A DNA stretch of 36,299 nt from Pelagibacteraceae bacterium AG-313-A04 (lineage in GTDB: Bacteria; Pseudomonadota; Alphaproteobacteria; Pelagibacterales; Pelagibacteraceae). Of this stretch, positions 1 to 36,299 are shown one piece after another. The stretch is taken from assembly GCA_003284275.1 (NCBI GenBank), contig QBVU01000008.1, positions 1 to 36,299 on the forward strand, given 5' to 3'. The notes below the pieces were generated by a model. That model had not been told where the DNA came from, searched no databases, and saw only the letters and a list, made by a program, of their open reading frames with translations. Both the position numbers and the translations under genes were made by a program. Position 1 is the stretch's first letter. Every line of letters starts with the position of its first letter.

Positions 1-971
1 ACGAAAAGGTAATCTATAAAATTGCAAAAGCTGCAAAAGTAGAGATATTAAATGTAGCTTCACATAAATTTGAGCCTCAAGGTTTTACCTTAGTCGCATT
101 ATTATCAGAAAGTCATTTTAGTTTTCATACTTTTCCAGAACGAGGTGTAATTAGTTTTGATTTCTTTACTTGTGGTAAAATAAATCCAAAAGTTGCTTTA
201 AAGATTTTAAGAAATGAGATTGATCATAAAAGAGTGATCACCAATGCTTTTGATAGAAGTAGCATTGGTCTTTATGACGATATTTATAGCACTCCGGGTC
301 AAAAAAAATATTATTTGGTTAAAGAAGTATTAGAAAAATTTACATCAAAAGTAGGTCAATTCGTTGAAGTTATGGATCTGGAAGAGTTTGGTCATGCTTT
401 ATTTATTGATCATGAAATTCAAGTTGCAGAAAAAGATGAAAAAATTTACAGTTCGAATTTCTTTAAATCTAGTTACGATCTAAGCAAAAAAAATAATAAT
501 GTAGCAATAATTGGAGGAGGGGACGGCGGTGTAGCCAGGGCTTGTTTAGAAAATAATTCAGGCTACATAGATTGGTTTGAATTAGATCCAGAGATTGTTG
601 AAGCTTGTTACCGCCATTTACCGAAAGTTTGTTCCAAAGTAAAAAAAAGCAATAAGATCAAAACTTTTTGGGGAGACGCTTTTAAAAGTATAAAAGAAAT
701 AGAAGACTCTAAATATGACAAAATATTTGTAGATCTTAATGATGATCAATACTGTATCGACCTAGCCAGAAAAAACATGAAAGGCTTGAAAAGAATTCTA
801 AAAAAGGGTGGAATAATTACAGCACAAGTTGGAAGCAATGACAAGAAACCAAAACAAGTAGATAATTGGTGTAAAGTTTTATCTAAAAGCTTTGGAAATG
901 TCAGATTATCAGGAGCTTACATCCCAAGTTTTGACTGTAACTGGAATTTTGCTTCATCTATAATGAAGTGA
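1..971 (+). CDS. S-adenosylmethionine decarboxylase / spermidine synthase-like fusion protein (5' partial)
   Basis: The gene is open at the left edge; codons are read from base 3. The first ~58 visible residues are the C-terminal part of a class 1B AdoMetDC proenzyme. The motif SESHFSFHTFPE carries the expected Glu-Ser self-cleavage site (Ser codon 111-113, source of the pyruvoyl cofactor), followed by the catalytic His of HTFPE and the Cys of FFTCG. With no stop codon the frame runs into an aminopropyltransferase domain with the SAM-binding IGGGDGG motif and ELDP. A separate start at GTG 234 is possible but would cut inside the fused frame. The usual DSTDP-like catalytic loop reads DLNDD here and the usual YHE is missing, so polyamine substrate preference may differ. 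Such fusions are known, including from Pelagibacter. About 26 N-terminal residues lie outside the window. The stop overlaps the next start (TGATG). Confidence 0.9.
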   Translation, partial: EKVIYKIAKAAKVEILNVASHKFEPQGFTLVALLSESHFSFHTFPERGVISFDFFTCGKINPKVALKILRNEIDHKRVITNAFDRSSIGLYDDIYSTPGQKKYYLVKEVLEKFTSKVGQFVEVMDLEEFGHALFIDHEIQVAEKDEKIYSSNFFKSSYDLSKKNNNVAIIGGGDGGVARACLENNSGYIDWFELDPEIVEACYRHLPKVCSKVKKSNKIKTFWGDAFKSIKEIEDSKYDKIFVDLNDDQYCIDLARKNMKGLKRILKKGGIITAQVGSNDKKPKQVDNWCKVLSKSFGNVRLSGAYIPSFDCNWNFASSIMK

Positions 972-1768
972 TGTTTCGGGTTTCTTGCATTCAATTAAGA
1001 TCAAATAATAATATTTTACAAAATTTAAAAAAAACAGAAAAGCTTATTTCTAAAGCTGTAAAACAAAAAACTGATTTTATTTTAACTCCTGAGATTTCCT
1101 CTATTTTTTCTTTAAATAAAAAGCAATTGCTGAAAATTAGTAAACCCATGAAAGATGATATTTATTTAAACGGAATAAAAAAATTGGCTAAAAAACATAA
1201 AAAATGGATTTTAATTGGTTCGTTAATTACAAAAGTTACAAAAAAAAAATTAGCTAATAGATCTGTGCTTGTAGATAAAACTGGAAAGATTAAAACTTTT
1301 TATGACAAAATCCACATGTATGATGTTGTTTTGAGCAAAAAAGAAAAATACTTTGAGTCAAAAACATTTAGTCCTGGAAAAAAGATTAAAACTTTTAACC
1401 TTCCATGGGGAAAACTTGGTTTATCTATTTGTTATGATTTGAGATTTCCTAATATGTACAGAAAATTGTCTAAAGCTGGATCAGACTATATTTCTATTCC
1501 TTCAGCTTTCACAGAAACAACTGGAAAAAGACATTGGCACACTTTATTAAAAGCAAGAGCTATAGAAAATTTTTGTTATATTTTTGCACCAGCCCAGGGC
1601 GGTATACATTATAATGGTAGAAAAACTTTCGGTCACTCAATGATTGTCTCTCCAGATGGAAAAATATTAAAGGAGCTCAAAAAGTCTGAAGGTGTGATAA
1701 CGGTATCAATAGATACAAAACTCCCAAAAAAGTTAAGATCTATAATTCCTAGTTTAAAATCTGATTAG
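971..1768 (+). CDS. Nit-family carbon-nitrogen hydrolase
   Basis: This is a 265-residue nitrilase-superfamily amidohydrolase with the full catalytic triad: Glu41 in LTPEISS, Lys113 in YDKIHMYDV and the nucleophile Cys154 in LSICYDLRFP. The K-I-H-M-D pattern and the size fit the Nit1/Nit2 branch, whose best known members hydrolyse deaminated glutathione or omega-amides such as 2-oxoglutaramate; the substrate here is not determined by sequence. I chose ATG 971, which overlaps the preceding stop as TGATG and suggests translational coupling to the polyamine gene; an in-frame GTG lies at 968. The stop codon directly abuts the stop of the convergent downstream gene, leaving no room for a terminator. 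Confidence 0.9.
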   Translation: MFRVSCIQLRSNNNILQNLKKTEKLISKAVKQKTDFILTPEISSIFSLNKKQLLKISKPMKDDIYLNGIKKLAKKHKKWILIGSLITKVTKKKLANRSVLVDKTGKIKTFYDKIHMYDVVLSKKEKYFESKTFSPGKKIKTFNLPWGKLGLSICYDLRFPNMYRKLSKAGSDYISIPSAFTETTGKRHWHTLLKARAIENFCYIFAPAQGGIHYNGRKTFGHSMIVSPDGKILKELKKSEGVITVSIDTKLPKKLRSIIPSLKSD

Positions 1769-2164
1769 TTATTCGTAAGATTTTACTTCTTTAATATTTG
1801 AACCTAGTGCAATATTAATTGCTAATTTAATTTTTGCTCTCTCATCATTAAATTTATAAACATTTCTTGCAAGTTCAACAAACCGTTCACCAAAATCTTT
1901 ATTTTTTTCTGCTTTTCTTTTACCATCTTCTATATCCCATAGTTTGAGATTTATAGCCTTCAAATCATTTATATGTTTTGAGATATTATCTTGGTAAGGA
2001 ATAAATTTTTTTACTGTTTCCTGTAAAGATTTAAGCTCCTTTTCAATGGCAACTAATTTTTCTTTGTTAGATATTTTTACTTTTTTGATCTCTAAAATTG
2101 TTATCTTATCAAATAATTCACCTGCCGAAATCTCTGCCAATATTTTGTCTAATTTATTGATCAT
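1769..2164 (-). CDS. DUF6165 family protein
   Basis: This is a 131-residue, Lys/Glu-rich, mostly helical protein without signal peptide or membrane segment. Recognisable family features are the N-terminal GELFDKITILEIK segment, the central LWDIEDGKR stretch and the end region FVELARNVYKFNDERAKIK followed by a short LGS tail. These match DUF6165, a family often found beside glycosyltransferase and LPS-core genes; its biochemical role is unknown to me. It is divergent, with a 46-bp gap, from the heptosyltransferase-like gene, which supports a link to surface glycan assembly. Its stop touches that of the Nit hydrolase. Confidence 0.8.
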   Translation of the reverse strand: MINKLDKILAEISAGELFDKITILEIKKVKISNKEKLVAIEKELKSLQETVKKFIPYQDNISKHINDLKAINLKLWDIEDGKRKAEKNKDFGERFVELARNVYKFNDERAKIKLAINIALGSNIKEVKSYE

Positions 2165-2210
2165 AAATATATTTGACTATATCATCCTTTAATTATACTC
2201 GGAATTAATA
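2165..2210. promoter_or_regulatory. Divergent promoter region, DUF6165 / heptosyltransferase
   Basis: The 46-bp gap between divergent starts holds TTGACT (2173-2178) and TATACT (2194-2199) on the plus strand, with a rather short 15-bp spacer. On the minus strand TATAAT (2197-2192) overlaps the plus-strand -10. Both genes probably start from this gap, but the exact promoters are uncertain. Confidence 0.35.
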
Positions 2211-3146
2211 ATGTCAAATATATTAATAATTAAGCACGGTTCTTTAGGAGACATAATACAAGCTAATGGAGCGATGAAAGATATCAAAAAATTTTACCCT
2301 AATAGAAAAGTTTTTTTACTTACAACCCAACCTTATTCTTTATTTATGTCTGAGTGCCCATATTTAGATGGTGTATTGATTGATAAAAGATTGCCGAGAT
2401 GGAATTTATTTTACTTAAAAAATTTAAAAAATACTTTAGCTAAATATCATTTTAGTAAAGTATTTGATTTACAAAACTCAGGCAGGACAAAATTCTATAA
2501 ACGATTCATAATAAATAAAGACACTGAATGGTCATCAACAGAAACAGCTTTAGAACCAGGTCAAAAAAAAAATGATTTTGACAAAGAGCCCGTTCTTGAA
2601 AGAATGGAACTTCAACTTAAAAAAAGTGGTATTGAAACCGAATTTACAAAGAATATCGATTTAAGCTGGGCAACAGAAAATATTTCTCACTTGGTTAAAC
2701 AATATACAAATAGAGAGTACATTCTTTTATTTCCTTTCTGTTCACCTAAGTTAAAAAATAAAAAATGGCCTCATTACAAAGAGTTGATTCAAAGATTGAA
2801 ACAAGATTTCAAAAATAAGTATTCAGTTTTTCTAGCTCCAGGTCCTAATGAGGTTGAGGAAGCTATAAAGTTAAATGCAAAAGTAATTTTAGAAAAAAAT
2901 CAATCTGTTAATATAAAGACTTTAGTGTCTTTGATACATGGCGCAAAACTTATTATTGCAAATGATACAGGTCCAGCACATATCGCTTCTCACTTAGATA
3001 AAAAGGGATTAGTTTTATTTGGTAGTCATACTACAGCTAAAAAAGTAAGTATTGAAAACTTTAATTTCAAAGCAATTTCAGTAAAAAATTTAAAAGATCT
3101 AAATGTTGAAACAGTAATTAGTGAAGCAAGATCTAAATTAAACTAA
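2211..3146 (+). CDS. GT9-family glycosyltransferase (heptosyltransferase-like)
   Basis: The 311-residue protein has the glycosyltransferase family 9 layout. The N-terminus ILIIKHGSLGDIIQANGAM is the acceptor-side Rossmann domain with the conserved G-D-I. The C-terminal half carries NDTGPAHIASHL and VLFGS, the nucleotide-sugar binding signature. Known members transfer ADP-L-glycero-D-manno-heptose to the lipopolysaccharide inner core (WaaC/WaaF/WaaQ type) on the cytoplasmic face of the inner membrane. I cannot tell which heptose position, or whether heptose is the true donor. The DUF6165 gene upstream and the GT4 enzyme downstream support an envelope-glycan locus. Its last 14 bases overlap the 3' end of the opposing GT4 gene. 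Confidence 0.85.
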   Translation: MSNILIIKHGSLGDIIQANGAMKDIKKFYPNRKVFLLTTQPYSLFMSECPYLDGVLIDKRLPRWNLFYLKNLKNTLAKYHFSKVFDLQNSGRTKFYKRFIINKDTEWSSTETALEPGQKKNDFDKEPVLERMELQLKKSGIETEFTKNIDLSWATENISHLVKQYTNREYILLFPFCSPKLKNKKWPHYKELIQRLKQDFKNKYSVFLAPGPNEVEEAIKLNAKVILEKNQSVNIKTLVSLIHGAKLIIANDTGPAHIASHLDKKGLVLFGSHTTAKKVSIENFNFKAISVKNLKDLNVETVISEARSKLN

Positions 3147-4218
3147 TATATTTCTTAATTATTTTATTCCAACTAAACTCTTTAGAAAATTCTAGAGCAT
3201 TAGCTCCTAATTCTAAATAATGGCCGTTTGACAAAGTTTTTAAAAGAGTATCATAAATTGCATTAAGATCATTTCCATTACATAGATAACCAGTTTTTCC
3301 ACTTTTAATAGCATCTCCCTCTCCTCCGTAAATTCCACCAATAGATGGCTTCCCATAAGAAGCTGCTTCAATATAGCTTATACCAAAACCTTCAACTGAT
3401 TTTTTATAAACAACAGAGGGCATAATAAATATATCTGAATGTTCAAGCAGAGCCACTTTTTCTTCTTCAGAAGACTTAAATATAAATTCAACATTATTTT
3501 CTAATCCAAGTGCTTTCCTAAGTTTTAAAAGATTATTTCCTTCATCTCCGTCACCGATAGATACATATTTTAAACTAGGAAATTTGGGTAATAGATTTTT
3601 TACAGTCATCATAACATTGTGATGACTTTTTCGTCCATCTAATCTTGAAATAGTAATTAACTTTGGAGAAGCACCACTAAAAATTTTTCTTGCATATTCT
3701 TTTACCTCATCATTTATTTGAATGGGATAATTACAACCAGGATTAATAACAATTATATCTTTTGCTCCTAATTTTAATGCAAGTTCTTTTGTAAATCTAG
3801 AGTTTGCTATGACGTAGTCAGCTTTACTTAATGATTTTAGAACCCTTTTATTCAATGATGAGCCTGCTGGATGATTTATCTCTTTTGAGTGAATTAAACA
3901 AAATGATTTTGTCTTTTTTAATACACTTGTTTCAATATTTTCAATACTTTTCCAATGATCAAAAAAAGCCGCCCTAATTTCTTTAGAGTTTATAAACTCT
4001 TTTATACGATTAGCTTTTCTATATTTTCTAAATAATTTAAAACCAGAAATTCTCTCAATATCTAATTTAGAATTTTGATCATATTGCTCTGTATTTTCAA
4101 AACTTTCAGCAAAAACTTTAACTGGACCATGATTTAATAAAGCATTCGCCAATCCTTCCATTAAGTTTTGTATTCCACCTATTTCGGGGGGGAAGTTTCT
4201 TGTAGCGACCAAGAACAT
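3133..4218 (-). CDS. GT4-family glycosyltransferase
   Basis: The 361-residue enzyme has the GT-B fold pattern of family 4. The N-terminus carries PEIGGIQNLMEGLANAL, the Gly-rich acceptor loop. Mid-protein ISRLDGRKSHHNVM supplies the Arg and Lys that bind donor phosphates. The C-terminal EGFGISYIEAASYGKP is the E-x7-E donor-binding motif. Donor and acceptor are not determined; the neighbouring GT9 gene points to lipopolysaccharide or exopolysaccharide assembly. Its ATG overlaps the stop of the upstream thioredoxin-fold gene as TAATG, so the two are probably co-translated. Confidence 0.87.
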   Translation of the reverse strand: MFLVATRNFPPEIGGIQNLMEGLANALLNHGPVKVFAESFENTEQYDQNSKLDIERISGFKLFRKYRKANRIKEFINSKEIRAAFFDHWKSIENIETSVLKKTKSFCLIHSKEINHPAGSSLNKRVLKSLSKADYVIANSRFTKELALKLGAKDIIVINPGCNYPIQINDEVKEYARKIFSGASPKLITISRLDGRKSHHNVMMTVKNLLPKFPSLKYVSIGDGDEGNNLLKLRKALGLENNVEFIFKSSEEEKVALLEHSDIFIMPSVVYKKSVEGFGISYIEAASYGKPSIGGIYGGEGDAIKSGKTGYLCNGNDLNAIYDTLLKTLSNGHYLELGANALEFSKEFSWNKIIKKYISLI

Positions 4219-4775
4219 TAATTAAACCACTTTATATTACAGCCCATACTTGGAATTTGTTTTTCAGGCCCTTTGTTTGTCTTAGCAACCATCTTCATAG
4301 CTACTTTTAAATCACTATCTCCATTATTTATAGGTTTTAATTCTTTTAATTCTCTAAATCTACCTCTGTATTGAAGTTCTAAATTTTTATTGTATCCAAA
4401 AAAATCTGGTGTACAGACAGCTCCATATTTTTTAGCAATTTCTTGAGTTTCATCAAATAGATAATTTATCTCATCAAAATTATTATTTTCAGCAAATTTG
4501 ATCATATTATCAAATGAGTCTTCTGGATAATTTTTTGTATCATTTGACATAATTGCTACAGAATTTATTCCTTCTTTTTTTAAATCATTACAATCTTTTG
4601 CCAGATCTTTAATAATAGCTTTCACGTAAGGACAATGATTACAAATAAACATTATTAATGTGGCGTTTTCACCTCTAACATCGTTTAATGCAACTAATTT
4701 ATTATTTATTGATTTTAATTCAAAATCCTCAGCTTTTGATCCAAAATCACAAACCGGGGTTTTAGTTAAGGCCAT
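4218..4775 (-). CDS. Thioredoxin-family (redoxin-domain) protein
   Basis: The 185-residue protein has an AhpC/TSA-like thioredoxin fold: a redoxin N-terminus (SKAEDFELKSINN), the active-site motif ICNHCPYVKA with Cys45 and Cys48, and a cis-Pro loop in VCTPDFFGYN. A third conserved Cys (179) sits in the C-terminal PSMGCNIKW. The C-N-H-C-P-Y-V signature marks a widespread family of cytoplasmic redoxins, annotated as thiol-disulfide or peroxiredoxin-like proteins, whose substrate is unsettled. No signal peptide is visible. The start codon lies only a few bases from a TATAAT-like box on the minus strand inside the adjacent palindrome, so the transcript may be nearly leaderless. It overlaps the GT4 gene by one base (TAATG). 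Confidence 0.8.
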   Translation of the reverse strand: MALTKTPVCDFGSKAEDFELKSINNKLVALNDVRGENATLIMFICNHCPYVKAIIKDLAKDCNDLKKEGINSVAIMSNDTKNYPEDSFDNMIKFAENNNFDEINYLFDETQEIAKKYGAVCTPDFFGYNKNLELQYRGRFRELKELKPINNGDSDLKVAMKMVAKTNKGPEKQIPSMGCNIKWFN

Positions 4776-4805
4776 AATGTATTATAAATTATTTAATAAT
4801 ACATT
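4776..4805. promoter_or_regulatory. Perfect 10-bp inverted repeat in divergent gap
   Basis: AATGTATTAT (4776-4785) and ATAATACATT (4796-4805) are exact reverse complements around a 10-bp AT spacer. They fill most of the 41-bp gap between the divergent redoxin and gamma-carbonic-anhydrase genes. The element contains -10-like hexamers on both strands (TATAAA 4783-4788 plus; TATAAT 4786-4781 minus). It could be a symmetric operator or a bidirectional promoter core. Confidence 0.5.
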
Positions 4806-4816
4806 ACAGCAATATT

Positions 4817-5320
4817 ATGATTTACGATTTTGAAGGACATACACCGAAAATAGATCAAGGTAGTTGGATTGCACCAAATGCAGTAATAATCGGTAGAGTA
4901 GAATTAAAAAAAAATTCCAACGTTTGGTTTAACACAACATTAAGAGGTGATCTTGAACCAATTATAATTGGAGAGAATTCTAATATTCAAGATGGAAGTG
5001 TTATTCATACGGACCCTGGCTGCCCAACAATAGTTGGTAAAGGAGTAACAGTAGGACATATGGTAATGCTTCATGGATGTGAAATAGCTGATGATTGCTT
5101 AATTGGAATAGGTTCAACAATATTAAATAAAACTAAAATTGGAAAAAACTGTATCATTGGAGCCAACGCACTTGTTACAGAAAATAAAGTTATACCTGAG
5201 AGATCTTTAGTCCTTGGTAGCCCTGGTAAAGTTGTAAGACAAGTAACCGATGAAGAAATAGAACACATTAAAGAAAATGCTAGAGACTATGTTGAAAATT
5301 TTAAAAAATATAAGAAATAG
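4817..5320 (+). CDS. Gamma-carbonic anhydrase family protein
   Basis: The 167-residue protein is a left-handed beta-helix of hexapeptide repeats, of the YrdA/PaaY/CaiE type. The three expected zinc histidines are visible: one in SVIHTDPG and two in VGHMVMLHG, placed as in trimeric gamma-carbonic anhydrases. The C-terminal helix (VTDEEIEHIKENARDYVENFKKY) is typical of this branch. Possible activities are CO2 hydration or CoA-thioester hydrolysis; many bacterial members have no demonstrated carbonic anhydrase activity. It is preceded by the palindromic divergent gap, and its 3' end overlaps the next gene by about 44 bases in another frame. Confidence 0.88.
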   Translation: MIYDFEGHTPKIDQGSWIAPNAVIIGRVELKKNSNVWFNTTLRGDLEPIIIGENSNIQDGSVIHTDPGCPTIVGKGVTVGHMVMLHGCEIADDCLIGIGSTILNKTKIGKNCIIGANALVTENKVIPERSLVLGSPGKVVRQVTDEEIEHIKENARDYVENFKKYKK

Positions 5321-6098
5321 TTTTTTTTTATTACTTATTTTTTTATCATCTTATTCAAATTTGGATGCAAAAAACAGTAAAGATGTTTCTAACACAGAGG
5401 TTAAAAAAAAAACTATTTCACACAAAAAAAGTTACTCTTTAAGTTTGGTTAAAAGTAAGGATGGTCATCCTGTAAGATCAGGAAAAAAATCTTATAGATT
5501 CGAAGTAAGATTAGGTGATTGTGGCAAAGATAGTGGCCATGATGATTGTAAAAAAGACAGACAAAGAACTGAACTCCAATTTAAAAAACATCAAAAGGGT
5601 AAAAAAGATCATTGGTATTCTGCATCAATTTATTTACCTAAAGATTATAAATCTGTAGCCCCAGTCAGAACTACTTTTGCCCAACTATACGAAAAAGGGT
5701 GGAAACCTATACTTATGATAACAGACAGAAGCGGAGAATGGTTAGAGGTGGGAAGAATGTGGAGTGGCGAATATGTTGAGATGAAAAAGGCATTGAAGAT
5801 AAATGACATGAAAGGTCAGTGGGTAGATATTTTAATCAATGCTAGATATTCAAGAGAGGATGATGGGTTCATGAAAGTATGGGTAAACAATAAACTAATA
5901 ATGAATGCTGAAAATATAAAAAATATTACACCTTATACTAAAAGAGGAGTGGGCTTAGATTTTGGAATATATCAAACTTTTGTAAGTGGATGGAAAAGAC
6001 AACATGGTGATAAACCTTATCCAAATATGATTGTTTATTTTGATGAAGTAAATTTAGGTTCGTCAAAAGAAAAAGTAACTAAAAATCTTAAGAATTAA
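5277..6098 (+). CDS. Secreted heparin-lyase-I-like polysaccharide lyase
   Basis: The 273-residue protein starts with a basic n-region and hydrophobic core (NSFFLLLIFLSSYSNLDA), a likely Sec signal peptide. The mature part carries YRFEVRLGDCGKDSGHDDC then KKDRQRTELQ, matching the Polysacc_lyase (PF14099, heparin lyase I-like) N-terminal signature in which Arg, Asp/Lys and RTEL are conserved. A jelly-roll pattern follows, with DHWYSASIYLP, GQWVDILINARYS and KVWVNNKLI and the C-terminal VYFDEVNLG. The natural substrate is unknown. It would act in the periplasm or outside the cell, unusual for an organism that mainly lives on small molecules. ATG 5289 is an equally good start with a shorter n-region; both lie inside the carbonic-anhydrase gene, so the two are probably coupled. 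Confidence 0.7.
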   Translation: MLETMLKILKNIRNSFFLLLIFLSSYSNLDAKNSKDVSNTEVKKKTISHKKSYSLSLVKSKDGHPVRSGKKSYRFEVRLGDCGKDSGHDDCKKDRQRTELQFKKHQKGKKDHWYSASIYLPKDYKSVAPVRTTFAQLYEKGWKPILMITDRSGEWLEVGRMWSGEYVEMKKALKINDMKGQWVDILINARYSREDDGFMKVWVNNKLIMNAENIKNITPYTKRGVGLDFGIYQTFVSGWKRQHGDKPYPNMIVYFDEVNLGSSKEKVTKNLKN

Positions 6099-6108
6099 TC
6101 AAAAATAT

Positions 6109-7023
6109 TTAATCCCATAACCAAGCAGCACCACGAACACCACTTGAGTCACCATGTTTGTTCTTTAGAATTTTTGTTCTTACTTTATCTGCAAATGTAT
6201 ATTTAGGAATTATATTTGGTAGGTTTTTATATAATCTTTCTGTATTAGACATTCCCCCACCTAAAACAATTGCTTCAGGATCAAAAATTCCAATCATCAC
6301 AGCTATTAATCTTGCAAATCTATCTTCATAAAGTTCAAACTCTTTATTAGCTTTGGGATCTCCTTTTTTATCTAGAGAAACAATTTCAGGAGCTTTGTAA
6401 TTAGTATTATGTTTGATATTAAAATTCTTTGTGAACCCTGCGCCAGATATAAATTGTTCAGCACATAAAGGTCTACCACAAGTGGGTAAAGTACATTTTA
6501 TTTTTGAGTTTATTTCTTCTTTAGTCGGGTAGGGTAATGGTTGATGCCCCCAATCACCAGCTACTTGATTTGCGCCCTCAATAATTTCTTTTTTATAAGA
6601 CAATCCACTCCCAAAGCCTGTTCCAATTATTATACCGAATACACTTTTAAAATCTTTTCCCGCTCCATCGATAGCTTCAGATAGAGTAAAACAGTTAGCG
6701 TCATTCATTATTTTAACTTCACAATTAATATTTTTTTCCAAATCTTTTTTAAAGTGTTTATTATTTAGCCAGTCAGAATTAGCGTTATGAACTAACCCTG
6801 TTTCTTTTGAAGAATAACCTGGTATAGCAATACCAACCGTAGCTTCATTGCTAGACGCTTTTTTAAAATCCTCTACGAATTTTTTTACTGTTGAAATTCC
6901 AGAATCATAATTTCTATCATACTCTGATCTTTCTCTTTTAATTTCATTGCCTTTGTCATTCATTAATATGGCTTCGATTTTAGTACCGCCATAATCAATT
7001 CCAATTTTAAATTTATCTTTCAT
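6109..7023 (-). CDS. ROK-family sugar kinase
   Basis: The 304-residue protein begins with the phosphate-1 loop of the ROK family, IGIDYGGTKIEAI. It carries the catalytic-Asp region (KIMNDANCFTL), the Gly-rich IIGTGFGSG loop, a Cys-rich zinc motif (CTLPTCGRPLC followed by AEQFISG) and the adenosine loop IVLGGGMSN. Families with this layout phosphorylate glucose, fructose, mannose or N-acetylhexosamines; the zinc-motif sequence alone does not pick one. I use ATG 7023, two bases after the stop of the flavoprotein gene, rather than the longer TTG reading at 7041. It is the last gene of a three-gene minus-strand operon and is convergent, with a 10-bp gap, to the lyase-like gene. Confidence 0.87.
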   Translation of the reverse strand: MKDKFKIGIDYGGTKIEAILMNDKGNEIKRERSEYDRNYDSGISTVKKFVEDFKKASSNEATVGIAIPGYSSKETGLVHNANSDWLNNKHFKKDLEKNINCEVKIMNDANCFTLSEAIDGAGKDFKSVFGIIIGTGFGSGLSYKKEIIEGANQVAGDWGHQPLPYPTKEEINSKIKCTLPTCGRPLCAEQFISGAGFTKNFNIKHNTNYKAPEIVSLDKKGDPKANKEFELYEDRFARLIAVMIGIFDPEAIVLGGGMSNTERLYKNLPNIIPKYTFADKVRTKILKNKHGDSSGVRGAAWLWD

Positions 7024-7025
7024 AT

Positions 7026-7634
7026 TTAAGGGACTAACCAATTCTTTTTATTATTTTGTAAATCAAACAAAGCTCTTCTATGACCTTTAGCTGCCAGATA
7101 AAGCCACTCAATACTTTCAATATTACATTTAATTACACAAAAATTTTTATAACCAGCTTCACTTTCTTCCTTTGTAAAATCAAAATTATCGAACTTATTA
7201 TCTAAACCTGATGTTGGTTTATCTGACTTGGTTCCTGGCCCATTAGTGACTAGATAACATTTTCTGCTAATATGACCTGTTTTTTCCCAAGACTCTTTTG
7301 TAATTTCGTTATCATGATTAATAGTACATTTAGCTTTAATTCTAAGCTGTATTTTTTCTTCTTTGCCATAAAATAAAATTGAGCAATTAGGATTTTTTTT
7401 GATCTTCTCTATCTTTGATGACCTGATATCACTATGGTATTGAATAAAATTATTTTGCTGATCAGCTTTTCTTAATACTACGACTCTTCCATCTAAATCT
7501 TTATCGTTTCCGCATATAAAAACTGGAGTTCTAAATTCTGAGGATCTATTTTTGACTGCATCTGTTAAAAGAGACCAAATTTTTTTTTCAATTTCTGTGA
7601 AATCTTCGTAGTAACTTACACTTTCTTGTGACAC
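7026..7634 (-). CDS. Pyridoxamine 5'-phosphate oxidase family flavoprotein
   Basis: The 202-residue protein has the split-barrel FMN-binding pattern. The N-terminal half contains DGRVVVLRKAD and NFIQYHSDIRSSKIEKI, corresponding to the R-x-V-V-L-R and Y-T-D-x-R-S-x-K stretches that bind FMN in PdxH. The C-terminus (IEWLYLAAKGHRRALFDL then NNWLVP-like) resembles the substrate-side end of pyridoxamine-phosphate oxidases. The middle is divergent from classical PdxH, so this could be a true pyridoxal-phosphate synthesis enzyme or the less characterised Alr4036-like FMN-binding relative. The start is GTG 7634, three bases after the upstream reductase gene, in one operon with the ROK kinase. Confidence 0.72.
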   Translation of the reverse strand: MSQESVSYYEDFTEIEKKIWSLLTDAVKNRSSEFRTPVFICGNDKDLDGRVVVLRKADQQNNFIQYHSDIRSSKIEKIKKNPNCSILFYGKEEKIQLRIKAKCTINHDNEITKESWEKTGHISRKCYLVTNGPGTKSDKPTSGLDNKFDNFDFTKEESEAGYKNFCVIKCNIESIEWLYLAAKGHRRALFDLQNNKKNWLVP

Positions 7635-7637
7635 GAT

Positions 7638-8507
7638 TTATTTTCTAAATCTTTTGATCAAGCTAGAAGTGTCCCATCTTTGGCCACCCATCTTCTGAAC
7701 TTCACCATAGTATTCATCAATTATCTTTGTGATTGGAAGGGGAGAATTATTTTTCCTTGCTTCATCCATTGCTATTTTTAGATCTTTCCTCATCCAATCA
7801 ACTGCAAAACCATAATCAAACTTGTCTTCGATCATCGTTTTATGTCTGTTTTCCATTTGCCACGATTGAGCAGCTCCTTTTGAAATCACTTCAATGACAT
7901 CATGCATATTTAACCCTGCATTCATCCCAAAATTAATTGCCTCTGATAATCCTTGAACTAATCCTGCAATACAAATTTGATTAACCATTTTAGTTAATTG
8001 ACCGCTGCCAGAGGGTCCAAGTAATTTTATTTTTTTACTATAACAATCAATTACGGGCTCTGCTTTTTTAAATGGAGTTTCATCACCACCAACCATAACT
8101 GTTAAAATTCCACCCTCTGCACCAGCTTGTCCTCCAGATATAGGAGCGTCCAAGAAATCAAAACCTTTTGTTTTTGCCTCTTTATATAATTCTCTAGCGA
8201 TGTTAGCTGAGGCGGTTGTGTTATCTACATAAATCGAACCTTTTTTTGCAGTCTTAAATAGTCCTTTATCTCCTAAAGTAACCTCTCTTAAGTCATTATC
8301 ATTTCCAACACATGTAAAAATAAAGTCACTGTCTTTAGCGGCATCCATAGGAGTATCAGCAACATCACCTTTGTATTCCTTTGCCCATTTTTCAGCTTTA
8401 GCTTTTGTACGATTATAAACAGTTACAATGTGACCTGCTTTTGATATATAACCAGCCATGGGATAGCCCATGACACCGAGACCTATGAAAGAAACTTTAC
8501 AACTCAT
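7638..8507 (-). CDS. 3-hydroxyisobutyrate dehydrogenase-like NAD(P)-dependent reductase
   Basis: The 289-residue protein is a beta-hydroxyacid dehydrogenase. An N-terminal Rossmann fold carries FIGLGVMGYPMAGYI, the substrate loop DAPISGGQAGAEGG follows around residue 120, and the catalytic Lys sits in GSGQLTKMVNQI. The C-terminal all-helical domain includes the FDYGFAVDWMRKDL stretch typical of the family. Candidate reactions are oxidation of 3-hydroxyisobutyrate (valine degradation) or reduction of tartronate semialdehyde or glyoxylate; the sequence does not decide. It heads the operon with the flavoprotein and ROK kinase. Its ATG is only 2 bases from the ATG of the divergent MFS gene, so its promoter must lie inside that gene. 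Confidence 0.85.
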   Translation of the reverse strand: MSCKVSFIGLGVMGYPMAGYISKAGHIVTVYNRTKAKAEKWAKEYKGDVADTPMDAAKDSDFIFTCVGNDNDLREVTLGDKGLFKTAKKGSIYVDNTTASANIARELYKEAKTKGFDFLDAPISGGQAGAEGGILTVMVGGDETPFKKAEPVIDCYSKKIKLLGPSGSGQLTKMVNQICIAGLVQGLSEAINFGMNAGLNMHDVIEVISKGAAQSWQMENRHKTMIEDKFDYGFAVDWMRKDLKIAMDEARKNNSPLPITKIIDEYYGEVQKMGGQRWDTSSLIKRFRK

Positions 8508-8509
8508 TA

Positions 8510-9727
8510 ATGATTAACCTTTCGTTAAATAAAAAAGTAATTATTTTTGGTTTTATATTTACATTTTTTTCTAGTTTTGGACAGAGCTTTTTTTTAGGCT
8601 TGTTTAACGCACCAATAAGAAATGAATTAGGTATTACTCATGGGCAATTTGGGACCATCTATGCATCTGCAACAATTTTTTCAAGTTTACTTCTTATTTG
8701 GGTTGGAAAAAAAATTGATGATTATCAAATTTTAAATTATTCATTTTTTGTAGTTATGTTGTTATTTGTTTCATCTTTATTTTTTTCTTTTATTAATAGT
8801 GTTTATTTTTTAGCTATTGGAATTTTTTTGATGCGCTTTTCTGGGCAAGGTTTAATGAGTCATACATCTACCACAACAATTTCTAGATTTTTTGAAAGAT
8901 CTAGAGGAAAAGCTCTGAGTACAATTTGGTTTGGTTTATCAACTGCGGAATTTATTTTACCTGTTCTTATAACTTATTTTTTTATTATTTATTCGTGGAG
9001 GACTGTGTGGCAAGGAATTGCGATTTTAATAATTTTATTTTTGCCTCTTATAATTTTAAATACAGTTAAATCTATAAAACTAGACTCAAGAGAAACAGAT
9101 CGAAATCCTACCAAAAAAAATCTTAAAATTAAAAGTTGGAGACGTAGAGATGTTTTGAGAGATTACAGATTTTATATCGTATCCTTAAATATGCTTGCGA
9201 TGCCATGGATTGCTACAGGCATTTTTGTTTATCAATCTTTTATCTCTGACTCGAAAATGTGGGCTGTTTATACAATTCCAAAAGCATTTATGGTTTATTC
9301 AATAACTTCTATAGTTACTTTATTTGTTTCAGGTTTCCTAGTAGATAAGTTTACAGGAAGAAAACTTATTCTTTACATGAACCTGCCACTATTATTCGCC
9401 ATGATCACACTATTCAATTTTAATCATGAAATATTTGCATATGTATTCCTTGGTTTGATAGGAGTATCTAACGGCTTAGCAAACATTCTGGGCTCTTCTA
9501 CTTGGGCAGAGATATATGGAGTTAAGTATATTGGAAGTATAAAAGCTTTAACAACAGCATTTATGGTTTTTTCAACTGCTTTTGGCACTGCAGTTTTTGG
9601 CCTGCTGATTGACAAAGGATTTACTGTTGAAAATATTGCTTTTGTGGGTGCTGCTTATATCGTCGTTTCATTAACTTTATTAACTTTAATCAGAAAAAGA
9701 ATAGAGCCTGTAAGAAACACAATTTAA
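8510..9727 (+). CDS. MFS transporter
   Basis: The 405-residue protein has about 12 hydrophobic segments, split by a basic cytoplasmic loop near residues 190-215 (ETDRNPTKKN then KSWRRRDVLRDYR) as in the major facilitator superfamily. A degenerate motif A is seen after helix 2 (WVGKKIDDYQ) and again after helix 8 (LVDKFTGRK). The fold resembles oxalate/formate or monocarboxylate-type MFS porters, but the substrate cannot be named. No alternative ATG lies near the N-terminus, so ATG 8510 is used. That leaves a 2-bp gap to the divergent dehydrogenase, so its promoter must overlap that gene. Confidence 0.85.
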   Translation: MINLSLNKKVIIFGFIFTFFSSFGQSFFLGLFNAPIRNELGITHGQFGTIYASATIFSSLLLIWVGKKIDDYQILNYSFFVVMLLFVSSLFFSFINSVYFLAIGIFLMRFSGQGLMSHTSTTTISRFFERSRGKALSTIWFGLSTAEFILPVLITYFFIIYSWRTVWQGIAILIILFLPLIILNTVKSIKLDSRETDRNPTKKNLKIKSWRRRDVLRDYRFYIVSLNMLAMPWIATGIFVYQSFISDSKMWAVYTIPKAFMVYSITSIVTLFVSGFLVDKFTGRKLILYMNLPLLFAMITLFNFNHEIFAYVFLGLIGVSNGLANILGSSTWAEIYGVKYIGSIKALTTAFMVFSTAFGTAVFGLLIDKGFTVENIAFVGAAYIVVSLTLLTLIRKRIEPVRNTI

Positions 9728-9767
9728 GCTTGATTTATCGGGTTTTATTGAATAAATAACTTTCATC

Positions 9768-10265
9768 ATGGCTAGAATTACAGTTGAGGATTGCTTGGAA
9801 AAAGTTGATAATCAATACGATTTAGTCCTCCTAGCAAAAGAGAGGACCGTTCAACTCAATGCCGGATCACCAATGCAAGTTGAGGAGGACAATGATAAGA
9901 GAACAATAATTTCACTAAGAGAAATCGGAGATGGAAAAATTGACGTAAAAGAGATTGAAACTAGTGCCATCAAAAGACTTAGAAAAGAGCCAGATGAACT
10001 AGAAGAGCAGGAAGAAACAGAAGAAGAAACAAATGATGACTTTGAAAATTTATATAAAGGTCAAGTTTCAAAAAGCGGTGTTGCCATCCTTCCTTCTAAA
10101 AGAACAAGAAGGATTCCAGAGGTTAAAAAACCAAGTTTAGCAGACGAAGCTCTTTCAGAGCTAAAAGCAGAGCAGCCAGAAATTAAAGAAGAAAACTTAG
10201 ATAAAGAAGAAGCTCCACTTGAGTTAAGCGAGGAAGCTCCAGTAGAAGAAAATAAATCAGAATAA
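9768..10265 (+). CDS. rpoZ: RNA polymerase subunit omega with acidic C-terminal extension
   Basis: The N-terminus MARITVEDCLEKVDNQYDLV followed by LLAKERTVQL is the conserved omega fold that supports the beta' subunit of RNA polymerase. TIISLREIGDGKID continues the alphaproteobacterial version. From about residue 85 the protein is a low-complexity, strongly acidic tail (runs of E, then repeated LxxEEAP-like units) to residue 165. Omega subunits are commonly 70-130 residues, so this tail is long; it is probably disordered. It stands alone upstream of dusA with a 3-bp gap. Confidence 0.93.
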   Translation: MARITVEDCLEKVDNQYDLVLLAKERTVQLNAGSPMQVEEDNDKRTIISLREIGDGKIDVKEIETSAIKRLRKEPDELEEQEETEEETNDDFENLYKGQVSKSGVAILPSKRTRRIPEVKKPSLADEALSELKAEQPEIKEENLDKEEAPLELSEEAPVEENKSE

Positions 10266-10268
10266 ATT

Positions 10269-11252
10269 ATGAAAAAAACTGTTTCAGTTGCACCAATGAT
10301 GGATTGCACTGATAAACATGAAATATATTTTCTAAGTCTTATTAGTAAGAATATTCATTTATACTCAGAAATGATTGTAGCTAACGCAATCATAAAAGGA
10401 GACAGGAATAAATTACTATCATTTAAAAAAATTTCTAATCCTGTTACTTTACAAGTTGGAGGTTCAAATCCCGATGAACTTGCCGAGGCTTGCAAAATTT
10501 CAGAAGATTATGGCTATAAGGAAATTAATCTAAATTTAGGTTGTCCTAGCAAAAAAGTTCAAAAAAATAAATTCGGTGCGTGTTTAATGCAAGAACCCAA
10601 TCTTGTAGCCAAATGTATTGAGATGATGTCTAAGGCTACAAAGCTGCCAGTAACTATTAAAACAAGAATTGGTTACAATGATGTTGAAAATTTTGAGTTT
10701 TTAAAATCTTTTATTCAAACTACTAAAGACGCTGGATCAAAAAAGTTTATTATCCATGCAAGAAAAGCTTTACTAAAAAAATTAAGCCCTAAAGAAAATT
10801 TAAATATTCCACCGCTTAAATATGAATTTGTTTATCAATTAAAGGAGCATTTTAAAAATGATGAAATAATTATTAACGGTGGAATTAAGTCTACTGAGGA
10901 TATTAAAAATCATTTTTTAAAAGTAGATGGCGCTATGATTGGAAGAGCTATCTATCATTCACCTTATTTTCTAGCTGATATAGAAAAAGATATTTTCAAT
11001 AATAAAAATGTGCCTACTAGAAGTGAAGTCATGGAAAAATTAATTCCATATATTCAAGAGGAAACATCTAAAGGTGTGCAATTAAATCATATCATGAGAC
11101 ACACTGTTGGTTTATTTCACGGACAGAATGGGTCTAGAACTTGGAAACAATATCTTTCTAAAAATATGTGTATCAGAGATGCTGATCTTCAAAAAGTAAA
11201 TCATATAATGGATCAGGTTAAAAAAACAAATCCTGTATCTTTGGAAAGATAA
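10269..11252 (+). CDS. dusA: tRNA-dihydrouridine synthase A
   Basis: The 327-residue TIM-barrel flavoprotein reduces uridine in the tRNA D-loop using FMN and NADPH. The DusA N-terminal signature is present as SVAPMMDCTDKH (usually MDWTDRH). LNLGCPSKKVQKNKFGACLM contains the catalytic Cys of FGACLM. Further family features are VTIKTRIGYND, FIIHARKA, INGGIKS and MIGRAIYHSPY (FMN phosphate binding). The C-terminal helical domain contains HIMRHTVGLFHGQNGSRTWK, typical of DusA. It follows rpoZ with a 3-bp gap and precedes the TauE gene with a 2-bp gap, consistent with one transcript. Confidence 0.93.
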   Translation: MKKTVSVAPMMDCTDKHEIYFLSLISKNIHLYSEMIVANAIIKGDRNKLLSFKKISNPVTLQVGGSNPDELAEACKISEDYGYKEINLNLGCPSKKVQKNKFGACLMQEPNLVAKCIEMMSKATKLPVTIKTRIGYNDVENFEFLKSFIQTTKDAGSKKFIIHARKALLKKLSPKENLNIPPLKYEFVYQLKEHFKNDEIIINGGIKSTEDIKNHFLKVDGAMIGRAIYHSPYFLADIEKDIFNNKNVPTRSEVMEKLIPYIQEETSKGVQLNHIMRHTVGLFHGQNGSRTWKQYLSKNMCIRDADLQKVNHIMDQVKKTNPVSLER

Positions 11253-11254
11253 AT

Positions 11255-12085
11255 TTGGACATTTTTTTTCAATCTGAGACTCTCTATTTAATTTTAATAA
11301 TGGTCATTACAGCTATCCCTGCAGGTTTTGCTGCAGGTTTATTTGGTATTGGAGGCGGATTAATTACAGTTCCAATTTTATTTTATATTTTTGGTGCAGC
11401 TGGAATAGAGCCAGCTTATTTAATGCACTTAGCAGTAGGAACTTCATTTGGAATTATTATTCCAACATCAATTGTTTCAGTTTTAACTCATCATCAACAT
11501 AAAGCAGTTGATTTTAATGTAGTGAAGGGTTACGGAGTGTTTGTAATTATTGGGGTGATACTTGGTACTATTTTGGCTGCTGGTTTAAAAACAAAACCTT
11601 TAATACTATTTTTTACAGTTGTCGTTTATATTCTAGCTTTCTATTTATTGTTTCTAAAAGAGAAAGAGTCCGATCTTTCAATCAAGATGGGTTTGCCGGC
11701 TAAAATAATCTCAGGAATTATTACTGGTTTTGTTTCAGCACCAATGGGTATAGGCGGGGCAGTAATGAATGTTCCAATCTTAAAGTTTTTTGGTTATCCA
11801 ATAAATAAAGCCATAGGAAGTGCAGCTGCTATTGGTTTTATAATAGCTTTGTTCGGTACGATAGGTTTTCTTTTCTCAGGTAATTATTTAAATGCTAATT
11901 TACCTTTAAGCATTGGTTTTTTAAACATTCCAGCATTTTTAATATTCTTTCCAATAACAGCATTTATGGCAAGGTTAGGAGCAAAAGCAAGTCATAGAAT
12001 TAATAAAAAAAAAATGACAAAGTATTTTGGATTATTTTTAATAATTATAGGTACTAAATTTTTATACGAGTATTTTAATCTTTAA
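11255..12085 (+). CDS. TauE/SafE-family membrane exporter
   Basis: This is a 276-residue membrane protein with about eight hydrophobic segments. The two internal repeats carry the family motifs: FAAGLFGIGGGLITVPIL near the N-terminus and APMGIGGAVMNVPIL around residue 165. A stretch of charged, soluble residues (KEKESDLSIK) sits between the halves. TauE/SafE proteins move sulfite, sulfoacetate or other organosulfur anions across the inner membrane; the substrate is not certain here. The chosen start is TTG 11255, two bases after the dusA stop; a downstream ATG would remove part of the first helix. The 3' end overlaps the opposing phosphomutase by 4 bases. Confidence 0.85.
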   Translation: MDIFFQSETLYLILIMVITAIPAGFAAGLFGIGGGLITVPILFYIFGAAGIEPAYLMHLAVGTSFGIIIPTSIVSVLTHHQHKAVDFNVVKGYGVFVIIGVILGTILAAGLKTKPLILFFTVVVYILAFYLLFLKEKESDLSIKMGLPAKIISGIITGFVSAPMGIGGAVMNVPILKFFGYPINKAIGSAAAIGFIIALFGTIGFLFSGNYLNANLPLSIGFLNIPAFLIFFPITAFMARLGAKASHRINKKKMTKYFGLFLIIIGTKFLYEYFNL

Positions 12086-13524
12086 ATTTTTTGATCGTAT
12101 TCGCCAATTTTTCCAGTTTCTTGTAATAATTTGTCAATAAAATCAAAAATATTTTTCTTTCTCTCGTTTGAAGTTGGGCTCTCAGTAACCACAACAAGAG
12201 AAGGTTTATTTGATGAAGCTCTAATTAAACCCCAAGATCCATCTGTTAAAGAAAATCTTACTCCGTTAACCGTTAAAACTTCCGTGATCGATTGATTATC
12301 TATTTTAATATTCTTTTTTTTAAGATCGTCAACTTTTTTAACCATCTCCTCTACCACTTTATACTTCTCTTCATCCTTGCAGAATGGAGCCATAGTTGGA
12401 GACTGATATGTTTTAGGTAAATCATTAATGATTTCACTCATCTTCTTATTGTGATTAGTTAATAAATGACAAACTTGTATCGCTGAATTTATTCCATCAT
12501 CATATCCGTATCCTAAAGGTTGATTAAAAAAGAAATGACCACTTTTTTCAAATCCTGCTAAAGCCTTTTCTAAATTTACTTTTCTTTTTATATGTGAATG
12601 TCCAGTCTTCCAGTAAATCGTCTTACAATTATTTTCTAAAAGAACTTTATCTTTAGCATAAAGACCTGTTGATTTTACATCCACAACGAATTTTGAGGTT
12701 TGATGTTTAGGTGCTAAGTGTCTAGCAATTAATAATCCTATTTTATCAGAGTATATTTCATTTCCCTTATCATCAATTACTCCACATCTATCACCATCTC
12801 CATCAAAACCAAATCCGACATCAGCATTATTATCTTTTACCGCTTTAGCTATTGTATGCAACATTTCAAGATCTTCAGGGTTAGGATTATATTTTGGAAA
12901 AGACCAGTCTAGATTACAATCTAATTCTACAACCTCACAACCTATACCTCTTAAGATATCAGGCGCAAATACTCCCGCTGTTCCATTACCACAAGCAACA
13001 ATGGCTTTAATTTTCTTATTGATCTTATTTTTTTTTATTAAATCATTTGAATAGACATTCTTAAAATTATCTATTTTTTTAATCGAACCCTTTCCTTTAA
13101 TAAACTTCTTACTTAAAGTGATATTTTTCAGTTCACCCATTTCTTTAGGAGCATGGGTTAAACCTTTTTTGATACCCATTTTTACTCCAGTCCAACCATT
13201 TTCATTATGACTAGCCGTAACCATAGCTATAGCATCTGAGTTTAAATTAAACTGCGCAAAGTAAACAGTAGGAGATAATGATAGTCCTATATCCTCAACA
13301 TTACATCCGGTTGAAGTTAAGCCATTGATAAGAGCTTTTTTTATATCTTCACTGTAGGACCTATAATCATGGCCTACTATCACTCTTGGATTTGTTTTCC
13401 TTGTATGGCTTATAATTTGAGAACCTAGTCCTTTTCCTAATTCAGTGATTCCCTCTAAATCGATGTCTTTTTCATAAAGCCATCTAGCGTCGTATTCTCT
13501 AAAACCATTTGGATTGATTTTCAT
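12082..13524 (-). CDS. Phosphomannomutase/phosphoglucomutase
   Basis: The 480-residue alpha-D-phosphohexomutase interconverts hexose 1- and 6-phosphates. All four domain signatures are visible: the phosphoserine loop TASHNENGWTGVK with Ser105, the metal-binding loop GFDGDGDRCGV with Asp241, 243 and 245, the sugar-recognition segment FEKSGHFFF around residue 325, and the phosphate-binding RASSNKPSLVVV near the C-terminus. The E-K-S-G-H sugar loop fits the PMM/PGM (AlgC/ManB-like) branch used for nucleotide-sugar precursors of lipopolysaccharide. It reads toward the TauE gene and overlaps it by 4 bases. The 186-bp gap upstream separates it from nrdA. Confidence 0.9.
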   Translation of the reverse strand: MKINPNGFREYDARWLYEKDIDLEGITELGKGLGSQIISHTRKTNPRVIVGHDYRSYSEDIKKALINGLTSTGCNVEDIGLSLSPTVYFAQFNLNSDAIAMVTASHNENGWTGVKMGIKKGLTHAPKEMGELKNITLSKKFIKGKGSIKKIDNFKNVYSNDLIKKNKINKKIKAIVACGNGTAGVFAPDILRGIGCEVVELDCNLDWSFPKYNPNPEDLEMLHTIAKAVKDNNADVGFGFDGDGDRCGVIDDKGNEIYSDKIGLLIARHLAPKHQTSKFVVDVKSTGLYAKDKVLLENNCKTIYWKTGHSHIKRKVNLEKALAGFEKSGHFFFNQPLGYGYDDGINSAIQVCHLLTNHNKKMSEIINDLPKTYQSPTMAPFCKDEEKYKVVEEMVKKVDDLKKKNIKIDNQSITEVLTVNGVRFSLTDGSWGLIRASSNKPSLVVVTESPTSNERKKNIFDFIDKLLQETGKIGEYDQKI

Positions 13525-13587
13525 TAATTATAAATACTAAAGAATAAGGACTTTTGTTATTAAATGTTTATTAACAAAACTTTCCAC

Positions 13588-13616
13588 TTGCAAAATTATT
13601 TAAATGTTCTTATAAT
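13588..13616 (+). promoter_or_regulatory. Sigma-70-like promoter of nrdAB
   Basis: TTGCAA (13588-13593) and TATAAT (13611-13616) are separated by 17 bp. This is the best promoter match in the window and lies in its largest intergenic gap (13525-13710). Expected transcription start is near 13623, leaving a ~90-base leader that contains the putative NrdR sites. Confidence 0.6.
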
Positions 13617-13629
13617 GTTCTATTGATTT

Positions 13630-13645
13630 CGATGTTATATAGTAT
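13630..13645. promoter_or_regulatory. Putative NrdR box 1 (weaker)
   Basis: The 16-mer around TTATATAGT matches the NrdR consensus ACACTATATATAGTGT at about 10 of 16 positions, with its left arm poor. Support comes mainly from position: its AGT core lies exactly 31 bp before the AGT core of the second box, the tandem spacing typical of NrdR sites. Confidence 0.45.
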
Positions 13646-13660
13646 ATTAAGACTATTGTG

Positions 13661-13676
13661 ACACAACATGTAGTTG
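13661..13676. promoter_or_regulatory. Putative NrdR box 2
   Basis: ACACAACATGTAGTTG matches the NrdR consensus at about 12 of 16 positions and includes the inverted repeat ACAAC/GTTGT (13663-13677). NrdR is an ATP-cone repressor of ribonucleotide reductase genes; its gene is not in this window. The site lies 34 bp before the nrdA start. Confidence 0.55.
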
Positions 13677-13710
13677 TTTTGTTAATAAATCGAAGTAAAT
13701 AAGTAAAAAT

Positions 13711-15660
13711 ATGAATAAAAACGTATCATTGGCAATAGAGAAAGCTGTCGGCAGTATAAGCCAAAAGCACCAAAATGACCTAAGAAATAATGGTCCTAAA
13801 AAACCGGATTTATTTTCTTTGTCTGGTGAAACAGAGCTATTTCAAAATGAGAGAGGCATCACAATAAAGATTGATAGATCTAGAGATGCTAATTTAACTG
13901 ACTTTGGAAAAGCTACACTTAAAGACAGATACTTGGGTCAAAATGAGAGCTTCCAAGATCTATTTGCAAGGGTGGCTAGTGTCTACGCCGATGATAATTT
14001 ACACGCACAAAGAATTTATAATTACATAAGCAATTTATGGTTTATGCCAGCAACACCAGTTCTATCTAACGGTGGCACTGAAAGAGGTTTGCCAATTTCG
14101 TGTTTTTTAAATGAAGCTAATGATAGCTTAGAAGGTATTACAAATCTTTGGGAAGAGAATGTCTGGCTTGCTGCAAGAGGTGGCGGTATCGGAAGTTATT
14201 GGGGCAACTTAAGATCTATCGGTGAAAAGATAGGAAAAGTTGGAAAAACATCAGGGATTATTCCATTTATTAAAGTTATGGACTCTTTAACTTTGGCTAT
14301 TAGCCAAGGTTCTTTAAGAAGAGGTTCAGCAGCATGTTATTTACAAATCGACCATCCTGAAATTGAAGAGTTTATTGAGATGAGAAGACCGACAGGTGGT
14401 GATGTTAACAGAAGGTCTCTCAACTTACATCACGGTGTGTTGGTCACAGATGAATTTATGAGAGCAGTAGAGACAGGTGATCAATGGGCTTTGAGAAGTC
14501 CATACGATGGCACAGTTCAGTCTACAATACCTGCAAGAAATTTATGGATAAGACTACTAACCGCTAGAATTGAAACTGGAGAGCCTTATATTGTTTTCAT
14601 TGATACAGTTAACAGACAAATTCCTCAACATCATAAGCTTGCTGGATTAAAAGTTAAAACTTCAAATCTATGTAGTGAAATTACTTTGCCCACTGGACAA
14701 GATAATGATGGAAATCAAAGAACAGCCGTCTGCTGCTTGTCATCATTGAATTTAGATACTTACGATCAATGGAAAGAAGATCCTCAATTTGTCGAGGATG
14801 TAATGAGATTCTTAGATAACGTGATGACAGATTTTATAAATAGAGCTCCAGATGAATTCGCCCATGCAAAATATTCAGCTATGCGAGAAAGAAGTGTTGG
14901 ACTGGGTGTAATGGGTTTACATTCTTTCTTCCAACAAAAAAATATTCCTTTTGGTTCTGTCATGAGCAAAGTTTGGAATAAAAAGATATTTAAAAATATT
15001 CAAGAAAAAGTTGACGCTGCATCAGTGAGTCTTGCAGAAGAAAGAGGAGCTTGTCCTGACGCTGCTGAATATGGAATGAAAGAAAGATTTTCAAATAAAA
15101 CTGCTATTGCTCCAACAGCATCTATATCAATTATCTGTGGTGGATCATCACCAGGAATTGAACCTATCGCTGCAAATAGTTATACGCACAAAACATTATC
15201 TGGTTCATTTAACGTAAGAAACAAATATCTTAAAAAACTTTTACAAAAATACAAAAAGGATACCGATGAAGTTTGGTCTAGCATCACAACTAACCAGGGT
15301 TCAGTATCTCACTTAGATTTTTTAAATGCTGAAGAAAAAGATACTTTTAAAACAGCATTTGAAATAGATCAAAGATGGGTTGTGGAATTAGGAGCTGATA
15401 GAACTCCTCATATTTCACAAGCTCAATCTGTAAATATATTTATACCTGCAGATATTCATAAAAAAGATTTACATGATCTTCATTTCCAAGCTTGGAAAAA
15501 AGGATTAAAAAGTCTTTATTACTGCAGATCTAAATCAATCCAAAGAGCCGAGAATGTAAATAATACATCACAAACTGATGTAACTAAGAATGTTTACTCA
15601 AACGGACAAAAATCAAATAATGAGTCAAATAACTATGAGGAGTGTTTATCATGTCAGTAG
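13711..15660 (+). CDS. nrdA: Ribonucleoside-diphosphate reductase, large (catalytic) subunit
   Basis: The 649-residue class I NrdA reduces ribonucleoside diphosphates to deoxyribonucleotides together with NrdB. Active-site residues are in place: Cys131 (LPISCFLN) and Cys341 (VCCLSS) as the redox pair, and Asn319, Cys321 and Glu323 in NLCSEI for radical chemistry. The C-terminus ends in ECLSCQ, the CxxC pair (645/648) that is re-reduced by thioredoxin or glutaredoxin. No ATP-cone signature is seen in the ~95 residues before the catalytic core, so the usual dATP overall-activity switch appears absent. It is followed by nrdB with a 10-base overlap and preceded by a promoter and two NrdR-like sites. 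Confidence 0.95.
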   Translation: MNKNVSLAIEKAVGSISQKHQNDLRNNGPKKPDLFSLSGETELFQNERGITIKIDRSRDANLTDFGKATLKDRYLGQNESFQDLFARVASVYADDNLHAQRIYNYISNLWFMPATPVLSNGGTERGLPISCFLNEANDSLEGITNLWEENVWLAARGGGIGSYWGNLRSIGEKIGKVGKTSGIIPFIKVMDSLTLAISQGSLRRGSAACYLQIDHPEIEEFIEMRRPTGGDVNRRSLNLHHGVLVTDEFMRAVETGDQWALRSPYDGTVQSTIPARNLWIRLLTARIETGEPYIVFIDTVNRQIPQHHKLAGLKVKTSNLCSEITLPTGQDNDGNQRTAVCCLSSLNLDTYDQWKEDPQFVEDVMRFLDNVMTDFINRAPDEFAHAKYSAMRERSVGLGVMGLHSFFQQKNIPFGSVMSKVWNKKIFKNIQEKVDAASVSLAEERGACPDAAEYGMKERFSNKTAIAPTASISIICGGSSPGIEPIAANSYTHKTLSGSFNVRNKYLKKLLQKYKKDTDEVWSSITTNQGSVSHLDFLNAEEKDTFKTAFEIDQRWVVELGADRTPHISQAQSVNIFIPADIHKKDLHDLHFQAWKKGLKSLYYCRSKSIQRAENVNNTSQTDVTKNVYSNGQKSNNESNNYEECLSCQ

Positions 15661-16658
15661 CAGAGAAAATTAAACCAGGAATAATTCAACCTAAAAAAAT
15701 GGGTTTACTAGTAGAAAACCCTGTTTACAAGCCTTTCAGATACCCATGGTGTTATGACGCCTGGTTAACTCAACAAAGAATTCACTGGTTACCAGAAGAA
15801 GTACCATTAGGAGATGATGTAAGGGATTGGCAAAAAAACTTATCTATTGAGGAAAAAAATTTACTAACTCACATTTTTAGATTTTTTACTCAAGCAGATG
15901 TTGAAGTTAACAACTGTTATCTAAGACACTACACAACAGTTTTCAAACCCACTGAAGTATTGATGATGATGACTGCGTTTGCAGCTATGGAAACTGTTCA
16001 TATAGCGGCTTACTCTCATTTGTTAGATACGATTGGAATGCCAGAAACAGAATACTCTGCTTTCATGAAATATAAAGAGATGAAAGATAAATATGATTAT
16101 ATGCAAGGTTTTGACGTTAAATCAAAACACAACATCGCGATGACAATGGCAGTGTTCTCAGCATTTACTGAAGGATTACAATTATTTGCAAGTTTTGCAA
16201 TTCTTTTAAACTTTCCAAGGTTTAATAAGATGAAAGGCATGGGGCAGATTGTAACTTGGTCAGTAAGAGACGAAACTCTTCACTGCAATTCAATGATTAG
16301 GCTATTCAAAGATTTCATTAAAGAAGAACCACAGATTTGGAATGACAAGTTAAAAAATGAAATTTACGATGCTTGTAAAACAATCGTACATCACGAAGAT
16401 GCTTTCATTGATTTAGCTTTTCAAATGGGATCATTAGAAGGATTAACAGCAGAGGAAGTTAAGCAGTACATTAGATTTATTGGAAATAGAAGACTTGAGC
16501 AATTAGGATTAAATCCAATTTACGATGTAAAGAAAAACCCATTAACTTGGTTAGATACAATGCTTAATGGAGTAGAGCACATGAACTTTTTTGAGGGAAG
16601 AGCAACAGAATACTCTAAAGCCTCTACAAAAGGTTCGTGGGGCGAAGTTTTTGCTTAA
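15651..16658 (+). CDS. nrdB: Ribonucleoside-diphosphate reductase, small (radical) subunit
   Basis: The 335-residue NrdB houses the diiron-tyrosyl radical. Metal ligands align with canonical R2 proteins: Asp83 (TQADVEV), Glu114 and His117 (AMETVH), Glu174 (FTEGLQL), Glu208 and His211 (RDETLHC). The radical Tyr121 (AAYSHLLD) is present, so this is not a Tyr-less class Ic type or a ligand-substituted class Ie type. ATG 15651 is chosen over an upstream in-frame GTG because GAGGAG (15637-15642) sits 8 bases before it. The start overlaps the nrdA end by 10 bases. No N-terminal ATP-cone is fused to it. Confidence 0.95.
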   Translation: MSVAEKIKPGIIQPKKMGLLVENPVYKPFRYPWCYDAWLTQQRIHWLPEEVPLGDDVRDWQKNLSIEEKNLLTHIFRFFTQADVEVNNCYLRHYTTVFKPTEVLMMMTAFAAMETVHIAAYSHLLDTIGMPETEYSAFMKYKEMKDKYDYMQGFDVKSKHNIAMTMAVFSAFTEGLQLFASFAILLNFPRFNKMKGMGQIVTWSVRDETLHCNSMIRLFKDFIKEEPQIWNDKLKNEIYDACKTIVHHEDAFIDLAFQMGSLEGLTAEEVKQYIRFIGNRRLEQLGLNPIYDVKKNPLTWLDTMLNGVEHMNFFEGRATEYSKASTKGSWGEVFA

Positions 16659-16661
16659 TAT

Positions 16662-17309
16662 TTGAGTCTTAATTACAAAAGTTATTGGAGAAAAACCGGC
16701 TTAAAAGGCAAATGGGGAAATATTTTTCTCGAAAGACTTTTAAATCATAATCCTAAAAATGTTTTAGAAATTGGCGTTTTTTGCGGCGTTACTGCAAGAA
16801 ACATTTGCGATTTTTTATATAAAGCGCACGGTAACAATTTTAATTACGTTGGTATTGATTTGTTTGGCAAAGATCAAAGTGTCGAAAAAAATGAGATCGC
16901 TCCAACTTTTTTAAAAGACCAAAAGTTTTCTAACCCATTTAAAAATATCTATTACAATTATATTTTAAAAGAAAATTTAAATTCAATTGAAAGTGTTAAT
17001 AAATTTTTAAATCAATATAATAAAAATATAAAGTTAATAGCAGGAGACACTAACAAAGTGCTTAATGAAATTGATCTAAAAAATATTGATTTTACCTTCT
17101 TAGATGGCGGTCATAGTTATCAAACTGTGATAAATGATCTCTCTATTTTATATGAGCATATGAAAGGTGAAAATAAAGTTGTTCTATGTGATGATTATGG
17201 AGAAGCAAGCTTTATCAAAGAGGTAAAAAGTGCTATTGATGACTTTTCAAATAATAACAATATAAAAATAAGATTAATAGAAAATAGATTTGCAGAATTA
17301 ATTTTTTAA
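16662..17309 (+). CDS. Class I SAM-dependent methyltransferase
   Basis: The 215-residue protein has the Rossmann-type methyltransferase order. Motif I is VLEIGVFCGVTARNI, an acidic strand end YVGIDLFG follows, then the central FTFLDGGHSYQTVINDL, which resembles the Methyltransf_24 family, and a late strand KVVLCDDYGE. The target is unknown; similar proteins often sit in glycan or secondary-metabolite clusters. The start is TTG 16662, only 3 bases after nrdB, and its end abuts the next gene, so it is probably read from the nrdAB promoter. No functional link to nucleotide reduction is evident. Confidence 0.75.
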   Translation: MSLNYKSYWRKTGLKGKWGNIFLERLLNHNPKNVLEIGVFCGVTARNICDFLYKAHGNNFNYVGIDLFGKDQSVEKNEIAPTFLKDQKFSNPFKNIYYNYILKENLNSIESVNKFLNQYNKNIKLIAGDTNKVLNEIDLKNIDFTFLDGGHSYQTVINDLSILYEHMKGENKVVLCDDYGEASFIKEVKSAIDDFSNNNNIKIRLIENRFAELIF

Positions 17310-18566
17310 GTGACAAAAAAATTTATAATAATATTTGCTTTATGGTTATTGACCGTTTTATTAACGGCAATATGGACTTTTGAAAATCCAGAAAAGATCG
17401 AAAAGATAAAAAGTTTTTTTAAAAAGAAACAAATAATTAAAATTGAAGTTTCTGAGAGTGAAATACAAAAGTTCATAGCTAATTCATTCACTGTCGAAGC
17501 TAAAAAAGTATTAAAATTAGAGGATAAAACAGCTTTTGTAATTTACAATGGATTTAATGATAATTTTAATGAAGCAAAATTAGAAATATACACACAGACT
17601 GGAACATTAGTTAAAAACCTAGAGTCTAAAAAAATCAATCTTCCTAATTATTTTACACTACAGCGAAACGGTGGGATAAAAACTATTATTTCATTTGAAA
17701 ATAAAAAAATAGCATTAATTTCTTCTAATGAAAAAAATTGTTTTTTTGCTTCGTTATTTTTGATTAACGATCAAAAAGAATTGTTCAGAAGCAAGTGCTT
17801 GCCTGAGGTAGCAAAAAATAATGACTTCAATGGTCTTGGTAGTTCAAATGTACATTTAAGTGATAAAATTTTATTTTCATTAGGTACGCCTGAAAAACAT
17901 GCAAGTAAAAATAGTATGTTAGCTCAATTAGATAATTCAAAGTTTGGTAAAATTCTTGAAATAAACAAGGATGATTTACTAAACTCAATTAATTCTAATA
18001 ATGAATTAAAGATAAGCATATTTTCAAAAGGGCATAGAGTTCCACAAGGTTTAACTATCTTAAGAAATAACGTATTTAATGTTGAACATGGACCAAAAGG
18101 TGGAGACGAGCTTAATAGAGTAATCAAAGGAAAAAATTATGGTTGGCCCAAAGTTTCTTATGGAACCAATTACTTAAAGGATAATGGTGGAGATGGCTCT
18201 TCATTTAAGATTAATCATGAAAAAAATAATTTTGAAGAACCTTTATTTGCCTTTGTACCTTCTGTAGGAATATCGAGTTTAAATCATTGTCCTAAAGTTT
18301 TTAAACAGTACTATAAAAAAAATTGTTTAATGGGATTATCATTATATGGAAACAATCTTAGAAAAGGTCATTCGCTAATTATTTTTTTATTAAATGAAAA
18401 TTTAAACAAGGTAGAATCTGTCGAAAAAATCAAGCTAGGAAATTTAATTTTGAGACATTTCGTGACTGATGATAAAAATGTTCTATATGAGGATAAAAAT
18501 GGAGACATCTATTTATCGGCTGACAAGAAGGGGATTTTTAGACTAAGTTTTAAAAACTTTAGATAG
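17310..18566 (+). CDS. Membrane-anchored GSDH-type (PQQ-dependent sugar dehydrogenase-like) protein
   Basis: The 418-residue protein begins with one hydrophobic segment (FIIIFALWLLTVLLTAIW), a signal anchor or uncleaved leader, then a six-bladed beta-propeller-like region. The strongest hallmark is the stretch GHRVPQGLTI, then VEHGPKGGDELN, then GKNYGWPKVSYG, the core motif of soluble aldose sugar dehydrogenases (glucose/sorbosone dehydrogenase, YliI-like). The blades before it are divergent and the catalytic His cannot be assigned confidently, so activity is uncertain. The domain should face the periplasm. The GTG start 17310 directly follows the methyltransferase stop. Confidence 0.72.
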   Translation: MTKKFIIIFALWLLTVLLTAIWTFENPEKIEKIKSFFKKKQIIKIEVSESEIQKFIANSFTVEAKKVLKLEDKTAFVIYNGFNDNFNEAKLEIYTQTGTLVKNLESKKINLPNYFTLQRNGGIKTIISFENKKIALISSNEKNCFFASLFLINDQKELFRSKCLPEVAKNNDFNGLGSSNVHLSDKILFSLGTPEKHASKNSMLAQLDNSKFGKILEINKDDLLNSINSNNELKISIFSKGHRVPQGLTILRNNVFNVEHGPKGGDELNRVIKGKNYGWPKVSYGTNYLKDNGGDGSSFKINHEKNNFEEPLFAFVPSVGISSLNHCPKVFKQYYKKNCLMGLSLYGNNLRKGHSLIIFLLNENLNKVESVEKIKLGNLILRHFVTDDKNVLYEDKNGDIYLSADKKGIFRLSFKNFR

Positions 18567-18573
18567 TTTTTTA

Positions 18574-19566
18574 TTAGCAACCTTTAAACGAAGCGTACAT
18601 TTCAGACAATAATTTTGTATACATTCCTTTACCTTTATCAAGAGTTGCGCCAAGAGGATCTAAAACACCTGTTTTAACTTTAGTATCTTTTGCTATTGAT
18701 TTTATAATTGCAGGATTAAATTGAGGTTCTGAAAATAAACAATTAACTTTTTCGTGTTCGATAACTTCTCTAATTTCTGATAATTGCTCTGCTCCAGGTA
18801 AAACATCTGGGTTTACCGTTAAAGCTCCTAAAACTTTAATACCAAATCTGTGTTCAAAATATTGGTACGCATCATGAAATACTACAAATCTCAAATCTTT
18901 TTTAAGATCTTTTTTTATATTTTTAATTAAATTATCTAACTCAGTCTGAGCTTTTTTAGAATTAGCTTTATATTTTGAAGCATTATCAGGATCTAACTTA
19001 ACAAGTTGGTTTTCAATCTCTTTAATAATTACTTTTGCATTCATTGGATCCAACCAAACATGTGGATCATGTTCTTCGTGAGCATGACCTTCATGACCGT
19101 GATTATCATGTTTTTTTTCTTTGTGACCGTGTTCTTTATGTTCATCATGCCCATGTTCTTTGTGTTCTTTTTTACCATGCCCATGATCATCATGACCTTC
19201 AAAAATATTTCTTTCTCTAAATTTTAGTTTTTTAATTCCTTTTAAATCCATAATTTCAACATTCACCGCTTCTTTACTTATACTTTTTAAAGGTTTTTCA
19301 AGAAACGTTTCCAAATCTTCTCCAACCCAAATAATGAGATTGGCCTTTTCAATCATTTTGGCGTGCGAAGGTTTCAAACTGAAATTATGCGGTGAGTTGT
19401 ATCCATCAACTATAATATCTGGTTTTCCAACACCATCCATTACATAGCTCACTAGAGAATGTATTGGCTTAATTGATGCAACAACTTTAACTTCAGCTTT
19501 TGCTAAGGAATTAATGGCTAAAAACGTAAAGATAATAGTAGAAATAGTTCTAAAAGTTTTTTTCAT
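18574..19566 (-). CDS. znuA: Zinc ABC transporter substrate-binding protein
   Basis: The 330-residue periplasmic protein of the cluster A-I metal-binding family has a signal peptide over residues 1-24 ending LAKAE. His60 in NSPHNFSLKPS is the first zinc ligand. A long His-rich loop follows (16 His between residues 125 and 169), ending in DPHVWLDP, which supplies the second ligand. The third lies in FHDAYQYFEHRFG. The His loop is the mark of zinc rather than manganese carriers and may act as a zinc trap. It is divergent from znuCB-zur across two Zur-type palindromes, so it is probably induced by zinc starvation. A C-terminal Cys ends the protein (FKGC). Confidence 0.94.
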   Translation of the reverse strand: MKKTFRTISTIIFTFLAINSLAKAEVKVVASIKPIHSLVSYVMDGVGKPDIIVDGYNSPHNFSLKPSHAKMIEKANLIIWVGEDLETFLEKPLKSISKEAVNVEIMDLKGIKKLKFRERNIFEGHDDHGHGKKEHKEHGHDEHKEHGHKEKKHDNHGHEGHAHEEHDPHVWLDPMNAKVIIKEIENQLVKLDPDNASKYKANSKKAQTELDNLIKNIKKDLKKDLRFVVFHDAYQYFEHRFGIKVLGALTVNPDVLPGAEQLSEIREVIEHEKVNCLFSEPQFNPAIIKSIAKDTKVKTGVLDPLGATLDKGKGMYTKLLSEMYASFKGC

Positions 19567-19571
19567 ATAAT

Positions 19572-19584
19572 GTTATAATATAAC
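19572..19584. promoter_or_regulatory. Zur box 1
   Basis: GTTATAATATAAC is a near-perfect palindrome and matches the proteobacterial Zur operator core. It lies 5 bp upstream of the znuA start codon on the minus side and includes TATAAT-like -10 hexamers, so a bound repressor would block the promoter. Confidence 0.8.
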
Positions 19585-19589
19585 GTTTT

Positions 19590-19602
19590 GTTATAATATA
19601 AC
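19590..19602. promoter_or_regulatory. Zur box 2
   Basis: This is an identical second copy of GTTATAATATAAC, 18 bp centre-to-centre from the first. The pair fills the znuA/znuC divergent gap and probably serves both promoters. Confidence 0.8.
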
Positions 19603-19628
19603 AAATGTTAATGCAAGAGATATTTCAT

Positions 19629-20372
19629 ATGAATAAAGAAACATTAATTAAAGTTCAAAACGTAGGGTTGTATAAAAATGATAAGTGGCTAGTTAAAGGC
19701 GTTTCTCTCGAAGTTAAACGTGGAGAAATAGTTACTTTAATTGGACCTAATGGATCAGGAAAAACAACAACTGCAAAAATTGCTCTAGGTATTTACAAGA
19801 ATATCGAAGGAAAGGTTTCAAAATTTACTGAAAAAGTTGGCTATGTCCCTCAAAAAATTTCTATAGATTGGACATTACCAATAAGAGTAATTGATTTTAT
19901 GTTGCTTACACAAAATCTAAGTGACGAAGAAATAATAGATGCCTTAAAATTGACTGGAGTTGAACATTTAAAAAATAATAATTTAAGTAATTTATCTGGA
20001 GGCGAGTTTCAAAGAGTTTTAATCGCAAGAGCTATTGCAAAAAATCCTGACCTTTTAGTTTTAGATGAACCGGTTCAAGGAGTAGATTTTAAAGGTGAAA
20101 TCTCTCTATACGAGTTAATAAAAGAAATCTCAGAAAAGGTTAACTGTGGAATTCTATTAATATCACATGATTTACATGTTGTAATGTCATCGACAGACTA
20201 TGTGGTCTGCCTAAACGGTCACGTTTGTTGCTCTGGCACCCCTCAATCTGTAGCTAACAACAATAAATATCAAGAACTGTTTGGAGACCGTGCTTCAACA
20301 ATTTTGTCTGTTTATGAACATAAACATGATCACACTCACTCACCAGACGGAACAATAAAAAGGAAACAATAA
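19629..20372 (+). CDS. znuC: Zinc ABC transporter ATP-binding protein
   Basis: The 247-residue ABC ATPase powers zinc import with ZnuA and ZnuB. Walker A is GPNGSGKTT, the Q-loop is in GYVPQKISID, the signature is LSGGEFQR, Walker B is LLVLDEP, and the switch His is in LLISHDLHV. The C-terminal tail is His-rich (EHKHDHTHS), common in ZnuC and possibly a zinc sensor. I chose ATG 19629 because AAGAGA lies 8 bases before it; an upstream ATG at 19605 would start 3 bp after Zur box 2 and leave almost no leader. It abuts znuB directly. Confidence 0.93.
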   Translation: MNKETLIKVQNVGLYKNDKWLVKGVSLEVKRGEIVTLIGPNGSGKTTTAKIALGIYKNIEGKVSKFTEKVGYVPQKISIDWTLPIRVIDFMLLTQNLSDEEIIDALKLTGVEHLKNNNLSNLSGGEFQRVLIARAIAKNPDLLVLDEPVQGVDFKGEISLYELIKEISEKVNCGILLISHDLHVVMSSTDYVVCLNGHVCCSGTPQSVANNNKYQELFGDRASTILSVYEHKHDHTHSPDGTIKRKQ

Positions 20373-21176
20373 ATGTTTGATGATTTTTTTATAAGAGCTT
20401 TGATTGCTGGAATTGGAATTGCATTAGTCACTGGACCTCTTGGATGTTTCATAATTTGGAGAAGATTATCTTTTTTCGGTGATACATTATCTCACTCTGC
20501 ACTTCTTGGGGTAACTATAGCTTTCTTTTTTGAATTAAACATAGCATTTTTAGTTTTTTTAATTTCATCAGCGATTGCACTAATACTTTTAAAACTTCAA
20601 AAAACTACAAAACTACCTGGAGACGCATTATTAGGTTTATTAGCACATTCCTCTCTTGCAGTTGGCTTGGTTGTTATTGGTTTTCTCACTTCAATCCGTT
20701 TTGATATAATGGGACTGTTATTTGGTGACATCCTAGCAGTTAATGAAATAGATCTATTGATAATTTGGATCGGTGGAGCATTAATCTTACTCATACTTAA
20801 ATTTATTTGGAAACCTTTATTTGCCTCAACAGTTAATCATGAACTTGCTGAAGCCGAGGGTATGAACCCTGATAAAGTGAATGCAATCTTTACAGTTTTA
20901 TTAGCAGCGATAATTGCAATATCAATTAAAATTGTAGGGCTTTTACTGATAACAGGGATGTTAATTATGCCAGCTGCAATGGCAAGAAATGTTTCTAACA
21001 ATCCAACGCAGATGATTAAGTTATCAATTATAGGCGGCTTGTTATCAGTGATTATTGGTTTATTTTCATCTTTAGAAATTAATACCCCTTCCGGACCTTC
21101 AATAATAACAGCTGCGTTATTTTTATTTTGTCTTACACTTATTAAGATCAAAAATTATTCTGAATTGAAAAAATGA
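20373..21176 (+). CDS. znuB: Zinc ABC transporter permease
   Basis: The 267-residue inner-membrane protein has about eight hydrophobic segments and belongs to the ABC-3 family. Recognisable motifs are GPLGCFIIWRRLSFFGDTLSHSAL near the N-terminus (coupling to the ATPase) and LLITGMLIMPAAMARN in the second half. It forms the channel of the Znu system. Its ATG follows the znuC stop without a gap, and zur begins 23 bp after it, so the three genes form one operon under the Zur boxes. Confidence 0.93.
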   Translation: MFDDFFIRALIAGIGIALVTGPLGCFIIWRRLSFFGDTLSHSALLGVTIAFFFELNIAFLVFLISSAIALILLKLQKTTKLPGDALLGLLAHSSLAVGLVVIGFLTSIRFDIMGLLFGDILAVNEIDLLIIWIGGALILLILKFIWKPLFASTVNHELAEAEGMNPDKVNAIFTVLLAAIIAISIKIVGLLLITGMLIMPAAMARNVSNNPTQMIKLSIIGGLLSVIIGLFSSLEINTPSGPSIITAALFLFCLTLIKIKNYSELKK

Positions 21177-21199
21177 TATTAAATTGTTAATTTTAATTT

Positions 21200-21598
21200 A
21201 TGGCACAAGCACAAATACTTTCTAGAAATCAGCAAATTGTTTTAGATATTATTGAAAAAGCGAAAGGTCCTTTAAAAGCTTACTCAATACTTTTTAATGT
21301 ACAAAAAAAAGGAATTAACGCACCTCAACAAATTTATCGAGCTTTAGACAGGTTAATTGAAATGGGCAAAATTCATAAAATAGAAAGTAAAAATGCTTTT
21401 GTTGCTTGTAGGAGTTCAAATTGCGAAATTTCAAAAGCAACTGCATTTTCGATCTGCGAAAGTTGTGAAATGGTAGATGAAATCAGTGATATCAAACTTT
21501 CAAAATATTTATCAGGTTTTAATCATAAAAAAGGAATGAAATTTAAAAGATTTAATCTAGAATTTTTCGGTATTTGCAAAAAGTGTAAAAAAGATTAG
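21200..21598 (+). CDS. zur: Fur-family zinc-responsive repressor Zur
   Basis: The 132-residue protein has a winged-helix N-terminus with the recognition-helix segment QQIYRALDRLIEMGKIHKIES. The structural zinc site is visible as Cys86/Cys89 (CESC) and Cys126/Cys129 (CKKC). For the sensing site, His59, Cys70 and Glu94 align with E. coli Zur His77, Cys88 and Glu111. The usual next His (E. coli His96) is absent; a Cys (75, in SSNCE) lies nearby instead. Location after znuCB and the Zur palindromes upstream support Zur rather than Fur or Mur. It presumably represses its own operon when zinc is sufficient. Confidence 0.9.
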   Translation: MAQAQILSRNQQIVLDIIEKAKGPLKAYSILFNVQKKGINAPQQIYRALDRLIEMGKIHKIESKNAFVACRSSNCEISKATAFSICESCEMVDEISDIKLSKYLSGFNHKKGMKFKRFNLEFFGICKKCKKD

Positions 21599-21648
21599 AT
21601 CACCTCAAAATATTTCTGCGACAATACTCTCTTTTCATTAAAATTTTT

Positions 21649-21654
21649 TATAAT
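21649..21654 (+). promoter_or_regulatory. Probable -10 element for the first proX gene
   Basis: TATAAT stands 28 bp before ATG 21683 in the 84-bp gap after zur, but no good -35 lies 16-18 bp upstream. AAAGGA (21672-21677) is the ribosome binding site. Confidence 0.4.
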
Positions 21655-21682
21655 TTAAAATAATTATAACTAAAGGATAATT

Positions 21683-22624
21683 ATGAAATTTCTAAAAATA
21701 TTAATAACTATAGTTTTTATTTCATCATTAAATTTATCAATTAATGCAAAAGAAATAAAAATGGGTAAAGCTGATTGGGATACGGGCTATTTTCAAGCAG
21801 AAGTTTATAAAAAAGCACTAGAGAAAATGGGTTATAAAGTTACGGGCCCAACTGTTATGAAGCCCCAAGTATTTTATGTTGCGGCTGCAGCAGGGGATAT
21901 GGATCTTTGGGTTAATGGTTGGTTTGGAAATCATGACTCATACGTCAAAGAGGCAATGGGTAAGGTTAAACCTGTAGGTTATGTTGCAAAAAGTGGTGGC
22001 TTGCAAGGTTACCTAATTGATAAAAAAACTGCAGATAAATTTAATATTAAATCTGTAATGGACATAAAAAACTACGCCAAAGAGTTTGACTCAAACGGCG
22101 ATGGTAAAGCAGATATGGTTGCTTGTCATCCAGGATGGGGTTGCGAAAAAATTATATCAAGACATTTTGAAGAGCTTGGTCTGGGTGAATTTATTAATCC
22201 AATAAAAGCAGATTATTCAGCTGCTATGGCAGACATAATTTCAAGATATAAAAACGGTAAATCAGTATTATTTTATACTTGGACTCCTAATTGGACTGTT
22301 GGAACTTTAAAATTAGGAGAAGATGTAGTTTGGATCGAAGCTCCTTTTAGCGAAACAAAAGTTGTAAGTGTACCAAATGCAACAAAGTCAAAACTTAATA
22401 TGGGATTTGGTGTAAACGACATTAGACCAGCTGCAAATGTTGATTTTTTAAAAGCTAATCCAAAAGTAGAAAAGTTTTTAAAAAAAGCATCTATACCTTT
22501 AGCAGATATTGCTGCTCAAAACTTAAAAATGAACAAGGGTGAGAAAAGCGAAAAAGCAATAAAGAAACACGCTGAAGAATGGATCAAATCAAATCAAAAA
22601 ACCTTTAATAGTTGGATAAATTAA
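21683..22624 (+). CDS. Glycine betaine/proline-type ABC substrate-binding protein (copy 1)
   Basis: The 313-residue periplasmic protein of the ProX/OpuAC family has a signal peptide to about residue 22 (LSINAKE). The mature part has the family's aromatic ligand-binding segments: DLWVNGWFG, CHPGWGCEK and FYTWTPNWTV. It also has a calcium-like loop DSNGDGKAD and two Cys (CHPGWGC) that may form a disulfide. The likely ligand is glycine betaine, proline betaine or a similar quaternary amine or sulfonium, taken up as osmolyte, carbon or methyl source. It is about four-fifths identical by eye to the next gene, a tandem duplicate. It is followed by a strong hairpin before the second copy. Confidence 0.9.
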   Translation: MKFLKILITIVFISSLNLSINAKEIKMGKADWDTGYFQAEVYKKALEKMGYKVTGPTVMKPQVFYVAAAAGDMDLWVNGWFGNHDSYVKEAMGKVKPVGYVAKSGGLQGYLIDKKTADKFNIKSVMDIKNYAKEFDSNGDGKADMVACHPGWGCEKIISRHFEELGLGEFINPIKADYSAAMADIISRYKNGKSVLFYTWTPNWTVGTLKLGEDVVWIEAPFSETKVVSVPNATKSKLNMGFGVNDIRPAANVDFLKANPKVEKFLKKASIPLADIAAQNLKMNKGEKSEKAIKKHAEEWIKSNQKTFNSWIN

Positions 22625-22646
22625 GAATAAATTAGCAAATAAGAAA

Positions 22647-22670
22647 ATATGCGCACTAAGGTGCGCATAT
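22647..22670. terminator. 10-bp perfect hairpin between the two binding-protein genes
   Basis: ATATGCGCAC - TAAG - GTGCGCATAT forms a perfect 10-bp stem with a 4-base loop and a GC-rich centre that stands out in this AT-rich DNA. It sits 22 bp after the first gene's stop. No T-run follows directly, so it may terminate weakly or protect the upstream mRNA 3' end. Confidence 0.5.
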
Positions 22671-22702
22671 AAGATATATCTCACTTTTTAGTTGTATAAC
22701 GG

Positions 22703-22731
22703 TTACATTAAAATTCTTTACATGTTAAAAT
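22703..22731 (+). promoter_or_regulatory. Probable promoter for the second proX gene and proW
   Basis: TTACAT (22703-22708) and TAAAAT (22726-22731) are 17 bp apart, downstream of the hairpin. AGGAGG (22743-22748), the strongest Shine-Dalgarno I saw in the window, precedes ATG 22753 by 4 bases. This suggests independent, well-translated expression of the second copy. Confidence 0.45.
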
Positions 22732-22752
22732 TTTTCGAATTTAGGAGGAAAT

Positions 22753-23694
22753 ATGAGATATTTAAAACATCTAGTATCAATAATTGCAGCTCTTACTATT
22801 AGTAGTGCTGTAAATGCTAACGAGATCAAAATGGGTAAGGCAGACTGGGATACAGGTTATTTTCAGGCTGAGATCTATAAGGCGGCTCTTGAAAAAATGG
22901 GTTACAAAGTTTCAGGCCCAACTGTAATGAAACCTCAAGTGTTTTATGTAGCTGCAACATCAGGTGATGTTGATTTATGGGTAAACGGCTGGTTCGGTAC
23001 ACATGATGGTTATATATCAGAGTCTAAAGGGAAAGTTAAACCAGTTGGTTATGTAATGAAGGGTGGAGGAGCCCAAGGTTACTTAATTGATAAAAAATCA
23101 GCAGATAAATTTGGTATCAAAAGCGTAATGGATATCAAAAAACACGCCAAAGAGTTTGACTCTAATGGTGATGGAAAAGCAGATATGGTTGCTTGTCCTC
23201 CAGGCTGGGGTTGTGAAAAACAAATCACAAAACACTTTGATGAGCTTGGATTAGGCGATTTTATAAATCCAGTAAAAGCGGACTACTCAGCTTCAATGGC
23301 AGATGCAGTATCTAAATACAAAAACGGAAAATCAATTCTATTTTATACATGGACACCTAACTGGACTGTTGGTGCTTTAAAACTTGGTAAAGATGTAGTT
23401 TGGATTGAAGTTCCATACAGTAAAACTAAACCTACTAAGATCGCTAACGCGACAAAGTCTAAAGTAAATTTAGGTTTTGGTGCTGATGATATTAGACCAG
23501 CAGCGAATGTAGACTTTCTTAAAGCAAATCCAAAGGTAGAAAAGATGCTTAAAAAAGCTTCTATACCTCTTGGAGATATTGCTGCTCAGAACTTGAAGAT
23601 GAACAAGGGTGAGAAAAGTGAAAAAGCTATTAAGAAACACGCAGCTGAATGGATAAAAGCTAATCAAAGTACGTTTGATAGTTGGATCAAGTAA
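22753..23694 (+). CDS. Glycine betaine/proline-type ABC substrate-binding protein (copy 2)
   Basis: This is a paralogue of the preceding gene and the same length (313 residues), with a signal peptide ending near VNANE. Binding-site segments are kept: DLWVNGWFG, CPPGWGCEK, FYTWTPNWTV and DSNGDGKAD. Differences cluster in the signal peptide and in surface stretches, e.g. residues 85-105 (HDGYISESKG) and 235-250. It reads into proW with a 19-bp gap, so it is the copy translated with the permease. Its own promoter and strong AGGAGG site suggest high abundance, as expected for a periplasmic binding protein. Confidence 0.9.
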   Translation: MRYLKHLVSIIAALTISSAVNANEIKMGKADWDTGYFQAEIYKAALEKMGYKVSGPTVMKPQVFYVAATSGDVDLWVNGWFGTHDGYISESKGKVKPVGYVMKGGGAQGYLIDKKSADKFGIKSVMDIKKHAKEFDSNGDGKADMVACPPGWGCEKQITKHFDELGLGDFINPVKADYSASMADAVSKYKNGKSILFYTWTPNWTVGALKLGKDVVWIEVPYSKTKPTKIANATKSKVNLGFGADDIRPAANVDFLKANPKVEKMLKKASIPLGDIAAQNLKMNKGEKSEKAIKKHAAEWIKANQSTFDSWIK

Positions 23695-23713
23695 AGGTTC
23701 AGGTTAATTTTAA

Positions 23714-24565
23714 ATGAGTTTAAAATTAGCCCCTTCAGATTACGAAATATACATTCCAATTGGTGAATGGATAGAAGGAAATATTAAAGAGTGGCTATTT
23801 GAACAAAGGCCACTCTTTAAAAAGATTTCAGCACCAATAGACACAGTTCTTAATAGTTTAGACTCTCTTTTTAATTTTATTCCTTTTCCAATAATTCTTT
23901 TAATATTTGTTTTTTTTGCTTATAGAACTAACGGTTTAAAGTTTGCAATCTTTTCTTTTGTTAGTTTAGTTTTTATAGATCTAGTTGATCTTTGGTCTGA
24001 GAGCATGACAACATTAGCAATGATTTTCACCGCAGTATTATTTTGTATGTTAATCGGTATACCGCTAGGTATTCTTGCATCTAGAAGTAATACTTTTGAA
24101 ATTATCTTACGCCCAATACTTGATATAATGCAAACAATACCAAGTTTCGTTTATTTAATACCTGTAGTTATGCTTTTTGGAGTTGGTTTAACGCCTGGTG
24201 TAGTTGCTACAATTATATTTGCTTTACCACCAATCATTCGATTAACAAATTTAGGAATAAGGCAAGTTGGTAAAGGATTTAAAGAGGCAGGATCAAGTTT
24301 AGGACTTACAAAATTTTTAATACTAATCAAAATTGAAATTCCTTTATCTTTAAAAACTATAATGGCAGGAGTTAATCAAACATTGATGCTTGCGTTGTCG
24401 ATGGTGGTTATTGCAGCTCTTATAGGTGCTGGAGGACTAGGTTTAACTGTATATATCGCCCTAGGAAGACTTGATGTAGGCTCAGCAGTTATTGGTGGAA
24501 CGGGAATTGTAATTTTAGCAATTATTTTAGATAGAATTACGCAAAAAATAATTAAATCACACTAA
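23714..24565 (+). CDS. Glycine betaine/proline-type ABC transporter permease
   Basis: This 283-residue ProW/OpuAB-like permease has a soluble N-terminal part (first ~50 residues, IGEWIEGNIKEWLFEQRPLF) as in ProW, then about six hydrophobic segments. The coupling region contains IPLGILASRSN, DIMQTIPSFVYLIPVVMLFG and FKEAGSSLGLTKF, the last being the EAA loop that contacts the ATPase. GAGGLGLTVYIALGRLD is typical near the C-terminus. No ATPase (ProV) gene follows: the next gene lies on the other strand and overlaps the end by 9 bases. The transporter must borrow an ATPase encoded elsewhere, or the gene has moved. Confidence 0.9.
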   Translation: MSLKLAPSDYEIYIPIGEWIEGNIKEWLFEQRPLFKKISAPIDTVLNSLDSLFNFIPFPIILLIFVFFAYRTNGLKFAIFSFVSLVFIDLVDLWSESMTTLAMIFTAVLFCMLIGIPLGILASRSNTFEIILRPILDIMQTIPSFVYLIPVVMLFGVGLTPGVVATIIFALPPIIRLTNLGIRQVGKGFKEAGSSLGLTKFLILIKIEIPLSLKTIMAGVNQTLMLALSMVVIAALIGAGGLGLTVYIALGRLDVGSAVIGGTGIVILAIILDRITQKIIKSH

Positions 24566-25465
24566 CGACTTTAATTTTTTAATATGTTTTGGAGTAATTT
24601 CACAACATCCTCCAATAATGTTAGCTCCCTTACTTTTTAATTTTTTACAAATTTCAAGAAATTTTTGGGGGGTGAGGTCTTTTCTTTTTCCAAGCTGAAC
24701 CTTAGGGTTATTTGAATCAGGTTTCCATCCTGGTGGAATATGTTCAAAAGCATTAATTTTAAATCCAAATGGAACTTTAAGTTTTTTTGCATCTTTCATC
24801 ACCTCATTTAAATCTTCAAAAGAAACACAAGAGGCCATAATACCAATAGGTTTATGTTTTTGAACTTTTTTTGCAACAGACATAAATTTTTCACCCGAGG
24901 GTAACAATCCTTTGCTCCTAATATGGATACCGACCAAAATTTTTTTTTTGTATTTTTTAATAGCGTTTAAACCTAATGAACACTCTTTCCAGCTGCTCAT
25001 TACATCTAAATAAAAGAAATCCACATATGGATTGAGATATTTTGCCTGGGATCTAAAACTTTCTTTTATAAACTTAAGATCTTTTCCAAGGTCAGCAAAA
25101 TAAGTAAAATTTTGAGGTGGCAGACTTCCAGCAATCAAAACCTTTTTCTTAGACATAACCACAGCTCTTTTTGCCAATTTCCCTGCTAAAACGTTTAGGT
25201 TTTTATATTCTTTTACTAAACCATTTTCGATCAGCCTTCGTTTTCTGCTACCAAAACTATTTGTTACTATAATTTCTGCTCCGGCTTTTATAAAATCTAA
25301 ATGAGTTCTGATAACTGTTTTATGATATTTTTTAATATATAAAGCTGAGGCTCCCCATAAAGTTCCATAAGGTTTAACTCCTCGATTAAGAAGTTCTTGA
25401 CCCATGCCTCCGTCTAAAATTCTTGTTTTTTGAAAAAAATATTTATCCAGAAACTTCAATCCCAA
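24557..25465 (-). CDS. Homocysteine S-methyltransferase family protein
   Basis: The 302-residue TIM-barrel enzyme of the Pfam S-methyl_trans family begins with ILDGGMGQELLNRG and has TNSFGSRKRRL. Zinc ligands are visible: Cys213 (MASCVSF) and Cys287-Cys288 (IIGGCCEI). Members transfer a methyl group from betaine, S-methylmethionine or a similar donor to homocysteine to make methionine. Its position next to betaine-uptake genes suggests a betaine-type donor, but this is inference. The reading given starts 23 bases inside the upstream small ORF; TTG 25459 is another possible start. It ends inside proW on the other strand. Confidence 0.85.
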   Translation of the reverse strand: MGLKFLDKYFFQKTRILDGGMGQELLNRGVKPYGTLWGASALYIKKYHKTVIRTHLDFIKAGAEIIVTNSFGSRKRRLIENGLVKEYKNLNVLAGKLAKRAVVMSKKKVLIAGSLPPQNFTYFADLGKDLKFIKESFRSQAKYLNPYVDFFYLDVMSSWKECSLGLNAIKKYKKKILVGIHIRSKGLLPSGEKFMSVAKKVQKHKPIGIMASCVSFEDLNEVMKDAKKLKVPFGFKINAFEHIPPGWKPDSNNPKVQLGKRKDLTPQKFLEICKKLKSKGANIIGGCCEITPKHIKKLKSLV

Positions 25466-25628
25466 AGAAAGTAGATAAAAAAACTATGATCGCGAATATT
25501 GTAAACCACATAAACCATTGAGACGCCACTTTGACCAAAGAACCTTTATCTATACCTTTCCAAGGCATAAACGTGTATGTGGCCAGAGTAACTAAAATTA
25601 AAAATAAAAGTAAATTTGTTAAAGTCAT
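25443..25628 (-). CDS. Small two-helix membrane protein
   Basis: The 61-residue protein is almost entirely two hydrophobic helices: residues ~3-22 (LTNLLLFLILVTLATYTF) and ~38-56 (QWFMWFTIFAIIVFLSTFF), joined by a short loop PWKGIDKGSL. Its ATG directly follows the citrate-synthase-family stop (TAGATG) and its end overlaps the methyltransferase start by 23 bases, so it is placed as a translated operon member. I do not recognise a family and assign no function. The clean hydrophobic pattern and operon fit argue against a chance reading. Confidence 0.65.
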   Translation of the reverse strand: MTLTNLLLFLILVTLATYTFMPWKGIDKGSLVKVASQWFMWFTIFAIIVFLSTFFGIEVSG

Positions 25629-26753
25629 CTATCGTTGGTTTAATAGCATTACTTCTCTTACTTCAGCGCCTCTATATTTCGATAAAGGTCTAATTAATTT
25701 ATTAGAAGCATGTTGTTCCATGATGTGTGCTGACCAACCAGTTATTCGCGACATTACGAAAATTGGTGTATAAAAATCAATATCTATTCCCATCATGTAA
25801 TAAGTTGGACCACAAGGAAAATCTACATTAGGATATATTTTCTTTTTATCTATCATAACCTTTTCTAAAATTTCATAAATTCTCGTGTACTTTTCTTTTT
25901 TAAGAAGTTTAGCAACTTTGAACATATAGTGCTTCATAGTTGGCACTCTAGAGTCTCCAGTACGATAAACTCTGTGTCCAAATCCCATTACAACTTTCTT
26001 TTTATCTAGTGCATTTTCAATCCAAGCTTTAGCTTTTTCTGGTTTTCCTATTTCTTTCATCATATGCATTACAGCTTCATTTGCCCCACCATGTAACGGG
26101 CCCTTCAAGGAAGCTATCGCACCAGTGATTGCTCCATGTAAATCTGATAAGCTTGAAGTAATAGTTCTAGCTGTAAAAGTTGAAACATTAAAACTATGTT
26201 CTGCATATAAAATTAAAGAGATATCAAATGCTCTCACTATTTCTTTATCTGGCACTTTGTTGAACATCATTTTAAAAAAGTTTTCTGAGAAAGATAAATT
26301 TTTACTAGGAGAAATAATACTTTTGCCTTTTCTTGCTCTAAAATATGCAGCAACAGCAGTAGGAGTTTTAGCAAAAATTCTCATTGCCTTTCTCATATTT
26401 GCTTTAGGAGAATTATCTTTAGTGTCTTTATCCTCTAATGCCATCAAACTTACACAAGTTCTAATAACATCCATAGGATGAGCATTTTTTGGCATCTTTT
26501 TAATATCGTTTAATATTTGTTTTGAAAGTTTTCTCTCGGATCTTTCTTGTTTTATAAATTTTTTTAGCTGGTTTTTATTTGGAAGTTCACCATTAAGGAC
26601 AAGATATGCAACTTCCTCGAAATCACATTTATCACAAAGTTCTTGAACTGTATAACCTCTGTATGTAAGCGCGCTTAACTCAGGAACTACGTGCGAAATC
26701 GTCGTTTCATCAACAACTATGCCAAGTAATCCTTTTTTAATTTCTTCACTCAT
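25629..26753 (-). CDS. prpC: 2-methylcitrate synthase / citrate synthase family protein
   Basis: The 374-residue enzyme condenses propionyl-CoA (or acetyl-CoA) with oxaloacetate. The start GLLGIVVDETTISHVVPE then LTYRGYTVQEL is typical of the short prpC/type II branch. Active-site residues are in GPLHGGANEAV (His), GFGHRVYRTGD (His) and PNVDFPCGPTYYM (Asp). The gene directly follows prpB with a one-base overlap (TAATG), which favours 2-methylcitrate synthase over housekeeping citrate synthase. prpD/acnD, needed for the middle step, is not in the window. Dual use as citrate synthase cannot be excluded. Confidence 0.87.
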   Translation of the reverse strand: MSEEIKKGLLGIVVDETTISHVVPELSALTYRGYTVQELCDKCDFEEVAYLVLNGELPNKNQLKKFIKQERSERKLSKQILNDIKKMPKNAHPMDVIRTCVSLMALEDKDTKDNSPKANMRKAMRIFAKTPTAVAAYFRARKGKSIISPSKNLSFSENFFKMMFNKVPDKEIVRAFDISLILYAEHSFNVSTFTARTITSSLSDLHGAITGAIASLKGPLHGGANEAVMHMMKEIGKPEKAKAWIENALDKKKVVMGFGHRVYRTGDSRVPTMKHYMFKVAKLLKKEKYTRIYEILEKVMIDKKKIYPNVDFPCGPTYYMMGIDIDFYTPIFVMSRITGWSAHIMEQHASNKLIRPLSKYRGAEVREVMLLNQR

Positions 26754-27649
26754 TATTCATGTCCCTCTGTTGAAAAATCAGTTATTTTTTTATCTGGGGT
26801 ATTGTATTTCTCATATTCTACTAACTCGTACAACCTTTTTCTAGTCTGCATTTTGTCAATAATATTGTTTTGATGACCATCATTAAATATAGATTTTAAA
26901 CCCATTTCTACATTTTGCATTGCAAGACGTTGTGTGCTCACAGGATAAATTACAAGGTTATAACCTAAATTTTCTAATTGTTTTTTATCTAACAACTTAG
27001 ATTTTCCAAACTCAGTCATATTAGCCAGTAAGTACCCTTTGGCTACTTTTCTAACTTTTTCAAATTCACTTTCATCTTTCATGGCTTCAGGAAAAATCAT
27101 ATCAGCTCCAGCATCTTCATAAGCTTTGATTCTCTCTAAAGTTTTATCTAATCCTTCAACGGAATTAGCATCTGTTCTAGCTATAATTAAAAAATTTTTA
27201 TCTTTTCTTGCTTTAACAGATTCTTGAATTTTTTTTATCATTTCTTCTTTAGAAACAAGTTCTTTATTATCTAAATGGCCACACCTTTTTTCAGCCACTT
27301 GATCTTCTAAATGACAACCTGCTAAACCTTTATTTTCAAATACTTCAATTGTTTTTTTACAATTTCCAAAACCGGTATCGATATCAACAATTGTTGGAAG
27401 ATCAGTAACTCTCGCTATTTGTCCACTTCTATAGCTTACCTGATCTAATGTTGTTAATCCAATGTCAGGTAAACCTAGATCATTTGACATAACACCACCT
27501 GAAACGTAAATCCCGTCAAATCCTATTTCTGCAATGAGTTTTGCACAAAGTGGATTATATGCCCCAGGAAATCTTAATAATTTTTTTGATTGTAAAGTTT
27601 TAATTAAATCTGAACGTTTTTCTGAAATTGTTTTTTTAGTAAAATGCAT
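26753..27649 (-). CDS. prpB: 2-methylisocitrate lyase
   Basis: The 298-residue enzyme of the isocitrate lyase/PEP mutase superfamily cleaves 2-methylisocitrate to pyruvate and succinate. Diagnostic segments are LRFPGAYNPLCAKLI, LGLPDIGLTTLDQV, the metal-binding VDIDTGFGN and the catalytic loop EKRCGH with Cys123, then IIARTDAN. The KRCGH loop separates lyases from phosphonate-type mutases. With prpC it forms the 2-methylcitrate route for propionyl-CoA, for instance from DMSP or branched-chain amino acids; that link to substrate is inference. It is preceded by a 40-bp gap after lysE. Confidence 0.9.
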   Translation of the reverse strand: MHFTKKTISEKRSDLIKTLQSKKLLRFPGAYNPLCAKLIAEIGFDGIYVSGGVMSNDLGLPDIGLTTLDQVSYRSGQIARVTDLPTIVDIDTGFGNCKKTIEVFENKGLAGCHLEDQVAEKRCGHLDNKELVSKEEMIKKIQESVKARKDKNFLIIARTDANSVEGLDKTLERIKAYEDAGADMIFPEAMKDESEFEKVRKVAKGYLLANMTEFGKSKLLDKKQLENLGYNLVIYPVSTQRLAMQNVEMGLKSIFNDGHQNNIIDKMQTRKRLYELVEYEKYNTPDKKITDFSTEGHE

Positions 27650-27689
27650 TCGAAAAACTTATATTAGAGCAGGGTGTAAAAATCAAAGA

Positions 27690-28289
27690 TTATTTGAGCA
27701 GTATAAATAAACCAGTTAAAACTAATAAAACGGCTAGTAAATATTCAATAATTTTTTTTATTTTAATATCATTTATAAATATTCTTAAGCCACTCCCAAA
27801 TAGTGCCCATAAGCTTATAGTTGGAAAACATATTATTGCAGCTGTAATTGTTACAAAAGCAATTCCAATAAAGATATTTTCCTCAGTAGGAAAAAATCCT
27901 GAGGCAACCGTAACGGCAATTGACCAAGCTTTAGGATTTATAAATTGAAATAAAGAAGCTTCATAAAATCTTAATGGTCTACCAGTTTCTTTTTGAACCA
28001 TACTAAATGAACCAAGCATTTTCCAACCTAAATAAACTAAATAAATAAAACATAAAATTTTCATATAAAATTGAACTTGAGGGTAAAGTAAAAATAAATT
28101 TGCTAAACCAAAACAAGTTAATCCTATTTGTAAAATGTGACCTAAGGGAATACCAATTAAATGCGGCAAAGTTCTAACAAATCCAAATTTCATTCCGGAA
28201 GCAGTAAGCATTGCATTATTTGGACCTGGAGTAAAAAACATTGTAAAGTAAAACGCTGCTAATGCAGAAAATAAAGTAAAAGTAATCAT
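27690..28289 (-). CDS. LysE-family translocator
   Basis: The 199-residue inner-membrane protein has about six hydrophobic segments and the LysE/RhtB signature near the N-terminus (FTPGPNNAMLTASGMKFGF). The conserved LYLGWKML follows the third helix and QFINPKAWSIAVT sits mid-protein. LysE/RhtB proteins export amino acids such as lysine, arginine, homoserine or threonine; the substrate is not predictable. Its ATG overlaps the gph stop by 4 bases (ATGA), so the two genes are translationally linked. Confidence 0.88.
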   Translation of the reverse strand: MITFTLFSALAAFYFTMFFTPGPNNAMLTASGMKFGFVRTLPHLIGIPLGHILQIGLTCFGLANLFLLYPQVQFYMKILCFIYLVYLGWKMLGSFSMVQKETGRPLRFYEASLFQFINPKAWSIAVTVASGFFPTEENIFIGIAFVTITAAIICFPTISLWALFGSGLRIFINDIKIKKIIEYLLAVLLVLTGLFILLK

Positions 28290-28948
28290 AAATATTTTTC
28301 TATTATTTTTTCAAAACCAATAAAGTTATTAATTAATTCATCATGCTTAATTTCTTTTTCAGATTTTTCAGTATACCCATCTTTAACTAATACAAATGGT
28401 AAATTGGCATTATGAGCTGAATTTGCATCAACTTCACTATCACCAACCATAATTGTTTTTTTGAGATCTCCGCCTATGATTTCAACTACATCAGTTAAAT
28501 GTCTAGGATCAGGTTTATTGAAAGAAAAGGTGTCACAACCCGCAACGTATTCAAAATACTTGTATAAGTCTAATTTTTTTAAAAGATCCACTGCTAATCT
28601 TTCCTGTTTATTAGTACAAACCCCCATTGAAATATTTCTATTTTTTGCCCAATTTAAAAAATCAATAGATCCCTCTAAGGGTGTACTATTTCGATCAATA
28701 TTTTTTGCGTAATAATCAATAAATTCTTTAGTCATCTCCTTTTTTATTTTCTCGTCTTTTATTTCTTCTTTAAAAGATCTTTGCATCATCACCCATGCAC
28801 CTTTGCCTGCCAAGGATTTGATATCTGATAACTTTTTTTCTGCATGGCCAAATTTTTTCATCACATGGTTATGAGCAGCCATTAAATCCGGTGCTGTATT
28901 GACTATTGTACCGTCTAAATCAAAAAGAATTGTATAAATTTGAGTCAT
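28286..28948 (-). CDS. HAD-family phosphatase, phosphoglycolate phosphatase-like
   Basis: The 220-residue HAD hydrolase begins with motif [21 protein letters not shown] (nucleophile and acid-base Asp). It has motif II in MGVCTNKQ (Thr), Lys in SFNKPDPRH and motif IV in [12 protein letters not shown]. The cap type and NTAPDL segment match Gph, which removes 2-phosphoglycolate formed by DNA repair or oxygenase activity. Other sugar phosphatases of this subfamily look similar, so the substrate is only likely. It starts the minus-strand series gph-lysE-prpB-prpC. Confidence 0.83.
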
Positions 28949-29017
28949 TTTAAAAGTATTAAAAAGAAATATTTTGTGACTTATTTCAGATACATTATTA
29001 ATGTAAAGAAATTTTTA

Positions 29018-29662
29018 ATGAAAAGAAATAATAAATTAAACAAAGCTAACACCTATCGGCTTTCTCAAGAAGTTTTAAGAAATAAAGCTTTGACTAAAGG
29101 TGTTAATTTAATTGCTCCAGAGACAATTTTTTTATCCAAAGACACCTCATTCGGGAAAAATGTTACAGTAGAACCCTATGTTGTTTTTGGGCCTGGAGTT
29201 AAAATTGGTGACAATTCATTTATAAAGTCTTTTAGTCATATTGAAGGAACCAAAATTGAAAAAAATGTTGTTGTAGGTCCTTATGCAAGACTAAGAGAAG
29301 GAACCATTTTAAAAGCAAATACTAAAATTGGGAATTTTGTAGAAACAAAAAAATCAAATATAAATAAAAATTCTAAAGTTAATCATTTGTCCTATATTGG
29401 GGACACTTCTATAGGAAAAAATTCAAATATAGGTGCTGGAACAATAACTTGTAATTATGATGGAGTTAAAAAATCTAAAACCAAAATATCAGATAACGTT
29501 TTTATTGGTTCCAACTCTTCACTTGTCGCTCCAATTAAAATTGATAAAAATAGTGTTGTAGGTGCTGGGTCGGTAATAACTAAAAACGTTAAAAAGAAAA
29601 CGTTGGCTTTAACAAGATCTTCTCAGCTTGAAGTCAAAAACTATAAAAGAAAGAAAAAATAA
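29018..29662 (+). CDS. GlmU-like glucosamine-1-phosphate N-acetyltransferase (acetyltransferase half only)
   Basis: The 214-residue protein equals the C-terminal left-handed beta-helix domain of GlmU. The N-terminus ([20 protein letters not shown]) aligns with the NNRVQLA linker where the uridylyltransferase domain normally ends. Then come [25 protein letters not shown] and VNHLSYIGD with the catalytic His123, and [14 protein letters not shown] with CoA-site residues. It would make N-acetylglucosamine 1-phosphate for peptidoglycan and lipopolysaccharide; the UTP-dependent half must be supplied by another gene. ATG 29018 is chosen; a longer TTG reading would overlap the divergent gph start. 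It overlaps glmS by one base (TAATG). Confidence 0.85.
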
Positions 29663-31479
29663 TGTGTGGAATTATTGGTATCGCAAGCAATAAACCTGTT
29701 TCTATTAACATAATAAACTCTCTTAAAAAATTAGAGTACAGAGGGTATGACTCGGCTGGCATAGCAACTTTAACGGATAATACTATTAATGAAAAAAAAT
29801 GTTCTGGAAGAGTTGAAGAATTAGAAAAAATTTTATTTAAAACACCTTCAAATGGCAATATTGGAATTGGGCATGTGAGATGGGCCACTCATGGTGTGCC
29901 TAATATAACTAACGCACATCCACATTCATCTGAACAAGTTTCTGTAGTTCATAATGGCATTATTGAGAATTCTGATGAAATTAAAAAGGAATTAAAAGCT
30001 AAAGGAATTAAATTTAAATCTCAAACAGATACAGAAGTAGTAACATTATTAATCACTGAAGCTTTAAAAGAAAACAAGCCTTTAGAATCAGTATTTAAAA
30101 CGTTAAAAAAATTAAAAGGTAGTTTTGCACTTGGTATAATTTTTAAAAATTTCTCAAATATTATTATTGGAGCGAGAAGGGGCAGTCCATTAGCTGTTGG
30201 ATATTCAAAAGAGGAAAATTACATTGGTTCAGACTCTTATGCCTTGAAATCTATGACTAATAAAATTTCTTATTTAGAGGATGGAGAACTGTGTTTATTA
30301 ACTAAAGATGAAGTAAGTTTTTATGATGAACGTCTAAAAAAAATAAATAAAAAAATTCTTACATTGTCAGAAAATGGGTCCTCAGCAGATAAAGGTGAAT
30401 ATAAACACTTTATGGTTAAAGAAATTTTTGAACAACCTGATACTGTTAAGGAATGTATTGAAGAATATGTTGATAGCTCTAAAAAAAATATTAATATTCT
30501 TAATTTTCCAATTGATCCACAAAAAATAAATAAAATTATTTTGATAGGTTGTGGAACAGCTTATAATTCATGTTTAACAGCAAAATATTGGTTTGAAGAG
30601 TTAACTTCAATTGATGTTGAAATAGATATTGCATCAGAATTTAGATATAGAAATTTAAAATTTAATGCAAAAAACCTCTATATATTTGTCTCACAATCAG
30701 GAGAAACAGCTGATACTGCAGCAGCGTTAGATATATGTAAAAAAAATAACATTAAAACATGTTCAGTAGTAAATGTAATTGAAAGCACTATTGCAAGAAA
30801 TTCTGATTGGGTTTTACCTATCCACGCAGGTATAGAAATTGGTGTTGCGTCAACTAAAGCATTTTTAGGACAATTAACTGTACTTTACATTCTATGTTTA
30901 AAATTAGCGTTTGTAAGAAAAGATATAGATGAAAAAACATACGTAAAACATGTAACTAATCTAAAAAAATTACCTGACGCAATTAAGAAATGTATTAAAA
31001 GTGAAAACAATGTTCAGTTAATGGCAAAGGAATTTATTTCCGCAAAGGGATCAATGTTTTTGGGGAGAGGACCTTCTTTTCCTATTGCTTTAGAGGGTGC
31101 TTTAAAACTAAAAGAATTATCTTATTTACACGCGGAGGGTTACCCAGCTGGAGAAATGAAACATGGACCCTTAGCTTTAATCGAGGAGGGTTTACCAGTA
31201 ATAGTACTTGCTCCGATGGATAAATATTTTGAGAAAACAATTTCAAATATGCAAGAAGTTATAGCAAGAGGAGGCAAAATACTTTTTATTACCGATAATA
31301 AAAAAGAATCATTGAATGAGAATATTAGATTTGGTTTAAGGGTTCCTCATATTGATAATTTATTGTCACCTATTCTATTAACTTTGCCATTACAGATGTT
31401 AGCTTATCATGTTGCCTTATTAAAAAACTGTGATGTAGATAAACCTCGAAATTTAGCAAAATCAGTAACAGTTGAGTAA
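29662..31479 (+). CDS. glmS: Glutamine-fructose-6-phosphate aminotransferase (isomerizing)
   Basis: The 605-residue enzyme makes glucosamine 6-phosphate from fructose 6-phosphate and glutamine. It starts with [10 protein letters not shown], where Cys2 is the glutaminase nucleophile. The glutaminase domain includes GHVRWATHG and HNGIIEN. The two sugar isomerase domains carry GCGTAYNSC and SQSGETADT, then FLGRGPSFPIALEGALKLKE. It ends with the family tail DKPRNLAKSVTVE. Length matches the family. It forms a pair with the acetyltransferase gene upstream, consecutive steps in amino-sugar supply. Confidence 0.95.
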   Translation: MCGIIGIASNKPVSINIINSLKKLEYRGYDSAGIATLTDNTINEKKCSGRVEELEKILFKTPSNGNIGIGHVRWATHGVPNITNAHPHSSEQVSVVHNGIIENSDEIKKELKAKGIKFKSQTDTEVVTLLITEALKENKPLESVFKTLKKLKGSFALGIIFKNFSNIIIGARRGSPLAVGYSKEENYIGSDSYALKSMTNKISYLEDGELCLLTKDEVSFYDERLKKINKKILTLSENGSSADKGEYKHFMVKEIFEQPDTVKECIEEYVDSSKKNINILNFPIDPQKINKIILIGCGTAYNSCLTAKYWFEELTSIDVEIDIASEFRYRNLKFNAKNLYIFVSQSGETADTAAALDICKKNNIKTCSVVNVIESTIARNSDWVLPIHAGIEIGVASTKAFLGQLTVLYILCLKLAFVRKDIDEKTYVKHVTNLKKLPDAIKKCIKSENNVQLMAKEFISAKGSMFLGRGPSFPIALEGALKLKELSYLHAEGYPAGEMKHGPLALIEEGLPVIVLAPMDKYFEKTISNMQEVIARGGKILFITDNKKESLNENIRFGLRVPHIDNLLSPILLTLPLQMLAYHVALLKNCDVDKPRNLAKSVTVE

Positions 31480-31480
31480 A

Positions 31481-31897
31481 ATGAAATCAAATTATAAAGC
31501 GATGATTTTGTCGTGTATAGATCCAAGATTTCAGAATATTGTCTATAATTATTTAAAGAAAAAGAATCTAAACGGGAAATACAGCTCTTTTACTATTGCT
31601 GGTTCAGCTATAGGTGTTACAGCAAATAAATTTAAAAAATGGCATAAAGTTTTTTGGGATAATTTTGATACTTCTGTCAAATTACACAATATTAAAAAAC
31701 TAATAGTAATTAATCATCAAGACTGTGGTGCTGCAAAAATTATTAATGGAAAAAAAGAATTTTCAAAAATTAACGAATTGAAAGTTCATAAAAATTCTTT
31801 TAAAAAAATTAAAAAAATATTTAAGAAAAAATATCCAAAATTGAGGATTGAATTAAAAATTATTTCATTAAACAGCAAAGTTGAAACATTTAAGTGA
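31481..31897 (+). CDS. Short beta-carbonic-anhydrase-like protein
   Basis: The 138-residue protein has the beta-carbonic anhydrase metal site in order: Cys12 with Asp14-Arg16 (SCIDPRF) and His79-x-x-Cys82 (NHQDCG). The Asp-Arg dyad and all three zinc ligands are present. It is much shorter than typical beta-carbonic anhydrases (about 200 residues), like the compact CA-like proteins whose activity is often unproven. ATG 31481 lies 1 base after the glmS stop; TTG 31472 is an alternative. The C-terminus is rich in lysine and may be truncated relative to longer homologues. Confidence 0.7.
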   Translation: MKSNYKAMILSCIDPRFQNIVYNYLKKKNLNGKYSSFTIAGSAIGVTANKFKKWHKVFWDNFDTSVKLHNIKKLIVINHQDCGAAKIINGKKEFSKINELKVHKNSFKKIKKIFKKKYPKLRIELKIISLNSKVETFK

Positions 31898-31899
31898 AT

Positions 31900-31922
31900 A
31901 TACATTCAATAATGTATTGAAT
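31900..31922. repeat. Overlapping inverted repeats upstream of DAHP synthase
   Basis: Two alternative palindromes overlap: ATACATT/AATGTAT (31900-31906 and 31911-31917) and ATTCAAT/ATTGAAT (31904-31910 and 31916-31922). They could form competing hairpins at the end of the preceding gene, or an operator just upstream of the promoter. Confidence 0.4.
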
Positions 31923-31947
31923 ATCTTTAATCAATACACTATATATA
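31918..31947 (+). promoter_or_regulatory. Possible promoter of the DAHP synthase gene
   Basis: TTGAAT (31918-31923) and TATATA (31942-31947) are 18 bp apart and overlap the end of the inverted repeats. The implied start is only about 8 bases before ATG 31961, giving a very short leader. Confidence 0.35.
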
Positions 31948-31960
31948 GCGCAGGTTGAAT

Positions 31961-33337
31961 ATGAAAAAATGGAGTTTAAATAGTTGGACAAAATACCCTG
32001 CTAAACATCTACCTGTTTATCAGGATAAAGAGGAACTTAATTTAGTTTTAAACAAAATTAAGAAATATCCTCCTTTAGTTTTTGCTGGAGAGTCTAGATC
32101 TCTAAAAAAATCTTTAGCAGAAGTTGCTGAGGGCAAAGCATTTTTACTACAAGGAGGAGATTGTGCAGAAAGCTTTGCTGAATTTCATCCAGACAATATA
32201 AGAGATACTTTTAAAGTTCTTTTACAAATGTCTTTAGTTTTAACAGCATCAGCCTCCGTGCCTGTGGTAAAAGTTGGTAGGATCGCTGGACAATTTTCGA
32301 AACCTAGGAGCGCACCAATTGAAAAAAAAGATGGTAAAGAATTACCAAGTTATCTTGGCGACAACATTAATGGAATGGAATTTACTGAAAAAGCTAGAAT
32401 TCCAGATGCAAAAAGATTATTTAGAGCATACTCTCAATCAGCATCTACTTTAAATTTATTAAGAGCTTTTTCTCAAGGAGGATTTGCTGATCTAAGGCAA
32501 GTTCATTTGTGGAATTTGGGATTTATTAAAGACAAAACAAAAGGTAAATATAAAGATATAGAAGACAAGATTAGTGACTCACTTGCTTTTATGGAGGCTT
32601 GTGGAGTTAATCCAGATACTAACAGAAGATTAAGAACTGTAAATTTTTATACCTCACACGAAGCCTTACATTTACCTTTCGAGGAGTCTATGACGCGTGT
32701 TGACTCAACAACTGGCGAATATCACGACACATCAGCTCATTTTGTATGGATAGGAGATAGAACAAGGCAGCCTGATGGAGCACATGTAGAATTTTGTAGA
32801 GGTATCAAAAATCCTATAGGTCTAAAATGTGGTCCTACATTAAAACCAGAAGAATTAATTAATTTATGTAATATTCTAAATCCTGATAATGAAGCCGGAA
32901 GATTAACATTAATTTCAAGATTTGGAGCAGATAATGTCCAAAAGTATTTACCGAAATTAATGCAAACAATAAAAAAAGAAGGTCTTAAAGTTATTTGGTC
33001 TTGTGATCCAATGCATGGTAATACAATTAAAGCAGCTACAGGATTTAAAACTAGGCCTTTTGAAAGCGTCTTAAAAGAAGTAAAAAATTTCTTTGCAGTT
33101 AGCCAAGCAGAAAAAAGTTATGCTGGCGGACTACATATCGAGATGACTGGTCAAGATGTTACTGAATGTACAGGTGGAGCTCAAAAAATCTCTGAGCAAG
33201 ATCTCTCTAGTAGATACAGGACTCACTGTGATCCAAGATTAAATGCAGATCAAGCTTTAGAGCTAGCTTTCTTAATTTCTGAAGAAATAAAGAAAAACAC
33301 AAAAATATCAAACAAAATTATTCAAGCCGCGTCTTAA
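31961..33337 (+). CDS. Class II 3-deoxy-7-phosphoheptulonate (DAHP) synthase
   Basis: The 458-residue enzyme condenses phosphoenolpyruvate and erythrose 4-phosphate as the first step of aromatic amino acid synthesis. It has the class II hallmarks: [18 protein letters not shown] at the N-terminus, [11 protein letters not shown] with the metal-binding Cys, [28 protein letters not shown], then [10 protein letters not shown] with a metal His and [15 protein letters not shown] with a metal Glu. Length matches the family. ATG 31961 is used; a TTG two codons earlier is also in frame. The gene is not adjacent to other aro genes. Confidence 0.94.
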
Positions 33338-33358
33338 TAATTATTGTAATTATTAAGA
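33332..33358. terminator. 12-bp AT-rich hairpin after the DAHP synthase gene
   Basis: TCTTAATAATTA (33332-33343), loop TTG and TAATTATTAAGA (33347-33358) form a perfect 12-bp stem that begins over the stop codon. No T-run follows; it may be a weak terminator or an mRNA end protector. The 53-bp gap then leads to nadE. Confidence 0.4.
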
Positions 33359-33390
33359 TCAAACCTTAAAAGAGAGGCAAGGTATTAATT

Positions 33391-34128
33391 ATGGATGTAA
33401 AAAAAAGAGCTAAAGTAATAATCGACTGGATAGACAACTATTGTAAAAATGCTTCTTATAAGCCAAAATCTTTAGTAGTAGGAATATCTGGAGGAATTGA
33501 CTCTTCTGTAGTTAGTGCTTTATGTGCAAAAACTGGTAGAAAAACAATTGTGTTAACAATGCCAATTAAACAAATTAAATCTCAACATGATTTAAGTTTG
33601 ACACATGCCAAATGGTTAAAACATAAATATGAAAATGTTGAACACCATTTGTTGGAGATGGATAAAATCTTTAACTCATTTTCTCAAGTTTTAAATAAAT
33701 TTGATAATGAACATGGATATGCAAACTCAAGAGCAAGGTTGAGAATGGCGACTTTATACCAAGTTGCAGCAGCAAATAATGGAATTGTTGTTGGAACAGG
33801 TAACAAAGTTGAAGATTTTGGCGTTGGTTTTTATACTAAATATGGTGATGGTGGGGTTGATATTTCCCCTATAGCTGACTGTAGTAAATCTCAAGTGTGG
33901 GAGTTAGGCAGACATCTCGGTGTGTCAGAAGAAATAATTAATGCTCAACCCACTGATGGTCTATGGAATGATGGAAGAAACGATGTAGAACAACTTGGTA
34001 TGAGTTACGCAGATTTAGAGAAAGCTATGGAAAATAAAGACGATCCAAACTATCAAAAATATTTAGAAATAAGAGAGAAAAACTTACACAAGATGAAACC
34101 GATACCGGTATGCACATTTAATGAATAA
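33391..34128 (+). CDS. nadE: NAD+ synthetase (ammonia-type)
   Basis: The 245-residue enzyme amidates deamido-NAD in the last step of NAD synthesis. The PP-loop SGGIDSSVVSALC is the ATP-pyrophosphatase signature. Further family stretches are YANSRARLRMATLY, VVGTGNKVED, KYGDGGVDISPIADCSKS and PTDGLWNDGRND. No glutaminase domain is fused, so it should use free ammonia or a separate amidotransferase. GAGAGGCAAGG before ATG 33391 offers a ribosome site. It overlaps cysS by 8 bases, implying coupled translation. Confidence 0.93.
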   Translation: MDVKKRAKVIIDWIDNYCKNASYKPKSLVVGISGGIDSSVVSALCAKTGRKTIVLTMPIKQIKSQHDLSLTHAKWLKHKYENVEHHLLEMDKIFNSFSQVLNKFDNEHGYANSRARLRMATLYQVAAANNGIVVGTGNKVEDFGVGFYTKYGDGGVDISPIADCSKSQVWELGRHLGVSEEIINAQPTDGLWNDGRNDVEQLGMSYADLEKAMENKDDPNYQKYLEIREKNLHKMKPIPVCTFNE

Positions 34129-35470
34129 CTTAAAATTAACAAATTCTCTAACAAGAAAAAAAGAAGTATTTAAGCCAAATAATATAAAAAAGATTTCTTT
34201 ATATGCTTGTGGCCCGACTGTATATGACAGTCCCCATGTAGGTAATGCAAGAACACTTGTAGTGTTTGATGTTTTGTTTAGAGTTTTAAAGGTTCTCTAC
34301 AATTCAAATGTAACGTACGTAAGAAATATTACTGATGTAGATGACAAGATAGTAGAAGCTTCTAAAAATAATAAAGAAAATATAAACGAAATTACTAATA
34401 GGGTGATTAAAATTTTTCATGAAAATTGCAAAAGTTTAAACTGTTTAAAACCAACGATAGAGCCAAAAGCCACAGAACATGTAAAAGAAATGATTGAAAT
34501 GACATCTTCATTAATCAAAAAGGGATTTGCCTACGAAAATAAAAACCATGTTTTTTTTGCTGTAACCAAATTTAAAGATTATGGAAAATTATCAAACAAA
34601 AATTTAGATGAGCTAAAAGCAGGGAGTAGAATAGAAATTTCTGATTTAAAAAAAAATCCAATGGACTTTGTTTTGTGGAAGCCTTCAAATGAAAAAGACC
34701 CTGGTTGGGAGTCACCTTGGGGAAGAGGTAGACCGGGCTGGCATCTTGAATGTTCAGCAATGAGTGAAAAATACCTTGGTAAAAATTTAGATATTCATGG
34801 CGGTGGTCTTGATTTAATTTTTCCTCATCATGAAAATGAGATAGCCCAATCTTGTTGTAACAATAATACGAAAAACTTTGCAAATTATTGGGTTCATAAC
34901 GGATTTGTAACCATTAATAAAGAAAAGATGTCAAAGTCTTTAGGCAATATAATTTCTATAACTGATGCAACTAAAAAATATTCCGGTCAGGTCGTTAGGT
35001 TAGCATTATTGAGCGCTCACTACAGTCAACCACTAGATTGGAATAATAAACTTTTAGAAAATCAACGAACAACCATTGAAAAATGGTATCAATTGTATGA
35101 AAAAAATAATGAAGAAATACCTTTGAAAGAGATAGACATGTTACTAGATGATTTAAATACTCCTGGTTTCATTGCTAAAATTCACGAACTTTATGCAAAA
35201 GCAAACAAAGGTGACGAAAAAAGTAAAAAATTTTTTAATAGTGCTTGTAAATTAATTGGTTTATTTGATTTAACAAAAAACGAGTGGGAAGAGTTTAAAA
35301 AAGTAGATAAAGATATTTCAGAAGAATTTATTGAAAAAAAAATTAAAGAAAGATTGGAAGCAAAACAAAAAGGAGATTATAAGCTTGCTGATAAAATAAG
35401 AGTTGAACTAGCAAGCAAAGGAGTAATCATTGAGGATAAAAAAGAACAGACAACTTGGAAATTTAAATGA
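34121..35470 (+). CDS. cysS: Cysteinyl-tRNA synthetase
   Basis: The 449-residue class I synthetase charges tRNA-Cys. The N-terminal LYACGPTVYDSPHVGNART contains the zinc Cys30 and the HIGH-type motif as HVGN. GRPGWHLECSAM and the nearby HGGGLDLIFPHHENE complete the zinc and cysteine site. KMSKSLGN is the KMSKS loop. The C-terminal helical region (KQKGDYKLADKIRVELASKG) is the normal anticodon-side domain. Its stop overlaps the next start as ATGA, linking it to cimA. Confidence 0.95.
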   Translation: MNNLKLTNSLTRKKEVFKPNNIKKISLYACGPTVYDSPHVGNARTLVVFDVLFRVLKVLYNSNVTYVRNITDVDDKIVEASKNNKENINEITNRVIKIFHENCKSLNCLKPTIEPKATEHVKEMIEMTSSLIKKGFAYENKNHVFFAVTKFKDYGKLSNKNLDELKAGSRIEISDLKKNPMDFVLWKPSNEKDPGWESPWGRGRPGWHLECSAMSEKYLGKNLDIHGGGLDLIFPHHENEIAQSCCNNNTKNFANYWVHNGFVTINKEKMSKSLGNIISITDATKKYSGQVVRLALLSAHYSQPLDWNNKLLENQRTTIEKWYQLYEKNNEEIPLKEIDMLLDDLNTPGFIAKIHELYAKANKGDEKSKKFFNSACKLIGLFDLTKNEWEEFKKVDKDISEEFIEKKIKERLEAKQKGDYKLADKIRVELASKGVIIEDKKEQTTWKFK

Positions 35471-36299
35471 GTAAAGAAAAAATATATATATTTGATACCA
35501 CTTTAAGAGACGGAGCTCAGACAGAAGGCGTTGATTTCTCAATTGAAGATAAAAATAAAATAGCAAAAGTTTTATCAGACATAGGTGTTGATTATGTGGA
35601 GGGAGGATGGCCTGGGGCAAATCCTGTTGATACAAAATTTTTTTCTAGCCCACCCAAAATGCAACAAACTTTATTTACTGCATTCGGTATGACTAAAAAA
35701 ACTGGTCGAAGTGCGGATAACGATCCCGGTTTAGCTTCATTAATGAATGCGAATACACCAGCAGTTTGTGTAGTAGGAAAATCCTGGGATTTTCATGTAA
35801 AAGTTGCTTTAGGAATTCAAAAAGAAGAAAATTTAGAAAATATCAAAGAAACAGCAAAACATTTTGTTAAAAACAAGAAAGAATTTTTGTTTGATGCAGA
35901 ACATTTTTTTGATGGTTATAAGGCTAATCCAGAATATGCAATTGACTGCTTAAAGCAAGCTTACGATAATGGTGCTAGATGGGTTGTATTATGTGATACT
36001 AATGGTGGCACATTACCGAATGAGGTTAGAGAAATTGTTACAAAAGTTTCAAAAATAATACCTGGAAACAATCTTGGAATTCATGCGCATAACGATACAG
36101 AAAATGCTGTGGCTAATTCTTTAGCTGCAGTTGAAAGCGGCGTGAGACATATTCAAGGAACTATTAATGGTTTAGGTGAGAGATGTGGCAATGCAAATTT
36201 GATGTCAATTATTCCTAACTTATGTTTAAAAAAATCTTTTAGCGATAAGTATGAAATTAACATTAAAAAAGAAAAACTTTCTTCATTAACTGAATGTTC
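35467..36299 (+). CDS. cimA: Citramalate synthase (3' partial)
   Basis: The 277 residues visible before the right edge form most of the HMG-like TIM barrel. FDTTLRDGAQTEGVDFSIED is the catalytic N-terminal signature, VEGGWPGANPVDTKFF is the CimA-specific segment (LeuA has a different loop), and GIHAHNDTENAVANS supplies metal His residues. INGLGERCGNANL follows. CimA makes (R)-citramalate from pyruvate and acetyl-CoA for a threonine-independent isoleucine route. The regulatory C-terminal domain lies beyond the window. It overlaps cysS by 4 bases (ATGA). Confidence 0.9.
   Translation, partial: MSKEKIYIFDTTLRDGAQTEGVDFSIEDKNKIAKVLSDIGVDYVEGGWPGANPVDTKFFSSPPKMQQTLFTAFGMTKKTGRSADNDPGLASLMNANTPAVCVVGKSWDFHVKVALGIQKEENLENIKETAKHFVKNKKEFLFDAEHFFDGYKANPEYAIDCLKQAYDNGARWVVLCDTNGGTLPNEVREIVTKVSKIIPGNNLGIHAHNDTENAVANSLAAVESGVRHIQGTINGLGERCGNANLMSIIPNLCLKKSFSDKYEINIKKEKLSSLTEC

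Follow-up and report, generated by a model that had tools for sequence, protein, structure and literature searches.

GlmU is usually regarded as one bifunctional enzyme and as an antibacterial target; UDP-GlcNAc is needed for both peptidoglycan and lipid A. In eukaryotes the corresponding steps are carried out by separate proteins, the acetyltransferase GNA1 and the pyrophosphorylase UAP1. Standalone uridylyltransferases related to the N-terminal domain of GlmU are also found in bacteria: MurU of Pseudomonas and Caulobacter serves, according to the available parts of the reports (PMC5371407, PMC13046382), in MurNAc-1-phosphate recycling, in organisms possessing GlmU. Similarly, GalU2 of Rhodococcus, a GalU duplicate, is reported in the accessible portion of its description (PMC9093745) to prefer an amino-sugar-1-phosphate, GlcN-1-P, a preference not linked in that portion to a GlmU devoid of its N-terminal domain.

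The SAR11 bacteria are among the most abundant groups of the ocean. In this work, we describe a glmU gene reduced to its C-terminal half in a Pelagibacteraceae draft genome, within a stretch of 36,299 nucleotides analysed as a whole, here called the window. The features of the locus are the following:

28286..28948, minus strand: divergent gph-like HAD phosphatase, assigned by profile search, possibly MupP-like
28949..29017, no strand: intergenic region of 69 bp, read from the sequence, presumed to hold the glmU-glmS promoter
29018..29662, plus strand: glmU, predicted glucosamine-1-phosphate N-acetyltransferase of 214 aa, made of a linker and a left-handed beta-helix, assigned by profile matches, alignment and residues
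29018..29095 (end approximate), plus strand: retained linker of roughly 26 codons, corresponding in alignment to the residues that follow the N-domain in full-length relatives
29662..31479, plus strand: glmS, its ATG sharing bases with the stop codon of glmU (TAATG)

The product shares with bifunctional GlmU, as known from E. coli and represented by the TIGR01173 and NF010933 families, the C-terminal acetyltransferase domain, the active-site residues and the glmS neighbourhood, its own start lying at the linker; in contrast, it lacks the entire N-terminal uridylyltransferase domain and scores under the family cut-offs. Like the eukaryotic pair, it implies two steps on two proteins, but the acetyltransferase is here a GlmU beta-helix, not a GNAT-fold GNA1, and no UAP1-type (PF01704) protein was found. 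Our reading, which we consider very probable, is that a bifunctional GlmU orthologue lost this domain in place, and that another enzyme is needed for UDP-GlcNAc formation. The literature searched, including the available parts of PMC3423634, PMC8231724, PMC5814848 and PMC11046441 and few subscription papers, contains no report of such a GlmU in SAR11, and an earlier one may exist.

The preliminary description, made from the sequence alone, had proposed that GlmU is cut back to its acetyltransferase domain and that the protein begins at the linker. Both points are confirmed by profile matches, which cover only the C-terminal half. NF010933 matches the ORF at positions 230–434 of 453 (310.9 bits, E 1.2e-92, against a cut-off of 505) and TIGR01173 at positions 224–451 of 452 (248.4 bits, against 366.85), so that the match begins within the linker. 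Pfam analysis returns hexapeptide repeats, and solved GlmU structures align with the ORF through their C-terminal halves. The ATG lies at 29018; starting from an alternative TTG at 28940, the longer ORF gains nothing in NF010933 score (311.0 bits), and in a related locus, L093, the reading frame opens right at the glmU ATG. The first codons of the glmU described here align with the segment following the N-domain in full-length relatives.

By sequence, the uridylyltransferase domain is absent, while the left-handed beta-helix domain is present with its catalytic residues. Each of the 11 positions checked that are catalytic or ligand-binding in E. coli GlmU keeps its residue: R333, K351, H363, Y366, N377, A380, N386, Y387, S405, A423 and R440 (E. 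coli numbering); positions were transferred through an ungapped alignment with H. influenzae GlmU. R333, K351, H363, A380, N386 and R440 are invariant in 106 sequences, comprising C-only and full-length proteins and two paralogues (counts leave aside 6 of the 80 related loci described below, missed by the motif filter). The only exceptions are found in the paralogues, at 366, 377, 387 or 405, and in six proteins of the sister family f2, where A423 is replaced by Ser. Intact residues and operon context indicate that the C-only protein most likely still acetylates glucosamine-1-phosphate to GlcNAc-1-phosphate.

The missing half had been said to leave no trace upstream, where a divergent gene lies, and this is borne out: the intergenic DNA is only 69 bp long and is followed by gph, leaving no room for a relic of the N-domain. 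Full-length relatives show the same order, with a divergent gph, glmU, glmS and an aroG-type gene, followed in family f1 by nadE in stretches long enough to show it (the names aroG and nadE are our reading of the sequence). Because of this common synteny, the C-only gene is recognized as the true glmU, an orthologue and not a paralogue. The genes gph and glmS start 685–763 bp apart in 18 C-only loci, compared with 1373–1416 bp in 11 full-length loci. In the best 80 of at least 494 confirmed relatives, all from public genomes titled Pelagibacteraceae, Pelagibacter or Pelagibacterales, no locus contains the N-domain, although one of the 80 has less than 1200 bp upstream, too little to judge; the same query recognized the domain in 11 of 11 full-length controls. 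In 79 of these 80 loci glmS lies downstream, and in 79 gph is divergent upstream.

The best NCBIfam score of the gph-like protein is phosphoglycolate phosphatase, under the cut-off. In the available part of a published table (PMC13046382), Caulobacter GlmU is CCNA_02389 and MupP is CCNA_02390; the two numbers being consecutive, the divergent gene may be MupP-like. A near-palindrome, tacattattaatgta, lies at 28991–29005, within the gph-glmU intergenic DNA, and a similar one is present in locus L148. A small ORF at 31472–31897, after glmS, is read as carbonic-anhydrase-like; among 31 compared loci it is matched only in L064, L065 and L093, all of genus g1, and is absent from two other g1 loci.

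The preliminary description had proposed a search for a standalone gene of the GlmU N-domain type, and had named a second full-length glmU as the finding that would make this gene a paralogue with another acceptor; neither was found. In the genome of origin, a draft 87% complete, a TIGR01173 search at E≤10 gave one long C-domain match (242 bits) and no second glmU; the best N-domain match, of 58 bits, falls in a CBS-domain nucleotidyltransferase. Complete relatives agree on the C-only state. None of 31 genomes of the genus, this one included, passes the GlmU cut-off, and each of eight single-contig C-only genomes has one GlmU match at E≤1e-25, with no second copy. A standalone N-domain was likewise rejected for the genus, the order sample and the best 80 of at least 494 related loci.

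Comparison of GlmU domain structure across Pelagibacterales, also proposed earlier, separates four C-only genera from two full-length genera and a full-length sister family. In the order sample, 130 of 147 genomes match GlmU at E≤1e-25. The 83 matched genomes of g1 (11), g3 (69), g4 (2) and g6 (1) show the C-domain alone; eight of them are single contigs, and one, G098, is C-only provisionally, its match lying at the edge of a contig. Full-length GlmU is found in g2 (2 of 2) and g5 (3 of 3), and in the sister family 40 of 42 matched genomes exceed the cut-off, the other two being fragmentary. Six g3 and 11 f2 drafts, all incomplete, gave no match and are excluded from the C-only counts. Within the genus, the C-domain is detected in 19 of 31 genomes; the other 12 are incomplete drafts with no C-domain match at E≤1e-10, similarly excluded. 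The clade-wide loss of half a core enzyme in many SAR11 bacteria is thus real, and the full-length relatives, which keep the same operon, offer a natural before/after comparison.

Two or more losses are the simplest reading of the gene trees. In a tree of six neighbour proteins, the full-length g2 and g5 are placed beside g1/g3/g6, with the C-only g4 outside them. A tree constrained to unite all C-only genera fails the AU test (p 0.017), whereas the SH and KH tests do not reject it (p 0.19); a tree uniting g4 with g2 and g5 withstands the AU test (p 0.34). Constraint trees were built in fast mode. In the GlmU C-domain tree, g4 joins g2 (support 91) and g5 joins g1/g6 (88). Loss followed by regain, or tree error, is a possible alternative to repeated loss.

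In the process that we propose, loss in place of the N-terminal uridylyltransferase (pyrophosphorylase) domain would have removed about 0.6–0.7 kb from the 5' end of glmU, at the divergent gph, glmU-glmS locus. GlcN-1-P supplied by GlmS and GlmM would be acetylated by the C-only GlmU to GlcNAc-1-phosphate, which another resident sugar-1-phosphate nucleotidyltransferase would join with UTP to give UDP-GlcNAc. All 17 genomes examined have a GlmM above the family cut-off. The genome of origin features an LpxD-FabZ-LpxA-like cluster, in which the score of the LpxD piece is above one family cut-off; for a 59-aa piece of the LpxA-like protein, the best-scoring family is LpxA, under the cut-off, the whole 269-aa ORF being judged by reading. 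The LpxA substrate is UDP-GlcNAc. With GlmS and GlmM present along with an LpxA-like protein, the cell should both produce GlcNAc-1-P and consume UDP-GlcNAc, which supports, as an inference, the earlier suggestion of a separate enzyme.

The candidates for this step are few, which makes the question directly testable. PF12804 detects six proteins in the genome of origin, read as MurU-like, RmlA, CBS-domain nucleotidyltransferase, IspDF, KdsB and GalU-like; NCBIfam scores were obtained for five of them, the identity of IspDF being a sequence reading. The complete C-only genomes with fewest PF00483 proteins, G041 and G050, contain three each at E≤1e-5: ManC-like (again a sequence reading), GalU-like and MurU-like. 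As the replacement enzyme, the GalU-like protein comes first, at a little short of an even chance, followed by the MurU-like protein, which we hold to be distinctly less probable, and by something else, somewhat less probable again.

In the g1/g3/g6 clade, the leading, as yet unproven, candidate is the GalU-like protein, which features GlmU-type residues in two motifs and might use GlcNAc-1-P. The reported preference of the Rhodococcus GalU-type enzyme for GlcN-1-P (PMC9093745) speaks in favour of this candidate. Fourteen positions split the GalU-like proteins of g1/g3/g6 (26 sequences) from those of g2/g4/g5 (4 sequences); 6 of the 20 fetched loci (five of f2, and G084) were dropped from the comparison, being other nucleotidyltransferases, read as RmlA-like. 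At two of the 14 positions the split coincides with residues invariant in 11 GlmU N-domains of the order, while the g2/g4/g5 state coincides with an invariant GlmU residue at none. These two are the LGTG position and that located four residues before the motif lysine: Thr and Ser are found there in 26 of 26 g1/g3/g6 proteins and in 11 of 11 GlmU N-domains, versus Leu and Lys in all four g2/g4/g5 proteins. Thr at the LGTG position is also known in other members of the superfamily, such as GlgC. In addition, the Tyr of the RYG motif is changed to Trp in 25 of 26 g1/g3/g6 proteins and in none of the four others. Because the sites are few and probably belong to one branch, on which the change may have been a single event, these residues are suggestive only.

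Profile scores were rejected as a separator of the two GalU sets, their ranges overlapping both for TIGR01099 (GalU; 237–264 bits in three g1/g3/g6 proteins, 240–272 in g2, g4 and g5) and for the GlmU profile (49–57 and 46–54 bits, respectively). All six proteins tested, from C-only and full-length genomes, lie under the TIGR01099 cut-off (237–272 bits against 326.8). Distances of GalU relative to neighbour genes are 0.6x in g1 and 1.4x in g3, and 0.5x in the full-length g2. Against replacement by GalU, g4 is also C-only, yet the single g4 protein examined keeps the ordinary residues. Moreover, the available part of PMC8231724 describes a glycosyltransferase of a SAR11 strain that uses UDP-glucose; UDP-glucose is probably still needed, and may have to come from the GalU-like enzyme itself, which counts against its replacement role. 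A full account, put forward tentatively and at rather less than an even chance, is that in the main C-only lineages the GalU-type enzyme for UDP-glucose acquired, by convergence, a GlmU-like recognition and came to serve as an additional, or even the main, UDP-GlcNAc pyrophosphorylase, freeing the glmU N-domain for loss, while g4 would have lost it separately, relying on another resident enzyme.

The main rival to the GalU-like candidate is MurU, which, besides its normal role in MurNAc-1-P recycling, might also convert GlcNAc-1-P to UDP-GlcNAc; we regard this as possible but doubtful. The two substrates differ by the lactyl group, and MurU was discovered, as stated in the available part of PMC5371407, through its likeness to the GlmU transferase domain. 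All 24 genomes tested have a MurU-like gene, whether their GlmU is C-only or full-length, and this shared presence could account for repeated loss; an amgK match adjoins the gene in 23 of 24 loci. In a complete g4 genome (G039, locus L103) amgK lies elsewhere in the genome. The protein scores 129 bits with NF045761, against a cut-off of 250 that none of 14 control genomes passes. However, MurU looks weakly constrained in C-only groups, with within-group distances 3.6x (g1), 3.5x (g3) and 2.4x (g4) those of concatenated neighbour genes; the values in full-length groups are 3.1x (g5), 2.7x (f2) and 0.95x (g2, one close pair). Tightening of constraint after N-domain loss was therefore rejected for these groups, and the fast evolution speaks, not decisively, against a new essential role. 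The retention of PF00933 (NagZ-type) and AmgK-like proteins means that ordinary recycling explains the presence of MurU; the idea that recycling was lost, which would have argued for a new MurU role, was rejected, PF00933 being found in 23 of 24 genomes and amgK in 7 of 7.

A route outside both proteins, such as exchange from UDP-glucose by a GalT-type enzyme or the action of an enzyme not yet recognised, seems unlikely, even though GalU-like or MurU-like replacement is itself still a candidate only. PF01704 (UDPGP) exceeds its cut-off in none of 24 genomes, the only weak matches being two, of about 15 bits, in g5; a UAP1-type enzyme is accordingly rejected, softly, as none of 14 control genomes matched either.

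That the C-only protein is a paralogue acting on another acceptor, with normal UDP-GlcNAc synthesis encoded elsewhere, is very improbable. Hexapeptide acetyltransferases often switch acceptor, and two f2 genomes do contain second, C-only GlmU-like proteins with altered active-site residues; the present gene, in contrast, shows synteny with full-length glmU, overlap with glmS and intact GlmU residues, and the single match in each of the eight single-contig genomes contradicts this reading. An assembly error or a recent pseudogene, conceivable in a draft genome of this completeness, has a negligible probability, being in effect refuted by the complete genomes, by the conserved residues and by the recurrence of the C-only state in 83 genomes of four genera and in the best 80 of at least 494 loci.

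The two f2 paralogues (L089 and L090, in G105 and G087) accompany full-length GlmU, have no glmS or gph match in their stretch and differ at residues 366 and 387 and at one more each; they are probably other acetyltransferases. In a wider survey of the class, covering 241 genomes, at least 230 matched GlmU and at least 210 exceeded the cut-off, among the matches listed. In families f39, f49, f77 and f123, the best GlmU E-values resemble those of C-only genes in all sampled genomes (3, 2, 2 and 2, respectively), and these families may represent further C-only lineages.
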